NCBI GenBank assembly: GCA_944366945.1
Contig: CALVWJ010000015.1
Location: 1 to 64,000 of the forward strand
Direction of reading: 5' to 3'
Source: an uncultured Clostridia bacterium
Lineage (GTDB): Bacteria > Bacillota > Clostridia > Christensenellales > CAG-138
DNA length: 64,000 nucleotides
The position numbers and the translations under genes were made by a program. Position 1 is the first letter of the stretch. Each line of letters opens with the position of its first letter. The notes beneath the pieces are model-generated. The model did no database searches. It saw only the letters and a list, made by a program, of their open reading frames with translations, and had not been told where the DNA came from. Below, one piece after another: positions 1 to 64,000 of the stretch.

Positions 1-204
1 GGGCATACATGCTTTGATGCACTATTCAATCCAACCAGCAGCAAGCTGGAAAAAATTGTTACGTTTATGGCGCTGCTTGATATGATTATGCGCAATGAGA
101 TTACGCTTAAGCAAAGCAAGCCATATGGAACGATTACGATTATCGCAGCACAGCTTTTAAATGATGACACAGATGAAGAATACATGGATGAACAGGAACA
201 ATAA
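1..204 (+). CDS. scpA: ScpA C-terminal end (partial, 5' end outside window)
   Basis: The window opens inside a reading frame of 67 codons ending in TAA at 202-204. It shows the ScpA C-terminal winged-helix pattern: a segment reading VTFMALLDMIMRNEITLKQ followed by an I-T-I-I strand and an acidic tail. ScpA is the kleisin subunit that joins ScpB and SMC in the bacterial condensin complex. The next gene, 44 bases downstream, is scpB, which is the usual gene order in Firmicutes and supports the call. Only the last quarter of the protein is visible. Confidence 0.85.
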   Translation, partial: GHTCFDALFNPTSSKLEKIVTFMALLDMIMRNEITLKQSKPYGTITIIAAQLLNDDTDEEYMDEQEQ

Positions 205-248
205 GGTATATTTGGTGGACTGCATCCATAGAAAGGAGAGAGATCAGT

Positions 249-830
249 TTGCAATACGACGCGCGCTTTGGCGCAATTGAGTGCATCCTTTTTGTATCGG
301 GGGATCCCGTGCCGATCGCCCAGCTTCAGCGCGCTCTCCAGTTGACAGATCTTGAAATGCAGTCCGCATTGGAGTCCATGGACGCACTGTATCGCAAGGA
401 GGAACGCGGCATCCAACTTTACATTACAGATGAAACAGTGCAGCTTGTTTCCAATCGAAAGTATTCCGATATGGTGCTTGCACTTCTACAGCCTGTACAG
501 GCGCGCTCTTTTTCGCAATCCATGCTGGAAACGCTTTCCATCATTGCCTACAAACAACCGGTTACGCGCGCTGACATTGAAGCTGTGCGCGGCGTGCGCT
601 GTGAGTATGCGGTAAGCCAGCTTCTTAAACTTGGCATGATTCAAGAGCTTGGCAGAAAAGATGTGATTGGGAGGCCCATGTTATTTGGAACAACGGATGC
701 ATTCCTGCGCCATTTTGGATTGCATTCTGTGCGTGAATTGCCGCGCTATGAGGCATATGCAGAAGAGGACGGCAGTCAAGACACTGAATCAGTAAATGCA
801 GAGCTTGATTTGATACGGCCTAACCAATAG
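249..830 (+). CDS. scpB: Segregation and condensation protein B
   Basis: This 193-residue protein matches ScpB in length and pattern: two winged-helix domains (about residues 5-80 and 85-165), with the family-typical SMLETLSIIAYKQPVTRADIE helix-turn-helix core near residue 90 and a GRPMLFGTT segment near residue 140. ScpB dimers bind ScpA and regulate SMC-ScpAB loading and loop extrusion at the nucleoid. The start is TTG at 249, chosen because a strong AAAGGAGAG ribosome binding site lies at 232-241 and no ATG fits. It follows scpA and is 10 bases from the next gene, so the three are probably co-transcribed. Confidence 0.95.
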   Translation: MQYDARFGAIECILFVSGDPVPIAQLQRALQLTDLEMQSALESMDALYRKEERGIQLYITDETVQLVSNRKYSDMVLALLQPVQARSFSQSMLETLSIIAYKQPVTRADIEAVRGVRCEYAVSQLLKLGMIQELGRKDVIGRPMLFGTTDAFLRHFGLHSVRELPRYEAYAEEDGSQDTESVNAELDLIRPNQ

Positions 831-840
831 GAGAAATGAA

Positions 841-1722
841 ATGGCACAGATGTTAAAAGTAGCCTTGTTGCAGCTTCTTCCAGGAAAATCACAAATGGAA
901 AACCTGGAAAAGGGAATCGCAGCTTGCCGCAAAGCAAAGAGCTTCGGCGCTGATATTGCCCTGTTCCCGGAGATGTGGAGCAGCGGATACTGCATCCCCG
1001 AGGATCTGGATGCAAGAAGGGCAGAGTCTCTTGCGTTAGAAAGCGAATTCGTGACGGCGTTTGGAAAGCTTGCCGCTGAATTGGATATGGCTATTGGGAT
1101 TACTTTCTTGGAACGCTTTGAACCGCTTCCACGCAACACAATGGCCCTGTTCGACCGGCATGGAAAGCGCGTGCTGACTTATGCAAAAGTGCATACCTGC
1201 GACTTTGGCGAGGAGATTCGGCTTACGCCCGGCGATGCGTTTTATACTGTGCCGTTGGAAACTTCCTGTGGAACTGTGATGGTGGGCGCAATGATCTGCT
1301 ATGACCGTGAATTCCCAGAAAGCGCACGGATCCTTATGCTTCAAGGCGCAGAACTGGTGCTGGTACCAAATGCCTGCCCGATGGAGATAAACCGCCTTTG
1401 CCAATTGCGGGGAAGGGCATATGAAAACATGATTGGAATTGCTACCTGCAATTATCCAAGCGGACAGCCGGACTGCAATGGACACTCTTCTGCGTTTGAC
1501 GGCGTTGCATATCTGCCGGAAATGCCGGGCTCCCGCGATACCTGCATTTTGGAAGCAGATGGATCGGAGGGAATCTTCCTTGCCGAATTTGATCTTGAGA
1601 TGATGCGGGAATATCGCCGCAATGAGGTACATGGTAACGCATACCGGCACCCGCAGAAATATCACCTGCTGATTGAGGAGACGATCAACGCCCCCTTCAT
1701 TCGCACAGATTACAGGAAATAA
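841..1722 (+). CDS. Carbon-nitrogen hydrolase (nitrilase superfamily)
   Basis: The 293-residue protein has the complete nitrilase-superfamily catalytic triad: Glu44 in LFPEMW, Lys116 in YAKVH and Cys153 in MICYDREFPE. The fold is the usual single cytoplasmic alpha-beta-beta-alpha domain. Members hydrolyse amides or nitriles (for example N-carbamoylputrescine or omega-amides such as 2-oxoglutaramate). The exact substrate cannot be read from the sequence. The ATG at 841 follows GGAGAAATGAA. It sits between scpB and the sporulation genes DUF2953/gerW, an order that suggests co-transcription but gives no functional clue. Confidence 0.9.
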   Translation: MAQMLKVALLQLLPGKSQMENLEKGIAACRKAKSFGADIALFPEMWSSGYCIPEDLDARRAESLALESEFVTAFGKLAAELDMAIGITFLERFEPLPRNTMALFDRHGKRVLTYAKVHTCDFGEEIRLTPGDAFYTVPLETSCGTVMVGAMICYDREFPESARILMLQGAELVLVPNACPMEINRLCQLRGRAYENMIGIATCNYPSGQPDCNGHSSAFDGVAYLPEMPGSRDTCILEADGSEGIFLAEFDLEMMREYRRNEVHGNAYRHPQKYHLLIEETINAPFIRTDYRK

Positions 1723-1792
1723 GCGCCAGTAGCGTTATAGTTTTCCGCAAAATGCAAACAATAGGAACCATATCTCCGGTTTGGAGGAAAAT

Positions 1793-2341
1793 ATGGTTCT
1801 TTTTGTATGCGTTTTAGCGGGGATCCTGGGCGTGGTTGCGTGCATGCTTTATCATATAAGGATAGGCTTTGGTATTGAACTTGTGAACATGAATTTAACC
1901 GCGCACGTTGAAATCTATTTGCTGTTTGGGTTGATTCGAATTCCAGTTACGATAGAAATGAGCCTGTTTTCTTTATTTCACAAAATAAGAGAACAACAAA
2001 AGAACTCCAAGCGAATAAAGCTTAAAAGCGGGCAGGTTTTGCAGATCCTTCAGCATGGAAAAAAAACGCGAACAACTTGGTTCCCAAGCTTTCATTGCCG
2101 CGGCAGAATTGGAATTGCAGACGATGCATTCTTAAGTGTAATTGTAGCGGGCATAACACAGGCGGTTTTTCAAAGTGCTTTTCATATTTTCCTTCAGCCC
2201 CGTTCCGGCAGGATTTACATTAGACCCAATTTTGAAAGAAACGGGATTTGGTTTTATCTGGAAGGCATATTGCAAATTGTTCCAACGCAGATTATAGGTG
2301 TCCTTATTTTAGGAGCGAAAACAAGGAGGAATAAAGCATGA
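1793..2341 (+). CDS. DUF2953 protein (YtfI-like)
   Basis: This 182-residue protein has one N-terminal membrane segment (about residues 1-20) followed by a beta-rich, basic region. It resembles the DUF2953 family, whose Bacillus member YtfI is encoded directly before YtfJ/GerW. The same arrangement is seen here, with a 4-base ATGA overlap into gerW. A TTG 12 bases further up is in frame, but the GGAGG at 1783-1787 lies 5 bases before the ATG at 1793, so ATG is the likelier start. Its role is unknown; a sporulation or envelope function is inferred only from the neighbour. Confidence 0.8.
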   Translation: MVLFVCVLAGILGVVACMLYHIRIGFGIELVNMNLTAHVEIYLLFGLIRIPVTIEMSLFSLFHKIREQQKNSKRIKLKSGQVLQILQHGKKTRTTWFPSFHCRGRIGIADDAFLSVIVAGITQAVFQSAFHIFLQPRSGRIYIRPNFERNGIWFYLEGILQIVPTQIIGVLILGAKTRRNKA

Positions 2342-2805
2342 TGCATCCAATTGAAAACATAATGAAAGGCGCAATGGAAGAAATCAAAGCAATCGTGGAT
2401 GTAAATACGATTGTAGGGGATCCCATTTTAACCGGGGAAGAAACAATGATTTTGCCGGTGTCGAAGGTAAGCCTGGGCTTTATATCCGGCGGTGGTGAAT
2501 ATGAAATGGGAAGCGACAAACCTGTACGTAAATCGGGTACCGCTTTGGATGCTGATCTAGGTACGGACCATGAAGGAGGAAGGTATCCTTTTGCAGGTGC
2601 AGCTGTTGCAGGCATGAGCCTAACCCCCATGGCTTTCCTGTCCGTTAATGCCGGATGCGTAAAAGTGCTTCAAGTACAATATAAAAACAGCTGGGATCGT
2701 GTGATTGACCTGCTGCCCGAAGCAATTTGTGCAGTAGAACGAATGGTATGCGACACAGCATCCCCCAAATGTACACTGAAGACACAGCAAAAATCTCAGC
2801 AATAA
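2338..2805 (+). CDS. gerW: Sporulation protein GerW/YtfJ family
   Basis: The 155-residue sequence matches the YtfJ/GerW family: an opening PIENIMKGAMEEIK helix, a region of small strands, a Gly/Ala-rich stretch and the SLTPMAFLSV strand near residue 105. In Bacillus subtilis GerW is a forespore-made protein needed for germination responses, apparently through an effect on cortex lysis. The conserved DUF2953-gerW pairing and the carboxypeptidase gene that follows both support a spore-envelope setting. The C-terminal 20 residues are Lys/Gln-rich. The start ATG overlaps the previous stop codon. Confidence 0.88.
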   Translation: MMHPIENIMKGAMEEIKAIVDVNTIVGDPILTGEETMILPVSKVSLGFISGGGEYEMGSDKPVRKSGTALDADLGTDHEGGRYPFAGAAVAGMSLTPMAFLSVNAGCVKVLQVQYKNSWDRVIDLLPEAICAVERMVCDTASPKCTLKTQQKSQQ

Positions 2806-2828
2806 CTTGAACGGATGGAGCGCAGAGC

Positions 2829-3965
2829 ATGAAACGATGGTTACAACGGATTACGGCTGCTCTACTGGCTGCGATTGTAATGTTTTCTCTCAGCGGTAAC
2901 ACGCAGGCGGAACCAGAGCGTGATACAGTAGATGTATCTGCGGGCGGCGTAATGCTTATGGATGCGCGGACGCATAAAGTACTCTATGCAAAAACGGCGC
3001 ATGAAAAGCTCCCAATGGCCAGCACAACAAAAATCATGACGGCAATTCTTGCGATTGAAGCAGGGAACCTTGACGCACTCGTTACCGTACCGCAAGAAGC
3101 CTATGGTGTAGAAGGGTCCAGCATGTATCTGCGGCTTGGCGAACAGATCAGCATGCGTGATCTCCTTTATGGGCTTATGCTTGTTTCAGGAAATGATGCC
3201 GCCGTAGCGATTGCTGTGCATGTAGGCGGCAGTGTTGAAGGCTTTGCAGCATTGATGAATGCAAAGGCAGCATCACTTGGCGCACATAATACGCATTTTG
3301 TAACGCCAAATGGCCTGCCAGATCCAGATCATTATACTACAGCGTATGATCTTGCGCTTATTGCATGCTATGCCATGCAGAATGAAACATTCCGCGAGAT
3401 CGTCGGTACAACATATTACCAAACCACAACCGGCGAAATTGCACGCACCGTAAAAAACAAAAACAAGATCCTTTGGGAATACGAAGGCGGGAACGGGGTA
3501 AAAACCGGCTATACGATGGCGGCAGGGAAATGCCTTGTTTTTGCAGCAGAGCGCGAGGGAATGCAGCTTGTTGGCGTGGTGTTAAACTGCCCCGATATGT
3601 TCCCCTCTGCAAAAAGGCTGCTTGATTACGGATTTGAAACCTATCAGCAAGAGACGCTTGTTACGGCGGATGAGCGCATAGCGCGCGTCCGTGTAACAGG
3701 TGGCAAAAAAAATACCTTGGAGGTTGCTTCGAAAAACGATATAATTATTTTGGTAAAGAATGGCGATAGCACCACAGTGCGTACCGTTGTAAATCTCGCG
3801 GGACCAGTGGAAGCCCCTGTTGAAAAGGGCGATGTGCTCGGCACGCTGGAGGTTTGGGAAGATGGGCGCGTGCTTGCCGAAACGGAACTCGTTGCGGCCG
3901 AAACGGTGGAATCGAGTGCTTACCTAGATTATCTGGAAAGGCTGTTCAAACGTTGGAGCGTATGA
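2829..3965 (+). CDS. D-alanyl-D-alanine carboxypeptidase (S11, DacF/DacB type)
   Basis: This 378-residue exported penicillin-binding protein has a signal peptide (residues 1-27, cleavage near TQA-EP) and all three catalytic motifs of S11 carboxypeptidases: Ser65-x-x-Lys68 (STTK), Ser120-Gly-Asn122 and Lys225-Thr-Gly227. A C-terminal beta domain (PBP5_C-like, about residues 275-360) and a short amphipathic tail follow. It removes the terminal D-Ala from peptidoglycan stem peptides, limiting cross-linking. Its place after gerW suggests a DacF/DacB-like role in spore cortex, but a vegetative role is equally possible. A GGAG lies just ahead of the ATG. Confidence 0.93.
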   Translation: MKRWLQRITAALLAAIVMFSLSGNTQAEPERDTVDVSAGGVMLMDARTHKVLYAKTAHEKLPMASTTKIMTAILAIEAGNLDALVTVPQEAYGVEGSSMYLRLGEQISMRDLLYGLMLVSGNDAAVAIAVHVGGSVEGFAALMNAKAASLGAHNTHFVTPNGLPDPDHYTTAYDLALIACYAMQNETFREIVGTTYYQTTTGEIARTVKNKNKILWEYEGGNGVKTGYTMAAGKCLVFAAEREGMQLVGVVLNCPDMFPSAKRLLDYGFETYQQETLVTADERIARVRVTGGKKNTLEVASKNDIIILVKNGDSTTVRTVVNLAGPVEAPVEKGDVLGTLEVWEDGRVLAETELVAAETVESSAYLDYLERLFKRWSV

Positions 3966-3977
3966 GCGGCGCGGTGT

Positions 3978-4709
3978 ATGCGCATGCGGTTGCAAAAGTT
4001 TATGGCGGATGCTGGGGTGGATTCCCGCAGAAAATGTGAGGAGCTGATTGTGCGCGGGCTGGTCCAAGTGAATGGAGAGCGCGCGGAGCTGGGGCGTGTA
4101 GTAGATCCTGCGCAGGACGTTGTAACATATGCAGGGCGGCGGCTTTGCATAGAACAGAAGCGCTTGGTCTTGGTGTTCAATAAGCCCCAATGCGTTGTAA
4201 GCACGATGCATGACCCGCAAGGCCGCGCAACGGTAGCGGACTATTTTAAACAGGTCCCGCAGCGCCTTTACCCGGTTGGCCGGTTGGATTATGACTCAGA
4301 AGGGCTTCTTCTTATGTGTAACGATGGTGCACTAGCATACCGCATGATGCATCCTAAATTTATGGTGGAAAAAACGTATCTCGTGCATTGCCGCGGCGCA
4401 CTTACCGTTGCCGAACGCGCTGCGCTTGAATGCGGGGTGCTTTTGGAAGATGGTCCCACCGCACCGACTAGAGTGGAAAACATCCATGCTCTGCAATTTG
4501 GAAATACGGCTTTTGAAATCACGCTCCATGAAGGAAGAAACCGCCAAGTGCGCAGAATGCTCGCGGCAGTGGGGCATGAAACCCTCCTGCTAAGGCGCAT
4601 AGCGTTTGGCCCAATAAAACTGGGAAAGCTTGCGCAAGGAAAATGGCGTAGCCTGGAGGAGGAAGAAGCAGCACGCCTCTCAGAAATAATTGGGCGTGAA
4701 AGGCCTTAG
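3978..4709 (+). CDS. rluB: rRNA pseudouridine synthase RluB/RsuA family
   Basis: The 243-residue protein has an N-terminal S4 RNA-binding domain (about residues 3-60, LQKFMADAGVDSRRKCEELI) and a RsuA/RluB/E/F catalytic domain with the catalytic Asp104 in GRLDYDSEGLL. A GRNRQVRRML motif near residue 185 is also diagnostic. The family isomerises specific uridines in 23S or 16S rRNA; RluB acts on 23S helix 89. A second in-frame ATG at 3984 could be the true start, since neither has a clear ribosome binding site. It closes the run of genes that began with scpA and is followed by a strong terminator. Confidence 0.92.
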   Translation: MRMRLQKFMADAGVDSRRKCEELIVRGLVQVNGERAELGRVVDPAQDVVTYAGRRLCIEQKRLVLVFNKPQCVVSTMHDPQGRATVADYFKQVPQRLYPVGRLDYDSEGLLLMCNDGALAYRMMHPKFMVEKTYLVHCRGALTVAERAALECGVLLEDGPTAPTRVENIHALQFGNTAFEITLHEGRNRQVRRMLAAVGHETLLLRRIAFGPIKLGKLAQGKWRSLEEEEAARLSEIIGRERP

Positions 4710-4730
4710 GTTTGTTCAAGTTGCCGCCGC

Positions 4731-4763
4731 GCAGTGTTCCAGCTTTGGAACACTGCTTTTTTT
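4731..4763 (+). terminator. Rho-independent terminator after rluB
   Basis: A perfect 10-bp stem (4731-4740 with 4747-4756), a 6-base loop and seven T residues end the scpA-rluB transcription unit. Confidence 0.92.
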
Positions 4764-4915
4764 ATAACATAATGCAGGAAAAGCAGGAAAAGCGTAGAAT
4801 ATAAAAAATAAGGCGGTGAATTGAACGATGCTTAAATTCAAACTATCCCTTATAAATAACCGCCTGGTTGGAGAAAACACTATAAATAACTCTTAGAGTG
4901 AATGGAGGCCGATAT

Positions 4916-5338
4916 ATGGATGTAAGTCCTTGGTTCGTCTTAGCGTTAGGCATGGGTACAGTGTTCATTGGCCTAATCGTTATCATTCTGCTTGTCAAAC
5001 TCATGAGCGCTTTGCTCAAAGGGAAGAATACGGCAGTGACTTCTGTGGTGGAACCCAATATCACTGCGCCTACTTTCCTTCCAACACAGCCGGTATCACA
5101 GCCCAAAATGCCGATCGCAGACCGCGCTTGCTTGAGCGCCGTGATCGCTGCCGCGATCGCATCCTATACCGGAACAGACGCAGAAGGATTGCGTATCTGT
5201 CGGATGAAGACACTCGCTCCGGCGCCGGAAAGCGCAGATGCACACAACAGGTTTGTTGCTGCAATTGCGGCGGCGATCGCAACCGAAACAGGAACGGATG
5301 CCAGCGGACTTAGGATCCGCAGCATCCGAAAGATTTAA
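4916..5338 (+). CDS. oadG: Na+-pumping decarboxylase gamma subunit (OadG-like)
   Basis: The 140-residue protein begins with one membrane helix (about residues 5-28: WFVLALGMGTVFIGLIVIIL) typical of OadG, then a soluble tail. The tail holds two similar units, around residues 65-95 and 110-140, each with an Ala-rich AIAAAIA helix and a T-G-T-D-A-x-G-L-R-I strand. OadG anchors and assembles biotin-dependent Na+-translocating decarboxylases. An in-frame GTG at 4898 exists, but the GGAGG at 4904-4908 fits the ATG at 4916. It is the first gene of the decarboxylase operon. Confidence 0.85.
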   Translation: MDVSPWFVLALGMGTVFIGLIVIILLVKLMSALLKGKNTAVTSVVEPNITAPTFLPTQPVSQPKMPIADRACLSAVIAAAIASYTGTDAEGLRICRMKTLAPAPESADAHNRFVAAIAAAIATETGTDASGLRIRSIRKI

Positions 5339-5380
5339 GGGCAAAACTACATTTTTATCTAACTTGAAGGAGGAACCATT

Positions 5381-5761
5381 ATGCGTAAGTTCATCGTGAA
5401 TGTTAACGGCGCTTCTTATGAGGTAGAAGTGGAAGAGATTACTGGTGCGGCACCTTCGGCACCTAAAGCGCAGCCACAGCAGCCCGCTCCTGCGGTTGCT
5501 ACGCCCACACCCCCAGCACCTCCCGCACAGCAGTCGGCTTCACAGGGGCAAACGTCTATCAACGCACCAATGCCGGGGAACATTCTTGACGTTCGCGTTA
5601 AGGTGGGCGACACCGTTAAGGCGGGCGATGTGCTGCTTATCCTCGAAGCGATGAAGATGGAGAATGAAATTATGGCGCCGGTGGCTGGAACGGTTTCCGC
5701 TGTCAATGTAGTGAAAGGCGCAAGTGTGAATTCGGGGGATGTGCTCTGCATCCTTGGCTAA
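5381..5761 (+). CDS. Biotin carboxyl carrier protein of the decarboxylase
   Basis: This 126-residue protein has a short N-terminal strand region, a flexible Pro/Ala/Gln linker (about residues 23-57) and a C-terminal biotinyl/lipoyl domain with the biotin-acceptor Lys92 in EAMKMEN. The linker lets the biotin arm shuttle CO2 from the carboxyltransferase to the membrane beta subunit. In classical oxaloacetate decarboxylase this domain is fused to the alpha subunit. Here it is a separate gene, as in glutaconyl-CoA and methylmalonyl-CoA decarboxylases. The ribosome binding site GGAGGA is strong. Confidence 0.93.
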   Translation: MRKFIVNVNGASYEVEVEEITGAAPSAPKAQPQQPAPAVATPTPPAPPAQQSASQGQTSINAPMPGNILDVRVKVGDTVKAGDVLLILEAMKMENEIMAPVAGTVSAVNVVKGASVNSGDVLCILG

Positions 5762-5813
5762 ACTGCCTGCTTAGGCGAACGCATCCGAACCTTTGTTTTG
5801 AAGGAGGGCATCC

Positions 5814-7001
5814 ATGGATGTAATCCAAAAATTCGTTTCTACAACGGGCCTTGCGATGTTGTTTGAAGATCCGCGGCCACTTGTAATGATCTTCATTGCC
5901 TGCTTGCTGCTTTATCTTGCAATCAAAAAGGGATTTGAGCCATTGCTTCTTATCCCAATCGCATTTGGCATGTTGCTTTCTAATCTGCCGGGTACTGCAA
6001 TGTACCATGCTGAGTTGTTTGAAGGCGGGCACGTTCACTGGGCGGAGTTCAGCGAAACCGCGGGCTTGATCGATTATCTCTACTTAGGGGTAAAGCTTGG
6101 CATTTATCCTTCGCTCATCTTCCTTGGCGTTGGTGCCATGACCGATTTTGGACCTTTAATTGCAAGCCCGCGTAGCTTGCTGCTTGGCGCTGCTGCGCAG
6201 TTAGGCATCTTTGTGGCTTTCCTTGGAGCGTTGGGTCTCTCTGCAATCTTCCCAAGCATTAATTTTGGGATGCGCGAGGCCGCGTCTATCGGCATCATTG
6301 GAGGTGCGGATGGACCTACAGCGATTCTGGTTGCCGCCATGCTTGCCCCGCAGCTATTGGGACCGATTGCAGTTTCTGCATATTCCTATATGGCGCTGGT
6401 GCCCGTTATCCAGCCTCCTATTATGAAAGCGCTTACGACCAAAAAAGAGCGCAGCGTTGTGATGGAGCAGCTTCGCCCTGTTTCCAAGGCAGAAAAAATC
6501 GTTTTCCCGATTATGGTTACAATTTTTGTTTCCTTGCTGCTGCCATCTGCGGCGCCGCTTGTAGGCCTTTTGATGCTGGGAAATCTGTTCCGCGAATGCG
6601 GCGTTACGGAACGCCTTTCTAAAACCGCGCAAAATGAGCTTTGCAATATTGTTACGATTTTCCTTGGCCTTTCTGTTGGCGCGACTGCTACAGTGGATGC
6701 GTTCTTCAACTGGCAGACGGTTGGAATCCTTTTGATGGGCGTGTGCGCGTTTGCATTCAGCACGGTGGGTGGTGTCCTGCTCGGCAAACTGATGTATGTG
6801 CTAACAGGAGGCAAAGTGAACCCACTAATCGGATCAGCTGGCGTATCTGCCGTTCCGATGGCGGCGCGGGTATCACAGGTAGTTGGGCAAAAGGAGAATC
6901 CCGGCAACTTCCTGCTGATGCACGCAATGGGGCCAAATGTTGCAGGCGTTATTGGCAGCGCGATTGCAGCGGGCGTATTCCTTTCCCTGTTTGGTGGTTA
7001 A
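5814..7001 (+). CDS. oadB: Na+-translocating decarboxylase beta subunit
   Basis: A 395-residue, very hydrophobic protein with about nine to eleven membrane helices and the hallmark [11 protein letters not shown] motif (near residue 163). That motif carries the Asp implicated in Na+ binding in OadB/GcdB/MmdB. The subunit decarboxylates carboxybiotin and couples this to Na+ export across the cytoplasmic membrane. It lies between the biotin carrier and the carboxyltransferase genes with short spacers and a GGAGGG ribosome binding site, so the complex is made from one mRNA. Confidence 0.95.
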
Positions 7002-7021
7002 TTTGTAAAGGAGTCTAAACT

Positions 7022-8500
7022 ATGGGCAAAAAACTATTGATTACTGATACCATCCTGCGGGATGCGCACCAATCGCAGGCGGCAACGCGCATGCGCACAG
7101 AAGATATGCTGCCAGCATGCGAATTGCTTGACAGCATCGGCTATTGGTCGCTTGAATGTTGGGGTGGCGCGACGTTTGACAGCTGCCTGCGTTTTTTAAA
7201 TGAAGATCCCTGGGACCGCCTGCGCAAATTGCGCAAGGCGCTGCCAAATACGAAGCTCCAGATGCTTTTCCGTGGCCAAAATATCTTGGGCTATAAGCAC
7301 TATGCGGATGATGTTGTTGAACAATTCTGCCGCAAGGCTATTGAGAACGGGATCGACGTAATCCGCATTTTTGATGCGCTTAACGATGTGCGCAACCTGG
7401 AGGCAGCCATTAAATTCACAAAGAAATACGGCGGGATCTGCGAGCCTGCGATCAGCTATACCATTAGCCCAGTTCATAATGAAGATTACTTTGTGAAGAT
7501 TGCAAAGGAACTTGTGCAGATGGGCGCAGACGTGATTTGCATCAAGGATATGGCGAACCTATTGCTTCCATTTGCCGCGTATTCGCTTGTAAAACGTTTG
7601 AAAGCGGAAGTAGACGTTCCAATTCATCTGCACACGCATAACACGACTGGAACGGGAGACATGACCTACCTTATGGCTGTGCAAGCAGGTGTTGACATCG
7701 TGGACTGCGCGCTTTCACCACTTGCGAACGGGACCTCACAGCCTGCAACGGAATCGCTTGTTGCTACATTAAAAGACACGGAATACGATACCGGCCTAAA
7801 TCTCGAAACGATGGCAAAGGCAGCGAAGCACTTCCGCGGCGTTGCAAACAAGCTCAAATCGGAAGGGTTCCTGGATCCGAAGGTGCTTAGCGTGGATACG
7901 AATACGTTGATCTACCAGGTTCCAGGTGGCATGCTTTCCAACTTGATTTCGCAGCTCAAGCAAGCGAATGCGGAAGATAAATATTATGATGTGCTTGCTG
8001 AGATTCCGCGTGTTCGCGCAGACTTTGGATATCCGCCGCTCGTGACGCCAACAAGCCAGATCGTTGGTTCGCAAGCGGTGCTTAACGTGCTTTCCGGCGA
8101 GCGGTATAAGATGTTTACCAAGGAGTCAAAAGCAGTGCTGCATGGTGAATATGGGGCATTGCCTGGGGCGGTAAACGAGGAAGTGCGCAAAAAGGCAATC
8201 GGTGATGAACCTGTAATCACCTGCCGGCCGGCAGACCTGCTTGCACCGGAGCTGGATAAATACCGCGAGGAAATCAAAGACTTGATGCAGCAGGAAGAGG
8301 ATGTACTCAGCTATGCGCTGTTCCCGCAGGTTGCATTAAAGTTCTTTGAAGCGCGTGCAAAGGGGACTGGAGAACCTGTGCTGGAAGCAAAGCCTGCGAC
8401 GACCGCGATGTCTGCCGCCGCAGCCCCCGCACAGCCAAAGAAAGAGCAAAAGGAAGACGTGCGTGTAAGGACGCTTTATGTGGAGGATCTTACACTGTAA
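7022..8500 (+). CDS. oadA: Oxaloacetate decarboxylase alpha / pyruvate carboxylase subunit B carboxyltransferase
   Basis: The 492-residue protein opens with ITDTILRDAHQS, the metal-site signature of PYC/OadA carboxyltransferases. It has the HLHTHNTTG metal-binding motif near residue 205 and the PYC_OADA second domain (about residues 290-450). It ends in a short Ala/Pro/Lys tail without a biotin domain, because the carrier is encoded separately at 5381-5761. It transfers the oxaloacetate carboxyl group to biotin, giving pyruvate. Together with the three preceding genes it forms a complete Na+ pump. Oxaloacetate is the most likely substrate, from the carboxyltransferase type. Confidence 0.92.
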   Translation: MGKKLLITDTILRDAHQSQAATRMRTEDMLPACELLDSIGYWSLECWGGATFDSCLRFLNEDPWDRLRKLRKALPNTKLQMLFRGQNILGYKHYADDVVEQFCRKAIENGIDVIRIFDALNDVRNLEAAIKFTKKYGGICEPAISYTISPVHNEDYFVKIAKELVQMGADVICIKDMANLLLPFAAYSLVKRLKAEVDVPIHLHTHNTTGTGDMTYLMAVQAGVDIVDCALSPLANGTSQPATESLVATLKDTEYDTGLNLETMAKAAKHFRGVANKLKSEGFLDPKVLSVDTNTLIYQVPGGMLSNLISQLKQANAEDKYYDVLAEIPRVRADFGYPPLVTPTSQIVGSQAVLNVLSGERYKMFTKESKAVLHGEYGALPGAVNEEVRKKAIGDEPVITCRPADLLAPELDKYREEIKDLMQQEEDVLSYALFPQVALKFFEARAKGTGEPVLEAKPATTAMSAAAAPAQPKKEQKEDVRVRTLYVEDLTL

Positions 8501-8522
8501 TTGCATAGGGTAAGAAAAAATG

Positions 8523-8555
8523 CCGCAGCCTTGCATTTAGGCTGCGGTATTTGTT
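8523..8555 (+). terminator. Terminator of the decarboxylase operon
   Basis: An 8-bp GC-rich stem (8523-8530 with 8540-8547) preceded by an A-run and followed by a T-rich stretch lies 22 bases after the carboxyltransferase stop. Confidence 0.8.
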
Positions 8556-8607
8556 TGCACACAATGCAATTTAGACATGCAGCACTTGCATCATTTAGGA
8601 AAGCAGG

Positions 8608-8636
8608 TTGAAATAAAACCATCAATCTGATACAAT
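8608..8636 (+). promoter_or_regulatory. Sigma-A-type promoter of surE
   Basis: TTGAAA (8608-8613), a 17-base spacer and TACAAT (8631-8636), close to consensus. The transcript would start near 8643, about 20 bases before the surE start. Confidence 0.75.
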
Positions 8637-8663
8637 GAAAGACAAATATAAAGTTGGAGAAAA

Positions 8664-9443
8664 ATGCGCATGCGGATCCTTTTTACTAATGATGACGGTG
8701 TATTCTCTCAAGGGCTCCGCGCGCTACTTTTAGCTTTTGCGCAGGAGGGGAATGAGTTGTATGTTTCCGCGCCCGATGCAGAGCGCAGTGGGGCATCCCA
8801 TTCCTTTACGATGTTTATGCCGTTGCGCGCGCAACAGGTAACAATTCCTGGCGTTGAAGATGTTACGGCTTACGCAGTTTCCGGCACGCCCGTGGATTGC
8901 GTTAAATTGGCATATGGGAACCTTTTTCCACGGCCAGATCTGCTGATTTCGGGCATTAACCTTGGTGCGAATCGCGGAACGGACATTTTTTATTCCGGAA
9001 CGGTATCTGCTGCAATGGAAGGCGCCATTCTCGGTATCCCCTCTGTTGCGGTATCCAACATTGCGTGGAAACCAAATTGCTTCGAGGCCGCCGTTTCCGG
9101 TGCAAAATACGCAGCATCTCTTCTAATGTGCATGCCGGAACTGAGACTGCTTAATGTGAATGCACCGGACCTTTCCCTTGCACAAGTGAAGGGCGTTCGT
9201 TTCACGCCAGCGGGAGTGCAGGAATATGAAACCCATTATGATGAACGGATGGACCCCTATGGGCAAAAATACTACTGGCTTCCAGCCGGCCGAAAGTCGC
9301 AGTGCGATGCGGAAGCTGACTGCGACGAAGCATGGACGAATCGCGGATACATCGCAATTACACCCATTGTTACCAACATGACGGATGAAACTACCTTGGC
9401 GCGTTTGCGTGCCAAGCAAAATGAAATAACTCTTAAGCTATGA
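8664..9443 (+). CDS. surE: 5'/3'-nucleotidase SurE
   Basis: The 259-residue protein begins with ILFTNDDG, the metal-binding Asp-Asp pair of SurE. It continues with APDAERSGASHSFT (near residue 35), SGTPVDC and SGINLGANRGTDIFYSGTVSAA (near residue 95), all diagnostic of SurE phosphatases. These dephosphorylate nucleoside monophosphates and short polyphosphates. The GGAG at 8656-8659 supports the ATG at 8664; an ATG at 8670 is also in frame. It is the first gene of a long run towards ispH-rpsA. Confidence 0.95.
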   Translation: MRMRILFTNDDGVFSQGLRALLLAFAQEGNELYVSAPDAERSGASHSFTMFMPLRAQQVTIPGVEDVTAYAVSGTPVDCVKLAYGNLFPRPDLLISGINLGANRGTDIFYSGTVSAAMEGAILGIPSVAVSNIAWKPNCFEAAVSGAKYAASLLMCMPELRLLNVNAPDLSLAQVKGVRFTPAGVQEYETHYDERMDPYGQKYYWLPAGRKSQCDAEADCDEAWTNRGYIAITPIVTNMTDETTLARLRAKQNEITLKL

Positions 9444-9453
9444 GGATAACAGT

Positions 9454-10329
9454 ATGCCAAACGTCGAAGAAAACGACCTGCTATTAAAGCTGAACCAAAG
9501 TTATAAATCCCTCAGCAAAGGCCAGAAGCAGCTTGCAAATTATATCATGGAAAACTATGATCGTGCGGCTTTTATTACGGCTTCGAAAATGGGGCGCATC
9601 GTGGGCGTAAGCGAATCCACGGTTGTGCGTTTCGCTTATGCGCTAGGGTATGATGGATACCCCGAATTGCAGAAATCCCTCCAGGAGCTGATCCGAAACA
9701 AGCTCACGAGCGTACAGCGTATCCAGCTTACTTCTGAGCTCAAGCAGGATGATGTGCTCAAATCCGTTTTAAAAGCGGATATGGCAAATATACGCGCAAC
9801 GATTGATTCGATTGACAATGCCGCATTCAGCGATTCTATTAACGCCCTTTTGAATGCGGAGCGTGTTTATATCATTGGCGTGCGCAGTGCAGCTCCGCTT
9901 GCACAGTTTCTCGCCTATTATCTGAACTTTGTGTTGGATAATGTTATCACTGTGAACATGATCGTGAGCGATGCTTATGAAAGCATGGTGCGGATCAGTG
10001 CGAACGATGTTTGCGTTGGCATTAGCTTCCCGCGCTATTCACGCCGCACGATTGAAGCGCTCTCCTTCGCAAAAAGCCGTGGAGCGCAGCTCATCGCAAT
10101 TACGGATAGCGTGTTTTCCCCGCTTGCTGAGCTGGCGGATCATGCGCTGATTGCGCGCAGTGATATGGCGTCTTTTGCTGATTCCCTTGCGGCGCCGCTG
10201 AGCCTTATCAATGCGATCATCGTGGCGACAAGCCTGCAAAGAAAAGACGAGGTGTTTGAGCGTTTCAGCCAGCTGGAAAATATATGGGGGCGGCAGAACG
10301 TGTATATCACCAAGGAAAACGGGAAGTAA
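9454..10329 (+). CDS. MurR/RpiR-family transcriptional regulator
   Basis: A 291-residue regulator with an N-terminal RpiR helix-turn-helix (about residues 15-85; TASKMGRIVGVSESTVVRFAYALGY) and a C-terminal SIS sugar-phosphate-binding domain (about residues 125-260). Such proteins sense sugar phosphates or amino-sugar phosphates and control catabolic or cell-wall recycling genes. No adjacent sugar operon is present, so the target is unknown. It is 10 bases after surE and 4 bases before the phosphatase gene, suggesting co-transcription. Confidence 0.9.
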   Translation: MPNVEENDLLLKLNQSYKSLSKGQKQLANYIMENYDRAAFITASKMGRIVGVSESTVVRFAYALGYDGYPELQKSLQELIRNKLTSVQRIQLTSELKQDDVLKSVLKADMANIRATIDSIDNAAFSDSINALLNAERVYIIGVRSAAPLAQFLAYYLNFVLDNVITVNMIVSDAYESMVRISANDVCVGISFPRYSRRTIEALSFAKSRGAQLIAITDSVFSPLAELADHALIARSDMASFADSLAAPLSLINAIIVATSLQRKDEVFERFSQLENIWGRQNVYITKENGK

Positions 10330-10333
10330 AACA

Positions 10334-10984
10334 ATGCGATTGATTTTGATCCGCCATGGCAGGACGGAATGGAACGCTGAAGCCCGCGTGCAAGGTCGCA
10401 CGGATATTCCGCTGGATGCGGTTGGCCGCGCGCAAGCGCAGTCCATTGCAAAGAGGCTTTCTAGTATCCCGCTCAAAGCAATATATACCAGCCCGCTTTT
10501 ACGTGCCGCTGAAACTGCGCAGGAGATTGCCGCATACCATGCATGCAGCGTCAATAGGATTGCAGAGATGACGGAAATCAATTTTGGTGCATGGGAAGGC
10601 AAAACGGCGCAGGAACTGGAAAAGCAATATGCTGCGCTTTGGCAGGACTGGAACTGGATTCTGCATCCAGAAACTTGCCGCGAGATGGGGGCGGAATCCG
10701 CAGACGATATCCTTATGCGCGTATTGAACGGTTTAGATCAAATGCTTTCCGAACAGCCGGAGGATGCGACGGTTGCGCTCGTAAGCCATACGATGCCGAT
10801 CAAGCTTCTCGTTGCACATTTGATCGGCCTGCCTGCATCTAAGATCCGCGCCCTTAAACTTGCAAATTGTAGCTATACAGAACTGGAACTGAAGGCGGAA
10901 CATGCAGACTGCGCGCAGCTCTGGGTTTGGAACGATGTTTCCCATCTCGAGGAAACCCCAGCGCGAAGAGGAGAAGCGTTATGA
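10334..10984 (+). CDS. Histidine phosphatase family protein
   Basis: The 216-residue protein starts MRLILIRHGRTEWN, containing the catalytic RHG (His8) of the phosphoglycerate-mutase-like histidine phosphatase superfamily. A downstream MTEINFGAWEG segment and the second catalytic His in VSHTMPIK (near residue 155) complete the site. Members include alpha-ribazole phosphatase and broad phosphatases; the substrate is not evident. The frame stays open 123 bases further upstream inside the regulator gene, but the ATG at 10334 starts the conserved fold. It overlaps the next gene by ATGA. Confidence 0.9.
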   Translation: MRLILIRHGRTEWNAEARVQGRTDIPLDAVGRAQAQSIAKRLSSIPLKAIYTSPLLRAAETAQEIAAYHACSVNRIAEMTEINFGAWEGKTAQELEKQYAALWQDWNWILHPETCREMGAESADDILMRVLNGLDQMLSEQPEDATVALVSHTMPIKLLVAHLIGLPASKIRALKLANCSYTELELKAEHADCAQLWVWNDVSHLEETPARRGEAL

Positions 10985-12204
10985 AAAGGGTTGCTGTAAT
11001 TGGAGGCGGCCCTTCCGGCATGTTGGCTGCCGCAATGGCTGCAGAAAAAGGTCACGCTGTAACCTTGATCGAGAAAAATGAAAAGCTCGGGAAAAAGCTG
11101 TTTATCACGGGAAAAGGGCGCTGCAACATTACCAATGCAGCAGAACTCGAGGTGTTCTTTAAAAACATTCCACGCAACCCGAAGTTTTTATACAGTGCGC
11201 TCTATGGCTTCTCCAATGAAGATGTGATTTCTCTTTTACAGCGCATGGGCGTGCCTACAAAAACGGAGCGTGGTGGGCGTGTATTTCCTACTTCTGATAA
11301 ATCAAGCGATGTAATCCGCGCTTTTGCTAGCTATGTAAAACAGGCCGGGGTTGAAGTGCGCTTCAATACGGAAGTGGAATCTGTGACGCACACGGAACAG
11401 GGGGACTTTTTGCTGCGCTTAAACGCGGGGAACGCTTTGCGCGTGGATGCGCTCATCCTTGCGACAGGTGGAGTAAGCTACCCGAGCACCGGTTCCACAG
11501 GAGATGGTTACCGTTTTGCCCGCGCACTTGGCCATACGGTAACGGAGATCCAGGCAGCTCTCATCCCGTTTGAAACGGAAGAAGAATGGCCCAAAACGCT
11601 CTCTGGACTTTCGCTGCGCAATGTGACGCTACGCGCATATAGCACGAAGGGAAAGCTTGTCTTTGAAGAGCTTGGGGAAATGCTTTTTACGCATTTTGGT
11701 GTTTCCGGTCCGCTTGTGCTGAGCGCAAGCAGTTTTCTAACCGGAAATCCGGCAGGAGCCAAATTAAACATTGATTTGAAGCCGGGCCTTTCCCAAGAGG
11801 AATTGGATCGCCGGCTGCTGAGGGATTTTGATAGCAATATCCGCCGCCAGTTCGTGCATTCTTTGGATGCTCTTTTGCCGAAAAGGCTCATTCCAGTCCT
11901 TGTTGCGCAAAGCGGGATCCCCGCGGAAACACCGGTACATCAAATTACGCGGGAGCAGCGGCTTGCCCTTGTTTCCTGCCTTAAGGCATTGCCTTTAACG
12001 GTAAAGTGTGCACTTCCGGTTGAACAGGCGATTATCACGCGCGGCGGTGTTTCTGTAAAGGAAGTAAATCCTTCTACGATGGAATCCAAGCTTTTGCCTG
12101 GGCTTTATTTTGCAGGCGAGCTGCTCGATGTCGATGCCTGCACGGGGGGATATAATTTACAAATCGCCTGCTCTACGGGAGCTTTGGCAGGGAGGTCGGT
12201 ATAA
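10981..12204 (+). CDS. FAD-dependent oxidoreductase, BaiN/HI0933 family
   Basis: The 407-residue flavoprotein begins with a dinucleotide-binding GGGPSGMLAA motif (near residue 8), followed by GKKLFITGKGRCNITNA, the signature of the HI0933/BaiN family. It has an ATGGVSYPSTGSTGDGYRFA segment near residue 160 and a C-terminal second FAD contact (ACTGGYNLQIACSTG). Some members reduce bile-acid intermediates; most are uncharacterised flavin reductases. The start at 10981 overlaps the phosphatase stop by 4 bases, and cmk follows after 2 bases, so translational coupling is likely. Confidence 0.92.
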   Translation: MKRVAVIGGGPSGMLAAAMAAEKGHAVTLIEKNEKLGKKLFITGKGRCNITNAAELEVFFKNIPRNPKFLYSALYGFSNEDVISLLQRMGVPTKTERGGRVFPTSDKSSDVIRAFASYVKQAGVEVRFNTEVESVTHTEQGDFLLRLNAGNALRVDALILATGGVSYPSTGSTGDGYRFARALGHTVTEIQAALIPFETEEEWPKTLSGLSLRNVTLRAYSTKGKLVFEELGEMLFTHFGVSGPLVLSASSFLTGNPAGAKLNIDLKPGLSQEELDRRLLRDFDSNIRRQFVHSLDALLPKRLIPVLVAQSGIPAETPVHQITREQRLALVSCLKALPLTVKCALPVEQAIITRGGVSVKEVNPSTMESKLLPGLYFAGELLDVDACTGGYNLQIACSTGALAGRSV

Positions 12205-12206
12205 AC

Positions 12207-12884
12207 ATGGAACAAAAACAACGCATCAATATCGCCATTGATGGACCTGCAGGTGCGGGAAAAAGCACGCTTGCAAAGCTGATTGCGGAGCGATTGAACA
12301 TTCTGCATCTGGATACGGGAGCAATGTATCGGGCAATGGCGCTTAAAGCTTTGCGCAGCGGGATTGAACCTGGGGATGCATCGCGCGTGCTTCCGCTGCT
12401 TCCGAAAACGGAAATCACCGTAAAAAACATCGGTGGTATTCAGCATACTTATTTGGATGGAGAGGATGTTTCCAACTTAATTCGAACACCGGAGGCATCC
12501 AAAGGTGCATCCGATATTGGCGTTATCCCAGAGGTGCGTATGAAGCTCGCGGAAAGCCAACGGAAGTTTGCCGAGGAATATGATGTAATCATGGATGGAA
12601 GGGAGATTGGATCCTTTGTATTGCCGGATGCGCCTTATAAATTTTATGTTACAGCATCTGCAGATGAGCGTGCGCGCCGGCGCTTATTAGAGCTTCAACA
12701 AAAAGGCATTGGGTTAGATAAAACATTGGAATCCATGCGGGAAGAAATCCTTGCACGCGATCACACGGATAGCACGCGCGCGTTTGCTCCGCTTGTGCAA
12801 GTGCAAGATGCAATTCTAATTGATACCACGGAATTGAGCGTTGAAGAGGCGGTGGAAGCAGTCCTTCGGCATATAAAAAGATAG
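12207..12884 (+). CDS. cmk: Cytidylate kinase
   Basis: The 225-residue enzyme carries the P-loop GPAGAGKST (residues 13-21), the LDTGAMYRA substrate motif near residue 35 and the DGREIGSFVLPDA segment near residue 130. It has the extended NMP-binding insert of bacterial CMP kinases. It phosphorylates CMP and dCMP with ATP. The cmk-plsC-ispH-rpsA order seen here is a well-known clostridial arrangement. Spacing to plsC is 19 bases. Confidence 0.97.
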   Translation: MEQKQRINIAIDGPAGAGKSTLAKLIAERLNILHLDTGAMYRAMALKALRSGIEPGDASRVLPLLPKTEITVKNIGGIQHTYLDGEDVSNLIRTPEASKGASDIGVIPEVRMKLAESQRKFAEEYDVIMDGREIGSFVLPDAPYKFYVTASADERARRRLLELQQKGIGLDKTLESMREEILARDHTDSTRAFAPLVQVQDAILIDTTELSVEEAVEAVLRHIKR

Positions 12885-12903
12885 AAAGACGCGGAGAAGT
12901 AAT

Positions 12904-13506
12904 ATGTTATATCTGCTGATAAAATGGACGATTGGACAGCTGATCCTGCTCGTAACGCGGCCAATTGTATATGGCCGGCAAAACCTACGCGTGAAAGGAA
13001 AAGCTATTTTCATCGCGAATCACCGCTCCATGTGGGATCCGCTGATTCTTGCGTTAATCTCTCCACGCAACATTCATTTTATGGCTAAGAAGGAGCTGTT
13101 TGAAAGCAAGCTTGGGAACCTTTTTTTTCGCTCGCTCTATGCGTTCCCCGTGAATCGCCATAATGTGGATTTGACGTCTTTGAAAAATGCGCTCAAGGTG
13201 TTAGAACAAGGCGAGGTGTTCGGCATTTTCCCGGAAGGGAAGCGCGCAGTTACGGATTCTCTCGATGAATTTGAAAAAGGGGCCGCATTTTTGGCAATCC
13301 GCTCCGGAGCCCCGGTCATTCCTATTTATATACATCCAGATACGTCACGCCAGATTCGGCCTGTTATGCTTGTTGGAAAGCCCATTGACGTGAGCGCGAT
13401 CGTAGCTTCTGCAAACAAATCCTCGCTGATTGAAGTGGTGACGGATGAACTTGCGGATTCTATCAATGCATTGCAGGCGGAATTGGAGGAACTTTATTGC
13501 GGATAA
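12904..13506 (+). CDS. plsC: 1-acyl-sn-glycerol-3-phosphate acyltransferase (PlsC)
   Basis: A 200-residue membrane-associated acyltransferase with the catalytic NHRSMWDP (HX4D) motif near residue 40 and the FPEGKR motif near residue 110, plus a hydrophobic N-terminus (about residues 1-20). It makes phosphatidic acid from lysophosphatidic acid. Its last 10 bases overlap the TTG start of the ispH-rpsA gene. Confidence 0.93.
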   Translation: MLYLLIKWTIGQLILLVTRPIVYGRQNLRVKGKAIFIANHRSMWDPLILALISPRNIHFMAKKELFESKLGNLFFRSLYAFPVNRHNVDLTSLKNALKVLEQGEVFGIFPEGKRAVTDSLDEFEKGAAFLAIRSGAPVIPIYIHPDTSRQIRPVMLVGKPIDVSAIVASANKSSLIEVVTDELADSINALQAELEELYCG

Positions 13507-15812
13507 TCGTTGCAAAGCATATTGGGTTTTGCTTTGGTGTGCGCCGGGCAATTGAAATTGCAGAGCATGCTGCTGCAAAGTATGGCAAAATCTACTCCTA
13601 TGGAGCACTGATTCACAATGCGCAAGCTGTTGCGCGCCTTGCAGAAAGAGGAGTTATCACTGCGGCCACGCTTGCGAAAATTCCGCATGGGTGCCATGTT
13701 GTGATTCGGTCGCACGGCGTTCCACCAGAGGTATATGATGAATGCGCGCAGCAAAGGCTTGCGGTCATCGATGCAACATGCCCGTTCGTGCAGCGCATCC
13801 ATCAGATTGCTCTCGAAGAAAGTCGCTTAGGACGCCGCATCATGATCGTTGGAGATCCAGCACATCCAGAGTGCATTGGGATCAATGGATGCTGTGGGGG
13901 GAATGCATGGTTTGTACGCGAAATAGCGGATGTAACTGCGCTTGAAAAGGAAACTGCAGTTTCCTTGATTGCGCAGACAACGGCCTCTGTTGCCTTATTT
14001 GAGGCAGCTGAGCAGGCAGCGCGCACCTATTATTCAGATCTTCATATTTTTCGCACCCTTTGTAGCACAACGCAGGCACGGCAAAAAGAAGCTGAATGGA
14101 TGGGGCAAAATTGCACGCAAATGGTTGTGATTGGGGATGAGAATAGCTCCAATACACAAAAATTGCTTTCCGTTTGCAAAAAATATTGTAAACATGTACA
14201 ATCAGTAGCAAAACATAGCGAACTTTCACTTGAAAAAATCCATGCGGATGATATAATAGGTATTGTTTCAGGCGCTTCTGCGCCGGATTGGATAATTAGG
14301 GAGGTTATAACAAGGATGAGCGAACTGGATAAGACGATGGCTGAAAATCCCGTAGAAAACAGTGAGGTAAAAACGGAAGCAACAGCTACCGTCGAAGAAC
14401 CCGCCACGGCGGCCCCCACTGTGGAGACTGCTGCGGAGACTACAACCGAACAAAACGGGAGCACGGATTCTAACTTCGCAGAAGCATTCGAAAAGACTCT
14501 TGTTCGAATTAGAAATGGCCAGATTCTGACGGGATCTGTTGTACAGATCGTTGATGGCGAAGTGTGCGTAAACATCGGTTACAAGTCGGATGGGTTCATT
14601 CCTCGCAGCGAGTTTTCTTCCGATGCTGATGTTAATCCAGCAGACGTAGTAAATGTAGGCGACCAGATTGAGGTCGAAGTTCTCAAGGTGAATGACGGCG
14701 AAGGCAATGTGCTGCTTTCCAGGAAAAACGTTGAGAGCAAGAAAATGTGGGACAACCTTGTGCAGGATGAAAATATCCAGGACAAGGTGTTTGAAGGCGT
14801 TGGCAAGGAAGTTGTTAAGGGCGGCTTGATTGCAACAATTGATGGCGTTCGCGCGTTTATTCCAGCTTCCCAGCTTTCCACGAAGTATATTGAAAACATT
14901 GCCGAATTCGTTGGTCAACCGCTCAAGCTTAAGGTGATTGAAGTAGACAAAGCCCGTAAGCGTATCGTTGCTTCCCACAAGGCAGTCATGCTTGCAGAAG
15001 CAGAAGAAGCGCGCAAACAAAAGTGGGCACAGCTTGAGGTCGGCGCAAAGGTTAAAGGTGTTGTGCGCAGAATTACCGATTTCGGTGCTTTTGTTGACAT
15101 CGGTGGTATTGATGGCCTTGTCCATGTTACGGATGTTGCTTGGGGTCGCGTAAAGCATCCTTCCGATGTGCTTTCCATTGGCCAGGAGATTGAAGTTCTC
15201 ATCCGTGATGTGGATGTAGAAAAGCAACGCGTTTCCCTAGGCTATAAGCAGTTGCAGCCAAAGCCGTGGACCATGGCGGATAAGAAATATCCGGTCGGCT
15301 CAATCGTGGAAGGCAAGGTTGTGCGTATCGTTCCGTTTGGCGCGTTTGTTGCACTTGAGCCCACGATCGATGGCCTCATCCATATTTCTCAAGTTGGCGT
15401 GAAACGCATTGCAAAGGTTGAGGATGAAATTAACGTTGGCGATATCGTACGCTGCAAAGTGCTGGATGTAAATCCGGAAGCAAAACGCATCAGTTTGAGC
15501 CGGCGTGAAGTAATCCTGGAGGAGAACCCGGAGATTGCGGAAGAGCTTGCCAAGGAAAAAGCGGAACGCGAACGCATTGCGGCAGAGCGTGCGGAACAGC
15601 GTGCTGCTGCTGCAGAACAAGCGCGTCAACAGCAGCAAGCCCGTTCGGAACGCCGTGAGCGTCAAGAGCGTAGTGAGCGTCCCGATCGCGGCGAACGCCG
15701 TGAACGTCCTCGCCGTGAGGATGCAGATTATGATCTGCCGCCAGTTCAATCCGCAACCACGTCCCTCGCAGACCTGTTCGCAGGTTTTACCGCAAGTGAG
15801 GAAGAAAAGTAA
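13497..15812 (+). CDS. ispH: IspH-ribosomal protein S1 fusion
   Basis: A 771-residue fusion. Residues 1-273 are 4-hydroxy-3-methylbut-2-enyl diphosphate reductase, with the three cluster-binding cysteines in GFCFGV, ATCPFV and LCSTTQ; it makes IPP and DMAPP, the last step of the MEP pathway. An acidic linker follows, then four S1 RNA-binding repeats (about residues 335-405, 420-500, 515-590 and 600-680) and an Arg/Glu-rich tail. The start is TTG at 13497, supported by GGAGGA at 13485-13490. Such fusions are annotated in many Clostridia. An internal promoter and start near 14230-14318 may yield free S1 as well. Confidence 0.95.
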   Translation: MRIIVAKHIGFCFGVRRAIEIAEHAAAKYGKIYSYGALIHNAQAVARLAERGVITAATLAKIPHGCHVVIRSHGVPPEVYDECAQQRLAVIDATCPFVQRIHQIALEESRLGRRIMIVGDPAHPECIGINGCCGGNAWFVREIADVTALEKETAVSLIAQTTASVALFEAAEQAARTYYSDLHIFRTLCSTTQARQKEAEWMGQNCTQMVVIGDENSSNTQKLLSVCKKYCKHVQSVAKHSELSLEKIHADDIIGIVSGASAPDWIIREVITRMSELDKTMAENPVENSEVKTEATATVEEPATAAPTVETAAETTTEQNGSTDSNFAEAFEKTLVRIRNGQILTGSVVQIVDGEVCVNIGYKSDGFIPRSEFSSDADVNPADVVNVGDQIEVEVLKVNDGEGNVLLSRKNVESKKMWDNLVQDENIQDKVFEGVGKEVVKGGLIATIDGVRAFIPASQLSTKYIENIAEFVGQPLKLKVIEVDKARKRIVASHKAVMLAEAEEARKQKWAQLEVGAKVKGVVRRITDFGAFVDIGGIDGLVHVTDVAWGRVKHPSDVLSIGQEIEVLIRDVDVEKQRVSLGYKQLQPKPWTMADKKYPVGSIVEGKVVRIVPFGAFVALEPTIDGLIHISQVGVKRIAKVEDEINVGDIVRCKVLDVNPEAKRISLSRREVILEENPEIAEELAKEKAERERIAAERAEQRAAAAEQARQQQQARSERRERQERSERPDRGERRERPRREDADYDLPPVQSATTSLADLFAGFTASEEEK
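14230..14257 (+). promoter_or_regulatory. Possible internal promoter for S1
   Basis: Inside the 3' part of ispH, TTGAAA (14230-14235), a 16-base spacer and TATAAT (14252-14257) form a near-consensus promoter, with TG one base before the -10 (extended -10). A transcript would start near 14264, just before an in-frame ribosome binding site and ATG for the S1 part. Confidence 0.5.
14297..14318 (+). promoter_or_regulatory. Internal ribosome binding site and start for S1
   Basis: AGGGAGG (14298-14304) is followed 11 bases later by an in-frame ATG at 14316-14318, exactly at the junction of the IspH domain and the S1 linker (residue 274). Initiation here would give a separate S1 protein of 498 residues. 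Confidence 0.5.
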
Positions 15813-15833
15813 TACGGCATAAGAGCATCTTAA

Positions 15834-15865
15834 AAAACGAGGTTATCTTTGGATAACCTCGTTTT
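15834..15865. terminator. Bidirectional terminator between rpsA and the ABC exporter
   Basis: A perfect 14-bp stem (15834-15847 with 15852-15865), a 4-base loop, and A/T runs on both flanks serve the convergent genes on either side. Confidence 0.92.
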
Positions 15866-15881
15866 ACTATCTGCTGATATT

Positions 15882-17732
15882 CTATATTTTGGTGCTTCCT
15901 TGCGTATTCTCAGTATAGTATTCAGCCTGCATAGCGTAGAGTTCCGCATATAATCCGTCTGCTTTGAGAAGCGATGCATGATTTCCATCTTCAATGATTT
16001 CACCCTTATCAAAAACATGAATCCTATCGCATAATTGAGAACTTGACAGGCGATGTGAAACAAAGAATGCCAATTTGCAGCCTACCATTTCATGAAAGCT
16101 CTTATAAATCTCATATTCCGCGCGTGGGTCCAAGGCGGCCGTGGGCTCGTCTAAAACTAAAATGGGTGAATTCCTATAGGCTGCCCTGGCAATGGCAAGC
16201 TTTTGAGATTCTCCGCCCGAAAGCTGAATTCCGCTATCATCAAAAACGGTATCGATTGAAGTATCAACCCCTTTTGGTAAATTTGATATTTTGCTTGCTA
16301 GCCCTGCCCGTTCCAATGCATTCATGACCAAATCCGATGCGCCTTTCTCTTGGCTTTTTTGGAGCGCGACATTTTCCTTGATGGAAAATGAAAATATTGT
16401 GTAGTCTTGAAATACAGCTTCAAACAGGTTTCGGTAGTCCCGAACGGAATAGTTTTTGATATTGATATTGTTTATAAGGATTTCACCTTCCGTAGGTTCA
16501 TATAGCCGCATTAAAAGTTTTATAAAAGTTGTTTTGCCAGCGCCATTTTCGCCCACAATGGCGATCTTTTCCCCATAGGGGATCTTGATATGAATGTTTT
16601 TCAATGCAAATTTGGATTGATTGGGATATTTGAACGACACATTTTTAAATTCAATGCAGGGCATGGAAGGTAATGCATGCAAAACGCTGGAATCCATGGC
16701 GTCTTCATTTTCCAAAGACATATACTTTTTATAATCGTATACGCCTTGATTGACGTTCGTAATCTGAATCCATGAATTTAAAATGCCCGTTATACTTCCA
16801 GAAAAGTTTGAAATCGCCGAAAAATACATCGTGAATTGACCCACGGTTAATTGTCCTAAAAAGGTTTTATAAATCAGCCATGCATACACCGAAACTGTTT
16901 GTAACAAATTTGCTAAACTAATTAAAATGGCACCACGACTACGTCTGTTGAATACTTGTTTATAACCACCTAATGCCGCATCAAGCTGCGCAGCATATTT
17001 TTTATATAACCACCCGGAAAGGTCAAACAAACGTATATCTTTTGCATACTTATGATTTGGCATATTCATAATAAAATATGCAATTCTTCGCTCCAAAGGC
17101 GCCATATCTTTTCTGTACTGATAGGCATATTTCTCAGTTTTTTCCTGTATGAGCGCGCTAACACCTATTACGGTTAGTATGATAATGAGGATGACGATAT
17201 TAAGACTGCTTATGATGTATACATATCCAAGCGATGCCAACATGTAGGATATCAAAGTAGGGGTTACGAATATTATTTTATCAATATCCTCTTCCAGGAA
17301 CTGTGTGACCTGCTGTTTCAAGTTTAACATATCAGCATCTTCCAGCCATGCATATTGAATTTTTGTTGTTTTATAGGCCATTTCCATTCTGAGCTTTGAT
17401 TTAAGTTTCATGGAAATAAAATGGAGCCTGTTTTGGAAAATGGCTGTAGTAAAACCAGTAACCACGATTGCAATCGCCATCAGTACAAGATAGGTTATGA
17501 CCTTGTGAAGATCTCTGCTTCCAAAAATTTCATCCAGTATATAGCGCGGAAAAATCACAAATATAAACGGAGATATGGAGCTGCTTAAAATCACGGCTGA
17601 CAAAACAAATGGATAGCTTTTATAATGTTGACTGACGATTTTTGAAAATAGAAAAAGGTCTTTAATTGCGTTATGATTTTCATTTTCGATTGCGGCTCCC
17701 TCAAATATGGAAATATAGTTGAAAATTGGCAT
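15882..17732 (-). CDS. ABC exporter, fused permease and ATPase
   Basis: The 616-residue half-transporter has an N-terminal six-helix ABC membrane domain (about residues 40-330) and a C-terminal ATPase with Walker A GENGAGKTT, signature LSGGESQKLAIARA and Walker B VLDEPTAAL. It would act as a homodimer, exporting lipids, peptides or drugs; the substrate is unknown. It lies alone on the minus strand between rpsA and the CMD-cupin gene and is visibly AT-richer than its neighbours, suggesting later acquisition. The ATG at 17730-17732 lacks a clear ribosome binding site, so the start is uncertain. Confidence 0.88.
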   Translation of the reverse strand: MPIFNYISIFEGAAIENENHNAIKDLFLFSKIVSQHYKSYPFVLSAVILSSSISPFIFVIFPRYILDEIFGSRDLHKVITYLVLMAIAIVVTGFTTAIFQNRLHFISMKLKSKLRMEMAYKTTKIQYAWLEDADMLNLKQQVTQFLEEDIDKIIFVTPTLISYMLASLGYVYIISSLNIVILIIILTVIGVSALIQEKTEKYAYQYRKDMAPLERRIAYFIMNMPNHKYAKDIRLFDLSGWLYKKYAAQLDAALGGYKQVFNRRSRGAILISLANLLQTVSVYAWLIYKTFLGQLTVGQFTMYFSAISNFSGSITGILNSWIQITNVNQGVYDYKKYMSLENEDAMDSSVLHALPSMPCIEFKNVSFKYPNQSKFALKNIHIKIPYGEKIAIVGENGAGKTTFIKLLMRLYEPTEGEILINNINIKNYSVRDYRNLFEAVFQDYTIFSFSIKENVALQKSQEKGASDLVMNALERAGLASKISNLPKGVDTSIDTVFDDSGIQLSGGESQKLAIARAAYRNSPILVLDEPTAALDPRAEYEIYKSFHEMVGCKLAFFVSHRLSSSQLCDRIHVFDKGEIIEDGNHASLLKADGLYAELYAMQAEYYTENTQGSTKI

Positions 17733-17772
17733 AAGGGCGATTGTGGAATTTGCAATAGAGCTACAAGAAAAG

Positions 17773-17800
17773 AATACAGTTAAAACAGGAAGCGTGTCAA
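17773..17800 (-). promoter_or_regulatory. Possible promoter of the ABC exporter
   Basis: On the minus strand TTGACA (17800-17795) is followed after 16 bases by TGTATT, a four-of-six -10 match. A short inverted repeat (AAGCGT/ACGCTT, about 17790-17806) overlaps the -35. Confidence 0.4.
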
Positions 17801-17915
17801 GACGCTTGCAGTGATTTGAATAAAGAATCCTTATGAAAGAAAACTAAATTGATTTTCTAGCGGTAAGCCTTTGCGCAAGCGTGCTCCTTTCTTTTCGCTT
17901 TTCTACGATCGATGC

Positions 17916-17943
17916 TTGACTGAGAAAACATCATCCATATAAT
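17916..17943 (+). promoter_or_regulatory. Promoter of the CMD-cupin gene
   Basis: TTGACT (17916-17921), a 16-base spacer and TATAAT (17938-17943), followed by a ribosome binding site GAGGAGG ahead of the ATG at 17988. Confidence 0.75.
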
Positions 17944-17987
17944 TATAATAAACATAAGAGCTTCCAAGCTGTGAGGAGGATAGCGTA

Positions 17988-18743
17988 ATGGCAATCAAAC
18001 AAACTGCAGGCAGAGATTCACTTGGAACGTTTGCACCCCAATTTGCGCAGCTCAACGATGATGTGCTATTTGGCGAAGTGTGGAGCAGGGAAGCACAGCT
18101 TTCCCTGCGCGATCGCTCTTTGGTGACAGTTGTGGCGCTGCTGGCACAGGGCCTTGTTGACGCTTCATTCCAATATCACTTAACTACCGCAAAGAAGAAT
18201 GGCATTACGCGCACAGAAGTGGCGGAAATCTTGACGCATGCAGCGTTTTATGTTGGCTGGCCTAAGGCATGGGCGGCGTTTCGCATGGCAAAGGATGTTT
18301 GGGCAGAAGATGGAGCTGCGGAAGATGGAAAAACATTGCACCAGCAGGAGATGGTTTTCCCAATTGGAGCGCCGAATGACGGGTTTGCCGCTTATTTTAT
18401 TGGTCAAAGCTATTTATATCCGCTTTCAACCCATCAAGTTGGCGTATATAATGTAACATTTGAACCGGGGTGCCGCAATAACTGGCATATCCACCATGCA
18501 AAAAGTGGGGGAGGGCAGATTCTGCTTTGCCTTGCAGGGCGTGGATATTATCAAGCAGAAGGACAAGATGCGCAAGCGCTCTCTCCTGGCGATGTAATCA
18601 ATATTCCAGCAGGCGTTAAGCATTGGCATGGTGCAGCTCCAGAAAGCTGGTTTTCGCATTTAGCCATCGAAGTTCCGGGAGAAGGCACGCAAAATGAATG
18701 GTGTGAGCCAGTGGATGATGCAGCATACAAGAGCTTGAAATAA
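17988..18743 (+). CDS. Carboxymuconolactone decarboxylase-cupin fusion protein
   Basis: The 251-residue protein joins an N-terminal carboxymuconolactone-decarboxylase-like helical domain (about residues 25-105) to a C-terminal cupin (about residues 145-235). The cupin keeps a WHIHH metal motif and a PAGVKHWHG strand. The N-terminal domain has no CxxC pair, so AhpD-type peroxidase chemistry is unlikely. Similar fusions are common in gut anaerobes beside flavodoxin-like genes, as here, but the reaction is not established. It has its own promoter and leads a possible operon. Confidence 0.88.
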   Translation: MAIKQTAGRDSLGTFAPQFAQLNDDVLFGEVWSREAQLSLRDRSLVTVVALLAQGLVDASFQYHLTTAKKNGITRTEVAEILTHAAFYVGWPKAWAAFRMAKDVWAEDGAAEDGKTLHQQEMVFPIGAPNDGFAAYFIGQSYLYPLSTHQVGVYNVTFEPGCRNNWHIHHAKSGGGQILLCLAGRGYYQAEGQDAQALSPGDVINIPAGVKHWHGAAPESWFSHLAIEVPGEGTQNEWCEPVDDAAYKSLK

Positions 18744-18761
18744 AATGGGGGGAAAACGTAT

Positions 18762-19301
18762 ATGAGCAAACGTGTCATAGTTCTTTCCACCAGCCTGCGC
18801 AAGCATGGCAACTCGGATGCACTTGCGGATGCGTTCGCTAAAGGGGCAAAAGAAGCAGGGCATCAAGTGGAAAAGATCAGCCTAATCGGGAAAAAGATCG
18901 GGTTTTGCCAGGGATGCTTGGCCTGCCTAAATACGCAGCGCTGCGTTATTCATGATGATGCTGACGCTATTGTGCAGGCCATGAAAGAAGCAGATGTTCT
19001 GGCTTTTGCTACGCCGATTTATTATTATGAAATGTGCGGCCAGATGAAAACGCTGCTGGATCGCGCAAACCCGCTTTTCTCTTCAGATTACGCTTTCCGT
19101 GAAGTCTATCTTCTAACAGCTGCGGCTGAAGATGGCCAGCATGTATGGCAGCGGGCGGCAAGCGGGTTGGAAGGTTGGGTTGCATGCTTCCCCAAAGCCC
19201 GTTTTTGCGGCGCTGTTTTTGGCGGAAACGCTACAGAGGTCGGTTCAATCCAGAAAAGCGATGCTTTGCAGCGGGCATATACAGCTGGACGATCCATTTA
19301 A
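18762..19301 (+). CDS. Flavodoxin-like NAD(P)H-dependent FMN oxidoreductase
   Basis: A 179-residue protein of the flavodoxin_2/NADPH-dependent FMN reductase group: STSLRKHGNSD near residue 7 is the FMN phosphate-binding loop and ATPIYYYEMCGQMK near residue 85 the flavin-side loop. A CQGCLAC motif at about residues 48-54 is seen in many clostridial members and could bind metal or form a disulfide. It is 18 bases behind the CMD-cupin gene with a GGGGGGAAAA ribosome binding site, so the two are probably co-expressed, perhaps in redox or aromatic-compound handling (inference). Confidence 0.87.
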   Translation: MSKRVIVLSTSLRKHGNSDALADAFAKGAKEAGHQVEKISLIGKKIGFCQGCLACLNTQRCVIHDDADAIVQAMKEADVLAFATPIYYYEMCGQMKTLLDRANPLFSSDYAFREVYLLTAAAEDGQHVWQRAASGLEGWVACFPKARFCGAVFGGNATEVGSIQKSDALQRAYTAGRSI

Positions 19302-19370
19302 ATGCGCTTGAAAGGGCATCCTTGCCGCAAAAGCAGAACCTCCAGGTGCGGATGGAAAGGATGAAGCATC

Positions 19371-19925
19371 ATGAAACAGCTTGAAACGGAACGGTTGATT
19401 CTGCGCCCATGGCAGGAGCAGGATGCAGAAGCAGTGTTTTCTTCTTATGGGCAATCCCAGGTTGTAGGCCCGGCGGCTGGATGGAAACCGCATGATACGA
19501 TTGAGGAAACACGCGCTATTTTGAAAAGCTTTATGGAAAAAAATGAAACCTGGGCGGTTACACTCCGCCTAGATGGGCGTTTGATCGGATCTTTTGGCTT
19601 GCATCCAGATCCTATGCGCGGAAGAGAGGTCAAAGCACGCCAGCTGGGGTATGTCCTTGCGGAGGATATGTGGGGTCATGGCTATGCAACGGAGGCGGCA
19701 AAGCGTGTTATTGCGTTTGCATTTGATGAATTGAGGCTTGAGGTGTTAAGCGTTATACATTATCCGTTCAATATACGTTCGCGCAGGGTGATTGAAAAAT
19801 GTGGATTTCAATATGAAGGGATGCTGCGCCGGACACATCGGCGTTACGATGATGTGCTTCTTGATTCCTGCTGTTATTCCATGATGCGAGAAGAATACTA
19901 TGCAGCTCGAGGGAATGCGCTGTGA
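19371..19925 (+). CDS. GNAT-family N-acetyltransferase (RimJ/RimL type)
   Basis: The 184-residue protein begins with LETERLILRPW, the standard opening of RimJ/RimL-like acetyltransferases. It has the acetyl-CoA-binding region DMWGHGYATEAAKRVIAFAF near residue 100 and HYPFNIRSRRVIEKCGF near residue 130. It would acetylate an amino group on a protein or small molecule; the target is unknown. A GTGA overlap links it to the next gene. Confidence 0.9.
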   Translation: MKQLETERLILRPWQEQDAEAVFSSYGQSQVVGPAAGWKPHDTIEETRAILKSFMEKNETWAVTLRLDGRLIGSFGLHPDPMRGREVKARQLGYVLAEDMWGHGYATEAAKRVIAFAFDELRLEVLSVIHYPFNIRSRRVIEKCGFQYEGMLRRTHRRYDDVLLDSCCYSMMREEYYAARGNAL

Positions 19926-21013
19926 AGGCCAAAGTGCAACGTGTTTCGTTCAAGAACGCAAAGCGCATCATTGCAATCAGCGATGTGCATGGAAATGGCC
20001 ACCTACTAAAAAAGCTACTGCAGCGCATTCGGTTTTGTGAAACGGATCGGCTTGTGCTGTTGGGTGACCATATCGAAAAAGGAAGAGAAAGCCTCGACAC
20101 GCTGCGTTTTATCAAAAGCCTTTGCGCTGCTGGAAATGCCTATGCTTTGCAGGGAAATTGCGATACGATTTGGGAAGATTTAAAAGCAAAGCGATATTAT
20201 GGCATAAATCTTGTGCAGTATATGGATTGGCGCAAGGATTCTCTTTTGTGCGATATGTGCCGAGAATTGGGGTTGGATCCGCATGCACATCCCCCAGAAG
20301 AGGTGTTTTGCAAACTTCAAGATGCTTACCAAGAGCTTTTTGCATGGCTGTCCGCGCTTCCCCAAATCATTGAAAGTGAGAACTTCATCTTTGTCCACGC
20401 AGGGTTGCAGCCTGGTGCGTTGGACGCACAGGATGCAGCTTATTGCTTGCGGCGGGATGATTTTATGCACGAGGCGCCCGCATTTAACAAGCCTGTTGTG
20501 TTTGGGCATATGCCGACGAAAAATTTCTGTGATTTTTCTTATGGCCGGCTCGTTGCCTTTCCGCTGCATGATGCGCGCCGCAACTTATTTGCGATTGATG
20601 GGGGCAACGCTGTTTCGTTTGGCGGGCAGCTTAACGCGCTGATCTTTCAAGATGGTGCGTTCTCATCCGATTGGTGCGATGACTTGCCATCGGCCATTGT
20701 ATGCCGTCCACAGCGCGAGTCCTCTGGTTGGCCCAACTCCGTCTGCTGGCAGCACAACGCGGTGCAGGTGCTCGCCGAAAGGGATGGGGAAAACCTCTGC
20801 CGGGTTTTGGACACTGGGGCTGAACTCTTTATTCCCCATGAAAAGCTTTTTATTCAAGATGGAAAAACGTGCGCATTTGACTTTACGGACTACCGGCCTC
20901 CGCTTCGAATTGGCGAAAGCGTTTCAATTGTTGAACGTTTGGGGACAACCTGCCTTATCAAGCATGCGGGCGTGTTCGGCTTGTGTGCCACGGAGTGTTT
21001 ACAGTTCGTTTGA
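19922..21013 (+). CDS. PPP-type metallophosphoesterase
   Basis: A 363-residue protein with a calcineurin-like phosphoesterase domain (about residues 15-245): ISDVHGNG, then GDHIEKG, QGNCD in place of GNHE, and FVHAGLQPG. These follow the bacterial PPP Ser/Thr phosphatase order with a few changed residues. The C-terminal 110 residues form an extra beta-rich region of unknown role. The start is GTG at 19922, overlapping the acetyltransferase stop by 4 bases. It may dephosphorylate proteins or dinucleotides. Confidence 0.82.
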   Translation: MKAKVQRVSFKNAKRIIAISDVHGNGHLLKKLLQRIRFCETDRLVLLGDHIEKGRESLDTLRFIKSLCAAGNAYALQGNCDTIWEDLKAKRYYGINLVQYMDWRKDSLLCDMCRELGLDPHAHPPEEVFCKLQDAYQELFAWLSALPQIIESENFIFVHAGLQPGALDAQDAAYCLRRDDFMHEAPAFNKPVVFGHMPTKNFCDFSYGRLVAFPLHDARRNLFAIDGGNAVSFGGQLNALIFQDGAFSSDWCDDLPSAIVCRPQRESSGWPNSVCWQHNAVQVLAERDGENLCRVLDTGAELFIPHEKLFIQDGKTCAFDFTDYRPPLRIGESVSIVERLGTTCLIKHAGVFGLCATECLQFV

Positions 21014-21032
21014 AATATCATGCTTGCAAATG

Positions 21033-21041
21033 TGGTATAAT
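21033..21041 (+). promoter_or_regulatory. Extended -10 promoter of the DUF1002 gene
   Basis: TGGTATAAT (21033-21041), a perfect extended -10 without a good -35. The leader (about 21048-21094) contains a GC-rich imperfect hairpin and a GGGAGGA ribosome binding site. Confidence 0.6.
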
Positions 21042-21094
21042 GCTGCTGTCGGAGTACTGTCCGGCAGCATGTAAACTTTTGGGAGGAATCAGAA

Positions 21095-22000
21095 ATGAGA
21101 AAAACGATGGCAGTCGCTCTGTTGCTGCTGCTTTGCATCATGCTCTTGCCGTCCGCAGCTCTTGCAGACGAGGAAGGGGAAGCCGTTTTAACCCCGGCCG
21201 AAAGCGGCGAAGTGCGGGTCACTATTGGTGCAAATCTGGATGAAACGCAGATTGCACAGATTTATAAAGACTTTGGTGTGGAGCGCGGCAGTGTTACAGA
21301 AATCACCGTAACGAATGCAGATGAACGCGCTTACCTCGAAGGCATTGCTCCAGAGCGCAAAATCGGTAGCGTTGCCCTTTCCTGCATTTACATTAAAACG
21401 CTTCCAGAAGGCGAAGGCTTAAAGATTTCTACCAACAACATCAATTGGTGCACAAGCGATATGTATACAAATGCGCTGATAACAGCTGGCATTACGGATG
21501 CCGAGGTCAAAGTAAGCGCACCGTTTGATGTTTCAGGCACAGCCGCACTTGCAGGAATCTACAAGGCATATGAGGATATCACGGGCACAACCCTTTCGGA
21601 GATTGCAAAAACGATTGGTGTTGAAGAGCTTGTAACGACAGGTGAACTTGCAGAATATATCGGGAGCGAAGAGGCCACGCAGATCGTCAATGAGCTCAAG
21701 AATATTCTGGATCAGACGCAAAACATGACGGATGATGAGGTGTGCGCTGAAATCAAAGGGATTGCGGAAGCGTATAACGTGTCCATTACAGATGCACAGG
21801 TCGATCAGCTCCTCAGCCTCTGCCGAAGCCTTGAAAAGCTGGATATTGCCCAGCTGCAGGATAAGCTGGTTTCGCTTACCAAAACGCTTGAGGGAGCTAA
21901 AAAAGTTGAGTCAAAATTGACGGAATTCGCCAATAGCATTAAGACTTTCTTCGAGAAAGTTGCAGACTTTTTTACTCGCTTGTTTGGCGGCGGTCAATGA
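21095..22000 (+). CDS. Secreted DUF1002 protein
   Basis: The 301-residue protein has a signal peptide (residues 1-25, ending ALA-DE) and then matches the DUF1002 family. Features include a GANLDETQIAQIYKDFG opening, a STNNINWCTSDMYTNALITAGI segment (near residue 130) and paired helical repeats. It ends with a helical, amphipathic tail. The family is exported in Firmicutes and has no known function. It has its own extended -10 promoter and is followed by two hairpins before pcp. Confidence 0.88.
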   Translation: MRKTMAVALLLLLCIMLLPSAALADEEGEAVLTPAESGEVRVTIGANLDETQIAQIYKDFGVERGSVTEITVTNADERAYLEGIAPERKIGSVALSCIYIKTLPEGEGLKISTNNINWCTSDMYTNALITAGITDAEVKVSAPFDVSGTAALAGIYKAYEDITGTTLSEIAKTIGVEELVTTGELAEYIGSEEATQIVNELKNILDQTQNMTDDEVCAEIKGIAEAYNVSITDAQVDQLLSLCRSLEKLDIAQLQDKLVSLTKTLEGAKKVESKLTEFANSIKTFFEKVADFFTRLFGGGQ

Positions 22001-22066
22001 GCCGGATGCGCTGATGCGTGCTTGTAGCGCATTAAAATTGGCCTTTTGAGAAGGTGGTTGCGTATC

Positions 22067-22144
22067 ATGAACTTTAGGTTGTTTTTAACATCATTGGAGC
22101 GGCGCTTGCGCGCCGCTCTTTTTTCTGGTATCGTATTTCCATGA
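22067..22144 (+). CDS. Possible 25-residue leader peptide upstream of pcp
   Basis: A short frame from ATG 22067 to TGA 22142-22144, preceded by AGAAGGTGG at a suitable distance. It is rich in Leu, Arg and Phe, runs straight through the terminator at 22097-22124, and its stop overlaps the pcp start in an ATGA. That layout would allow translational coupling or attenuation. It may also be chance, since no homologue is known to me. Confidence 0.3.
   Translation: MNFRLFLTSLERRLRAALFSGIVFP
22097..22124 (+). terminator. Terminator/attenuator between DUF1002 gene and pcp
   Basis: A 9-bp GC stem (22097-22105 with 22110-22118), 4-base loop and six T residues. It lies 17 bases before the pcp start and inside the short ORF at 22067-22144. 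Confidence 0.88.
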
Positions 22145-22767
22145 AAAAAATTCTGCTTACTGGATTTGAGCCGTTTGGCGGAGAAAAAATCAACCCATCA
22201 GAAGCTGTGCTGGAGCTCCTGCCGGATACGATTTGCGGTGTGCAGCTTTTCAAGGAACGCCTCCCGGTAACATACCGGGAAAGCTCAGCGCTGGCGCTTA
22301 ATGCGCTCCATATGTTCGCTCCCGATGCTGTAGTCATGCTCGGCCAGGCAGGCGGCAGGAATGGAATTACGCTGGAACGCCTTGCTATCAATTTGGATCA
22401 TGCGAAAGCTGCGGATAATGCCGGAGAAACGCGCATGAATGCGCTGATCCACCCGGATGCACCAGCTGCTTATTTTGCTACACTCCCGATTGATGCCATG
22501 CTGGAGGCCATGCATGCGTGCTCAATACCTTGTTCAATGTCTATATCCGCTGGTGCATTCATTTGCAACCACGTTTCGTTTGAAATGCTGCACCATCTTT
22601 ATCGCACGGGGGCAACGGTGCTGGGCGGGTTCATCCATTTGCCCTATCTGCCCGAGCAAGTAGAGGGGAAGCAAGACGTGCCTTGCATGGAGGTTTCTAT
22701 TATGCTGCAGGGGATTGTGGCTGCGCTTACTGCGCTCACTCGCGTTCTTAACAAGGGGGACGTTTAG
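22141..22767 (+). CDS. pcp: Pyroglutamyl-peptidase I
   Basis: The 208-residue cysteine peptidase begins ILLTGFEPFGGEKINPS, the pcp signature. It carries the catalytic Glu in GITLERLAIN (near residue 80), Cys in SAGAFICNHVSFE (near residue 142) and His in GGFIHLPYLPEQ (near residue 165). It removes N-terminal pyroglutamate from peptides. There is no ribosome binding site directly upstream. Instead a TGGTATCGT sequence (22126-22134) ends 6 bases before the ATG, so expression may be leaderless or coupled to the short ORF before it. The next gene follows after 2 bases. Confidence 0.95.
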   Translation: MKKILLTGFEPFGGEKINPSEAVLELLPDTICGVQLFKERLPVTYRESSALALNALHMFAPDAVVMLGQAGGRNGITLERLAINLDHAKAADNAGETRMNALIHPDAPAAYFATLPIDAMLEAMHACSIPCSMSISAGAFICNHVSFEMLHHLYRTGATVLGGFIHLPYLPEQVEGKQDVPCMEVSIMLQGIVAALTALTRVLNKGDV

Positions 22768-22769
22768 CA

Positions 22770-23933
22770 GTGCGGACTATTTCCAAGCAACAGGCAGCGC
22801 GCTTTCTCCTTTTACACCATGGGCTAATTGGTCCCTATCGCTATACGGGAAAAGATGGTGCGCTTGCTTTTATACGCAGCGTAGGTTCTATCCAATATGA
22901 TCCAGTAGATGTTTGCGGACGAAATGCCGAACTGGTTTTACAAGCCCGCGTAAAAGGATTCCACAAAGAAATGTTGCAGGAACTCCTTTACCAGGATCGA
23001 AAACTGATTGATTTTTGGGATAAATGCATGGCGATTTTTCCTGTGGAGGATTGGCCATATTTTGCGCGTAAGCGTAATGCGCCAATCTATAATGTGGAAT
23101 CGCTCGCCCCTACGCTTGACGGCGTGCGCCAAACGATTCGGGAGAATGGCCCATGTTGCTCGGAGGATATCCCAAATGGAAAAACAAAAATCCGATGGCC
23201 TTGGGGCACCGCCCCTGCGGGCAGGGCAGCGCTTGAAGCGCTGTTTTTCCAAGGGGAACTTATCATTTATAAAAAGCAAGGGACGAGAAAATACTACGAT
23301 CTTGCATCACGCCATGTCCCGAAAGGCCTGCTTACGGCCAATGACCCTAACGAAACCCTGGAAGCATATCACCAATGGATGGTCGCACGCCGCATTGGCG
23401 CCGTGGGCTTATTATGGAATCGCGCATCGGATGCTTACCTTGAAATTCAAGGGCTTGATGCGTCGGCGCGCACTGCCGCAATTGAAAGCCTTTGCGCGGA
23501 AGGCATGCTGATTCCGGTACAAGTTGAAGGGATACGTTGGCCATTTTATTTTCATGCGCAGGAACTCCCCATGCTTGAAACGGCTTGCAGCGAACGCAGG
23601 CTTATGCCGCGATGCGAATTGCTTCCACCGTTGGACAATCTCCTGTGGGATCGCAGACTTGTTGAAGCCATTTTTGGTTTTTCATATCACTGGGAAATCT
23701 ATACACCGCGTGAAAAGCGCCAATATGGCCCATATGTTTTGCCTATTTTATATGGTGAAGGATTCGTTGGGAGAGTGGAAGTGGTATGTGCACGAATGGA
23801 AAAACGGATTGAGATAAAGAGAATTTGGGCTGAACCAGGAAAACGGTTTTCACACCGCGCATTGGAAAAAACCCTTTTGCGCTTTGCACGTTTTCATGGA
23901 TATGATGATTTTAGCATGCAAATGGAAATTTGA
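22770..23933 (+). CDS. YcaQ-like crosslink-repair DNA glycosylase (winged-helix family)
   Basis: This 387-residue protein belongs to the YcaQ/AlkX (HTH_42) family. The diagnostic stretch reads IQYDPVDVCGRNAELVLQARV near residue 47, followed by several winged-helix modules and a C-terminal WDRRLVEAIFGFSYHWEIYTP region. Escherichia coli YcaQ unhooks interstrand DNA crosslinks. The start is GTG at 22770 with GGGGGAC upstream, 2 bases from the pcp stop, so the two genes share a message. Confidence 0.88.
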   Translation: MRTISKQQAARFLLLHHGLIGPYRYTGKDGALAFIRSVGSIQYDPVDVCGRNAELVLQARVKGFHKEMLQELLYQDRKLIDFWDKCMAIFPVEDWPYFARKRNAPIYNVESLAPTLDGVRQTIRENGPCCSEDIPNGKTKIRWPWGTAPAGRAALEALFFQGELIIYKKQGTRKYYDLASRHVPKGLLTANDPNETLEAYHQWMVARRIGAVGLLWNRASDAYLEIQGLDASARTAAIESLCAEGMLIPVQVEGIRWPFYFHAQELPMLETACSERRLMPRCELLPPLDNLLWDRRLVEAIFGFSYHWEIYTPREKRQYGPYVLPILYGEGFVGRVEVVCARMEKRIEIKRIWAEPGKRFSHRALEKTLLRFARFHGYDDFSMQMEI

Positions 23934-23984
23934 GGGGAACTTACGGCTTTGTTACTGCATCGCCATATGGAAGCCATAAAACCA

Positions 23985-23993
23985 TGATATACT
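23985..23993 (+). promoter_or_regulatory. Extended -10 promoter of the DUF5685 gene
   Basis: TGATATACT (23985-23993) lies about 35 bases before the DUF5685 start. The -35 is poor, as in other promoters of this window. Confidence 0.5.
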
Positions 23994-24028
23994 GAATCTC
24001 AAGATTGAGGTTGCTTGAGGAAGGCAAA

Positions 24029-24871
24029 ATGTTTGGTTATGTCGTGCCTTTGAAAAATGAATTAAAAGTGAAAGAGCTTGCGCAATATAATGCGTATTAT
24101 TGTGGGCTTTGCGCTTGCATCGGAAATCGCTTTGGAGAGCTGGCCAGACTTACGCTCAATTATGACAGCACATTTATTGCCATGCTTTTAACCAGCCTTT
24201 CCAACCGCAAACCCGGGGCATGCTTTATGCGGCATTGTGGATATAAGCCGTTTCATAAAAAGCGCCTTTTCGCACCGGATTCGGAGGCTTTGTGCTTTTC
24301 TGCTGACCTTAACCTGGCATTAGGGTGGCATAAGTTGCAGGATGACTGGCAAGATGAGCGAAAGGTATCCGCCTTTTTAGGAAAAGGCATGCTGCGGCAG
24401 GCTAATAAACGCGTAGCAGCCGAACGGCCGAATATGGTGCGTGCAATTGCTAGCGGTATTAAAGCACTTTCTGAGTTGGAGCAGGAGCATTGTGACGTGC
24501 TGGATGCGCCTGCAGATTGTTTTGCGCGTATGCTATGTGCGGCTTGTGCAGAGGCTCCGCTTTCGGATCCGCATATTCGTCCCGCATTCCAGGCATTGCT
24601 CTATAACCTGGGAAAATGGATCTATCTTTCTGATGCATGGGAAGACCGTTCACGTGACGCGCGGGAAAAAACTTACAATGTTTTTAACATTAGTGGTGCG
24701 GATGTTGCGCGCGCAGGGTTTTTGATGCACTATTCCTTAAACGAAGCGATTAAGGCATATGAATTATTGGATATTGCAGTGAACCGAGAAATATTGGATA
24801 ATATTCTATATGACGGCTGCGCCGCAAAAACGCAGATGCTGCTGGGAGGCAAATATGAACAACCCGTATAA
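24029..24871 (+). CDS. DUF5685 family protein
   Basis: The 280-residue protein starts [16 protein letters not shown] and has an early [11 protein letters not shown] cysteine motif (near residue 28), a second Cys pair ([11 protein letters not shown] near residue 67) and a helical body. This matches the DUF5685 family of Firmicutes, whose function is unknown; the cysteine pairs could bind a metal. A TTG 24 bases earlier is in frame, but GAGGAAGG at 24017-24024 fits the ATG at 24029. Its last 17 bases overlap the J-domain gene, implying coupled expression. Confidence 0.82.
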
Positions 24872-25481
24872 AGTGCTTGGTGTAAGCGAGGACGCTTCAC
24901 AAGAGGAGATTCGGACAGCGTATCTAAAACTTGTGAAGAAATACCATCCCGATAAATATACGGACACAGATTTAAAAGAACTCGCAAACGAAAAGCTTGT
25001 TGAAATTAACGAAGCTTATGAAGCGCTTACCAAAAAAAACGGATCTACGCAGGCTTCCGGTTCTGGAGCATATTCCAACTATGGATACAGCGGACACGGT
25101 TCTACCTATTCTGGGCCCGGTGCAGCCGACTTTGCGCGAGCGCGCGCATTCATCAACCAGAACAATCTGCAAGCAGCAAAGCAGGTCCTAGATACGATCT
25201 CTGTACGCAATGCAGAATGGTACTATTTATATGGTATCATTTATCTGCGCCAGGGATGGTATGATAGAGCAAATGAATATATTAGCCGTGCTTACCACCA
25301 AGAGCCTGGAAACCCGGAATATGCAAATGCATACAATACGCTGCGAACCACAGGTAGCCCGTATACGCGCCCGTCTGCTGGATATGATTCTTCCTGTTCG
25401 GGGTGCGATGTTTGTTCCGGCTTGCTTTGCGCTGATTGCTGCTGCGAATGCATGGGCGGGGACCTAATTCGCTGCTGCTAG
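24855..25481 (+). CDS. J-domain protein with cysteine-rich tail
   Basis: The 208-residue protein has an N-terminal J domain (about residues 3-65) with the HPD triad (KKYHPDKY), which stimulates Hsp70 ATPase. A Gly/Ser/Tyr linker and a TPR-like helical segment (about residues 90-160) follow. The tail holds ten cysteines in about 30 residues and ends [12 protein letters not shown]. Such a tail is known to me from other clostridial J proteins and might bind zinc or a membrane partner. It lacks the DnaJ G/F and C-terminal substrate domains. GGGAGG lies before the ATG at 24855, inside the DUF5685 gene. Confidence 0.88.
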
Positions 25482-25496
25482 AGCGGAGGGAAGAAG

Positions 25497-26033
25497 ATGC
25501 TGAAGCTTTCGCCTACCAAACAGATTACTTTAAGCGCGATGTGCATCGCGCTTACGGTGCTTTCGATTTATGCTGCCGCCGTGTTGCCTACCATGCGGAT
25601 TGCAAGCTATTTCCTGTCTTCCATTTTTGTGTTTGTCCTTTGCGCAGAACATGCCTACTTGAGCGCTGTTCTAGTTTTTATCGCCTCTGCAGGCCTTGGC
25701 TTCCTGCTTCTGCCATCTAAGACGGCACTGATCCCGTATGTGTTTTTATTTGGACACTATGGGATTTTCAAAACGTTTCTTGACGCGCGCCTTTCCGACC
25801 GTTTTGTTGGCACGATACTTAAATTGCTTTATTGCAATGCTTTTTTTGCGCTTGCGGTGCTCCTTGCCGTATTCGTAATAGAATTCGATCTCACTGCATT
25901 TGGGCTTCCCATTCCGCTATGGGCGTTTGTTTTGCTGCTGCAGGCTGCTTTCCTTGTCTACGATCTTGTGTATCTGATTTGCCAAAAAATCTATATTTCT
26001 CGTATTAGGAACGCCATTATACCACGCCGTTAA
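25497..26033 (+). CDS. Predicted integral membrane protein
   Basis: The 178-residue protein has about five membrane helices and an N-terminal KLSPTKQITLSAMCIALTVL stretch resembling the start of ECF-type substrate-binding (S) proteins and other small Firmicutes membrane proteins. I do not recognise a specific family. It lies 15 bases behind the J-domain gene with a GGAGGGAAG ribosome binding site, so it probably belongs to the same unit as DUF5685 and the J protein. It ends with a basic tail (RRNAIIPRR-like), placing the C-terminus inside. Confidence 0.75.
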   Translation: MLKLSPTKQITLSAMCIALTVLSIYAAAVLPTMRIASYFLSSIFVFVLCAEHAYLSAVLVFIASAGLGFLLLPSKTALIPYVFLFGHYGIFKTFLDARLSDRFVGTILKLLYCNAFFALAVLLAVFVIEFDLTAFGLPIPLWAFVLLLQAAFLVYDLVYLICQKIYISRIRNAIIPRR

Positions 26034-26096
26034 AAGGAAATTTAACGTACTAGCGTACCCCGTATTGGGTAATACTGATATGGGGGAGGCGATTAA

Positions 26097-28457
26097 ATGC
26101 GTTCTGAAAAAAGCGGAAAGAAGAAAAAGTTTACTGCTTTTACTGTTATAAAAGCTGTGTTGCTGGCTTTTGCGTTGGCGGCTGCTTGTTTTGTACTTTT
26201 TTTTGCCGTCACATTGCTTGGGCTGGATGCATGGAAGGAATTTGATCCAGAGAATATCTTAGGTGCACCACAAACCTTGATCATGTATGACAAGGATAAT
26301 AATGAAGCTTTACGATTGCACTCGTTGGAGGATCGCGTTCCCATTTCGATTTCTGAAATTCCAAGCCATGTCCGCTTCGCGTTTATTTCTGCTGAAGATG
26401 CCAGATTCTATGAACACCCTGGCATTGATCTCATTCGCATTGCGGGTGCTGCCTGGGAAGACATTAAAGCGGGAGGTTACGTGCAGGGCGCGTCAACTAT
26501 TACGCAGCAGTTGATCAAATTGAGCCATCTAAATGCAGATAAAACCATCAGCCGGAAATTGGAAGAAGCGGTGCTGGCTTATCAATTGGAGAAGCAGTAT
26601 TCGAAAGACCAGATCCTAGAAATGTATTTAAACTATGTATATTTCGGCCGTGGTTATTACGGAGTAGAGGCTGCCGCACTTGGATATTTCGGCGTACATG
26701 CCGCGGATCTCAGCCTCGCGCAGGCTGCAACGCTAGCAGGCATATTGAAATCCCCCACCAATTATGCTCCACATTTGCATCCGGAGAATTGCCTTAAGCG
26801 GCGGAACAATGTGCTGTACCTTATGCAGGAATATGGACATATATCCGAAGCCGAGCGGGATGCTGCGTCTGCAGAGCCGTTGGAAATCTTGGAAGCTGAA
26901 GAAGTCTCACGCGGGTATTATGTTGATACAGCCCTAAGCGATGCGGCTGAGCTGCTGGATGTTGACGTTGAAACGCTGCTCACAGGGGGATACCGCATTT
27001 ATACAGCGTTGGACCCGGCGTTGCAGGCACAATGCGAAGCTGTTTTTGCGGATGATTCATTTTTCCCAACTTCGGATTGTGAAGGAGCAATTGTCATTCA
27101 GCAGGCGGGTACGGGTTATGTTACTGCAATGGTGGGAGGAAGGGAGAGCGGTGTCGCAATGGCTTTTAACCGTGCGACCCGGATCCAGCGCCAGCCAGGG
27201 TCCGTGATCAAGCCGATTATTGCATATGCCCCTGCGCTTGAGTTATGCGGTTACACCGCAGCATCCATGCTGCTTGATGAACCCACTACGTTTGCGGATT
27301 ATGCGCCAAGCAATTTTAACGATCAATATTATGGATGGGTTACGCTGCGTGAAGCTGTACAGCGTTCGCTAAATGTTCCTGCGGTTAAAGTCTTAAATGA
27401 AGTCGGGCTTGGCCAGGGGAAAGCGTTCGCAGAATCCCTTGGCATTGTATTTGATGGAGCCGATACAAGTTTGACGCTTGCACTCGGTGGATTTACTTAT
27501 GGCGTATCTCCATGGCAGCTTGCCGGTGCGTATGCAACGTTTGCTTCCGGTGGAATCTATAATGAACCCACCGTAATTCGCTATATTACAGATGCCTTGG
27601 GGAATGTACTCTATGAATATAAGCAAGATGCCAAGCGCGTCATGCAAGAAGAAAACGCATACATTTTAACCAGCATGCTTGAAAGCGCGATCCAAGAAGG
27701 GACGGGACGGAGGCTGGGAGAGCTGGGGATTCCACTTGCTGGCAAAACAGGAACCGTTGGTGTTGAAGATGGAAACCGGGATGCATGGATGGCGGCTTAT
27801 AATCCAGAATACACAGCATGCGTATGGCTTGGATATGATAGCGCAGAAGATGGCATACTTCCAGCTGATGCAACCGGAGGAAAATACCCTGCGTTGATTT
27901 TGAAGGAGGTTTTTTCGTTTTTATATGAGGACACAGAAGCAGCGCCAGATTTTGTTATGCCTAAAGGCGTAGCGGTATATGACCTTGATGAGCATACCCT
28001 TACTGCCGAGCACACTGCTGTGCTTGCCAATTCATTCACACCGGAAAGCAGCATTTTAGATGAAGTATTCCGTATTGGAACCGAACCAAAAACAACAACG
28101 CAGTACTGGCAGGTCCCAACGCCTGTCCAAAATCTCACGGTAACGTTTTCCAGCATGCAAATCCCGCAAATATCCTTTATGGCGCGTCAGTCCTATATCC
28201 GATATAAGCTGTATCGCCAAGAAGCGAATGGAAGTTCCGTTCTCATCAAAGAATGGACGGGGCAAACAGGAAAAATCGAATTTATAGATTATTCGATCAA
28301 AAGCGGAGGCTCTTATCGCTATTATGTAATTCCAGAGCATCCGGAACTTTCGGTCAACGGGAAGGCGGTCTGTGGCCCGGTTCGAACGTCTGCCTTTGTT
28401 CAAGTCGGGCGCGCAGAGATCGTATTAGACGATATTGAATTTGAAGATGGCCTTTAA
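26097..28457 (+). CDS. Class A penicillin-binding protein (PBP1A type)
   Basis: The 786-residue bifunctional enzyme has a single N-terminal membrane helix (about residues 15-40). The GT51 glycosyltransferase domain (about residues 70-240) shows SAEDARFYEHPG and GASTITQQLIK. The transpeptidase domain (about residues 320-600) has the nucleophile in QPGSVIKP, an SLN triad in RSLNVPAVK and KTGT near residue 557. About 170 C-terminal residues include a fibronectin-like beta segment. It polymerises lipid II and cross-links peptidoglycan outside the membrane. GGGGGAGG precedes the ATG. Upstream lies an inverted repeat GTATT/AATAC with a 4-base gap (about 26060-26073). Confidence 0.95.
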   Translation: MRSEKSGKKKKFTAFTVIKAVLLAFALAAACFVLFFAVTLLGLDAWKEFDPENILGAPQTLIMYDKDNNEALRLHSLEDRVPISISEIPSHVRFAFISAEDARFYEHPGIDLIRIAGAAWEDIKAGGYVQGASTITQQLIKLSHLNADKTISRKLEEAVLAYQLEKQYSKDQILEMYLNYVYFGRGYYGVEAAALGYFGVHAADLSLAQAATLAGILKSPTNYAPHLHPENCLKRRNNVLYLMQEYGHISEAERDAASAEPLEILEAEEVSRGYYVDTALSDAAELLDVDVETLLTGGYRIYTALDPALQAQCEAVFADDSFFPTSDCEGAIVIQQAGTGYVTAMVGGRESGVAMAFNRATRIQRQPGSVIKPIIAYAPALELCGYTAASMLLDEPTTFADYAPSNFNDQYYGWVTLREAVQRSLNVPAVKVLNEVGLGQGKAFAESLGIVFDGADTSLTLALGGFTYGVSPWQLAGAYATFASGGIYNEPTVIRYITDALGNVLYEYKQDAKRVMQEENAYILTSMLESAIQEGTGRRLGELGIPLAGKTGTVGVEDGNRDAWMAAYNPEYTACVWLGYDSAEDGILPADATGGKYPALILKEVFSFLYEDTEAAPDFVMPKGVAVYDLDEHTLTAEHTAVLANSFTPESSILDEVFRIGTEPKTTTQYWQVPTPVQNLTVTFSSMQIPQISFMARQSYIRYKLYRQEANGSSVLIKEWTGQTGKIEFIDYSIKSGGSYRYYVIPEHPELSVNGKAVCGPVRTSAFVQVGRAEIVLDDIEFEDGL

Positions 28458-28461
28458 AGAG

Positions 28462-28508
28462 AAAAAGCAGGGCAGGTTGTGGGGCTTTCCCAAACCTGTC
28501 TGCTTTTT
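28462..28508 (+). terminator. Terminator of the PBP1A gene
   Basis: A long imperfect hairpin (AAGCAG...CAGGTT paired with AACCTG...CTGCTT) flanked by an A-run and five T residues, directly after the stop codon. Confidence 0.85.
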
Positions 28509-28605
28509 GCATGAGCAAAATCAGACGCCAGGTGCGCAAACAATGGATTTAGGGATGCTATAGGTCGGAGAAATTTGCTCCATTCAAGAAGGTATTCTCT
28601 ACGCT

Positions 28606-28635
28606 TTGAGCAATAATTTCATTTATATTTATATA
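28606..28635 (+). promoter_or_regulatory. Possible promoter for the small ORF
   Basis: TTGAGC (28606-28611), an 18-base spacer and TATATA (28630-28635). The surrounding AT-richness makes chance matches likely. Confidence 0.35.
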
Positions 28636-28725
28636 GATAGATTGCAAAGCAAACGATTGTAATCGCTCTATGAAAAGAGCTTGAAGTTATGCGATAAAGT
28701 GCCTAAATTAAGCCTACTTGTATAG

Positions 28726-28902
28726 ATGCGTCATAGCATAGAAGCATATACGCGCTACCAGCTGCGAATAAAGATGGGGCTAGTGAACAGTTGGGAAAAT
28801 TGGGCTGGTTTGCCGGGAGCAATCAACAGAATCTTTGATTTAATTGACTTCGTATTTGGAGACAAGGTGCACAAAGTAGAATCATCCTGGTTCGCACGTT
28901 AA
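28726..28902 (+). CDS. Small hypothetical protein or gene remnant (58 aa)
   Basis: A 58-codon frame from ATG 28726 to TAA 28900-28902. It encodes a mixed, structured-looking peptide with Trp residues, GLPGAINRIFDLIDFVFG near the middle and a basic N-terminal third. I do not recognise a family. It lacks a ribosome binding site, which argues for a remnant, but a possible promoter lies upstream and a terminator-like hairpin downstream. Confidence 0.3.
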   Translation: MRHSIEAYTRYQLRIKMGLVNSWENWAGLPGAINRIFDLIDFVFGDKVHKVESSWFAR

Positions 28903-28941
28903 AAGATGCACTCTTGATGGATCAACAAGCTTTGGGAAAAT

Positions 28942-28972
28942 GATTGGGTTTAAATGCCCCCAATCTGTTTTT
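28942..28972 (+). terminator. Terminator-like hairpin after the small ORF
   Basis: A 7-bp stem (GATTGGG, 28942-28948, with CCCAATC, 28959-28965), a 10-base loop and TGTTTTT. Confidence 0.55.
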
Positions 28973-29073
28973 GTGCGTCGTGGATGCGCAGCATAAGAAA
29001 CAAAGCTGATGCCTCACTCAAACAGAAACGATTGAATGCGCAGGCGTTTTTAACATATTCAGCATATTAAATT

Positions 29074-29745
29074 CTAATGCTTGTCAACAATTTTGCCATC
29101 CCGCAAATGTAGCACCCTGTCTGCTCGGCTTGCAATGCCTAGATCATGGGTGACGACAATCACGCAATAGCCTTGCTCATGCGCCATGCGCTCCAGGATG
29201 GAGAGGATATTCTCACCATTTTCCGTATCGAGGTTGCCAGTGGGCTCGTCTGCAAGCAGCACGCGAGCGTCGCTTGCCAAAGCCCGGGCAATGGCTACCC
29301 GTTGCTGCTCACCACCCGAGAGCATAGCTGGAAGGCGCTTATGATAGCTTTCTCCAAGCCCGACCGCGTCAAGCTTTTTTACAGCTATCTCCTTAGCTGC
29401 TTTGCCCTTTATGCCCCGCAGTTCCATGGGATACATAACGTTTTCAAGCACGGTAAGCAGGGGAAACAGGTTGAAGCTCTGGCAAATCAAAGCAACATGC
29501 TCCCGCCGGTATTGATCTCGGTTAAGATGGGATGTGAAAGTGCCGTTGAAAGCCACGTTTCCTTCAGAGGGGAGATCGAGCCCTGCAAGCAGGGAGAGGA
29601 AGGTGGTCTTGCCGCAGCCGCTTTTGCCTATTATGGCATACAACCTTCCTTCCTCAAAGGCATAGCTGATGCCCTGCACCGCATGTACTGCTTGATATTT
29701 GCTTTTGTAGGTATAGTGTACATCGTTTGCTTGTAAAATCGACAT
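29074..29745 (-). CDS. ABC transporter ATPase, MacB/LolD type
   Basis: The 223-residue ATPase has Walker [10 protein letters not shown] (near residue 38), signature [14 protein letters not shown] (near residue 142) and Walker [12 protein letters not shown], with the TGNLD variant typical of MacB/LolD/FtsE ATPases. It pairs with the two FtsX-type permeases encoded upstream to drive mechanotransmission across the membrane rather than classical transport. It is the last gene of the minus-strand operon. Confidence 0.93.
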
Positions 29746-29826
29746 CGTAGCACTCCTTATCCTTTACTCCTTGGTTGTTTATTCCGTCAGCGTTCCGCCG
29801 TTGCCTTGCACTTAGGCGTGAGGCGA

Positions 29827-31083
29827 TCACTCCTTGCCTTGAAGGAGGGATGTGATGTTTACGCGAACTGTGAAAAGCATCGCGAAGAATGCGCCTAAGC
29901 AGTAGCAGCCCATAATCAGCGCCACTGCGGCTGGATTCATCCAATCGCTCTGTTTGCCTGGAATGAGGAGCATGGTCGTAATGCCAAGTAGAAGCCCGAA
30001 GCAGCAAAGTAGAACCTGCTCAACGACGGATTTGACTGCAACAGAGCGCCCGCTTTCACCCAACATGCGCATTATGCCGTATTCCCGCCCACGCCGCCTT
30101 GTTGTCAAAAAGCACAGAAAGAAACCCATTAGCGCTACAATGCCATAGAAAAATGGGTGCAGGCCTCTCAAAAGTGCTGCGTTTTTTTGAAGCGGTGATA
30201 TGGTTCCAGTCAAGATACGGTCATCTATGGATACGCGGACAGCCTCGTTTTCATGGAGGCCAAGTTCCACCAAGAATTGCTTAAACCCATTCAGCGTGCG
30301 GCTATCCTTTAACGTGAAGGAGAAGCTGCGCAAGGAGAAACACCAGCTTGGATCGCTGAATGCTTCCCGCATGGCGCTAAGGGGGCAATAGACGTAATGC
30401 GGGGATGCGTTCGCGCGCATCCCGTGAAGGCCAACCACCTTAAAGGTCATATATTCTCGCTTCACATCGCTCCAAATATCCCTGGGATTTGCGCGGCGCA
30501 CGATAAGTTCCACCTCATCCCCTAAAGCAACGCCTGCATCCACAGGGTACACGCAGACAGCTTCGCTACCTGCGAACATATCCGCCGAATAGCCATCCAA
30601 CCATTCTACCGTATCCAGGAGATGCGAAAACCGAGCGTCCGCATCTGCATGGTTTAGGCCGTAAAGGCGATCTCCCGTGCTGAGAGCAAGGTTGATAATG
30701 GGTTTGGTTTTGATCTTGGCATACTGCTCCGCCAGCGTTAATGCCGCGAAGTTTTCATCCGTATTCCTTAGGTTTTCCACGGCACTGGAGAGCGGCGCCA
30801 TAGACACATAGGATACCGCATTGGAATTTTGGATAAAGCCGGAATCCTCAAGCACATCATAGAACGCAAGAGGAATTTCCGGATCTTCGTATCCAACAGC
30901 GCTTATAAACCAGCCCGATACATCAATCGCACTGTAAGCTGCATCAAGCTCTGCTTCCGCCCGCTGGATAAATCCTGGGTAAAGCAGCAGGAACACCGTT
31001 GCTGCTGCAAGGAAAAGCGCTGTAAGAAGGTTGCTTGCCCATCTGCGGAATTCCATTTTCAAAGAGAGCTTTAAACCGGCCAC
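29827..31083 (-). CDS. FtsX-like ABC permease (418 aa)
   Basis: The protein has the MacB-type layout: one N-terminal membrane helix (about residues 15-36), a large extracytoplasmic domain (about residues 40-310) and three C-terminal helices (about residues 315-335, 355-375 and 385-410). A RRRGREYGIMRMLGES segment follows the second helix, typical of FtsX permeases. It would form a dimer with the neighbouring 677-residue permease. The substrate is unknown. Confidence 0.88.
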   Translation of the reverse strand: MAGLKLSLKMEFRRWASNLLTALFLAAATVFLLLYPGFIQRAEAELDAAYSAIDVSGWFISAVGYEDPEIPLAFYDVLEDSGFIQNSNAVSYVSMAPLSSAVENLRNTDENFAALTLAEQYAKIKTKPIINLALSTGDRLYGLNHADADARFSHLLDTVEWLDGYSADMFAGSEAVCVYPVDAGVALGDEVELIVRRANPRDIWSDVKREYMTFKVVGLHGMRANASPHYVYCPLSAMREAFSDPSWCFSLRSFSFTLKDSRTLNGFKQFLVELGLHENEAVRVSIDDRILTGTISPLQKNAALLRGLHPFFYGIVALMGFFLCFLTTRRRGREYGIMRMLGESGRSVAVKSVVEQVLLCCFGLLLGITTMLLIPGKQSDWMNPAAVALIMGCYCLGAFFAMLFTVRVNITSLLQGKE

Positions 31084-31105
31084 TGCTGTCCACCTCCCAT
31101 TTGGT

Positions 31106-33139
31106 TTACTCGTGCCCTTGAGGCAGCAGTGCCCTGGGCGGCCTTCTGAGATAGCGCACCGAAAAGGCTAGAACAGCCGTTAAAAATAACGCCAGAGCAG
31201 CTGCGAAGCAAAATGCCGATATGCGAAACTCCGCGCCAAGGGCAAGTTGAGGTGCTTCGGTCTGCGCGGTTGCGATGTATGCACTAAAGGCGTGGAAGGC
31301 TTCCGGCTCCACGTTTGACTGCGTCAAGACCCGTTGCCCGATTTGTTCAGTGAGCCCATGGCCTAGTGCAGTACCAATGGCTGTGCCAGCAAGGATCGTG
31401 AGCAGCGCGGCCAGAAGCACAGTTCCAAGAACCTTCCCTTTGGCGGCGCCCATTAGGCGCATAATGCCCATGCTTTGTTTGTATCCAAGGGTAAAGAAGA
31501 ACGCGAGTGCAAGCGCAGCGATTAAAAGCAGCAGGCTCGAAAGGATCAGAAGTAGCTCCGAGGTGCCGGAAAGAGCATTAAGGCTGGGCTGGATCCTTGA
31601 AAATCCTTGATCGTAAAATGTGAAGGATATTTCATAAGCTCCATCGTGTGATCCCGTAACGCCGCGCGCATCCATAGCCTCCAGAAATGACTCAATCGCG
31701 CCGTTTTCAAGGCGAATGCTCAAAAGCCCACTTGCAATTGGCTGATCGGCATCGGCAGGGGCGTTGCGAATGGAACTTTTCGGAACAAAAATCGTGTTCC
31801 AGGGTACGGAGTGAGCATTTTGGAATGCAGAATCTCCGGGTGCAGCAGGGCGCATATCGTATATGCCCACAATGGTATAGGCTCCGCTGTCAAAAAAGCT
31901 GTCCGGCTGCGTATCGGTATAGGATGGCTTGAGCGTGTCACCGCTGAAGTAATCATATTCATAGAAGCTGTAGTCAATGCTATCCCCAACCTGCCAGTGT
32001 TGCAACGCGGCGAGATCAGCGCTTATGAGGCACACGCGGCTGCCATGAGCGTATTCTTCCGCAGTAATGGGGCGACCTTCAGCGACGTATAGGCCGCCAA
32101 CATGAAAAACTGGCACGCTCGAAAGGTCGTCTGTGGCCATTACGCCAAATGAGTGTGCATTGATGTGGTAGGCACGCCCGATTTGGGCGATGCGCTCGGC
32201 AAGCGCTGGGTCGTTTTGCACGTCCTCGTATCGATACATCCAGAAGGGATGATCCCCGCTTTCAATGCTGACATATTCGCCCGAAATGGTGGAGTAGGCG
32301 TAACTGCGCTCCACAAAGAAATTATCCGCGTTAAAATAGATATTGGATGTACGGTATAAACCGTTTGGCGTAATGGGGAAGCGTTCATCGCCCAGGGGAG
32401 GCTGAGCGCTGATAAAGCCGATATATTCCGTGCCCGGCTCGAACACGATAATTTCCGCCGATTCCTCACCGTTTAGCCGGGCGATCTCCTCTGAATACCG
32501 CTCCGCTTCCTCCTGGGACAGTTGAAACAGGATGTACAAATTGTCCTCATAACTGAAAATGCCCGATGCGCTTTCGAGGATCTCCATTTTTAAAACAGTC
32601 GGCCCACCGGATGCGGACTGGTTTACACCAAGGGTTTGCACACGAATGAAGCCATCGTCCGATGGGGGAGGAGGGTTGTCACGGTACTCAGTTACATCTG
32701 CAATCACTTTAAAACGGATAACATCGTAAATATAGATCGGGCCCCATGGGATATTTGAGCTGCCACCGGTAGAACGCACGGCTGTGGCATTAGGCGCATA
32801 AGCGCCATAGCGGGTTCTGAGGTCATGCCCGGTTATGCCCGGCGCGTTTAGAATGGGCGCAAGATCATACCCCCATGCAGTAACGGCTTGATACCCCGCA
32901 TAATCCTGCGGGTCATCAACAGCCGAGAGCAGGCGGCCGTTCCGATCCACCTCCGCATGCAGCTCCGGCACGGCGATGGTGGAATAGGTTTCATTCGCAA
33001 GGCGCAGATTTTTTACGCTGTTGCAGTAAAGGTTGAAACTGGCGCAAAAGAACGCTGTCAGCAGCAACATCGTCAGCGCATAAAGCAGAACCTGCATGAG
33101 CTTGCGGCGCAATTCACGAAAAAGCAGTTTCGGTTTCAT
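31106..33139 (-). CDS. FtsX-like ABC permease (677 aa)
   Basis: A larger partner of the preceding permease: an N-terminal helix (about residues 15-37), an extracytoplasmic domain of nearly 490 residues, and three C-terminal helices, with GYKQSMGIMRLMGAAKGKVLG in the cytoplasmic loop. The two permeases and one ATPase together make a complete asymmetric MacB-like complex. Roles in Firmicutes include export or sensing of antimicrobial peptides, but no histidine kinase or response regulator is next to it. Confidence 0.88.
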   Translation of the reverse strand: MKPKLLFRELRRKLMQVLLYALTMLLLTAFFCASFNLYCNSVKNLRLANETYSTIAVPELHAEVDRNGRLLSAVDDPQDYAGYQAVTAWGYDLAPILNAPGITGHDLRTRYGAYAPNATAVRSTGGSSNIPWGPIYIYDVIRFKVIADVTEYRDNPPPPSDDGFIRVQTLGVNQSASGGPTVLKMEILESASGIFSYEDNLYILFQLSQEEAERYSEEIARLNGEESAEIIVFEPGTEYIGFISAQPPLGDERFPITPNGLYRTSNIYFNADNFFVERSYAYSTISGEYVSIESGDHPFWMYRYEDVQNDPALAERIAQIGRAYHINAHSFGVMATDDLSSVPVFHVGGLYVAEGRPITAEEYAHGSRVCLISADLAALQHWQVGDSIDYSFYEYDYFSGDTLKPSYTDTQPDSFFDSGAYTIVGIYDMRPAAPGDSAFQNAHSVPWNTIFVPKSSIRNAPADADQPIASGLLSIRLENGAIESFLEAMDARGVTGSHDGAYEISFTFYDQGFSRIQPSLNALSGTSELLLILSSLLLLIAALALAFFFTLGYKQSMGIMRLMGAAKGKVLGTVLLAALLTILAGTAIGTALGHGLTEQIGQRVLTQSNVEPEAFHAFSAYIATAQTEAPQLALGAEFRISAFCFAAALALFLTAVLAFSVRYLRRPPRALLPQGHE

Positions 33140-33179
33140 TTTAAGTGACCTCGCTGCGCGAAATTAGAATGGCAGGATA

Positions 33180-33560
33180 TTAGGAACCGTGTCCGCAGAT
33201 GATCTCCGTATAAGTCACCGTATCTCCATCCCACTGCTCAGTCCAGTTTGGATCGGGGGACTCCGTCGGAGCATTTACCTTCCAAGTGCGCTTAATATCG
33301 TTCCGGTCGGGCGCCTTTTCGCATGGGACATAGCTGGTGTGTATGTCGTATGGTTCTCCAGGCGGAACGGGCGTTTCCTCCGCAGCAGCGGGAGATGTTA
33401 ACGGAGCGCTGGATGCTGGTGGCGTTGGGGTTACCAAGGGCGTGGTCACTGCAGGCGTTGGGGAAGCATCCGGTGCGGCGGGAGCGCCGCAGGCGGAACA
33501 GAGAAGCGCGAGCATGCATAGTGCCAAGAAGCAATACAGCTTTTTTTCCAAAATGGCCAT
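33180..33560 (-). CDS. Small lipoprotein with Pro/Thr-rich linker
   Basis: The 126-residue protein has a lipoprotein signal ending in a LLCSAC lipobox (lipid Cys near residue 24), a linker rich in Pro, Thr, Ser and Ala (about residues 26-70) and a short Trp-containing C-terminal domain with two further cysteines. I do not recognise the family. It is the first gene of the FtsX-ABC operon, 40 bases before the large permease, so it may be the extracytoplasmic partner of that complex (inference). An ATG 15 bases upstream is in frame, but its own GGAGG is the ribosome binding site for the chosen start. Confidence 0.72.
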   Translation of the reverse strand: MAILEKKLYCFLALCMLALLCSACGAPAAPDASPTPAVTTPLVTPTPPASSAPLTSPAAAEETPVPPGEPYDIHTSYVPCEKAPDRNDIKRTWKVNAPTESPDPNWTEQWDGDTVTYTEIICGHGS

Positions 33561-33760
33561 AGATCTTTCCTCCATGTGATAAAAGGTGTTAGGCTACTTG
33601 CAAGGCAGCCGGAAGATAAAAAGGACTTCTGCGATGATGCGTTACATAGGGCTACAGGTGACCTCATAATGGTTCGATAAAATCCAGACCTTAAACTTAA
33701 CTGGAGCATCAACTGCTTTTCTATGCTTCTTCAGATCAAAAATGTCTTTTGTTTATATAT

Positions 33761-33769
33761 AATATACCA
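33761..33769 (-). promoter_or_regulatory. Possible extended -10 for the lipoprotein-FtsX operon
   Basis: Minus-strand TGGTATATT about 200 bases before the lipoprotein start. The -35 is unclear and the region is AT-rich. Confidence 0.35.
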
Positions 33770-33968
33770 TATAAAACCCAGCATGGCTATCCTAATTGTT
33801 ATTTTTATAAATTAGAATAATGCAAGACGGAAAAACAACCGGATCGCCGTCAACTGTATACAAACAACACATTTCCAAGCAAGAATCTATAGAAGCTAGG
33901 TCGCAGTAGCTTAAGAATACTTAAGAAGACATAAGCCCCTTCGAACACGTGAGCTTCTTTCGCATAGG

Positions 33969-33999
33969 AAATATCCCCCAGCTATGCCGGGGGATATTT
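33969..33999. terminator. Hairpin after tatD
   Basis: A perfect 11-bp stem (33969-33979 with 33989-33999) with five G-C pairs, lying 9 bases beyond the tatD stop. The T-run on the tatD side is weak. Confidence 0.6.
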
Positions 34000-34007
34000 A
34001 TTAGAAC

Positions 34008-34772
34008 CTAGAGCCGAAAAAGGCGTTTCCCATTATCAAGGGTGGCCTGCATTAGAGCTTCAGCCTCCATGTTGCGAGTCTGCGCAATTTTCTGCGCGAT
34101 CAATGGGATATAAGAAGGATCATTGCGTTCACCCCGATGGGGAACAGGCGTCATATAGGGGCAGTCCGTTTCAAGAAGCAGGCGTTCCAGTGGAATGTAC
34201 GTTGCCGCTTCCAAAGGCTTCCGCGCATTTTTGAAGGTAACGGCACCTCCAAATGCAATGTATAACCCAAGCTCCACACATTCCGCTGCAATTTCAGCAC
34301 TTCCGGAAAAACAGTGCATTACACCACAAAGCCCATTTTTGTGCGCGCGCAAAATTTCCATGCAATCGCCAAAAGCTTCCCGAATATGCAGTACGACCGG
34401 AATATCAAGCGATTGCGCCAGCTCAAGCTGCTCGGCAAATATGCGGCACTGCACAGCGCGCGGCGCAAAATCATAATGATAGTCGAGCCCAATTTCGCCA
34501 AGCGCTTTTGCTTTGGGGTCATCCAAAGCTTCTTGGATCATGTCCAGATATCCCGTTGGCACTTCGCCAGCGTAATGCGGATGGACGCCATAGGCACCAA
34601 AAACCCAACTGTATGCTTGCGTTAATGCGTGGGTCTTCGGAAAATCCTGCAGTGCGCAAGCAACATCAAGCGCAAAAGCAAGCCCGCGCTTTGGTAAGGC
34701 TTCCATGAGCGCTGCGCGATCTGCATCAAAACGTTCATCCGTCAAATGCGCATGCGTGTCAAAATACATCAT
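34008..34772 (-). CDS. TatD-family metal-dependent hydrolase
   Basis: The 254-residue protein begins YFDTHAHLTDERFD, the HxH metal site of TatD. It has ALGEIGLDYHYDF (near residue 88), VLHIREAFGD, GVMHCFSGS and LLETDCPYM motifs in order. TatD proteins are cytoplasmic 3'-5' nucleases or deacylases. The frame is open 36 bases further into metG, but the ATG at 34770-34772 starts the conserved domain and is one base past the metG stop. It is probably translated from the metG mRNA, as in many Firmicutes. Confidence 0.93.
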   Translation of the reverse strand: MMYFDTHAHLTDERFDADRAALMEALPKRGLAFALDVACALQDFPKTHALTQAYSWVFGAYGVHPHYAGEVPTGYLDMIQEALDDPKAKALGEIGLDYHYDFAPRAVQCRIFAEQLELAQSLDIPVVLHIREAFGDCMEILRAHKNGLCGVMHCFSGSAEIAAECVELGLYIAFGGAVTFKNARKPLEAATYIPLERLLLETDCPYMTPVPHRGERNDPSYIPLIAQKIAQTRNMEAEALMQATLDNGKRLFRL

Positions 34773-34773
34773 A

Positions 34774-36735
34774 TCAGCAAAGCTTCGCCCCAGCTGGTAT
34801 GGCGTCATCGATCATAAGGAGATTCAGCTGTTCCTCGCCCTGGACGGTATGCACAGCTGAGATGAGCATGCCGCAGCTTTCCAATCCCATCATTTTTCTT
34901 GGAGGGAGATTGACGATCGCAACGAGCGTTTTGCCAACAAGATCTTCCGGCTTATAATACTTTGCAATCCCGGAAAGGATCTGCCGATCTTTACCGGTGC
35001 CATCATCCAAGGTGAAACGCAGAAGCTTTTCCGATTTTTTGACCCGTTCGCAGCTTTTAACTTTTACTGCACGCAGATCGCTGCGGCAGAAGGTATCAAA
35101 ATCCACATGATCTGTAAGCTGAGGTTCCACTTCAATGGCCGGGCAGGCGGGTTTGGATTGCGCAGCCTGCCATGCCTCAAGTTCCGCGAGTTTCTGATCC
35201 CGGTCAATCCGACTAAAGAGAATCTCTGCTTGCCCAACCATCTTGCCTACTGGCATGCCACCAAACTTCTCCAACGATGCTATGCCCGCATTTTCCACAC
35301 CAAGCTGCTTTAACATACGAGCGGAAGTTTCTGGAAGATAGGGCTCAAGCAGGATTGCTGAAAAGCGAATCGTCTCCAGCAGGTTGTAAAGCACGGTGCC
35401 AAGGCGCTCCTGCTTTCCTTCCTCTTTTGCCAGAGACCAAGGCATGGTTTCATCAATGTACTTGTTCGCTCGACGCAACAGGGAGAAAATCTCGTCGATT
35501 GCTTCCGCGACCTTGAGTTCATTCATGCGGGCCTCCACACGAGCAGGGAGGGCGATGGCCATCGCTTTGAGGTCCGCATCGACTGGCTCGGCTGCTGTTG
35601 GTTCCATGATGCGGCCGCCGAAATATTTCTGATCCATAGCAATCGTTCGGTTGACCAGGTTGCCCAGAATATTCGCAAGCTCAGTGTTCACCCGCTCAAT
35701 GATGAGCTCATAGGTCATCACGCCATCATTTGCAAATGGGATTTCATGCAATACAAAGTAGCGGATCGCGTCCACGCCAAACTGTGCCACGAGATCGTCC
35801 GCATAGATTACATTGCCCACGGATTTGCTCATCTTTCCGCTTCCCACCAAAAGCCATGGGTGACCGAACACCTGCTTTGGAAGCGGTTCACCCAGAGCCA
35901 TAAGGAAAATAGGCCAGTAGATCGTATGGAAGCGGACGATATCCTTGCCGATCAAATGCAGGTCTGCCGGCCAGAAATCCTTATATTGCTTGGAATGATT
36001 TCCATCGGGATCATATCCGCAGAAGGTGATATAATTGGTGAGAGCATCCAGCCAAACATATACTACATGTTTGGGATCAAAATCTACAGGGATCCCCCAG
36101 GTGAAAGAAGTCCTGGATACACACAGATCCTGCAAGCCCGGTTTTAGGAAATTGTTAATCATCTCGTTTTTCCTGGATTCCGGCTGGATAAATTCCGGAT
36201 GCGCTTGAATGTATTCCATGAGCCGATCCGCATATTTGCTCATGCGGAAAAAGTATGCCTCTTCCTGTGCATCCTGCACATCTCTACCGCAATCCGGGCA
36301 TTTGCCGTTTACAAGCTGGCTTTCGGTCCAGAAGCTCTCGCATGGAGTGCAGTATTTTCCTTGATAAGTCCCCTTATAAATATCACCCTGCTCATAAAGG
36401 CGCTTGAAAATCTTCTGAACCTTTTTAACATGCTCCGGATTAGAAGTGCGCACAAACTTATCATATGTGGTATTCATAAGATCCCAAATGCGGCGGATCT
36501 CGCCTGCTACGCCATCCACATATTCTTGAGGCGTGATACCGGCGGCTTCCGCTTTTTGCTGAATCTTTTGACCGTGCTCATCGGTGCCGGTCTGGAAATA
36601 TACTTGATAGCCAGTCATCCGCTTATAGCGTGCGATGGCATCGGCCAGCACGATTTCATACGTGTTCCCAATATGAGGCTTGGCCGAAGTATAGGCGATG
36701 GCCGTTGTGATGTAATAGTTTTTTGCTTCGCTCAT
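34774..36735 (-). CDS. metG: Methionyl-tRNA synthetase
   Basis: The 653-residue class I synthetase has the PHIGNTYE (HIGH-type) motif near residue 21, a zinc knuckle with CTPC and CPDC (about residues 128-147) and the KMSKSVGN signature near residue 302. An anticodon-binding helical domain and a C-terminal Trbp111-like tRNA-binding domain (about residues 550-653) follow. It charges initiator and elongator tRNA-Met. A GGGGAGGA ribosome binding site precedes the ATG. Expression is controlled by the Met T-box immediately upstream. Confidence 0.97.
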   Translation of the reverse strand: MSEAKNYYITTAIAYTSAKPHIGNTYEIVLADAIARYKRMTGYQVYFQTGTDEHGQKIQQKAEAAGITPQEYVDGVAGEIRRIWDLMNTTYDKFVRTSNPEHVKKVQKIFKRLYEQGDIYKGTYQGKYCTPCESFWTESQLVNGKCPDCGRDVQDAQEEAYFFRMSKYADRLMEYIQAHPEFIQPESRKNEMINNFLKPGLQDLCVSRTSFTWGIPVDFDPKHVVYVWLDALTNYITFCGYDPDGNHSKQYKDFWPADLHLIGKDIVRFHTIYWPIFLMALGEPLPKQVFGHPWLLVGSGKMSKSVGNVIYADDLVAQFGVDAIRYFVLHEIPFANDGVMTYELIIERVNTELANILGNLVNRTIAMDQKYFGGRIMEPTAAEPVDADLKAMAIALPARVEARMNELKVAEAIDEIFSLLRRANKYIDETMPWSLAKEEGKQERLGTVLYNLLETIRFSAILLEPYLPETSARMLKQLGVENAGIASLEKFGGMPVGKMVGQAEILFSRIDRDQKLAELEAWQAAQSKPACPAIEVEPQLTDHVDFDTFCRSDLRAVKVKSCERVKKSEKLLRFTLDDGTGKDRQILSGIAKYYKPEDLVGKTLVAIVNLPPRKMMGLESCGMLISAVHTVQGEEQLNLLMIDDAIPAGAKLC

Positions 36736-36752
36736 GTGAATCCTCCCCGTTT

Positions 36753-37019
36753 AAAATCAAAAATCGCCCGAATGCGCGCTGTGCGCAAAGGGACGATGCT
36801 CGGTCGTGGTACCACCCTTCTTCCCACCCTGCAAGGGCGGCTCAAAGACGCGCGCTGTATCGGGCGCACCCGCTCGTGCCTAAAAGATAACTGCATTCAG
36901 CATGAGCCGCTCTGGAGCCATGTTCAACGGCGCTGCACCACCAGGCTCTCACCTAATCCCGGCTCTCTTAGGCACGCATTCCGCTTACTCTTTCCGTCAC
37001 TGCGGTATTTTTCCAATTC
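36753..37019 (-). ncRNA. T-box riboswitch (Met) of metG
   Basis: The minus-strand leader carries the conserved T-box AAGGGTGGTACCACG at 36805-36819 and a stem I region beginning near 37000 with AGTAAGCG and GGGATTAGGTGAG elements. An AUG specifier is at 36919-36921 within GAACAUGGCUCC. A terminator stem (ATCGTCCC, 36790-36797, with GGGCGAT, 36763-36769) is followed by T residues. Uncharged tRNA-Met would stabilise the antiterminator and switch metG on. Confidence 0.93.
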
Positions 37020-37025
37020 TAGATG

Positions 37026-37054
37026 AGTTTACTTGTTCCCCTTATTTTTGTCAA
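37026..37054 (-). promoter_or_regulatory. Promoter of the metG T-box transcript
   Basis: Minus-strand TTGACA (37054-37049), a 17-base spacer and TAAACT (37031-37026). Transcription would start near 37019, at the 5' end of the T-box. Confidence 0.85.
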
Positions 37055-37165
37055 GGAAATCTTTCTTTATGCAAATGCAACGCCATAATGGCAATATTTG
37101 AGATTGACAAGCGCCCCGTTTCCAACCAAAATGATGATAATACTTTGGAAAGAGTGGGATGCGCC

Positions 37166-37837
37166 ATGGCTGAAGTTTGGGAAGACCTGCAATGCGCTGG
37201 GCTTGGGATTTACCGTGCTTCAGATGGATTTTCCTATGGGCACGATGCCGTGCTGCTTGCAAATTTTATCCGCGCGCACAGAGGGCAGCGCCTGCTTGAT
37301 CTTGGCACGGGAACAGGGATTATTGCATTGCTTGCTCATGCAAAAACAGGAGCCATAGTTGATGCGGTTGACCTTTCTCAAGCAAGCTGTGCGCTTGCTG
37401 CAAAAAGCGTTGCAAGGAATGGACTTGCGCACGCAATATCGGTGCAGCAAGCAGATCTGCGCTTACTTCCCGACGCACGGCTTACCCGCGAAAGCTTTGA
37501 CTGCGTTGCATGCAATCCGCCTTATTATGCAAGTGGAACGGAAAGCGCAGATCCTGCACGCCGGCAAAGCACGCATGAAACTACATGCACGATCCATGAT
37601 GTGGCTTCCTGCGCACATCGCATGCTGAAAAACGGGGGCAAGCTGTTTGTATGCTATCCTGCTGCGGGGTTATCGCGGCTTTGCGCAGCACTGGAAGCGA
37701 GGACGCTTGCCGTGAAGCGCATATGCATGATCCGGGCAAAACGCGGAAGACCGCCATACCTTATCCTGGTTGAGGCAAAAAAAGGTGGGGGAAGCGGGGT
37801 AACTTTTGAAGAAGACATTATTTTGGAGGAAATTTAA
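37166..37837 (+). CDS. TrmN6-like tRNA/DNA adenine-N6 methyltransferase
   Basis: The 223-residue protein has a class I SAM-binding motif LDLGTGTGIIALLA (near residue 45) and the catalytic NPPYYASG motif (near residue 120). The opening GLGIYRASDGFSYGHDAVLLANF segment is typical of the TrmN6/YfiC group that methylates A37 of tRNA-Val or other adenines. The frame is open to an ATG at 37088; I prefer 37166 because family homology starts just after it, though neither has a strong ribosome binding site. It runs into rsmI with a TAATG overlap, as in many Firmicutes. Confidence 0.85.
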   Translation: MAEVWEDLQCAGLGIYRASDGFSYGHDAVLLANFIRAHRGQRLLDLGTGTGIIALLAHAKTGAIVDAVDLSQASCALAAKSVARNGLAHAISVQQADLRLLPDARLTRESFDCVACNPPYYASGTESADPARRQSTHETTCTIHDVASCAHRMLKNGGKLFVCYPAAGLSRLCAALEARTLAVKRICMIRAKRGRPPYLILVEAKKGGGSGVTFEEDIILEEI

Positions 37838-38703
37838 TGGAAGATATTCAGCAGGCTGCGCTTGCTCCCATGCTCTACCTTTGTGCAACGCCGATTGGAA
37901 ACTTGGAAGATATTACGTTGCGGGCAGTGCGCATATTAAAAAACGTAAGCTGCATTTATTGCGAAGATACGCGGCGTACCGCTACGCTTTTAAACCGGCT
38001 TTCGATCAAAAAGCCATTAATAGCATGCCATTCGCATAATGAGAATACGCGTGCAGAGGAGATCGTGCAGCGCGTGTGCGGCGGGGAAGCTGTTGCTTTT
38101 GTGAGCGATGCAGGGATGCCAGGGATTTCGGATCCAGGAGAGCGGCTCGTTGCTGCATGCATTGCGCATAATGTGCCATTTACGGTGCTTCCAGGCCCTT
38201 CTGCATCCCTTGCGGCGCTTGTGCTTTCAGGGCTCCCCAGCTGTGGAGCCTGCTTCTATGGGTTTCTTCCGCGTGAGCCCAAACCTCGTCGTACAGCGCT
38301 TGCGGCGCTCGCGGAGCATCGCGGGACGTTGATATTTTATGAAAGCCCATTGCGCCTTGCCGCAACCTGCGCTGAGCTTGTGGGAGCATTGGGAGACCGG
38401 CCAGCCGCGCTCGTACGTGAGATAACAAAAATACACGAGGAAACAGTACGTGCGCCACTTTCTGCGCTTGCAGCGCGCTATGCTGAAACGCCGCCGCGCG
38501 GCGAGTGCGTGCTGCTTGTTTCCGGTGCGCTAGATGCACCAGGTGCAACTGAAGAGGACGCTTTGGCAATGCTTGCGCCCCTTTTGCAACAGGGGGTGCG
38601 TGCAAAGGATGCTGCGAAGGAGGTTTCTGCTGCCATAGGTATTTCGCGCAATGAAGTCTACCGCCTTGCGTTGCAAATTAAGCAGAAGGCGGAGGAAGGA
38701 TGA
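37837..38703 (+). CDS. rsmI: 16S rRNA (cytidine-1402-2'-O)-methyltransferase
   Basis: The 288-residue enzyme shows LYLCATPIGNLEDITLRAV (near residue 12), CEDTRRTATLL, FVSDAGMPGISDPGERLV (near residue 88) and PGPSASLAAL, the ordered motifs of RsmI in the tetrapyrrole-methylase fold. It methylates the 2'-OH of C1402 in the ribosomal P site. GGAGG lies 7 bases before the ATG, which overlaps the previous stop codon. Its 3' end is 22 bases from the FHA-domain gene. Confidence 0.96.
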   Translation: MEDIQQAALAPMLYLCATPIGNLEDITLRAVRILKNVSCIYCEDTRRTATLLNRLSIKKPLIACHSHNENTRAEEIVQRVCGGEAVAFVSDAGMPGISDPGERLVAACIAHNVPFTVLPGPSASLAALVLSGLPSCGACFYGFLPREPKPRRTALAALAEHRGTLIFYESPLRLAATCAELVGALGDRPAALVREITKIHEETVRAPLSALAARYAETPPRGECVLLVSGALDAPGATEEDALAMLAPLLQQGVRAKDAAKEVSAAIGISRNEVYRLALQIKQKAEEG

Positions 38704-38725
38704 ACGGCAGCAGCGGGGTGGCCAT

Positions 38726-39184
38726 ATGAGTGCATATGAAGTTGTTTCCAGCATTATGCGGTATGTTTTTCTCGGCACGTTGCTTTATTTTATCGTCCTT
38801 TTGATCGTCCGTTCCATTTCAGAATGGCGGTATCTGCGCATGGCACAGCGCATCCTACAGCTTTCCATTCATTGGATCCTGGTAATTGAACCGGAAAAAT
38901 ACCGCGGTAAATGGTTTCCGCTTAAGGAATACAACGATATCGGAAGCGGTTCGGAATGCGAGATTCCTTTGGCGCAGACAGAACTCAAAGCACGTCATGC
39001 GCGCATCGTGCTTAAAAATGGTGAGTATCGCTTTTCCACAAAGAAAAGAAGATACTGTGAGATCAATGGCCAGCCGGTGATCCGCCGGGAAACACCGCTT
39101 GCAGATGGGGACATTATCTGGATCCAAGATGTATGCTTTATATGCCACAGAACCCGCGGCAAGGAGGGATTGGACGATGCGTAA
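38726..39184 (+). CDS. Membrane-anchored FHA-domain protein
   Basis: A 152-residue protein with one N-terminal membrane helix (about residues 10-32) and a C-terminal FHA domain (about residues 65-145), recognisable by IGSGSECEIPL, ARHARIVLKNG and the final strand pair. FHA domains bind phosphothreonine peptides. The FHA-SEDS-PBP gene order here is common in Clostridia and Actinobacteria, where such proteins link Ser/Thr kinase signals to cell-wall synthesis. The frame is open to 38651, but the ATG at 38726 starts the membrane segment. It overlaps the next gene by 8 bases. Confidence 0.88.
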   Translation: MSAYEVVSSIMRYVFLGTLLYFIVLLIVRSISEWRYLRMAQRILQLSIHWILVIEPEKYRGKWFPLKEYNDIGSGSECEIPLAQTELKARHARIVLKNGEYRFSTKKRRYCEINGQPVIRRETPLADGDIIWIQDVCFICHRTRGKEGLDDA

Positions 39185-40481
39185 ACTGCGGCATGCCAGG
39201 TGTGCTTCTGCGCTGGGGGTGGTACTGCTGTTTATTTTAGCGGCTTTTTCTCTGCTGGCGTTCCACGAAGGGAGCTTTGATGCAGGTGCGCTGCTTTTTG
39301 GCGGCGTTGTATTGCTTACTGTTTTGTTATCCTATTGTCTGCTTGCATGTTTTGCTGCGCATGCGGACAGATTATTAATGCTTATAGTCTGCTTCCTTTA
39401 CGCGCTTGGCATGGTAATGCAGTACCGTATTTCTCCGGAAACCGCGCTTCACCAGCTTATAATGCTGGGCATCGGTTTGGTTGGAATGTTGTTGATGCTT
39501 ATCTTAATGCGCAAACCTAGGATTTTTCGCATCCTCAGCATTCCCATGGCGCTTCTAAGCCTTGGAATCCTGGCGGCACTCCTGTTCGTTGGCAAAGAGT
39601 CTGGCGGCGCCCGCAATTGGATTAGCATAGGCGGGATCCTGTTTCAACCTTCTGAATTCGTAAAAGTTGCACTGGTATTCCTGCTCGCGGATGCACTGAC
39701 CGATCACACGCATGTAAAAGATCTGCTCCCGATTCTACTTTTCGTAATGGTTGCAATCTCACTTCTAGTGCTTCAAAGGGATCTTGGGGCAGCGATGCTG
39801 CTTGCAGGTGTATTCCTGCTAGTTTTCTTTGTTGCAACGAGCAATATTCGCGCAACCCTTGCAGCCATGCTGCTTGGTGGCGCAGGTGCATATGCAAGTT
39901 ACCTCTTGTTTGACCACGTGCGCGCGCGCATCGCCATTTGGCAGGACCCATGGGCGACATATTCCACCAGCGGATACCAGATTGCCCAAGGGCTTATGGC
40001 GATTGCCTCTGGGGGCCTCTGGGGTCTTGGCCTTGGCCTTGGCTCACCCAAGATGATCCCAGCTTATCATACTGACTATATTTTCGCTGTGATCTGTGAG
40101 GAATTTGGAATCGTTTTTGGAATCGGCGTTATTATGCTTTATTTGCTTCTTGTCGTGCGCGGGGTTTTAATTTCGCTCAACGCACAAGACAGGTTTTCCA
40201 TGCTTGCAGCATTTGGAGCAACTGCACTGCTTGCAGTGCAGACATTCGTCATTATCGGAGGCGTTATCAAGCTTATCCCATTAACCGGTATTACGATGCC
40301 GTTTGTAAGCTATGGTGGGAGCTCCATGATAGCATGCATGCTTCTTGTTGGAATTCTGGAAGGCATCGCAGCGCAAAGTGGTACCCTGTTGGAAGATGCG
40401 CTCATTCGTGCGGCAGATGAAACTCTCAGTGCAGCGCAAGAGGATGCAACGGAAATGGAATGCGAGGAGGATGCGCAATGA
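39177..40481 (+). CDS. FtsW/RodA/SpoVE-family SEDS glycosyltransferase
   Basis: The 434-residue protein has about ten to twelve membrane helices and SEDS signatures: GARNWISIGGILFQPSEFVKVALV (near residue 145), YQIAQGLMAIASGG with HTDYIFAVICEEFG (near residue 275) and a final GITMPFVSYGGSSM. SEDS proteins polymerise lipid II and work with a class B PBP, here the next gene. Two helices at the N-terminus before the core are additional. AGGAGGG precedes the ATG at 39177, inside the FHA gene. Confidence 0.93.
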   Translation: MRKLRHARCASALGVVLLFILAAFSLLAFHEGSFDAGALLFGGVVLLTVLLSYCLLACFAAHADRLLMLIVCFLYALGMVMQYRISPETALHQLIMLGIGLVGMLLMLILMRKPRIFRILSIPMALLSLGILAALLFVGKESGGARNWISIGGILFQPSEFVKVALVFLLADALTDHTHVKDLLPILLFVMVAISLLVLQRDLGAAMLLAGVFLLVFFVATSNIRATLAAMLLGGAGAYASYLLFDHVRARIAIWQDPWATYSTSGYQIAQGLMAIASGGLWGLGLGLGSPKMIPAYHTDYIFAVICEEFGIVFGIGVIMLYLLLVVRGVLISLNAQDRFSMLAAFGATALLAVQTFVIIGGVIKLIPLTGITMPFVSYGGSSMIACMLLVGILEGIAAQSGTLLEDALIRAADETLSAAQEDATEMECEEDAQ

Positions 40482-41953
40482 ATACAAAGCGTAACATTAA
40501 GGCAATGCTTGCGGTATTCACCGCGCTTTTTGTGCTTCTTGCAGGGTATCTTGTTTACATAATCGGCGCTTATGGGCCGTATTGGTTTGCAAGTCCATAT
40601 AATACGCGCGTAACCAATCAGAAAAATACAGTTTGGGCCGGTTCGATTCTGGATAGAAATGGTGTCGTGCTTGCATATACCAACGCAGATGGCGAGCGGG
40701 AATATGCAGCGGAAGAAAGCCTGCGGCTTGCTACCGCTCATGTCATTGGGGATAATTCCGGCCAAACGCTTGGCGCTGAGGCACTATTTGCAAAATACCT
40801 GCTTGGATTTGAGCAAAGCATTGGCGAGCAGCTTTCCTACCTTGTTTCGGGCGAACAACGCAGAGGAAAGGATGTTTCGCTCACCATCGATTCTGCACTT
40901 TGCACATATGCAAGCTCTCTGCTTGATGGCAACGATGGTGCTATCTTCCTAATGAATTATAAAACCGGGGAAGTGTTGGCCTGCACTGCGAACCCCGCAT
41001 TCGACCCAGCGCGCATGAGCGAGTATACTACGGGCGAATATGCGCTTGCAGAAGGCAGCATGGTGAACCGGGCCACAATGGGGCGCTATACGCCTGGCTC
41101 AACTTTTAAAATCATCACAACCATTGCAGCGCTTCGCTATCTTCCGAATGTAGAAGAGCGAGCGTTCAACTGCGATGGACCGCTTGTGTTTGAAAAAGAG
41201 AGCGGCAAGTTGGTTAGCGGGGTAAACCCTTATGATGAAGAAGGAGAATTATACTCTAAATATGTCCTCCTGCGTGATCATGAAGATGCAGTGCATGGCA
41301 CATTGACTTTAGCAGAGGCTTTCGCCGTTTCCTGCAATCATGTGTTTGCGGAGATTGCGCTTGAAATCGGAGAGGAAAAGCTACGTCAAACCGCGGAGTC
41401 GCTTGGCTTCAACGGCACATTCCTGTTTGATGAGCTGGTGGCGTATGCTGGAAGCTTTGGAGAGGCACAAACAGACTTTGCGCTTGCATGGAGCGGTGTC
41501 GGACAGCATACGGACATTTTAACGCCGATCCATCTTTGCCTTATTACGTCCGCCATCGCAAACGATGGGGTTGCCATGGAGCCCAAGCTGCTCTTGCAAG
41601 TAAGTGGAACATCAACTTCTGCGCCTGTTGCAGATTTTGTGCCGGAAGCATACCAGACGCTTCTTAAAGGGAACGAAGCGGAGTTCTTGGCCTCCTGCAT
41701 GCGCGGCGTGGTAGAACATGGAACTGGCACACAGGCAGCGGTAAGCGGCTATTCGGTGTGCGGAAAAACGGGCACGGCGGAAATCTCTTCGGCAGAAAAC
41801 GCTCTTTCACATGCCTGGTTTACAGGATATGTGGATAGCGAAGCGTTCCCCTATGCTATAACCGTAATCGTAGAGCGCGCGGGGGGAGGCGGAACAATTG
41901 CGGCGCCTATTGCAGCAAAGGTGCTCGAATATGCAATTGTGTGCAGCCAATAA
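40478..41953 (+). CDS. Class B penicillin-binding protein (PbpA/PBP2-like transpeptidase)
   Basis: The 491-residue protein has an N-terminal membrane helix (about residues 8-30), a short dimerisation domain and a transpeptidase domain with YTPGSTFKI (nucleophile Ser-x-x-Lys near residue 210), SCN near residue 286 and GKTGTAE near residue 430. It cross-links glycan made by the preceding SEDS protein. The ATG overlaps the ftsW-like stop as ATGA, giving tight coupling. GAGGAGG lies upstream. Confidence 0.94.
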   Translation: MNTKRNIKAMLAVFTALFVLLAGYLVYIIGAYGPYWFASPYNTRVTNQKNTVWAGSILDRNGVVLAYTNADGEREYAAEESLRLATAHVIGDNSGQTLGAEALFAKYLLGFEQSIGEQLSYLVSGEQRRGKDVSLTIDSALCTYASSLLDGNDGAIFLMNYKTGEVLACTANPAFDPARMSEYTTGEYALAEGSMVNRATMGRYTPGSTFKIITTIAALRYLPNVEERAFNCDGPLVFEKESGKLVSGVNPYDEEGELYSKYVLLRDHEDAVHGTLTLAEAFAVSCNHVFAEIALEIGEEKLRQTAESLGFNGTFLFDELVAYAGSFGEAQTDFALAWSGVGQHTDILTPIHLCLITSAIANDGVAMEPKLLLQVSGTSTSAPVADFVPEAYQTLLKGNEAEFLASCMRGVVEHGTGTQAAVSGYSVCGKTGTAEISSAENALSHAWFTGYVDSEAFPYAITVIVERAGGGGTIAAPIAAKVLEYAIVCSQ

Positions 41954-41958
41954 AACGC

Positions 41959-43086
41959 TCAATTGCCTTCTGCAAAGTAGGCAAGGATCAAATCAACCAT
42001 CATGCCATAGCTTTTTACGCCGCTTTCCTGCTGGTTGAATTTAAGGTAGTTATCGTTGAGCGTTGTTGCAGCTTCTTCAACAGGCCCTTCAAACGCATCC
42101 CAATATGCATTGTAATTGGCAAGGTCGCGCACCATGGCATCGGTATACGTGGCATAGAGTGCCGCATATTTTTCCTTGTCCGCAGCGTATAATTTGTTTC
42201 CGCAGTGGATTAAGGCCAGCATTGTGCCAGAATAGGCAATCGCAGGATCATCTGAATAGGTACAGGCAAGGTAGCTTACAAAATTGGCCTCATCTTCTCG
42301 TGCGATTCCAAGATAATGTGCGGTTTCATGTGCGGCAGAGGAGAGCATGAGCAAAGCGGGCTGATCGATGTTTACGTTTGGCTCCCCTGTATGCGGGATA
42401 AAAATCCCGGAAATTCCGGCATAAGAAAGTCCAATCGAGCTTATGACGCCTTTTGCAGCATAGGTACGCCGGGAGAAAAGCGGATAATCTAGGCCTAGGC
42501 GCGCATATGCGCTGGGAATCGCATCAAAATAAGCTTCATATCCATCTTTTAAGGTAAATACGCCATTTTCATCCTCTGTTACAGATGCGCGCAAAGTGCC
42601 TGCCTGCTGGGCAAGACGCAGGCAGGCTGCTTCCAGCTCTTCCGTTGTGCGTTCTTCTACTGGAAACGAAAGCAATGCATAAAGCGAAGGGCGGGAATAG
42701 TTGAATCCCCACATGACATAAAACAGGTTCAGCAATACGCCGCCTGCGATGCAGAGCGAAAGCAGATAACCCACGAACGTGGAAAATGGGATTCGGCGGA
42801 AGATTAAGCGGTAAAGATGCACAAGCGTAAGCACGACTACGGCGATTACAAGCGCATATAAAATGCATTCCGCAATAGAAACGCGTGTAAGAGAATTCAG
42901 CTTTCCCATCCACGCACTCAAGACCGGGTAAATCTTCTCGGAATAATTGAGCTCAATCCATTCCGGATACTGCGCAGCAATACGCGGAAGGAAAATCCCA
43001 ATCGGGAGCAATAAAAGCCAGGGAAGCTTTTTCAAATTCTGCTTCCATCCGGCGCGAATAATACTTTTGGTTCTTGCGTTTGACAT
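41959..43086 (-). CDS. DUF3810 membrane protein with zinc-protease motif
   Basis: The 375-residue protein has three N-terminal membrane segments (about residues 18-38, 65-95 and 105-128) and an extracytoplasmic domain with HETAHYLGI (HExxH, near residue 270) followed by an acidic REDEANFVSYLAC helix. This is the DUF3810 family, a putative zinc metalloprotease. The frame is open 42 bases further up, but the ATG at 43084-43086 lies only 6 bases beyond a TATAAT, so the mRNA may be leaderless. No substrate is known. It converges with the PBP gene. Confidence 0.83.
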   Translation of the reverse strand: MSNARTKSIIRAGWKQNLKKLPWLLLLPIGIFLPRIAAQYPEWIELNYSEKIYPVLSAWMGKLNSLTRVSIAECILYALVIAVVVLTLVHLYRLIFRRIPFSTFVGYLLSLCIAGGVLLNLFYVMWGFNYSRPSLYALLSFPVEERTTEELEAACLRLAQQAGTLRASVTEDENGVFTLKDGYEAYFDAIPSAYARLGLDYPLFSRRTYAAKGVISSIGLSYAGISGIFIPHTGEPNVNIDQPALLMLSSAAHETAHYLGIAREDEANFVSYLACTYSDDPAIAYSGTMLALIHCGNKLYAADKEKYAALYATYTDAMVRDLANYNAYWDAFEGPVEEAATTLNDNYLKFNQQESGVKSYGMMVDLILAYFAEGN

Positions 43087-43107
43087 GGTGGTATTATACC
43101 ATGTCAA
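43080..43107. repeat. 10-bp inverted repeat over promoter and start codon
   Basis: TTGACATGGT (43080-43089) and ACCATGTCAA (43098-43107) form a perfect inverted repeat with an 8-base centre. The repeat covers the DUF3810 -10 and its start codon, the position expected of a repressor operator. Confidence 0.7.
43093..43101 (-). promoter_or_regulatory. Extended -10 promoter of the DUF3810 gene
   Basis: Minus-strand TGGTATAAT ending 6 bases before the ATG at 43086. No good -35 is seen. Confidence 0.6.
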
Positions 43108-43140
43108 GGCTGCAAAAACAGCAGGCAAAGTGTGAAAAGA

Positions 43141-43620
43141 TCATGGCGCATACGCATCCAGAAGCTGTTCTACCCAATCTTCCTTGGGAGATTCAATCAT
43201 AGAGATAACGTCGATCCCATCTTCTGTGCCTTCTGGAAACAAGTATAGCGTAGGACCGTTTCGCAGGCGCCCATCATAAACATGTGCATGGAATAGGGCA
43301 AACGGCAAATAGCCTTCTGCATAAACAAGGATTGTTGTTTCTCCATAATCACAGGGAACCTCCTTCAAAGAAGGCTGCTGCGGGGAAAGGGGGATGCTGT
43401 AAAGGTAAGCAACCCCATTTTCATCCGTTGTTGCGTGAATATTTCCCTCTGGCAGGACAATCTGCGCCTGCTCGATCGCGTGCAGGGAATATGCGTCAAC
43501 CACGGTCACCTTCATATGCCCGAATGGCTGCTTTTGCCGGGCTAAAGTAAGCACAAGAAATCCCAACGCAATGCAGACAGCAGGAACCATATACCACATC
43601 CATTTTTTCCTTTTCATCAT
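43141..43620 (-). CDS. Membrane-anchored protein with carboxypeptidase-regulatory-like domain
   Basis: The 159-residue protein starts with a basic patch and one membrane helix (about residues 9-28), followed by a beta-sandwich domain (about residues 38-130). The domain opens MKVTVVDAYSLHAIEQAQIVL and includes ATTDENGVAYL, the pattern of carboxypeptidase-regulatory-like (CarboxypepD_reg) domains. The final segment is acidic. Its function is unknown. The frame extends far upstream, but ATG 43618-43620 starts the membrane anchor. It is transcribed divergently from pgi and lies 55 bases before the DUF3810 start. Confidence 0.68.
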   Translation of the reverse strand: MMKRKKWMWYMVPAVCIALGFLVLTLARQKQPFGHMKVTVVDAYSLHAIEQAQIVLPEGNIHATTDENGVAYLYSIPLSPQQPSLKEVPCDYGETTILVYAEGYLPFALFHAHVYDGRLRNGPTLYLFPEGTEDGIDVISMIESPKEDWVEQLLDAYAP

Positions 43621-43678
43621 GATCTTGCCCCCAAATCTATGGATTGCATAATTTATGCGGGCAAATGTGCGTGATATG

Positions 43679-43687
43679 TGATATAAT
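43679..43687 (+). promoter_or_regulatory. Extended -10 promoter of pgi
   Basis: TGATATAAT (43679-43687), about 47 bases before the pgi ATG; the -35 is weak. Confidence 0.6.
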
Positions 43688-43734
43688 CCTGCCAAAATCA
43701 GTATGAAATTCATTTTATAGGAGGCAAGAGCGCG

Positions 43735-45159
43735 ATGAAACGGTTTGAAGACAGGCAATGGTGCGATTCTATGCGGCTTCGCGTGGATTATAACAATATG
43801 ATGCGCGAGTTTGCAGGACAACATGGGATTTCTGAGGATGCTTTCAGTGCACGCAAAGCGCAATATGACGCGGCCGCTTGCCGGATGGAAGAAAAGCGTA
43901 GCACAATGAAATGGCGTGCACTTCCTTTTCAGCAAAAAGAAGTTGTTCAAGAAATCCAAGAAACCGCAGCATGGGTTCGCGCAAATTGCGACGCGTTTGT
44001 GGTGCTTGGCATCGGCGGCAGCGCACTTGGTCCCATTGCCGTCCAGCAGGCGCTTTCCCACTTACGCTATAACGAATTGCCAACGGAAAAGCGCGGGGGT
44101 CCCAAGCTTTATGTTGAGGATAATGTTGATCCTGAGCGCATGGCCTCTCTGCGCGACGTGATCGACCCCGCGCGCACGATTTTCAATGTGATCACAAAAT
44201 CGGGCAGTACTTCTGAAACAATGTCGCAGCTTCTCTGGGCAACGGCCCTTTTAAAGGAATCCGTGGGGGAGGCATGGCGTGATCATATCATCGCAACAAC
44301 AGATGCTGAAAAGGGAAATCTCATCAAAATCGCAAAAGAAAACGCGCTGCGCACTTTCTATGTGCCAGATGGTGTCGGCGGGCGATTCAGCGAGCTTTGC
44401 CCCGTGGGCCTGCTTGCCGCAGCGGTTTGCGGAATTGACATAGAGGAACTGCTTGCAGGCGCAGCTTACATGGATGGGTTGTGCTCCGAGCATGACGTGC
44501 TGAAGAACCCGGCCTATATGCTTGCAGCACTTGAAGTACTTGCAATGGAGCAGGGGTGCAATATCAGCGTTTTGATGCCATACGCCGATTCGCTCCGCTT
44601 TATGTCCGATTGGTATGCTCAACTTTGGGCAGAATCGCTTGGAAAGCGCTATGCGCTGGATGGAAGCGAAATCCACGCTGGGCAAACGCCTGTAAAAGCG
44701 CTCGGTGTAACGGATCAGCATTCGCAGGTCCAACTTTATACGGAAGGTCCCTTCGATAAGGTCATCACTTTCCTGGGGGTGGACCGCTACCGCACGGAAG
44801 TTGTTATCCCGCATGCGTATGATCATATCTCCGATGTTGCCTTTTTAAGTGGGCATACGTTCAACGCTCTCATCCAGGCAGAACAGCTCGCCACGGAATA
44901 TGCCGTGCTGAAATCCGGGCATCTCAGCAAAACCATTACTTTACCGGAAGTAAACGCTTTTACGCTGGGTGAACTCATCTGCCTATTTGAATTGCAGACG
45001 GCGTTTGCAGGCGAGCTGCTCGGCATCGATGCATTCAATCAACCTGGTGTAGAAGAAGGCAAAAAAGCGACTTATGCGCTGTTGGGAAAGCCAGGCTATG
45101 AGCAAAAGAAAGCGGAGCTTGCCGCACGGCCAGCGCGCAATGCGCGGTATCAAATCTAG
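43735..45159 (+). CDS. pgi: Glucose-6-phosphate isomerase
   Basis: The 474-residue enzyme shows the PGI domain order: VLGIGGSALGP (near residue 87), NVITKSGSTSETMSQ (near residue 142), GVGGRFSELCPVGLL (near residue 210) and an HAGQTPVKALGVTDQHSQVQLY segment near residue 305. Its length matches Firmicutes PGIs. It interconverts glucose 6-phosphate and fructose 6-phosphate. AGGAGGC precedes the ATG. Confidence 0.96.
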   Translation: MKRFEDRQWCDSMRLRVDYNNMMREFAGQHGISEDAFSARKAQYDAAACRMEEKRSTMKWRALPFQQKEVVQEIQETAAWVRANCDAFVVLGIGGSALGPIAVQQALSHLRYNELPTEKRGGPKLYVEDNVDPERMASLRDVIDPARTIFNVITKSGSTSETMSQLLWATALLKESVGEAWRDHIIATTDAEKGNLIKIAKENALRTFYVPDGVGGRFSELCPVGLLAAAVCGIDIEELLAGAAYMDGLCSEHDVLKNPAYMLAALEVLAMEQGCNISVLMPYADSLRFMSDWYAQLWAESLGKRYALDGSEIHAGQTPVKALGVTDQHSQVQLYTEGPFDKVITFLGVDRYRTEVVIPHAYDHISDVAFLSGHTFNALIQAEQLATEYAVLKSGHLSKTITLPEVNAFTLGELICLFELQTAFAGELLGIDAFNQPGVEEGKKATYALLGKPGYEQKKAELAARPARNARYQI

Positions 45160-45204
45160 TGGAAATTAGTTTGCTGCATGCGCGATTTTATGACCCTTTT
45201 GTTA

Positions 45205-45238
45205 ATTTCCCCCGATCGGCTGACAGAGCGGGGGAAAT
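45205..45238 (+). terminator. Hairpin after pgi
   Basis: A 9-bp stem (ATTTCCCCC, 45205-45213, with its complement, 45230-45238). It has no T-run, so it is a weak terminator, and the next promoter lies within it. Confidence 0.5.
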
Positions 45239-45248
45239 GCTGTACAAT
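45220..45248 (+). promoter_or_regulatory. Promoter of the binding-protein lipoprotein gene
   Basis: CTGACA (45220-45225), a 17-base spacer and TACAAT (45243-45248). The element overlaps the right arm of the preceding hairpin. Confidence 0.7.
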
Positions 45249-45281
45249 AATCATGTAACACGAATGTTTAGGAGGAAATCC

Positions 45282-46418
45282 ATGAAGCGGCAAATCGCTT
45301 TTCTGCTTGTTATTGCGCTGGCCCTTTTCGGCATCGGCTGTGCGGCTTCGCGCGAAAATGCGGAGGAGCTGCAGCAAACCGCAATGCCGTTAGAAACGCC
45401 GGATCAATTAGGGCAAAGCACGCAAAATGCTGCAGACAAGGGATTTGACCTAATTGGCCTTATCATTCATGACGACGGTTCAGAGCGCGCCTGCATGACC
45501 ATGTACGGTTTTTTGCATACTGCGGAAAACCTCTCATATGCATCGAAAATTTACCGTGCGGACCCTTCTGCGGCGGGAATGCTTTCCGCAGTAGAAGATG
45601 CAATTGCAGAGGACGTTGATGCGCTTTTGGTATTTGATCCATCCAACCAAAGCAATGAGGCAATCGCACGCGCAGTCGCATGCGGCATCAAGGTGGTTGT
45701 TCCTTATTATGCCTGCTCAACAGAAGGCATTTCCGCCAACATTATAGCAGATGACTCCGAGTATTACGATGAGCTTGCGCGCGGCCTTGCAGAACGGATG
45801 ACGGAGCGCAGCTTGAAATCGGGCCGCATTTTGATATATGGCGCAGATACATCAGAATGTTATGCTGCATTTTCTGCCTCCATTGCAGCTGCTTATCCGC
45901 AGTTCCGCGTGGATGCATTTAATCGTACGGCTGCCGATGAGCAGGGAGCAATCGATGAGCTTGCCGAATTTCTTCTCTACAACCGCGACGTCAAGGGGAT
46001 GTATGTTGTGGATAGTGCAGCGGGCTCGATTGCGATTCAAGCCCGTGCACAGGCGCAGCGCATTTTTAGGGAAGAAGGTACGCCGAGCCCTACGCCCGAG
46101 CCAAGTCTTGCGCCAAATGCTACTCCAGTGCCTACACCAAATCCCGGCCTTTTAACGCAAATAACGATTACGGTTTTCTGCAATGGCCTAAGCGGCAGCA
46201 ACTATGACCTGTTCAACGACAATGACATCTATGCGCTGTGCATTGAACCCTATTATGAAGCTGCGGCAGAAGCAACGATGGTGCTTGATAAACTGCTCCA
46301 CGGAGATGCAGTGCAAGCGGTTTCCCGCGTGAACCGGCCTATTGTTTATAATGAAACGGCGGATAAATACAAGGCGATTTTCGAACAAATGCAGGCGTTG
46401 TTCAATCTCGCCGGATAA
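45282..46418 (+). CDS. Sugar-binding-protein-like lipoprotein (Peripla_BP_4 type)
   Basis: The 378-residue protein has a lipoprotein signal with a GIGCAAS lipobox (Cys near residue 20) and a periplasmic-binding-protein type 1 fold of the ribose/galactose-binding group. AGMLSAVEDAIAEDVDALLVF near residue 100 and IKVVVPYYA near residue 138 are the diagnostic strands. A Pro/Thr-rich insert (about residues 268-290) interrupts the second lobe, which is unusual. No permease or ATPase lies nearby, so it may sense rather than feed a transporter. AGGAGGA precedes the ATG at 45282. Confidence 0.82.
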   Translation: MKRQIAFLLVIALALFGIGCAASRENAEELQQTAMPLETPDQLGQSTQNAADKGFDLIGLIIHDDGSERACMTMYGFLHTAENLSYASKIYRADPSAAGMLSAVEDAIAEDVDALLVFDPSNQSNEAIARAVACGIKVVVPYYACSTEGISANIIADDSEYYDELARGLAERMTERSLKSGRILIYGADTSECYAAFSASIAAAYPQFRVDAFNRTAADEQGAIDELAEFLLYNRDVKGMYVVDSAAGSIAIQARAQAQRIFREEGTPSPTPEPSLAPNATPVPTPNPGLLTQITITVFCNGLSGSNYDLFNDNDIYALCIEPYYEAAAEATMVLDKLLHGDAVQAVSRVNRPIVYNETADKYKAIFEQMQALFNLAG

Positions 46419-46430
46419 GGTTCCCAAAGT

Positions 46431-47585
46431 ATGTTTGATCGAAAGATTCTCAAGCAAATAGACTGGGCGACTATCGTTCTCGTTCTTGCATTGGTTACAA
46501 TTGGCCTAATCAGCATTGCGAGCATCATGGCGTCTCCCTTTGATGGGGATGAGGTGGCTTTGAGTGATTACCTTGAAAAGCTTAACCTCAATTATGTGCA
46601 GCGGCAAGGTGTAAATTTCCTCGTGGGCGTTGCTGCGTTTCTTATTGTGATTGTATTTGATTACAGCTTTTTTAAGTTTCTTATCAAATATGCGTATATT
46701 GCAAACCTTGCCCTGCTCGTTATTCTCTTCACGGTAGAAAAAACGCGCGGCATTTCCGGGTGGTTTGTGTTTGAACAACTCGACCGTGCAATCCAACCGG
46801 CTGAGCTGTGCAAGATATCCATTATTGTATTTCTGGCAAAGATTGTTTCAGAAAATATGGAACATGAGCATGGGCGCATCCGTTCGTTTAAGTCCATCGT
46901 CATTGCGTTGCTCGTATGCGGAGTTCCTACGATTCTGGTAATGCTTCAGCCAGACTTTGGGACCGCTTTTGTTTACATCTGCATTCTGGTTTTCATTCTC
47001 TTCATTGCGCGCATTGGTTGGGGTTATATCATTGCTGCTGCAGGTGCGCTTGCCGCCGGCCTTCCTCTCGCGTATTTCTTTTTAATGAGCGACGATCAAC
47101 GATATCGCATCGACGTTTTTCTCGACCCTAGCTTAGACCTGGCCAACAGCGGCTACAATGTATTCCAATCCAAAATTGCAATTGGGTCGGGCCAACTTTA
47201 TGGGAAAGGGTATTTCAGCTCGGGAACGCTTGCTCAACTTAGCTTCGTGCCGGAACGACACACCGATTTCATTTTTGCCGGAATTGTAGAAGGGCTCGGG
47301 TTTATCGGCGGAACGGTTATTATTGTTCTTTATTTCCTGCTGATCTTTCGATGGCTTTGGATTGCGTTCAAGGCAAAGGATTACTTTGGAAGCTGCTTAG
47401 TGGCGGGCGTAATCGGCATGCTGCTTGCACATGTATTTGAGAATATTGGCATGACGATGGGCCTTATGCCTGTCACGGGTATCCCGCTCCCTTTCTTAAG
47501 TTATGGGGGGTCTAACTTACTTACTAATATGATTGCAGTCGGCATAGTAGAAAATGTCTGGATGCGCCGTCCAGTCAAAAAATGA
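46431..47585 (+). CDS. RodA/FtsW-family SEDS protein
   Basis: The 384-residue membrane protein has ten predicted helices and SEDS motifs: QPAELCKISIIVFLAK (near residue 122), GYNVFQSKIAIGSGQLYGKG with HTDFIFAGIVEGLGF (near residue 250-285) and GIPLPFLSYGGSNLLTNM at the end. The opening KQIDWATIVLVLAL resembles RodA/MrdB. It polymerises peptidoglycan glycan chains with a class B PBP. It is the second SEDS gene in this window. It lies 12 bases behind the lipoprotein gene and runs towards the spoIVFA-like gene. Confidence 0.93.
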   Translation: MFDRKILKQIDWATIVLVLALVTIGLISIASIMASPFDGDEVALSDYLEKLNLNYVQRQGVNFLVGVAAFLIVIVFDYSFFKFLIKYAYIANLALLVILFTVEKTRGISGWFVFEQLDRAIQPAELCKISIIVFLAKIVSENMEHEHGRIRSFKSIVIALLVCGVPTILVMLQPDFGTAFVYICILVFILFIARIGWGYIIAAAGALAAGLPLAYFFLMSDDQRYRIDVFLDPSLDLANSGYNVFQSKIAIGSGQLYGKGYFSSGTLAQLSFVPERHTDFIFAGIVEGLGFIGGTVIIVLYFLLIFRWLWIAFKAKDYFGSCLVAGVIGMLLAHVFENIGMTMGLMPVTGIPLPFLSYGGSNLLTNMIAVGIVENVWMRRPVKK

Positions 47586-47649
47586 ACTGCATATCGTTGC
47601 TGAAACGCATCTCTCGCGCATATACTCTACCGCGCGGGAGGTGTTTATT

Positions 47650-48378
47650 ATGGAAAGAAAATGCAATCAAGTCGAATTATCTGATTTTGTATCGGTCGAA
47701 ACAGATTATCGTCCCAGCTCGTTTTATCAAAAAAGGAAAACGCATGAAAGCAGGGCGCACCACACTGGATGGGGAAAAAAGAGAAGTTCGCGAAAGGCCG
47801 CACAGAAGCAGCCGTTTGATGCGACCTCCATGCTTATCAAGTGCGGCATTTGTGCCGCTGCATGCGCGCTTGTGCTTTTGCTCAAATGGATTGGAACACC
47901 AGCAGCGGATAAAGCGCTTCAAACCGTTAATGAGGCTGTAAACGAGGATAGCGAATTGGATGAAATGCTGGGCAAGCTGCAATTTGTTGAGCTTCCCGGG
48001 ATTTTAGAGGTCTTCTCAAGCAGCGGCAAACTGCAGCTCCCAATCAATGCGAGCCAAGCGCAATCTGCTCAAGATGACACGTTGCTTGCATTGACATCGG
48101 AATCTGAACAGTATGTAATAGCCTGCATGGATGGAAGCGTAAAAGAAACGGGCCTAGATCAAGAATTAGGCAGCTATGTGCGCATTGCATCCACAGATGA
48201 CATGGATCTATATTTCTATGGTCTCTCTGGAGTCAGCGTGGAGGTAGGACAGCCTCTCCTTGAGAGCGATTACGTTGGCTCTGTCAAAGCAGGAGATACG
48301 CTATATATCAGCCTTTTCGTTAAAGGAAAGCCAGAAAACCCAGCTGGTTATTTCTCCCTCCCAGCAGGGAATGTATGA
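47650..48378 (+). CDS. spoIVFA: SpoIVFA-like degenerate M23 (LytM) protein
   Basis: The 242-residue protein has a long basic cytoplasmic N-terminus, one membrane helix (about residues 58-77) and a C-terminal LytM-like domain (about residues 150-235). That domain keeps the fold pattern (GSYVRIASTDDMDLYFYGLS, VEVGQPLLESDYVGSV) but lacks the zinc-binding histidines of active M23 peptidases. The next gene is a SpoIVFB-type protease, so it is best read as SpoIVFA, which holds SpoIVFB inactive during engulfment. The frame is open further up, but GGGAGG lies before the ATG at 47650. Confidence 0.82.
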   Translation: MERKCNQVELSDFVSVETDYRPSSFYQKRKTHESRAHHTGWGKKRSSRKAAQKQPFDATSMLIKCGICAAACALVLLLKWIGTPAADKALQTVNEAVNEDSELDEMLGKLQFVELPGILEVFSSSGKLQLPINASQAQSAQDDTLLALTSESEQYVIACMDGSVKETGLDQELGSYVRIASTDDMDLYFYGLSGVSVEVGQPLLESDYVGSVKAGDTLYISLFVKGKPENPAGYFSLPAGNV

Positions 48379-49262
48379 TGCGAATCGGTCGAGTTGGCAA
48401 TACGGAACTAGAATGCAGCCCGTTTATAATGCTGCCAGTTTTGTATGCGCTATTGGCTGATCAACCAGGCACATTGCTGCTTAACCTGCTTGCGCTGCTT
48501 TTACATGAATTATGCCACTCTGTTGCAGCGCATGCAATGGGCTATCGCGTCAAACGCATAGAACTCCAGCCTTTCGGGTTCGTAGCGCGAATCGAAAAAA
48601 GGATCGCCAGCCGCTGGGATGAGCTTGCGATCGCATCTGCAGGGCCGTTGTTCAGCCTTGTAACCAGCGTCGCTTGCGGCGCGCTTTGTTCAAGTCAAAA
48701 TTTGCAGCTTCCAGGGAGTGCGCTTATTGCCCAGTTTGGGCGCATCAACGCGCTCTTAGGCACAGTTAACCTGCTTCCAGCACTTCCGCTTGATGGAGGC
48801 CGCATGGCAGAATCCATATTGCGAAGTTTTCTTCCACCGCGCAGCGCTTCCATTATTCTTTTGCTGCTTGGAGCAGGCGCTGGGGGAATAATAATTGCAA
48901 GCAGCATTGTTCTAACAATTGATAGCGAGCTCCGCACTATGATGCTTATCATGGGTGTGTTCCTTCTGCTAGCAGTACTAAAAGAAAGCAAAAAAGGTAG
49001 AGAAGCGCGAGTAGATGGCATTTTGCGCCGGCTTGAAGCAATACGCAGTGGAGATGGAATCCCGGTGCGTTTTATTGCGCTGCATGAGAGTGTGGAAGGG
49101 CAGGAAGCTCTTTCACTTGTCGATTCACGTGGAATTGTATATATCCTTGTGTTAAACGATGCCATGGAAGAAATCGGGCGTTTGAGTGAAGCTTCTTTAA
49201 TCGATGGTATCGCGCAACTTGGGATGCAGGCAACACTCTATGCTATATTAAAGTTACATTGA
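48375..49262 (+). CDS. spoIVFB: SpoIVFB-type site-2 protease (M50)
   Basis: The 295-residue intramembrane zinc protease has HELCH (His44-Glu45, His48) in a membrane helix and the second metal motif in NLLPALPLDGGRM near residue 140. Four to five further helices and a 100-residue cytoplasmic C-terminal region follow. SpoIVFB cleaves pro-sigma-K in the mother cell of sporulating Firmicutes. The ATG overlaps the spoIVFA-like stop. It ends with a 4-base overlap of the possible upstream extension of the radical SAM gene. Confidence 0.9.
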   Translation: MMRIGRVGNTELECSPFIMLPVLYALLADQPGTLLLNLLALLLHELCHSVAAHAMGYRVKRIELQPFGFVARIEKRIASRWDELAIASAGPLFSLVTSVACGALCSSQNLQLPGSALIAQFGRINALLGTVNLLPALPLDGGRMAESILRSFLPPRSASIILLLLGAGAGGIIIASSIVLTIDSELRTMMLIMGVFLLLAVLKESKKGREARVDGILRRLEAIRSGDGIPVRFIALHESVEGQEALSLVDSRGIVYILVLNDAMEEIGRLSEASLIDGIAQLGMQATLYAILKLH

Positions 49263-49318
49263 CCTTCCTCGGATTCAGTGATAAACTGAATATGGTAATT
49301 CACCATTTGGAGGGTATT

Positions 49319-51154
49319 TTGGATTTAAAGTTACTCGACAGCATTCTCGCGTCTGTTGAGAAACCCGCACGTTATATGGGCGGGGAGCTGAATATGACGC
49401 AGAAGTGCGATGCAGAGTTGCGTTTTGCATTGGCGTTCCCGGATGTATATGAAATAGGCATGTCTCATCTGGGTTCCCGCATCCTATATCATGTTTTGAA
49501 CGCGCGTGAGGATACGATCTGTGAGCGCGTTTTTGCGCCTTGGCCGGATATGGAACGCGCATTGCGCGAAAACCAGATTCCGCTGTTTACGCTTGAAACA
49601 AAACGGTCTCTCGGCACATGCGACATCATCGGCTTTTCGCTGCTTTATGAGATGTGCTATACGAACATTTTAACGATGCTGGATCTTTCTGGAATCCCGT
49701 TGCGAGCAAAAGAACGTGGGGATGCATTCCCGCTCATTGTTTGTGGCGGACCCTGCGCATGCAATCCAGAACCGCTCGCCCCATTTGTGGATGCATTTTT
49801 GATCGGAGATGGGGAAGAGCTTATTGGTGAATGCGTGGATGCAGTGCTGGCAGCGAAGCGTGGAGGAATGGACAAGCCTGCTTTACTGCGCACTCTTGCG
49901 CAAATTCCCGGCATTTATATTCCGTCCTTTTATGCGCCTAAATATGATGCTGAAGGACATTTTTTAGAATTGGATAGAGTTGATCCTAATGCACCGCAGC
50001 GCATCACGCGCCGCGTATTAAAGGATCTTGAGCATGCACCATATATTGGGAATCCGATCGTGCCATACATGCCTATTGTGCATGACAGAATCGCGCTTGA
50101 GCTGTTTAGAGGCTGCACGCGCGGGTGCCGTTTCTGTCAAGCTGGTTTTATCTACCGCCCAGTTCGCGAGCGAACACGTGAGACGATTATGGAGCAGGCC
50201 CGCGCGTTGATTGCGTGCACAGGGTATGATGAAGTTTCACTGTTTTCACTAAGCTCGGGGGATTATTCTGAAATTCATGCGCTGATCCCGGAAATCCTTC
50301 ATGAATTTGAAAAGAAGCGCGTGTCCATCTCATTCCCTTCGCTGCGCATTGATTCGTTCCTAAAGGATGACCTTGTGCAGATGCAGTCTGTGCGCAAAGC
50401 AGGATTGACCTTTGCACCGGAAGCTGGTACACAGCGCTTGCGCGATGTGATCAACAAGGGTGTCCAAGAAGAAGATCTGCTGCGTTCTGCAAAAGATGCA
50501 TTTGAAGCCGGATGGAGCAGCGTAAAGCTATATTTTATGATTGGGTTGCCTACGGAGACCGAAGAAGATTTGCTTGGGATAGCAGAGCTTGCGCGCAAAG
50601 TGTCTGCACTGTTTTACAGTATGCCCAAAGAAAAACGGGGGAAAGGGCTCCGGCTTTCTATCAGTGCCTCTTCATTTGTACCGAAACCGTTTACCCCGTT
50701 CCAGTGGGAAGCGCAGGATTCAAAAGAAACGCTGATTGAAAAGCAGAAATTCCTGCGTGCTGCTTTAAAGGGAATCCGAGGAGCAGAATTTTCTTACCAT
50801 GCACCAGACATCAGCGTGCTCGAAGGAGTTTTTGCACGCGGCGACCGCCGCCTTGCAGATGTGCTGGAAAATGCCTATCACCATGGAGCGCGTTTCGATT
50901 CCTGGGATGAGCACTATAAGCAGCATGCTTGGGAGACTGCATTTGCTGAAGCGGGCGTTGACCCTGCAGCGTACGCGCACAGGCAGCGCACCCCAGGCGA
51001 ACCGCTCCCGTGGGGGCATATTGATATGCTTGTAACTGAAGCTTACCTTATGCGCGAGCTTGCGCGCGCAAATGCAGCGATCACTACAAAGGACTGCCGT
51101 GCTGGATGCAACGGTTGTTTTGGAGAAAAATATGCGGATTATTGCAAGGTTTGA
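49319..51154 (+). CDS. B12-binding-type radical SAM protein (TIGR03960 family)
   Basis: The 611-residue protein has an N-terminal Rossmann-like region (LRFALAFPDVYEIGMSHLG near residue 45; about residues 30-180) and a radical SAM core with the cluster motif CTRGCRFCQAG near residue 265. A C-terminal region ends in a CRAGCNGCFGEKYADYC cysteine cluster. This matches the TIGR03960 family, almost always followed by a DUF2344 protein, as here. Its reaction is unknown. The start is TTG at 49319 with GGAGGG at 49309-49314; an earlier TTG is less likely. Confidence 0.9.
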   Translation: MDLKLLDSILASVEKPARYMGGELNMTQKCDAELRFALAFPDVYEIGMSHLGSRILYHVLNAREDTICERVFAPWPDMERALRENQIPLFTLETKRSLGTCDIIGFSLLYEMCYTNILTMLDLSGIPLRAKERGDAFPLIVCGGPCACNPEPLAPFVDAFLIGDGEELIGECVDAVLAAKRGGMDKPALLRTLAQIPGIYIPSFYAPKYDAEGHFLELDRVDPNAPQRITRRVLKDLEHAPYIGNPIVPYMPIVHDRIALELFRGCTRGCRFCQAGFIYRPVRERTRETIMEQARALIACTGYDEVSLFSLSSGDYSEIHALIPEILHEFEKKRVSISFPSLRIDSFLKDDLVQMQSVRKAGLTFAPEAGTQRLRDVINKGVQEEDLLRSAKDAFEAGWSSVKLYFMIGLPTETEEDLLGIAELARKVSALFYSMPKEKRGKGLRLSISASSFVPKPFTPFQWEAQDSKETLIEKQKFLRAALKGIRGAEFSYHAPDISVLEGVFARGDRRLADVLENAYHHGARFDSWDEHYKQHAWETAFAEAGVDPAAYAHRQRTPGEPLPWGHIDMLVTEAYLMRELARANAAITTKDCRAGCNGCFGEKYADYCKV

Positions 51155-51821
51155 AAAAGGAAAAGCGGTCCGTTTCGTTTCCCACTTGGACATTCAGCGT
51201 ACGTTTCAGCGTGCCTTCCGCCGCGCGAATATACCGCTCGCATACTCGCAAGGATTTAATCCACATCCGCAGCTTTCCTTTGCGGCAGCACTTGCTCTTG
51301 GCTATACGAGCGAAGCGGAATGGCTAGATGTAAAGCTTGCGCAAGCAATGGAACCTGCTTCATTTCAAGCTGCAGCAAATGCCGCGTTGCCTGCTGGATT
51401 TCGCATTCTTGAAGTGATCGAGGCAAGCGAAAACGCCCCTGCGTTGACCGCGCTTATGGAAGCTGCCGAATATACGATTGAGTTTCAAGGTTTTAATCTT
51501 GTTTCGGGGCCAAAAGAGCTGGAGACGGCATTTGCAAGCATGGTAGCCGGACCGATATTTGTTGACAAGCGAACCAAAGGCGGCATAAAAACCGTAGATA
51601 TTCGCCCGCTTTTGCTAAACTATCAATTCAGCCTATCGGCTGATGGATGCCCTTTGCTTACATTGTTGGGGGTAGCGGATGCAAAAGGCAGTTTGAATAT
51701 TGACCTTCTGCTTGGCGCGCTTCGAACCTTTTGCGCAGAAACAACTTATACTTATAATGTCCATCGCAAAGTGATTTATTTCAAAAGCGGTTCCCCTATG
51801 CCTGCGCTACCGCACAAATAA
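51132..51821 (+). CDS. TIGR03936/DUF2344 radical SAM-associated protein
   Basis: The 229-residue protein starts MRIIARFEKGKAVRFVSHLD and has NPHPQLSFAAALALGYTSEAEWLD near residue 45, the signature of DUF2344. It partners the preceding radical SAM protein, and the two genes overlap by 23 bases. In many Firmicutes the pair precedes RNase G, as in this window. The function is unknown; a role in RNA or ribosome modification is often suspected. GGAG at 51122 supports the internal ATG at 51132. Confidence 0.9.
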   Translation: MRIIARFEKGKAVRFVSHLDIQRTFQRAFRRANIPLAYSQGFNPHPQLSFAAALALGYTSEAEWLDVKLAQAMEPASFQAAANAALPAGFRILEVIEASENAPALTALMEAAEYTIEFQGFNLVSGPKELETAFASMVAGPIFVDKRTKGGIKTVDIRPLLLNYQFSLSADGCPLLTLLGVADAKGSLNIDLLLGALRTFCAETTYTYNVHRKVIYFKSGSPMPALPHK

Positions 51822-51884
51822 ACTCTAACTTTAACGCCATCTAAAAAGGCGTAACGATTTTTAAATTCCAGGAGCGCTTGAACC

Positions 51885-53417
51885 GTGGAGAAAGAGATTA
51901 TTGTAGACATTAACCCATATCAAACCAGAGTGGTTTTGCTTGAGGATGGATCCCCAAGCGAGATTTATATTGAACACAGAGGGCGTGAACGCCTGGTTGG
52001 AAATATCTATAAGGGACGCGTTCAGAATGTGCTGCCTGGCATGCAGGCTGCATTTGTTGATATCGGTCTTGAGCGCAACGCATTCCTTTATGCTGGGGAT
52101 ATTCAAATCGATCGTTCGGATTTTACGTTTGACGGCAAACAGGATGAAATCAAACCAGCACCGCTGAACATCAAAGATATTGTCAAGCCCGGGCAGGAGG
52201 TTATCGTTCAGATTGTAAAAGAACCCGTCGGCACCAAAGGAGCACGTGTTACAACGAATATCACCCTTCCGGGGCGCACGCTTGTTTTGATGCCAAATGT
52301 GTGTTATGTTGGGGTTTCCCGGCGGATTGAAGACGAAGAAGAGCGGACGCGCCTAAAAAACATCCTTGAAGATATCACCGCAGAGTATCATATGGGCGTG
52401 ATTGTCCGCACCGCTGCAGAAGGGAAAGGAATTGCAGAATTCCACGCGGATCTTCAGTTTTTAGCACGCCTTTGGGAAAGGATTCAGCAAAAGGGGAAAC
52501 TGCTAACCGCGCCGCACTTGATTCACGCAGAAGAGCCGCTTGTATTCCGCACCATTCGCGACCTTTTTACGCCAGATATTAAGCGTTTGGTAATTAACGA
52601 CAAGGAATTCTACGAAAAAATTCAAGTTGTAGCCGGCATTCTTTCACCTGCTTTACGGGAACGGGTCGAGCTATATGAAGGCATTCCGGATATGTTTGAT
52701 CTGCTTGGGCTAGAAAGCGCAATTGAGAAAGCGCTTTCCCGCAAAGTATGGATGAAAAACGGTGGATATATTATTATCGACCAGACGGAAGCACTCACTA
52801 CGATCGACGTAAATACTGGCAAATTCGTGGGAACGGATAACTTGCAGGAAACAATCACCCTAACCAACTGCGAAGCTGCAAAAGAAATCGCGAGGCAGCT
52901 TCGTTTGCGGGATATTAGCGGGATTATCGTTGTGGACTTTATTGACATGGATGAAATTGCAGATAAAGAGCGGGTGCTTGCAACGCTGCGCGCGGAGTTA
53001 CAAAAAGATAGGACAAAGTCCAACGTGCTCGGCATTACACAGCTCGGCCTGGTTGAGATGACGCGCAAAAAAACGCGCCAGTGCATTTCGCATACGCTAC
53101 AATCTCCCTGCCCATATTGCGGCGGTGATGGGAAAGTCCTTTCGCAAGAGACCGTTGTCTTAAAAGCACGCAAGCAGCTTATGCGTATGTTCAGCTCAGA
53201 CTCTACCTGTGACTATCTGTTGCGTGTTCATCCACATATTGCCGAAATCATAGCAGAGCATTCGCTGCCGCAATCGCCCATTCTTCCTGTGATGAATGGA
53301 AAAACGGTCTATGTCCAAACCGATCATCACATGCGAGTCGACGAATTTGAGGTAAGTCGGCTGTGCACGCAGGAAGATGTGCGCCGGGCGCAAGCGATGG
53401 CACGTGCATATCGATGA
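51885..53417 (+). CDS. rng: Ribonuclease G/E family endoribonuclease
   Basis: The 510-residue protein has an S1 domain embedded near the N-terminus (about residues 38-125, GNIYKGRVQNVLPGMQAAFVDIG), an RNase H-like catalytic core with TTIDVNTGKFVG (near residue 305) and FIDM, and a CPYCGG zinc-link (near residue 408). It cuts single-stranded AU-rich RNA and matures 16S rRNA 5' ends. The start is GTG at 51885 with GGAG 10 bases before it. A small hairpin (51834-51852) precedes the gene. Confidence 0.95.
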   Translation: MEKEIIVDINPYQTRVVLLEDGSPSEIYIEHRGRERLVGNIYKGRVQNVLPGMQAAFVDIGLERNAFLYAGDIQIDRSDFTFDGKQDEIKPAPLNIKDIVKPGQEVIVQIVKEPVGTKGARVTTNITLPGRTLVLMPNVCYVGVSRRIEDEEERTRLKNILEDITAEYHMGVIVRTAAEGKGIAEFHADLQFLARLWERIQQKGKLLTAPHLIHAEEPLVFRTIRDLFTPDIKRLVINDKEFYEKIQVVAGILSPALRERVELYEGIPDMFDLLGLESAIEKALSRKVWMKNGGYIIIDQTEALTTIDVNTGKFVGTDNLQETITLTNCEAAKEIARQLRLRDISGIIVVDFIDMDEIADKERVLATLRAELQKDRTKSNVLGITQLGLVEMTRKKTRQCISHTLQSPCPYCGGDGKVLSQETVVLKARKQLMRMFSSDSTCDYLLRVHPHIAEIIAEHSLPQSPILPVMNGKTVYVQTDHHMRVDEFEVSRLCTQEDVRRAQAMARAYR

Positions 53418-53446
53418 AAGAAAGCCAATTTTTTTTAAAAAACCTA

Positions 53447-53475
53447 GTGACAGAAATCGATTTGTCTGCTATAAT
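53447..53475 (+). promoter_or_regulatory. Promoter of the tRNA-Thr/tRNA-Pro pair
   Basis: GTGACA (53447-53452), a 17-base spacer and TATAAT (53470-53475), about 34 bases before tRNA-Thr. Confidence 0.75.
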
Positions 53476-53508
53476 AAGAAACCGTTGGTGCATCAATGCA
53501 CTAGGCAA

Positions 53509-53584
<76 letters not shown>

Positions 53585-53588
53585 TTAT

Positions 53589-53665
53589 CGGGGCGTAGCG
53601 CAGTTTGGTAGCGCGTTTGGTTCGGGACCAAAAGGTCGCATGTTCAAATCATGTCGCCCCGACCA
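53589..53665 (+). tRNA. tRNA-Pro (anticodon CGG)
   Basis: A complete cloverleaf: acceptor CGGGGCG/CGCCCCG and anticodon stem TTTGG/CCAAA around TTCGGGA, which gives anticodon CGG. CCA is encoded at 53663-53665. It lies 4 bases behind tRNA-Thr and shares its promoter. Confidence 0.93.
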
Positions 53666-53671
53666 GAGAAA

Positions 53672-53698
53672 AAGCAAGGAATTTTCCTGGCTTTTTTT
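53672..53698 (+). terminator. Terminator of the tRNA pair
   Basis: A stem with one mismatch (AAGC-AGGA paired with TCCT-GCTT) followed by seven T residues, just after tRNA-Pro. Confidence 0.8.
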
Positions 53699-53742
53699 CA
53701 TTTTTACAATTTGCTAGAATTTTAAAAAAGCGGGTGCTGTTT

Positions 53743-54840
53743 ATGCGTAAATGGAAAACGTTTTTTAAAGGTTGCGCAATCGTTTTAGGCGCCCTTTTTC
53801 TGGTCGTAATTGTCTATATAGCTTATTTATTTTTAAGTTATGAACGCATTGACGATATGCAAGCAATTGCAGTCGAAGCACCCAAAGAAAAGGTTGCGAC
53901 AGTGGGAAAGGCATTAAGCGTAAACGTGGAATATTCCGCTGTTACTTATAATATCGGTTTTGGCGCATATACGCCGGAATTCAGTTTCTTTATGGATGGC
54001 GGCACTTTTTCTTGGGCTGAGAGTGAAGAAAGCGTGCTTAAAACAGTAACGGAGGCGGGCACGCTTGTTGCAGAGCTTACGCCGGATTTTGCACTGTTTC
54101 AAGAGGTAGATTTAAATGCAACGCGGAGCTATCATGTGAACCAATACGCGCTTTTGCAGGAAATGCTGCCGGAATACTATTCTGCATTCGCGGTAAACTA
54201 TGATTCTGCTTTCCTGGCTTATCCTTTTAACCAACCGCATGGGAAAAGCAATTCTGGCTTGGTATTGTTTTCCCGTTTCCCAATTACCCAAAGTGTACGT
54301 AGAAGCTTGCCCATATCTACAACGCTTACAAAATTTTTTGATCTGGATCGCTGTTACAGCGTTTCACGCATTCCTGTTGAAAATGGGAAAGAGCTTGTAA
54401 TCCTCACACTTCACCTATCTGCTTATGGGAATTCAGATGAAATTAGGGAAGGGCAGATCCGCATGCTTTGTGAGGAGATGGAAAAAGAATATGAAGCCGG
54501 TAACTATGTAATTTGTGGCGGAGATTTTAACCATGACTTAAAAGCCTTAACGGATGATGGAGAAGAGCGCGAATCCTGGGCCTATCCTTTTCCGCGCGAG
54601 AGCCTTCCGGAGCACTTTAGCTTCTGTATAGATGGATTAAGCGAAGCGGAACGTACAGCCTTATGGGATAGTACGCGCAATGCAGATATGCCCTATACCC
54701 CGGGTGAAACTTATACGGTTACGCTCGATGGTTTTATTATTTCAGATAATATTGCATGTGTTGCCTATGAAACGTTGAACACCGGCTATCGGTATTCAGA
54801 CCATGACCCAGTATGCATGCGGTTTTGCCTGCTTCATTAA
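53743..54840 (+). CDS. Membrane-anchored endonuclease/exonuclease/phosphatase-family hydrolase
   Basis: The 365-residue protein has an N-terminal membrane helix (about residues 9-30) and an extracytoplasmic EEP domain. The domain shows VTYNIGFGAYTPEF (near residue 65), FQEVDLNATRSY (Glu metal ligand, near residue 123), VICGGDFNHDL (near residue 258) and YRYSDHDPV at the end. EEP enzymes cleave phosphodiesters in nucleic acids, lipids or inositol phosphates; the location outside the membrane suggests a nutrient or lipid substrate. The frame is open back into the tRNA, but the ATG at 53743 starts the membrane helix. The ribosome binding site is weak. Confidence 0.87.
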   Translation: MRKWKTFFKGCAIVLGALFLVVIVYIAYLFLSYERIDDMQAIAVEAPKEKVATVGKALSVNVEYSAVTYNIGFGAYTPEFSFFMDGGTFSWAESEESVLKTVTEAGTLVAELTPDFALFQEVDLNATRSYHVNQYALLQEMLPEYYSAFAVNYDSAFLAYPFNQPHGKSNSGLVLFSRFPITQSVRRSLPISTTLTKFFDLDRCYSVSRIPVENGKELVILTLHLSAYGNSDEIREGQIRMLCEEMEKEYEAGNYVICGGDFNHDLKALTDDGEERESWAYPFPRESLPEHFSFCIDGLSEAERTALWDSTRNADMPYTPGETYTVTLDGFIISDNIACVAYETLNTGYRYSDHDPVCMRFCLLH

Positions 54841-54970
54841 GTTGCCAAACAATTGATAGCGGATTTTCTCGGATAAAGGGAATTGTACCTTAAAATAGAG
54901 AAAGCATAATTGGTAGCTGGTTTCAACTACTTTATTTAATGAAGTTTCTACGCAAGTGAAAGGGAGAATG

Positions 54971-57325
54971 ATGAAGCCGGAAGAAGTTTTAATTCAATTG
55001 ACGCTAAAAGAAAAAATTTCCCTATGTGAAGGTGCTGATTTCTGGCACACCGCAGATCTTTCGCGATATGGTTTTCCTAGTCTTATGATGTGCGATGGTC
55101 CGCATGGATTGCGCTGCCAGAAAAAAGGAGCCGATATGCTCGGAATGAACAAATCTGAGCCAGCTACTTGTTTTCCTACTTCTTCAATTACCGCATGCAG
55201 CTGGGATGTTCATTTAATCGGCAAAATCAGCCTTGCAATTGCGAAAGAAGCGCTTGCAAACAACGTTAGCCTTTTGTTAGGACCAGGCGCTAACATCAAA
55301 CGGGACCCCCTGTGCGGGCGCAATTTTGAGTATTTTTCAGAAGATCCTTTCTTATCCGGCTCTTTGGCAGCTGCTTTCATACGGGAAGCGCAGGCAGCTG
55401 GTGTTGATGTGAGCTTAAAGCATTTTGCTTTGAACAACCAAGAATATAAGCGTTTTAATGGAGACAGTCAAGCAGATGAGCGAACCATGCGGGAAATCTA
55501 TCTTGCTTCATTTGAAAAAGCGGTTCGTGAAGGCCGTCCTGCTACCGTCATGTGTGCATATAACAAAATCAATGGGATTCATTGCTCTGATAATCCATGG
55601 CTGCTGACGGATGTTTTACGGAAGGATTGGGGATTTAACGGGATGGTCCTTACGGATTGGGGCGCACTCAATGATCGCGTTCGCGCTTTTCGCGCCGGAT
55701 GCGATCTTTGCATGCCAGGCGGAAGCGCTTATATGGAAAAAGAAGTTGAAAATGCCGTGCAGGATGGACGGCTTTCAGTAGAACAAATCGATCAATGTGC
55801 AATGCGTGTGCTCCGCTGGATGGACCGCGCAAATCGAGCACGTACTCAAATGGGGAAGATCTATGATGTAGAGGCACACCATGCACTTGCACGGCGCGCT
55901 GCGGAGGAGAGTGCAGTTCTATTAAAAAACGAAGCCCGTATCCTACCACTTGCAGAAGGTTGCAAGGTTGCGCTGCTTGGGCAAATGGCATCAACGCCTC
56001 GCTTCCAGGGAACTGGCTCCAGCCACATCAATCCAACAAAATGTATCAGTGCTAGAGATGCTATGCCAAATGCACCGTTTGCTGCAGGGTATCTTGAGGA
56101 TGGCTCTACTACGCAAGAACTTATTGCTGAAGCTATAAATCAAGCGAAGGCCGCCGAAGTTGCAATTGTATTTGCGGGGCTTCCAGAGAGCTATGAAAGT
56201 GAAGGTTTTGATCGAGTTGACCTCAAGATGCCCAAAGGGCATCTGCAGCTTATTGAAGCTGTGGCGCAAGCCAATCCTAACACGGTTGTCGTGCTCTGCT
56301 GCGGTGGTGTGGTTGAATGCCCGTGGGCAGACGATGTAAAGGGGATTTTATATTTAGGGCTTTCCGGCCAGGCAGGGGGGGAAGCCGTAGCAAACCTGCT
56401 ATATGGGCGGGTAAATCCTTGTGGCAAATTAGCGGAAAGCTGGCCTTTACGCTATGAAGACTCCCCAACGGCTGGCTGTTATCGCAACCTAAAAAACGCG
56501 CAGTATCGGGAGGGAATCTATGTTGGCTATCGCTATTATGATAAAGCGGAAATTCCGCTGCGATGGGCATTCGGTTATGGGCTCTCGTATACTAGCTTCG
56601 CTTATCGCGATCTGGAAGTTTCAGAGGGTAATGTTTCTGTAATCGTTAAAAATACGGGCGATGTTGCGGGGGCAGAGATCGTTCAGCTTTATATTCTGCC
56701 TCCAGAGGGTGGGATATATCGTCCAAGAAAAGAGCTTAAAGGCTTTGCAAAAGTTTTTTTAAATCCGGGTGAAGAAAAAAGCGTTGCCTTTCAATTGGAT
56801 GAGCGTGCTTTTTCCATCTGGAATCATGGCTGGAAAAAGGTTGGCGGTGCATACCGCGTCGCAGTTGGAACAAGCAGCCAGAATTTGCTGCTATCTGCGT
56901 TACTTCAAGTTGAAGGTGAAGCTACTCCGCCATATTCCTGGCAAATAGGGAGCTGGTATGCTATGCCCAAAGGAACGCCCTCGCTGGTAGAGTGGAAGAA
57001 GATGTATGGCGTGCCCCTTGCAGGGCTAAGTTTCAAACGAGGCCAATATACCATGGATAATACAATTCTAGAAATGAAGCAGGATGTTCGCCTCATGCGC
57101 TTTTTGTATTGGGCAATTGAGACATTCTTAAAAATAAAGTTCGGTGGGAAGAGAAAATCCCTTAGCAACCCGCAGTTTAAAATGTTCCTTTGTTCAAGCG
57201 CAGACGCTCCTTTGCGCATCTTGCAGATCAACAGCCGTATAAAAGGCGGCTTTTTCCAGGGGCTTTTAGAATTTGCAAATGGCCACCCATGGAAGGGCAT
57301 TGTTTGTATGTTCAAAAAAGGTTGA
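54971..57325 (+). CDS. Glycoside hydrolase family 3 (beta-glucosidase-like)
   Basis: The 784-residue enzyme has the GH3 TIM-barrel domain (about residues 15-275) with KHF near residue 150 and the catalytic nucleophile Asp229 in LTDWGALND, then the alpha/beta sandwich domain (about residues 320-535). A fibronectin-like domain (about residues 575-645) follows, ending in an unusual 100-residue basic tail. It lacks a signal peptide, so it acts in the cytoplasm on imported disaccharides or glucosides. AGGGAG supports the ATG at 54971; ATG 54968 and GTG 54956 are also in frame. No sugar transporter lies adjacent. Confidence 0.92.
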   Translation: MKPEEVLIQLTLKEKISLCEGADFWHTADLSRYGFPSLMMCDGPHGLRCQKKGADMLGMNKSEPATCFPTSSITACSWDVHLIGKISLAIAKEALANNVSLLLGPGANIKRDPLCGRNFEYFSEDPFLSGSLAAAFIREAQAAGVDVSLKHFALNNQEYKRFNGDSQADERTMREIYLASFEKAVREGRPATVMCAYNKINGIHCSDNPWLLTDVLRKDWGFNGMVLTDWGALNDRVRAFRAGCDLCMPGGSAYMEKEVENAVQDGRLSVEQIDQCAMRVLRWMDRANRARTQMGKIYDVEAHHALARRAAEESAVLLKNEARILPLAEGCKVALLGQMASTPRFQGTGSSHINPTKCISARDAMPNAPFAAGYLEDGSTTQELIAEAINQAKAAEVAIVFAGLPESYESEGFDRVDLKMPKGHLQLIEAVAQANPNTVVVLCCGGVVECPWADDVKGILYLGLSGQAGGEAVANLLYGRVNPCGKLAESWPLRYEDSPTAGCYRNLKNAQYREGIYVGYRYYDKAEIPLRWAFGYGLSYTSFAYRDLEVSEGNVSVIVKNTGDVAGAEIVQLYILPPEGGIYRPRKELKGFAKVFLNPGEEKSVAFQLDERAFSIWNHGWKKVGGAYRVAVGTSSQNLLLSALLQVEGEATPPYSWQIGSWYAMPKGTPSLVEWKKMYGVPLAGLSFKRGQYTMDNTILEMKQDVRLMRFLYWAIETFLKIKFGGKRKSLSNPQFKMFLCSSADAPLRILQINSRIKGGFFQGLLEFANGHPWKGIVCMFKKG

Positions 57326-57339
57326 TGGTGCGGTTAAAC

Positions 57340-57831
57340 TTATTCCTTTTTCAAGTATGGCACTATGGCACGGTACGCTTGGATTAAATCCTCCAAGGCA
57401 ACCGCGCAGTTTGCAGGGCTTGGGGAAGGTAAGCAGAAGCAGGTGCTTCCAGAAAGGTTTCGATAAAGCCGGGCAGCGGTTTTTCCCGTCGTAAATACAG
57501 CTTGAATCGCTGCGACAGAAAAGATGGAAGAAAAATCATTGAGAATCGGATTTCGAATGCTGTGATCCGCTGCACCCGAAATCTCGCAGGAAGCCAGCAC
57601 ATCCCATAGGGCGATACCGCGCCGGAGGAGCATTTCTTTTTTCTCTGCGATGGAAGAAGGAATCGGTTCTTCGATTGCTGCACAAAGTGCGCGCCAAAAC
57701 CTGTTTTGCGGATGGCAATAATAGAACCCCTCTGCACGGGAGCGGGGCGAAGGCATCGTGCCAAGAATAAGGACGCGTGCATTTGCGTCATAGACTGGTG
57801 GGATTTCATGCATAATTCGATTGCGTTCCAT
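57340..57831 (-). CDS. Hypoxanthine-DNA glycosylase-like protein (UDG superfamily)
   Basis: The 163-residue protein has ILGTMPSPRSRAEGFYYCHPQNRFW near residue 22, GIALWDVLASCEI near residue 75 and LPSPSPAN near residue 135. This is the motif set of the family 6 uracil-DNA glycosylase relatives that remove deaminated adenine (hypoxanthine) from DNA. The frame is open far upstream, but homology starts after the ATG at 57829-57831. A TGGTATACT element ends 7 bases before that ATG, so a leaderless message is possible. ATG 57811-57813 is an alternative. The gene converges with the GH3 gene. Confidence 0.85.
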   Translation of the reverse strand: MERNRIMHEIPPVYDANARVLILGTMPSPRSRAEGFYYCHPQNRFWRALCAAIEEPIPSSIAEKKEMLLRRGIALWDVLASCEISGAADHSIRNPILNDFSSIFSVAAIQAVFTTGKTAARLYRNLSGSTCFCLPSPSPANCAVALEDLIQAYRAIVPYLKKE

Positions 57832-57838
57832 GAAATAC

Positions 57839-57847
57839 AGTATACCA
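57839..57847 (-). promoter_or_regulatory. Extended -10 promoter of the glycosylase gene
   Basis: Minus-strand TGGTATACT (57847-57839), 7 bases before the ATG at 57831. No clear -35. Confidence 0.55.
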
Positions 57848-57901
57848 TACCCTGTCGCGTGGATGCAAAAGAAACCGGGTATGGCGCAATCCCGTATGGC
57901 A

Positions 57902-57910
57902 TGATATAAT
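57902..57910 (+). promoter_or_regulatory. Extended -10 promoter of the DUF512 gene
   Basis: TGATATAAT (57902-57910), about 34 bases before the DUF512 ATG. The -35 is weak. It is divergent from the glycosylase promoter about 60 bases away. Confidence 0.65.
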
Positions 57911-57943
57911 CGAGCAGGATTTATTTTGGTAAGAAGGTTTTTT

Positions 57944-59269
57944 ATGAAGCATTTGATTACTGCAGTGGATGCAAATTCAATTGCGCAGGAACTTGGCATA
58001 GCACCAGGATGGTTCCTCACTACAATTGACGGAGAGGACGTGCTGGATGTTATCGATTACGAACAGCTTACTGCAAAAGAAACCCTGGAAGTCTGCTTTG
58101 AAACGCCCGAGGGCGAATGCATTTGCGCTGATATTGAAAAAGAGCTTTATGAGCCGCTTGGCCTTAACTTTGAAAGCGGCTTAATGAGCCCGATCAAGAG
58201 CTGCAAAAATCACTGCATCTTTTGCTTTATTGACCAAATGCCAAAGGGTGTGCGCAGCTCGCTGCATGTAAAGGATGATGATTGGCGCCTTTCGCTGATC
58301 ATGGGAAACTATGTAACGCTTACCAACATTGATGATGCGGAGTTTGAGCGTATCATCAAGCGCCGCGTCAGTCCGCTCTATGTTTCCGTGCATGCGACAG
58401 ACGGCGCTATCCGTAAATCCATGATGCGGAACCCAACAGCGGTCCACTTAATGGCGCGGTTGAATTGGCTCAAACAGGAAGGCATGCAATTTCATGCGCA
58501 GATTGTTACATGTCCCGGCATAAACGATGGGGAAGTGCTCTCCCAGACGCTCTCCGATCTGCTTGCACTTGCTCCTGCCGCGCAGTCGGTAGCGGTAGTT
58601 CCTGTAGGGCTCACACGGTATCGTGAAGGACTTTATCCACTGCGAACCCTTACACGCGCAGAGGCGCTGGATGCGATCCACCGCGTAGAAGCCTGCAATG
58701 AAGCTGCTTTCGCGAAAACAGGAACCGGGTTTGCGTATGCCTCTGATGAAATGTATTCTATTGCTGAGGTATCACTACCGTGCTACGAAGCTTATGGCGA
58801 CTTTCCGCAAATCGAGAATGGCGTCGGTTTGCTGCGCAAATTTGAATGGGAGTTCTTGGAAGCATTGCGCGAACAGACGCCTCTTCGAGCTCCATACAAT
58901 GTTGATGCTGCAACCGGCGCATCTGCATTTCCCTTTTTGCAGCCTCTTTTCGAAAAGCTTGCGCCGTATGGCATCCATGTGGTGTTGCATCGCATTGAAA
59001 ATGCATATTTTGGCCCGACTGTTACCGTAAGCGGACTTCTAACAGCCACGGATCTTGCCCAACAGCTTGCAGGAAAACTTACGACTGGGCTGCTGCTTTT
59101 GCCGGATGATACGCTGCGGGAACGTGAAGATGTGTTTCTGGATGGTGAACACCTTGCAGGGCTCGCAAAACGGCTTGGCGTGCGAATCGTTCCGCTTTGT
59201 GCAAGCGATGGTGCGTTGTTCATAGAAAAACTGTTTGGCTTGTTGAAATCTGAAGAAGAATTGAGGTAG
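57944..59269 (+). CDS. DUF512 radical SAM-like protein with PDZ domain
   Basis: The 441-residue protein has a short N-terminal PDZ-like domain (about residues 5-70), a radical SAM-like core with [18 protein letters not shown] near residue 88 (CxxxCxxC) and the C-terminal DUF512 domain (about residues 220-425). The family always accompanies der in Clostridia, as here, and its role is unknown; a link to ribosome or translation biology is suspected from this context. The ATG at 57944 follows AAGAAGG. The gene ends within 6 bases of the der start. Confidence 0.9.
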
Positions 59270-59274
59270 TGCGA

Positions 59275-60606
59275 ATGGCGAAGCCCCTAGTTGCGGTAGT
59301 AGGCCGCCCCAATGTTGGAAAATCTACATTCTTTAATAAGGTGGTCGGAAAGCGCATCGCCATTGTGGAGGATACGCCTGGTGTCACGCGTGACCGTATC
59401 TATGGGGATGCAAACTGGCTCGACTATAATTTTTCCTTAATTGATACCGGCGGTATCGAACCCGAGCGGGACGATATCATCAGTGTGCAAATGCGCCGCC
59501 AGGCAGAGCTCGCGATTGATACCGCGGATGTAATCGTATTCCTTGTAGACGGGCGAGAAGGCATAACAGCGGCGGACGCAGAAGTAGCAGAGATGTTACG
59601 CCGCTCCCATAAACCGGTGGTGCTGGGCGTAAATAAAGTAGATCATATTAAATATGCGGATGCAATTTATGATTTTTATGAGCTTGGCATCGGCGCCCCC
59701 ATTGCGATTTCTGCAGAGCAGGGGCTCGGAATCGGTGACCTTTTAGATGAAGTTGTTTCTTTCTTTGATAAAAATCCAGAAGATGCGCAGCAGGAGGTTA
59801 CCAATATCGCTGTGGTTGGAAAACCAAATGTTGGAAAATCCAGCCTTGTAAACGCGTTGCTCGGCGAGGAGCGAACGATTGTAAGCAATATTGCCGGGAC
59901 AACGCGGGATGCAGTTGATACACCTTTTACATATCAAGGTAAAGATTATGTCCTGGTTGACACCGCTGGCATCCGGCGCAAACGCGCAATTGAGGATGAA
60001 AGCATTGAGCGCTATAGTGTGATCCGCTCGCTTGGGGCAATTCGGCGCGCCGATGTAGTTCTCATCGTCATTGATGCGGCTGAAGGCTTAAGCGAGCAGG
60101 ATGTGCGCATTGCCGGCTACGTGCATGAGGAAGGGAAGGCTTCGGTTCTTATCATCAATAAATGGGATCTGATCGAAAAGGATACCCATACGATGAATGA
60201 ATTTAAGAAAAAGCTTTCAGCTGACCTCGCATTCATGGATTACGTGCCGATGCTCTTCATTTCTGCAATCAGTGGGCAGCGGGTAAATAAGGTAATGGAG
60301 CAGGCTGATTTTGCCTATGCGCAAAATTGCATGCGTATTTCAACTGGAACGTTGAATGATATCATTTCGGAAGCCGTAATGATGACTGAGCCTCCTTCCG
60401 ATAAAGGGCGGCGCTTAAAAATTTATTATGCAACGCAGGTGTCAATCAAGCCGCCAACGTTTGTTTTGTTTGTAAACGATCCAGAGATTATGCACTTTTC
60501 CTACAAACGGTACTTGGAAAACTATCTGCGCAAGTCCTTTGGGTTAACAGCTACGCCCATTAGGCTCCTGCTGCGGCAGCGCACAAAAGAGCTGCGCCTT
60601 GATTAA
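59275..60606 (+). CDS. der: Ribosome-assembly GTPase Der (EngA)
   Basis: The 443-residue protein has two tandem GTPase domains. G1 motifs GRPNVGKST (near residue 10) and GKPNVGKSS (near residue 182) are followed by DTGG/DTAG, NKVD and NKWD motifs and a C-terminal KH-like domain. Der is essential for 50S subunit assembly. GAGGT at 59262-59266 supports the ATG at 59275; a GTG at 59269 is in frame but too close to it. Confidence 0.97.
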
Positions 60607-60629
60607 TCAAGTTTAGTTGTAGCATTAAA

Positions 60630-60668
60630 ATGCCCCATTCTGCGTTAGGGAAAGGGGCATGTTTTTTT
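60630..60668 (+). terminator. Terminator of der
   Basis: A 7-bp stem ATGCCCC (60630-60636) with GGGGCAT (60654-60660) and a T-run to 60668. Its right arm and T-run also contain the -35 of the spoIVA promoter. Confidence 0.88.
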
Positions 60669-60685
60669 CCTGCTGTACATATACT
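60656..60685 (+). promoter_or_regulatory. Sigma-E-like promoter of spoIVA
   Basis: GGCATGTT (60656-60663), a 14-base spacer and CATATACT (60678-60685) match the mother-cell sigma-E consensus (GKMATATT, N13-14, CATACAMT) at most positions. The gene downstream is a known sigma-E target in Bacillus. The TSS would lie near 60692. Confidence 0.6.
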
Positions 60686-60724
60686 TCACTAGTCTCGATT
60701 TATAACAGTGGGGAGGACACCTGA

Positions 60725-62203
60725 ATGGACAGGACTGAATTATACCGTGACATTGCGGAACGAACGAATGGGGACATTTATATCGGAGTGGTCGGCCCCG
60801 TCCGCACGGGAAAGTCGACCTTTATCAAGCGCTTTATGGATCTTCTCGTGTTACCTGGGATGGAAGATCCGCACGCAAAAGAACGCTTGACCGACGAGCT
60901 GCCACAGAGTGCCGCAGGGCGTACCATTATGACTACGCAGCCAAAGTTCGTGCCGAATGAAGCGGCTCAGCTTAAAATTAGCGATACCATGTCCATCCGG
61001 GTGCGCATGGTTGACTGTGTTGGCTACATGGTGCCCGGAGCGGTTGGACATATTGAAAATGATATGCCGCGCATGGTACGAACACCCTGGCATGATCACG
61101 ATATTCCATTTGAGGAAGCAGCTGAAATCGGAACGAGAAAGGTAATCACGGAACATTCCACAATCGGAGTTGTATTAACCACCGATGGCAGTATCACGCA
61201 GATTGAGCGGGAAGATTATGTTGAGGCGGAAGAACGGGTTGTCCAGGAGCTAAAGGAGCAGGGAAAACCATTTGTAATTGTGCTTAACAGCACGCATCCC
61301 AATGACGCGGAAACACTGGCGCTAGCTATGGCCATGCAGGAAAAATACGATGCAACCGTGCGCGCGGCGGATGTGATGCAGATGTCCGCTGCAGAGTTCT
61401 ACGATTTAATGGAGCTTGTTCTCATGGAATTCCCGATCCGCATGGTACATATAGCCCTTCCGGAGTGGATCAGCGCGCTTGCTCCGAATCATTGGCTGGT
61501 TCAGCGCATCATGGAACCTGTTTATACTGCTTCCGATCAGCTTACGCGCATGCGGGACTATGATAAGCTTACCGAATCCCTGCATGGAATTGAGGGATTT
61601 GACGAGCCCGTGATAAAGCGGGTTGCACTGGGCAGCGGAGAAATTGAGATTGATCTCCGTCCGCAAAGTAGTCTGTTTTATACGGTATTGGGAGAAGCCT
61701 GTGGATATGAGATCCGTGATGATGCGCACTTGATTGCCTCCATCAAGGAATTTGTTGCAGCAAAGCGTGAGTATGACCGCCTGCGCGGCGCGCTTGATGC
61801 CGCCTATCGAACGGGGTACGGCATGGTCCCGCCCGCTATGGATGAAATGGCGCTCGATGAGCCGGAAATCATGCAACAGGGGAGCCGCTTTGGCGTACGT
61901 TTGCATGCGAAAGCCACAGGGCTTCACATGATCCGCATCGATATTGATTCGGAGGTTGCGCCGCTTGTTGGTACGGAGGAACAGGCAGAGGAATTTCTCG
62001 CATATCTCCTTGAGGCAGCAAAAAAGGATCCGAACGGAATGTGGAACACCAATATTTTTGGGAAACCGCTGTATGACCTTGTAAAGGAAGGAATGACGGG
62101 GAAGGTGAACCGTTTGCCCGATGGAGTGCAGCAGCGGCTGCAGGAAACGCTGCAACGTATGGTAAACGAGGGATGCAACGGCTTAATTTGCATTTTACTT
62201 TAA
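60725..62203 (+). CDS. spoIVA: Stage IV sporulation protein A (coat basement ATPase)
   Basis: The 492-residue protein matches SpoIVA along its length: IGVVGPVRTGKSTFIKRFMD (Walker A, near residue 25), TIMTTQPKFVPNEA (near residue 70), DCVGYMVPGA and a C-terminal GCNGLICILL tail. SpoIVA hydrolyses ATP to polymerise on the outer forespore membrane as the base of the spore coat. GGGGAGG precedes the ATG. It proves a sporulation programme in this organism. Confidence 0.97.
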   Translation: MDRTELYRDIAERTNGDIYIGVVGPVRTGKSTFIKRFMDLLVLPGMEDPHAKERLTDELPQSAAGRTIMTTQPKFVPNEAAQLKISDTMSIRVRMVDCVGYMVPGAVGHIENDMPRMVRTPWHDHDIPFEEAAEIGTRKVITEHSTIGVVLTTDGSITQIEREDYVEAEERVVQELKEQGKPFVIVLNSTHPNDAETLALAMAMQEKYDATVRAADVMQMSAAEFYDLMELVLMEFPIRMVHIALPEWISALAPNHWLVQRIMEPVYTASDQLTRMRDYDKLTESLHGIEGFDEPVIKRVALGSGEIEIDLRPQSSLFYTVLGEACGYEIRDDAHLIASIKEFVAAKREYDRLRGALDAAYRTGYGMVPPAMDEMALDEPEIMQQGSRFGVRLHAKATGLHMIRIDIDSEVAPLVGTEEQAEEFLAYLLEAAKKDPNGMWNTNIFGKPLYDLVKEGMTGKVNRLPDGVQQRLQETLQRMVNEGCNGLICILL

Positions 62204-62220
62204 GCTGGGCCACAGATATG

Positions 62221-62260
62221 AAGCGCATGGAACAGGAGGTGACCTGCTCCGTGCGCTTTT
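62221..62260 (+). terminator. Terminator of spoIVA
   Basis: A long imperfect hairpin: AAGCGCA...GGAACAGG pairs with CCTGCTCC...TGCGCTT, followed by TTT. Confidence 0.75.
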
Positions 62261-62285
62261 ATCGCTCCAAGGTGAAACAACACAC

Positions 62286-62314
62286 TTGACAAATAGACGC
62301 CGTAATGCTACTAT
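62286..62314 (+). promoter_or_regulatory. Promoter of tRNA-Pro (GGG)
   Basis: TTGACA (62286-62291), a 17-base spacer and TACTAT (62309-62314), about 34 bases before the tRNA. Confidence 0.85.
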
Positions 62315-62347
62315 ATTCAAGGTTCAGAAAATGAATCGTTCTGTTTT

Positions 62348-62424
62348 CTGGGTGTGGCGCAGTTTGGTAGCGTGCTTGAATGGGGTTCAAGAGGCCGGAA
62401 GTTCGAATCTTCTCACCCAGACCA
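62348..62424 (+). tRNA. tRNA-Pro (anticodon GGG)
   Basis: A complete cloverleaf: acceptor CTGGGTG with CACCCAG and anticodon stem CTTGA/TCAAG around ATGGGGT (anticodon GGG). CCA is encoded at 62422-62424. The sequence turns AT-rich straight after this gene. Confidence 0.93.
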
Positions 62425-62429
62425 ATTTT

Positions 62430-62462
62430 AATGACAAGTTTCCGTTGGAACTTGTCATTTTT
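62430..62462 (+). terminator. Terminator of tRNA-Pro (GGG)
   Basis: A perfect 11-bp stem (62430-62440 with 62449-62459), 8-base loop and T residues, 5 bases after the tRNA. Confidence 0.88.
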
Positions 62463-62468
62463 CATTAC

Positions 62469-62497
62469 TTGATTTGTTGAGTTTTTCTGAATATAAT
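62469..62497 (+). promoter_or_regulatory. Promoter of the KptA-like gene
   Basis: TTGATT (62469-62474), a 17-base spacer and TATAAT (62492-62497). The transcript would start near 62504. Confidence 0.75.
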
Positions 62498-62534
62498 TAT
62501 AGATTATTTCTATATGGATTGGGGTGAGATTATT

Positions 62535-63347
62535 TTGATTTACAGAGTAAAAGAAAACTTCATTGAAAGCGACATAAATCCATTTACCAATATGCCATAC
62601 GGTCCTTCGTGGATAATCTATCAATTGACCGATTCTGATGATTATCAAATTATGGCCGGCAGCGAAAACAGCGGAGTATATGCTTTGAAGGTTAGCAAAA
62701 AATATCCCCAATGGAAAATGTCACTCTTTGATTTTTTACAATTTCAAGAAACTTACGATAAAAACATAATTCTTTCAATATCAGACGAAGATTTTGAAGC
62801 TGCAAAATTACATTATGGTAATCACAATTATAATGATAATTTTTTAAGAAGCTATGAATCTGATGTATTGATACATAGCACTACGCTTGAAAATTGGAGG
62901 AAAATTGAAAGCGACGGTTGCTTGAAATCTTGGAATGCATTGAAAAAAAGCAATGCAACTTTTGAAACTCAGCCAATTGGCAAATTATTAGGCGATCCTA
63001 ATGATTTTAGTGATTATATTATGTTTTCAGATGGTGATATTTCCGGTGAAATTGTAGTATTATCAAAACAGCTGGGAAAAATAACGATGAATTCGGATAT
63101 GAAATATCAACCAGGTGCAAGATTATACTTTGATGCGAAGAAAATCGCTAAAGATGGGCTTCTTATTCGAGATGGTTGTCATTTAAAGGTGAAGGATGAA
63201 TTGCCGCTCTTTCCATATTTAATTTGGGCAGCGACTTGGAGGTCAGTCGGATTAGCGAGTTCTTTATCTACTCCTAAAAGATTTACAGAATTGTCAAACA
63301 GTATTTTTAATAAGTTGTTTCATAAAAATGTTGTCACAACCTTTTAA
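62535..63347 (+). CDS. Hypothetical protein with KptA/Tpt1-like ADP-ribosyltransferase region
   Basis: About 270 residues; I do not recognise the whole protein. The middle contains an IHSTTLENWRKIESDGCL segment (near residue 113) and, about 75 residues on, YFDAKKIAKDG then IRDGCHLKVKDELPL. Their order and spacing resemble the HGT...W..I...GL and D...M..DG..F..S.NGVWLTD.VP motifs of KptA/Tpt1 tRNA 2'-phosphotransferases, which have the ADP-ribosyltransferase fold. The N-terminal 100 residues are unlike KptA. GGGGTGAG supports the TTG at 62535; an ATG at 62514 without a ribosome binding site is the alternative. Base composition is far more AT-rich than the genes upstream. Confidence 0.6.
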   Translation: MIYRVKENFIESDINPFTNMPYGPSWIIYQLTDSDDYQIMAGSENSGVYALKVSKKYPQWKMSLFDFLQFQETYDKNIILSISDEDFEAAKLHYGNHNYNDNFLRSYESDVLIHSTTLENWRKIESDGCLKSWNALKKSNATFETQPIGKLLGDPNDFSDYIMFSDGDISGEIVVLSKQLGKITMNSDMKYQPGARLYFDAKKIAKDGLLIRDGCHLKVKDELPLFPYLIWAATWRSVGLASSLSTPKRFTELSNSIFNKLFHKNVVTTF

Positions 63348-63443
63348 GTAAGATAACAAGTAAGTTTAAGTGCTTTATCAATTGTTATTTCTTGTTGACA
63401 CAAAGCATTTTAATACCTTTATGAGATCCAGAGGTCAAAAAAC

Positions 63444-64000
63444 ATGTCACACTATAAGTTCGTTTCAAAAAAGCTTATTGATAAAGGTTGGTCGGAAGAT
63501 AAAAAATACTGTGCGATTGATGAACAAGGTAACAAATTCTTGCTTCGTATTTCTCCTATTGAACAATATGATCGTAAAAGAAGTGAATACGATCATATGT
63601 GCCAAGTGGCTGCGTTGGGTGTACCAATGTGCAAACCTTTAGAGTTTGGCACATCGGAAGAAGGCGTCTATTCAATCCAAACTTGGATTGATGGTGTCGA
63701 TGCTGAGGAAATTTTGCAGAGCTTTGAAGGTGATGTGCAATATGCCTATGGATTCGAAGCGGGACAGATTCTGAAACAAATTCATAAAATTCCTGCTCCT
63801 AAAGGCATGGAGGATTGGGAGAGCTATTTTAACCGAAAAGCCAGTTATAAAATCAAAATGTATGAGAAATGCACGATTAAATACGAAAGTGGAGATGCAT
63901 TTATTGATTATATTAATAACACTCACAGACATTTGCTTAAAGGCCGCCCAAGAACATATCAACACGGAGATTACCATATTGGAAACATGATGATAGGCAA
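63444..64000 (+). CDS. Aminoglycoside-phosphotransferase-family protein (3' end outside window)
   Basis: A frame from ATG 63444, with AGAGGT 8 bases upstream, stays open to the window end (185 codons). It has a kinase-like N-terminal lobe (NKFLLRISPIE near residue 30), a hinge near SIQTWIDGVDAEE and the catalytic Brenner motif HGDYHIGNMM near residue 175, diagnostic of the APH/choline-kinase family. The enzymes phosphorylate hydroxyl groups of antibiotics, sugars or choline. The substrate is not evident. It is AT-rich and follows the KptA-like gene by 96 bases, so the two may form one acquired unit. Confidence 0.88.
   Translation, partial: MSHYKFVSKKLIDKGWSEDKKYCAIDEQGNKFLLRISPIEQYDRKRSEYDHMCQVAALGVPMCKPLEFGTSEEGVYSIQTWIDGVDAEEILQSFEGDVQYAYGFEAGQILKQIHKIPAPKGMEDWESYFNRKASYKIKMYEKCTIKYESGDAFIDYINNTHRHLLKGRPRTYQHGDYHIGNMMIG

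Follow-up and report, generated by a model that had tools for sequence, protein, structure and literature searches.

The fused ispH-rpsA gene analysed here is most probably a nested two-product gene, which would give rise to both an 85-kDa IspH-S1 fusion and a free 55-kDa S1 protein (probability of roughly 0.87, judged from the sequence and its conservation). The gene lies in the window, by which we mean the whole 64,000-nucleotide stretch of DNA that was analysed, from an uncultured Clostridia bacterium. Its coding sequence contains an internal Shine-Dalgarno (SD) sequence and an in-frame ATG at the end of the IspH domain, preceded by a putative promoter. The internal translation start is phylum-wide, and the promoter is limited to one lineage of the order.

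The ispH-rpsA fusion and its neighbourhood

Features of the locus, in window coordinates:
12207..12884, + strand, cmk, (d)CMP kinase gene (TIGR00017), presumed to share an operon with ispH-rpsA
12904..13506, + strand, plsC-like acyltransferase gene, overlapping the ispH start by 10 nt
13485..13489, + strand, GGAGG upstream of the ispH TTG start, read in the sequence within the 3' end of plsC
13497..15812, + strand, fused ispH-rpsA open reading frame (ORF), 771 codons, TTG start, product of ~85 kDa
13497..14318, + strand, IspH (LytB) domain, residues 1-274; Pfam PF02401 (LYTB) spans residues 3-274
14230..14235, + strand, -35 element TTGAAA of the internal promoter, read in the sequence; its TTG is kept in relatives
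14249..14257, + strand, extended -10 element TGA-TATAAT (TG 14249-14250, TATAAT 14252-14257), separated from the -35 element by a 16-nt spacer
14262..14265, + strand, predicted transcription start at A14262 or G14265, placed from the position of the -10 element; leader of ~51-54 nt
14298..14304, + strand, internal SD AGGGAGG, core GGAGG at 14300-14304, 11 nt before the ATG
14316..14318, + strand, internal start ATG, in frame, residue 274 of the fusion
14316..15812, + strand, nested rpsA frame, 498 aa, 55.1 kDa: an acidic variable linker followed by four S1 domains

On the + strand, cmk and the plsC-like gene are followed by the 771-codon ORF. Its product matched the NCBIfam model PRK00087.1 over residues 1-693 with 724.5 bits, above the cut-off of 624, and has the domain order of that fusion: a LytB domain, whose translation contains the three cluster-cysteine motifs GFCFGV, ATCPF and LCSTT, is followed in the same frame by four S1 stretches detected with Pfam. 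Since residue 273 is Arg, trypsin would release from the fusion the peptide MSELDK, with which free S1 would also begin; removal of the Met (SELDK) or formylation would mark the free form. In the 2.4-Mb draft genome, which is 94% complete, ispH-rpsA is the single ispH and the single full rpsA locus, and at that completeness it is the sole genomic source of IspH and S1. The only other match to the fusion model is partial, covering the S1 domain alone over 85 residues.

The IspH-RPS1 fusion and its IspH activity have been published (Rao et al. 2015, PMC4746011), and there the fusion is treated as one bifunctional polypeptide, with no other rps1 gene reported. C. acetobutylicum and C. thermocellum are among the carriers (PMC4746011), and, as the initial annotation had stated, such a fusion is known in Clostridia. 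Domain order and locus are the same here as in the described IspH-RPS1 fusion (PRK00087 / NF000907). Fusobacteriota have fusions as well, with six S1 repeats. What the present analysis adds to the account in PMC4746011 is the internal start, which sequence comparison shows to be conserved at this locus. The text of PMC4746011 uses none of the terms promoter, linker, start codon and proteolysis, and in the open-access literature, supplementary tables aside, no mention of a promoter or start inside ispH-rpsA came to light.

The internal start is conserved at the domain junction

The search covered 101 relatives together with 147 class-level and 199 phylum-level genomes, and the junctions of 226 fused loci (56 from the family, 35 from the rest of the order, 105 from the class and 30 from the phylum) were compared codon by codon. 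GGAGG was found at the same two codons in 224 of these loci (56/56, 34/35, 104/105 and 30/30, respectively), where codon usage would predict about 31-52% for each of the two G-ending codons. In 225 loci an ATG occupies either the canonical codon or the one just before it, and the remaining locus has GTG. When Met is lost at its usual place, as in L105, L108, L164, L165, L203 and others, an ATG is present one codon earlier. Among named genomes, both SD and ATG were found in 77 of 78 fused loci, the carriers including Ruminococcus flavefaciens FD-1, Clostridium methylpentosum, Flavonifractor sp. An306 and Anaerosalibacter bizertensis. In the single exception (L266), further ATGs follow in frame within a few codons, the first of them behind an SD-like stretch. 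The SD-ATG spacing of 11 nt lies at the long end and counts against the internal-start explanation.

The initial annotation had reported AGGGAGG at 14298-14304 and an in-frame ATG at 14316, exactly at the end of the IspH domain, and had asked whether both are conserved beyond what the protein requires. We read both motifs at these positions, and the Pfam LYTB match ends at residue 274, the very residue encoded by the ATG. The conservation, for its part, does exceed the coding need for the SD as well as for the start, and it reaches across the phylum.

It could be argued that protein constraint (I-x-E-V-x-x-x-M) together with codon bias suffices to produce the SD and the ATG, given that Glu-Val is common in this helix in unfused IspH too. 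Yet the position before Glu is occupied by nine different amino acids (codons AGG, AAG, GAG, ATG, TTG, CTG, ACG, CAG, CGG, TGG or GGG), and its codon ends in G in 225 of 226 loci. The Glu codon itself is GAG in 225/226, compared with the 32-52% expected from GAG use elsewhere in the same genes. Moreover, the position of the start is taken by Leu or Ile and never by Met in the first unfused ispH controls of the class (n = 8), of which one has GGAGG. We therefore regard an origin of the two signals in protein constraint as almost certainly wrong.

A programmed frameshift stimulated by the SD was also considered and was rejected: the same frame stays open through the junction, and the codons separating the SD from the ATG differ among loci and share no slippery stretch.

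Unfused and out-of-frame loci

Two named genomes with unfused loci, Alkaliphilus pronyensis and Tepidibacter mesophilus, have neither the SD nor the ATG. A larger control set comprised 17 unfused ispH genes with no S1 gene detected in the fetched downstream stretch. As read by eye, GGAGG occurs in two of the 17 and is missing from the rest; both carriers (L340 and L349) are G+C-rich, and we take these two occurrences as chance. Most unfused ispH genes that do not adjoin rpsA have neither signal.

A second kind of unfused locus retains rpsA next to ispH in another frame. In family f55, the overlap of rpsA with ispH measures 16-41 nt. The same GGAGG lies 9-10 nt ahead of the rpsA ATG, and the protein has an MSE N-terminus homologous to that which the fused S1 shows from the internal Met onwards. 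In f115, this SD is followed by an other-frame codon that would start S1 as (M)SEQ, this codon being GTG in three loci. In family f107, the SD and the rpsA start are relocated about eight codons downstream, and the family includes one fused locus (L337) and two unfused ones (L338 and L339). L337 and L339 differ by a small local indel, and both keep the SD and the start MSEKDHMV. The overlapping loci thus share with the present gene an SD inside ispH and the MSE start of S1; unlike this gene, they have S1 in another frame and hence make no fusion protein. Because the start signal stays constant in f55, f115 and f107 while the fusion toggles, the internal ATG is identified as the start of rpsA. 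Likewise, since overlapping unfused loci start rpsA there, the conserved SD and start belong to rpsA itself.

These loci also bear on the idea that the conserved GGAGG marks an elongation pause at the domain boundary, aiding the folding of IspH with no initiation taking place. The position of GGAGG at the end of the IspH domain fits a pause, but pausing does not need an ATG at a fixed distance, and GGAGG is mostly absent from unfused ispH genes that do not adjoin rpsA. The out-of-frame loci use it as the ribosome binding site of rpsA, and the short mRNA expected in the promoter-bearing lineage would lack most of ispH. A pause without initiation is, in our judgement, extremely improbable.

In L048 and L066 the frame is broken between IspH and S1; these loci were examined as natural unfused forms and rejected. 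The disruption sits after the ATG, within a repetitive or N-containing linker, so we treated both as assembly faults. Locus L325 has an N gap.

Synonymous sites of the junction

For 63 promoter-bearing genes we built a codon alignment and scored 720 columns by how far codon identity exceeds what the usage of each genome would give. Synonymous conservation was strongest in eight columns, 245, 246, 251, 252, 253, 268, 269 and 276, seven of which score 1.0. Columns 245 (1.0) and 246 (0.97) correspond to the -35 element, columns 251-253 (1.0 each) to the extended -10 element and columns 268-269 to the SD; column 276 is codon 3 of the nested frame, which opens with ATG AGC GAA. Promoter, SD and start are thus, as this codon alignment indicates, held by nucleotide-level selection beyond the protein code.

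This pattern is relevant to the view that the full-length fusion is the sole functional product, with the internal promoter, SD and ATG being leftovers from before the fusion. Such a view would accord with the retention of the fused frame in nearly all loci and with the finding that the purified fusion of C. thermocellum is an active IspH (PMC4746011). However, leftovers should have undergone synonymous decay across the phylum, yet these sites show the strongest synonymous constraint in the gene, and a lost Met is restored one codon earlier. We consider this view very unlikely.

A putative internal promoter in one lineage

The initial annotation had noted TTGAAA-16-TATAAT, with TG before the -10 element, at 14230-14257, and the sequence at this place reads accordingly. 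All elements of an extended -10 SigA-type promoter are present (TTGnnn, a spacer of 16-18 nt, TGn and TATAAT), and they are conserved in relatives independently of the protein sequence. Seven promoter-like sites were detected in 4 kb; the junction site ranks first, with 11/12 matches and TGn in addition, ahead of six sites that score 9. Seven sites are about what chance would give (5.9 +/- 2.5), so the junction promoter in one genome alone proves little.

Comparison with relatives is more telling. TTGnnn-16-TGnTATAAT was found at the same place in 56/56 sampled members of the GTDB family and in 10/35 others of the order. In these promoter-bearing relatives the codon before ATA ATA varies among GAT, GGT, GCT and GTT, and the -35 codon among CTT, ATT and GTT. 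All these codons end in T although the residues they encode differ, which points to conservation of the nucleotide and not of the amino acid. The stretch between the -10 element and the next landmark is longer by one codon in ten family members, in which the promoter has shifted as one unit. The junction promoter score tops that of every other ispH stretch of the same length in all 65 scorable promoter-bearing loci, and its mean percentile against synonymous reshuffling is 0.98 in the promoter-bearing loci. Conservation of the promoter among relatives is far beyond chance. It is also beyond coding need, which the initial annotation had proposed to check, within the single lineage to which it is confined.

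Internal initiation might still be real with the promoter unused, TTGnnn-TGnTATAAT then reflecting chance and AT-rich codon use. Promoter-like sites are indeed frequent by chance, and the motif is absent from most of the phylum. Against this, 66 genomes keep the three parts at exact spacing while the residues change, and columns 245 and 251-253 stand at the top of the 720. An unused promoter therefore seems unlikely to us.

In the rest of the class and in the phylum, a shifted or different junction promoter showed no enrichment over synonymous reshuffles. TAAAAT or TATAAT occurs at the place equivalent to the -10 element in class members such as L136, L141, L153, L170, L172 and L194, sometimes with TG ahead; such -10-like sites are scattered and not enriched overall. 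Given that no promoter enrichment was seen outside the lineage, the internal SD would have to suffice in most of the phylum. In a tree built from 56 fused proteins, presence of the promoter maps as a single change (500 shuffles gave a mean of 18, none as low). The branch carrying this change is weakly supported (68/21), so that an origin of the promoter pattern by one gain or by one loss is possible.

A two-product model for ispH-rpsA

We propose the following scheme. Upstream transcripts (cmk-plsC-ispH) translated from TTG 13497 would give the 85-kDa IspH-S1 fusion; as there is no stop between ispH and S1, every ribosome starting at ispH yields the full-length fusion. Ribosomes would also initiate within the ORF, using GGAGG 14300-14304 and ATG 14316, and produce free 55-kDa S1. 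In the promoter-bearing lineage, the extended -10 SigA-type promoter at 14230-14257 would add a short S1-only mRNA with a leader of ~50 nt, raising S1 output independently of IspH. The computed masses of the two expected products are 84.9 and 55.1 kDa. The purpose of the arrangement might be to make much S1 without much IspH, so that an abundant ribosomal protein is uncoupled from a low-abundance Fe-S enzyme.

S1 is thus very probably also made as a separate protein, beside the form in which it is the tail of IspH. From the sequence we infer two proteins in the cell, with free S1 as the main ribosomal form; free S1 need not be the main product. The second expression route for S1 that the initial annotation had envisaged gains support in that the conservation of promoter, SD and ATG clearly exceeds coding need. 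By far most loci retain the fused frame, and the full-length protein therefore probably matters too. The persistence of this frame suggests either that the fusion has a use of its own or that in-frame junctions are hard to leave. As a tentative idea of rather low probability, there may be two S1 populations, free and IspH-tagged, and the tagged S1 on a minority of ribosomes may have its own function, for instance linking isoprenoid or Fe-S status to translation. This would explain why the fused frame is kept far above the neutral one-in-three.

In-frame internal starts that give two proteins are familiar in bacteria from infB (the IF2 forms), clpB and cheA. With these genes ispH-rpsA shares one ORF, two starts in the same frame and a shorter C-terminal protein. 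The forms of infB, clpB and cheA, however, are variants of one protein, whereas here the start would yield an entire second protein, a component of the ribosome, apart from the enzyme to which it is fused, and in one lineage an internal promoter is present as well. Promoters inside an upstream operon gene have been described in C. difficile for CD3045/CD3044 and coaE (PMC7438776) and in C. ljungdahlii for rnfG and hydA (PMC6203783). As in those clostridial operons, a promoter within coding sequence would raise the downstream gene alone; in contrast to them, both genes here form one continuous ORF, and promoter, ribosome binding site and start all lie inside the fused coding sequence.

S1 is one of the main proteins of translation, and most of the sampled genomes of the phylum have it annotated solely as the tail of IspH. 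Should S1 possess a conserved start of its own, the PRK00087 annotation, proteomic quantification and models of the translation apparatus would need correction, and one could no longer assume an Fe-S enzyme on every ribosomal S1. The two products would then be separately removable, making the reason for fusing IspH to S1 directly testable. The locus would also be a clear natural case of a promoter, a ribosome binding site and a start codon inside a coding sequence, kept over great evolutionary depth.

Other observations at the locus

A search of viral contigs for the ispH-rpsA junction gave no match. The ispH start codon is TTG in several relatives and ATG in others. Just 3' of rpsA, between convergent genes, lies a long palindrome, AAAACGAGGTTATC-TTTG-GATAACCTCGTTTT, at 15834-15866, which is likely a two-way terminator and was missed by a simple terminator scan. 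Six genomes of family f66 (G133, G226, G182, G204, G159 and G244) carry, in addition to the fusion, a second, free-standing S1-domain gene of ~380-420 aa, which also matches the S1 part of the fusion model. Finally, the linker that follows the internal ATG expands to long acidic or charged repeats in L055 (for example EEPVAEEVPEVVEEPVAEE), L056 and L091, the expansion in L091 amounting to ~300 aa; these long repeats indicate that the N-terminal tail of S1 evolves very fast.
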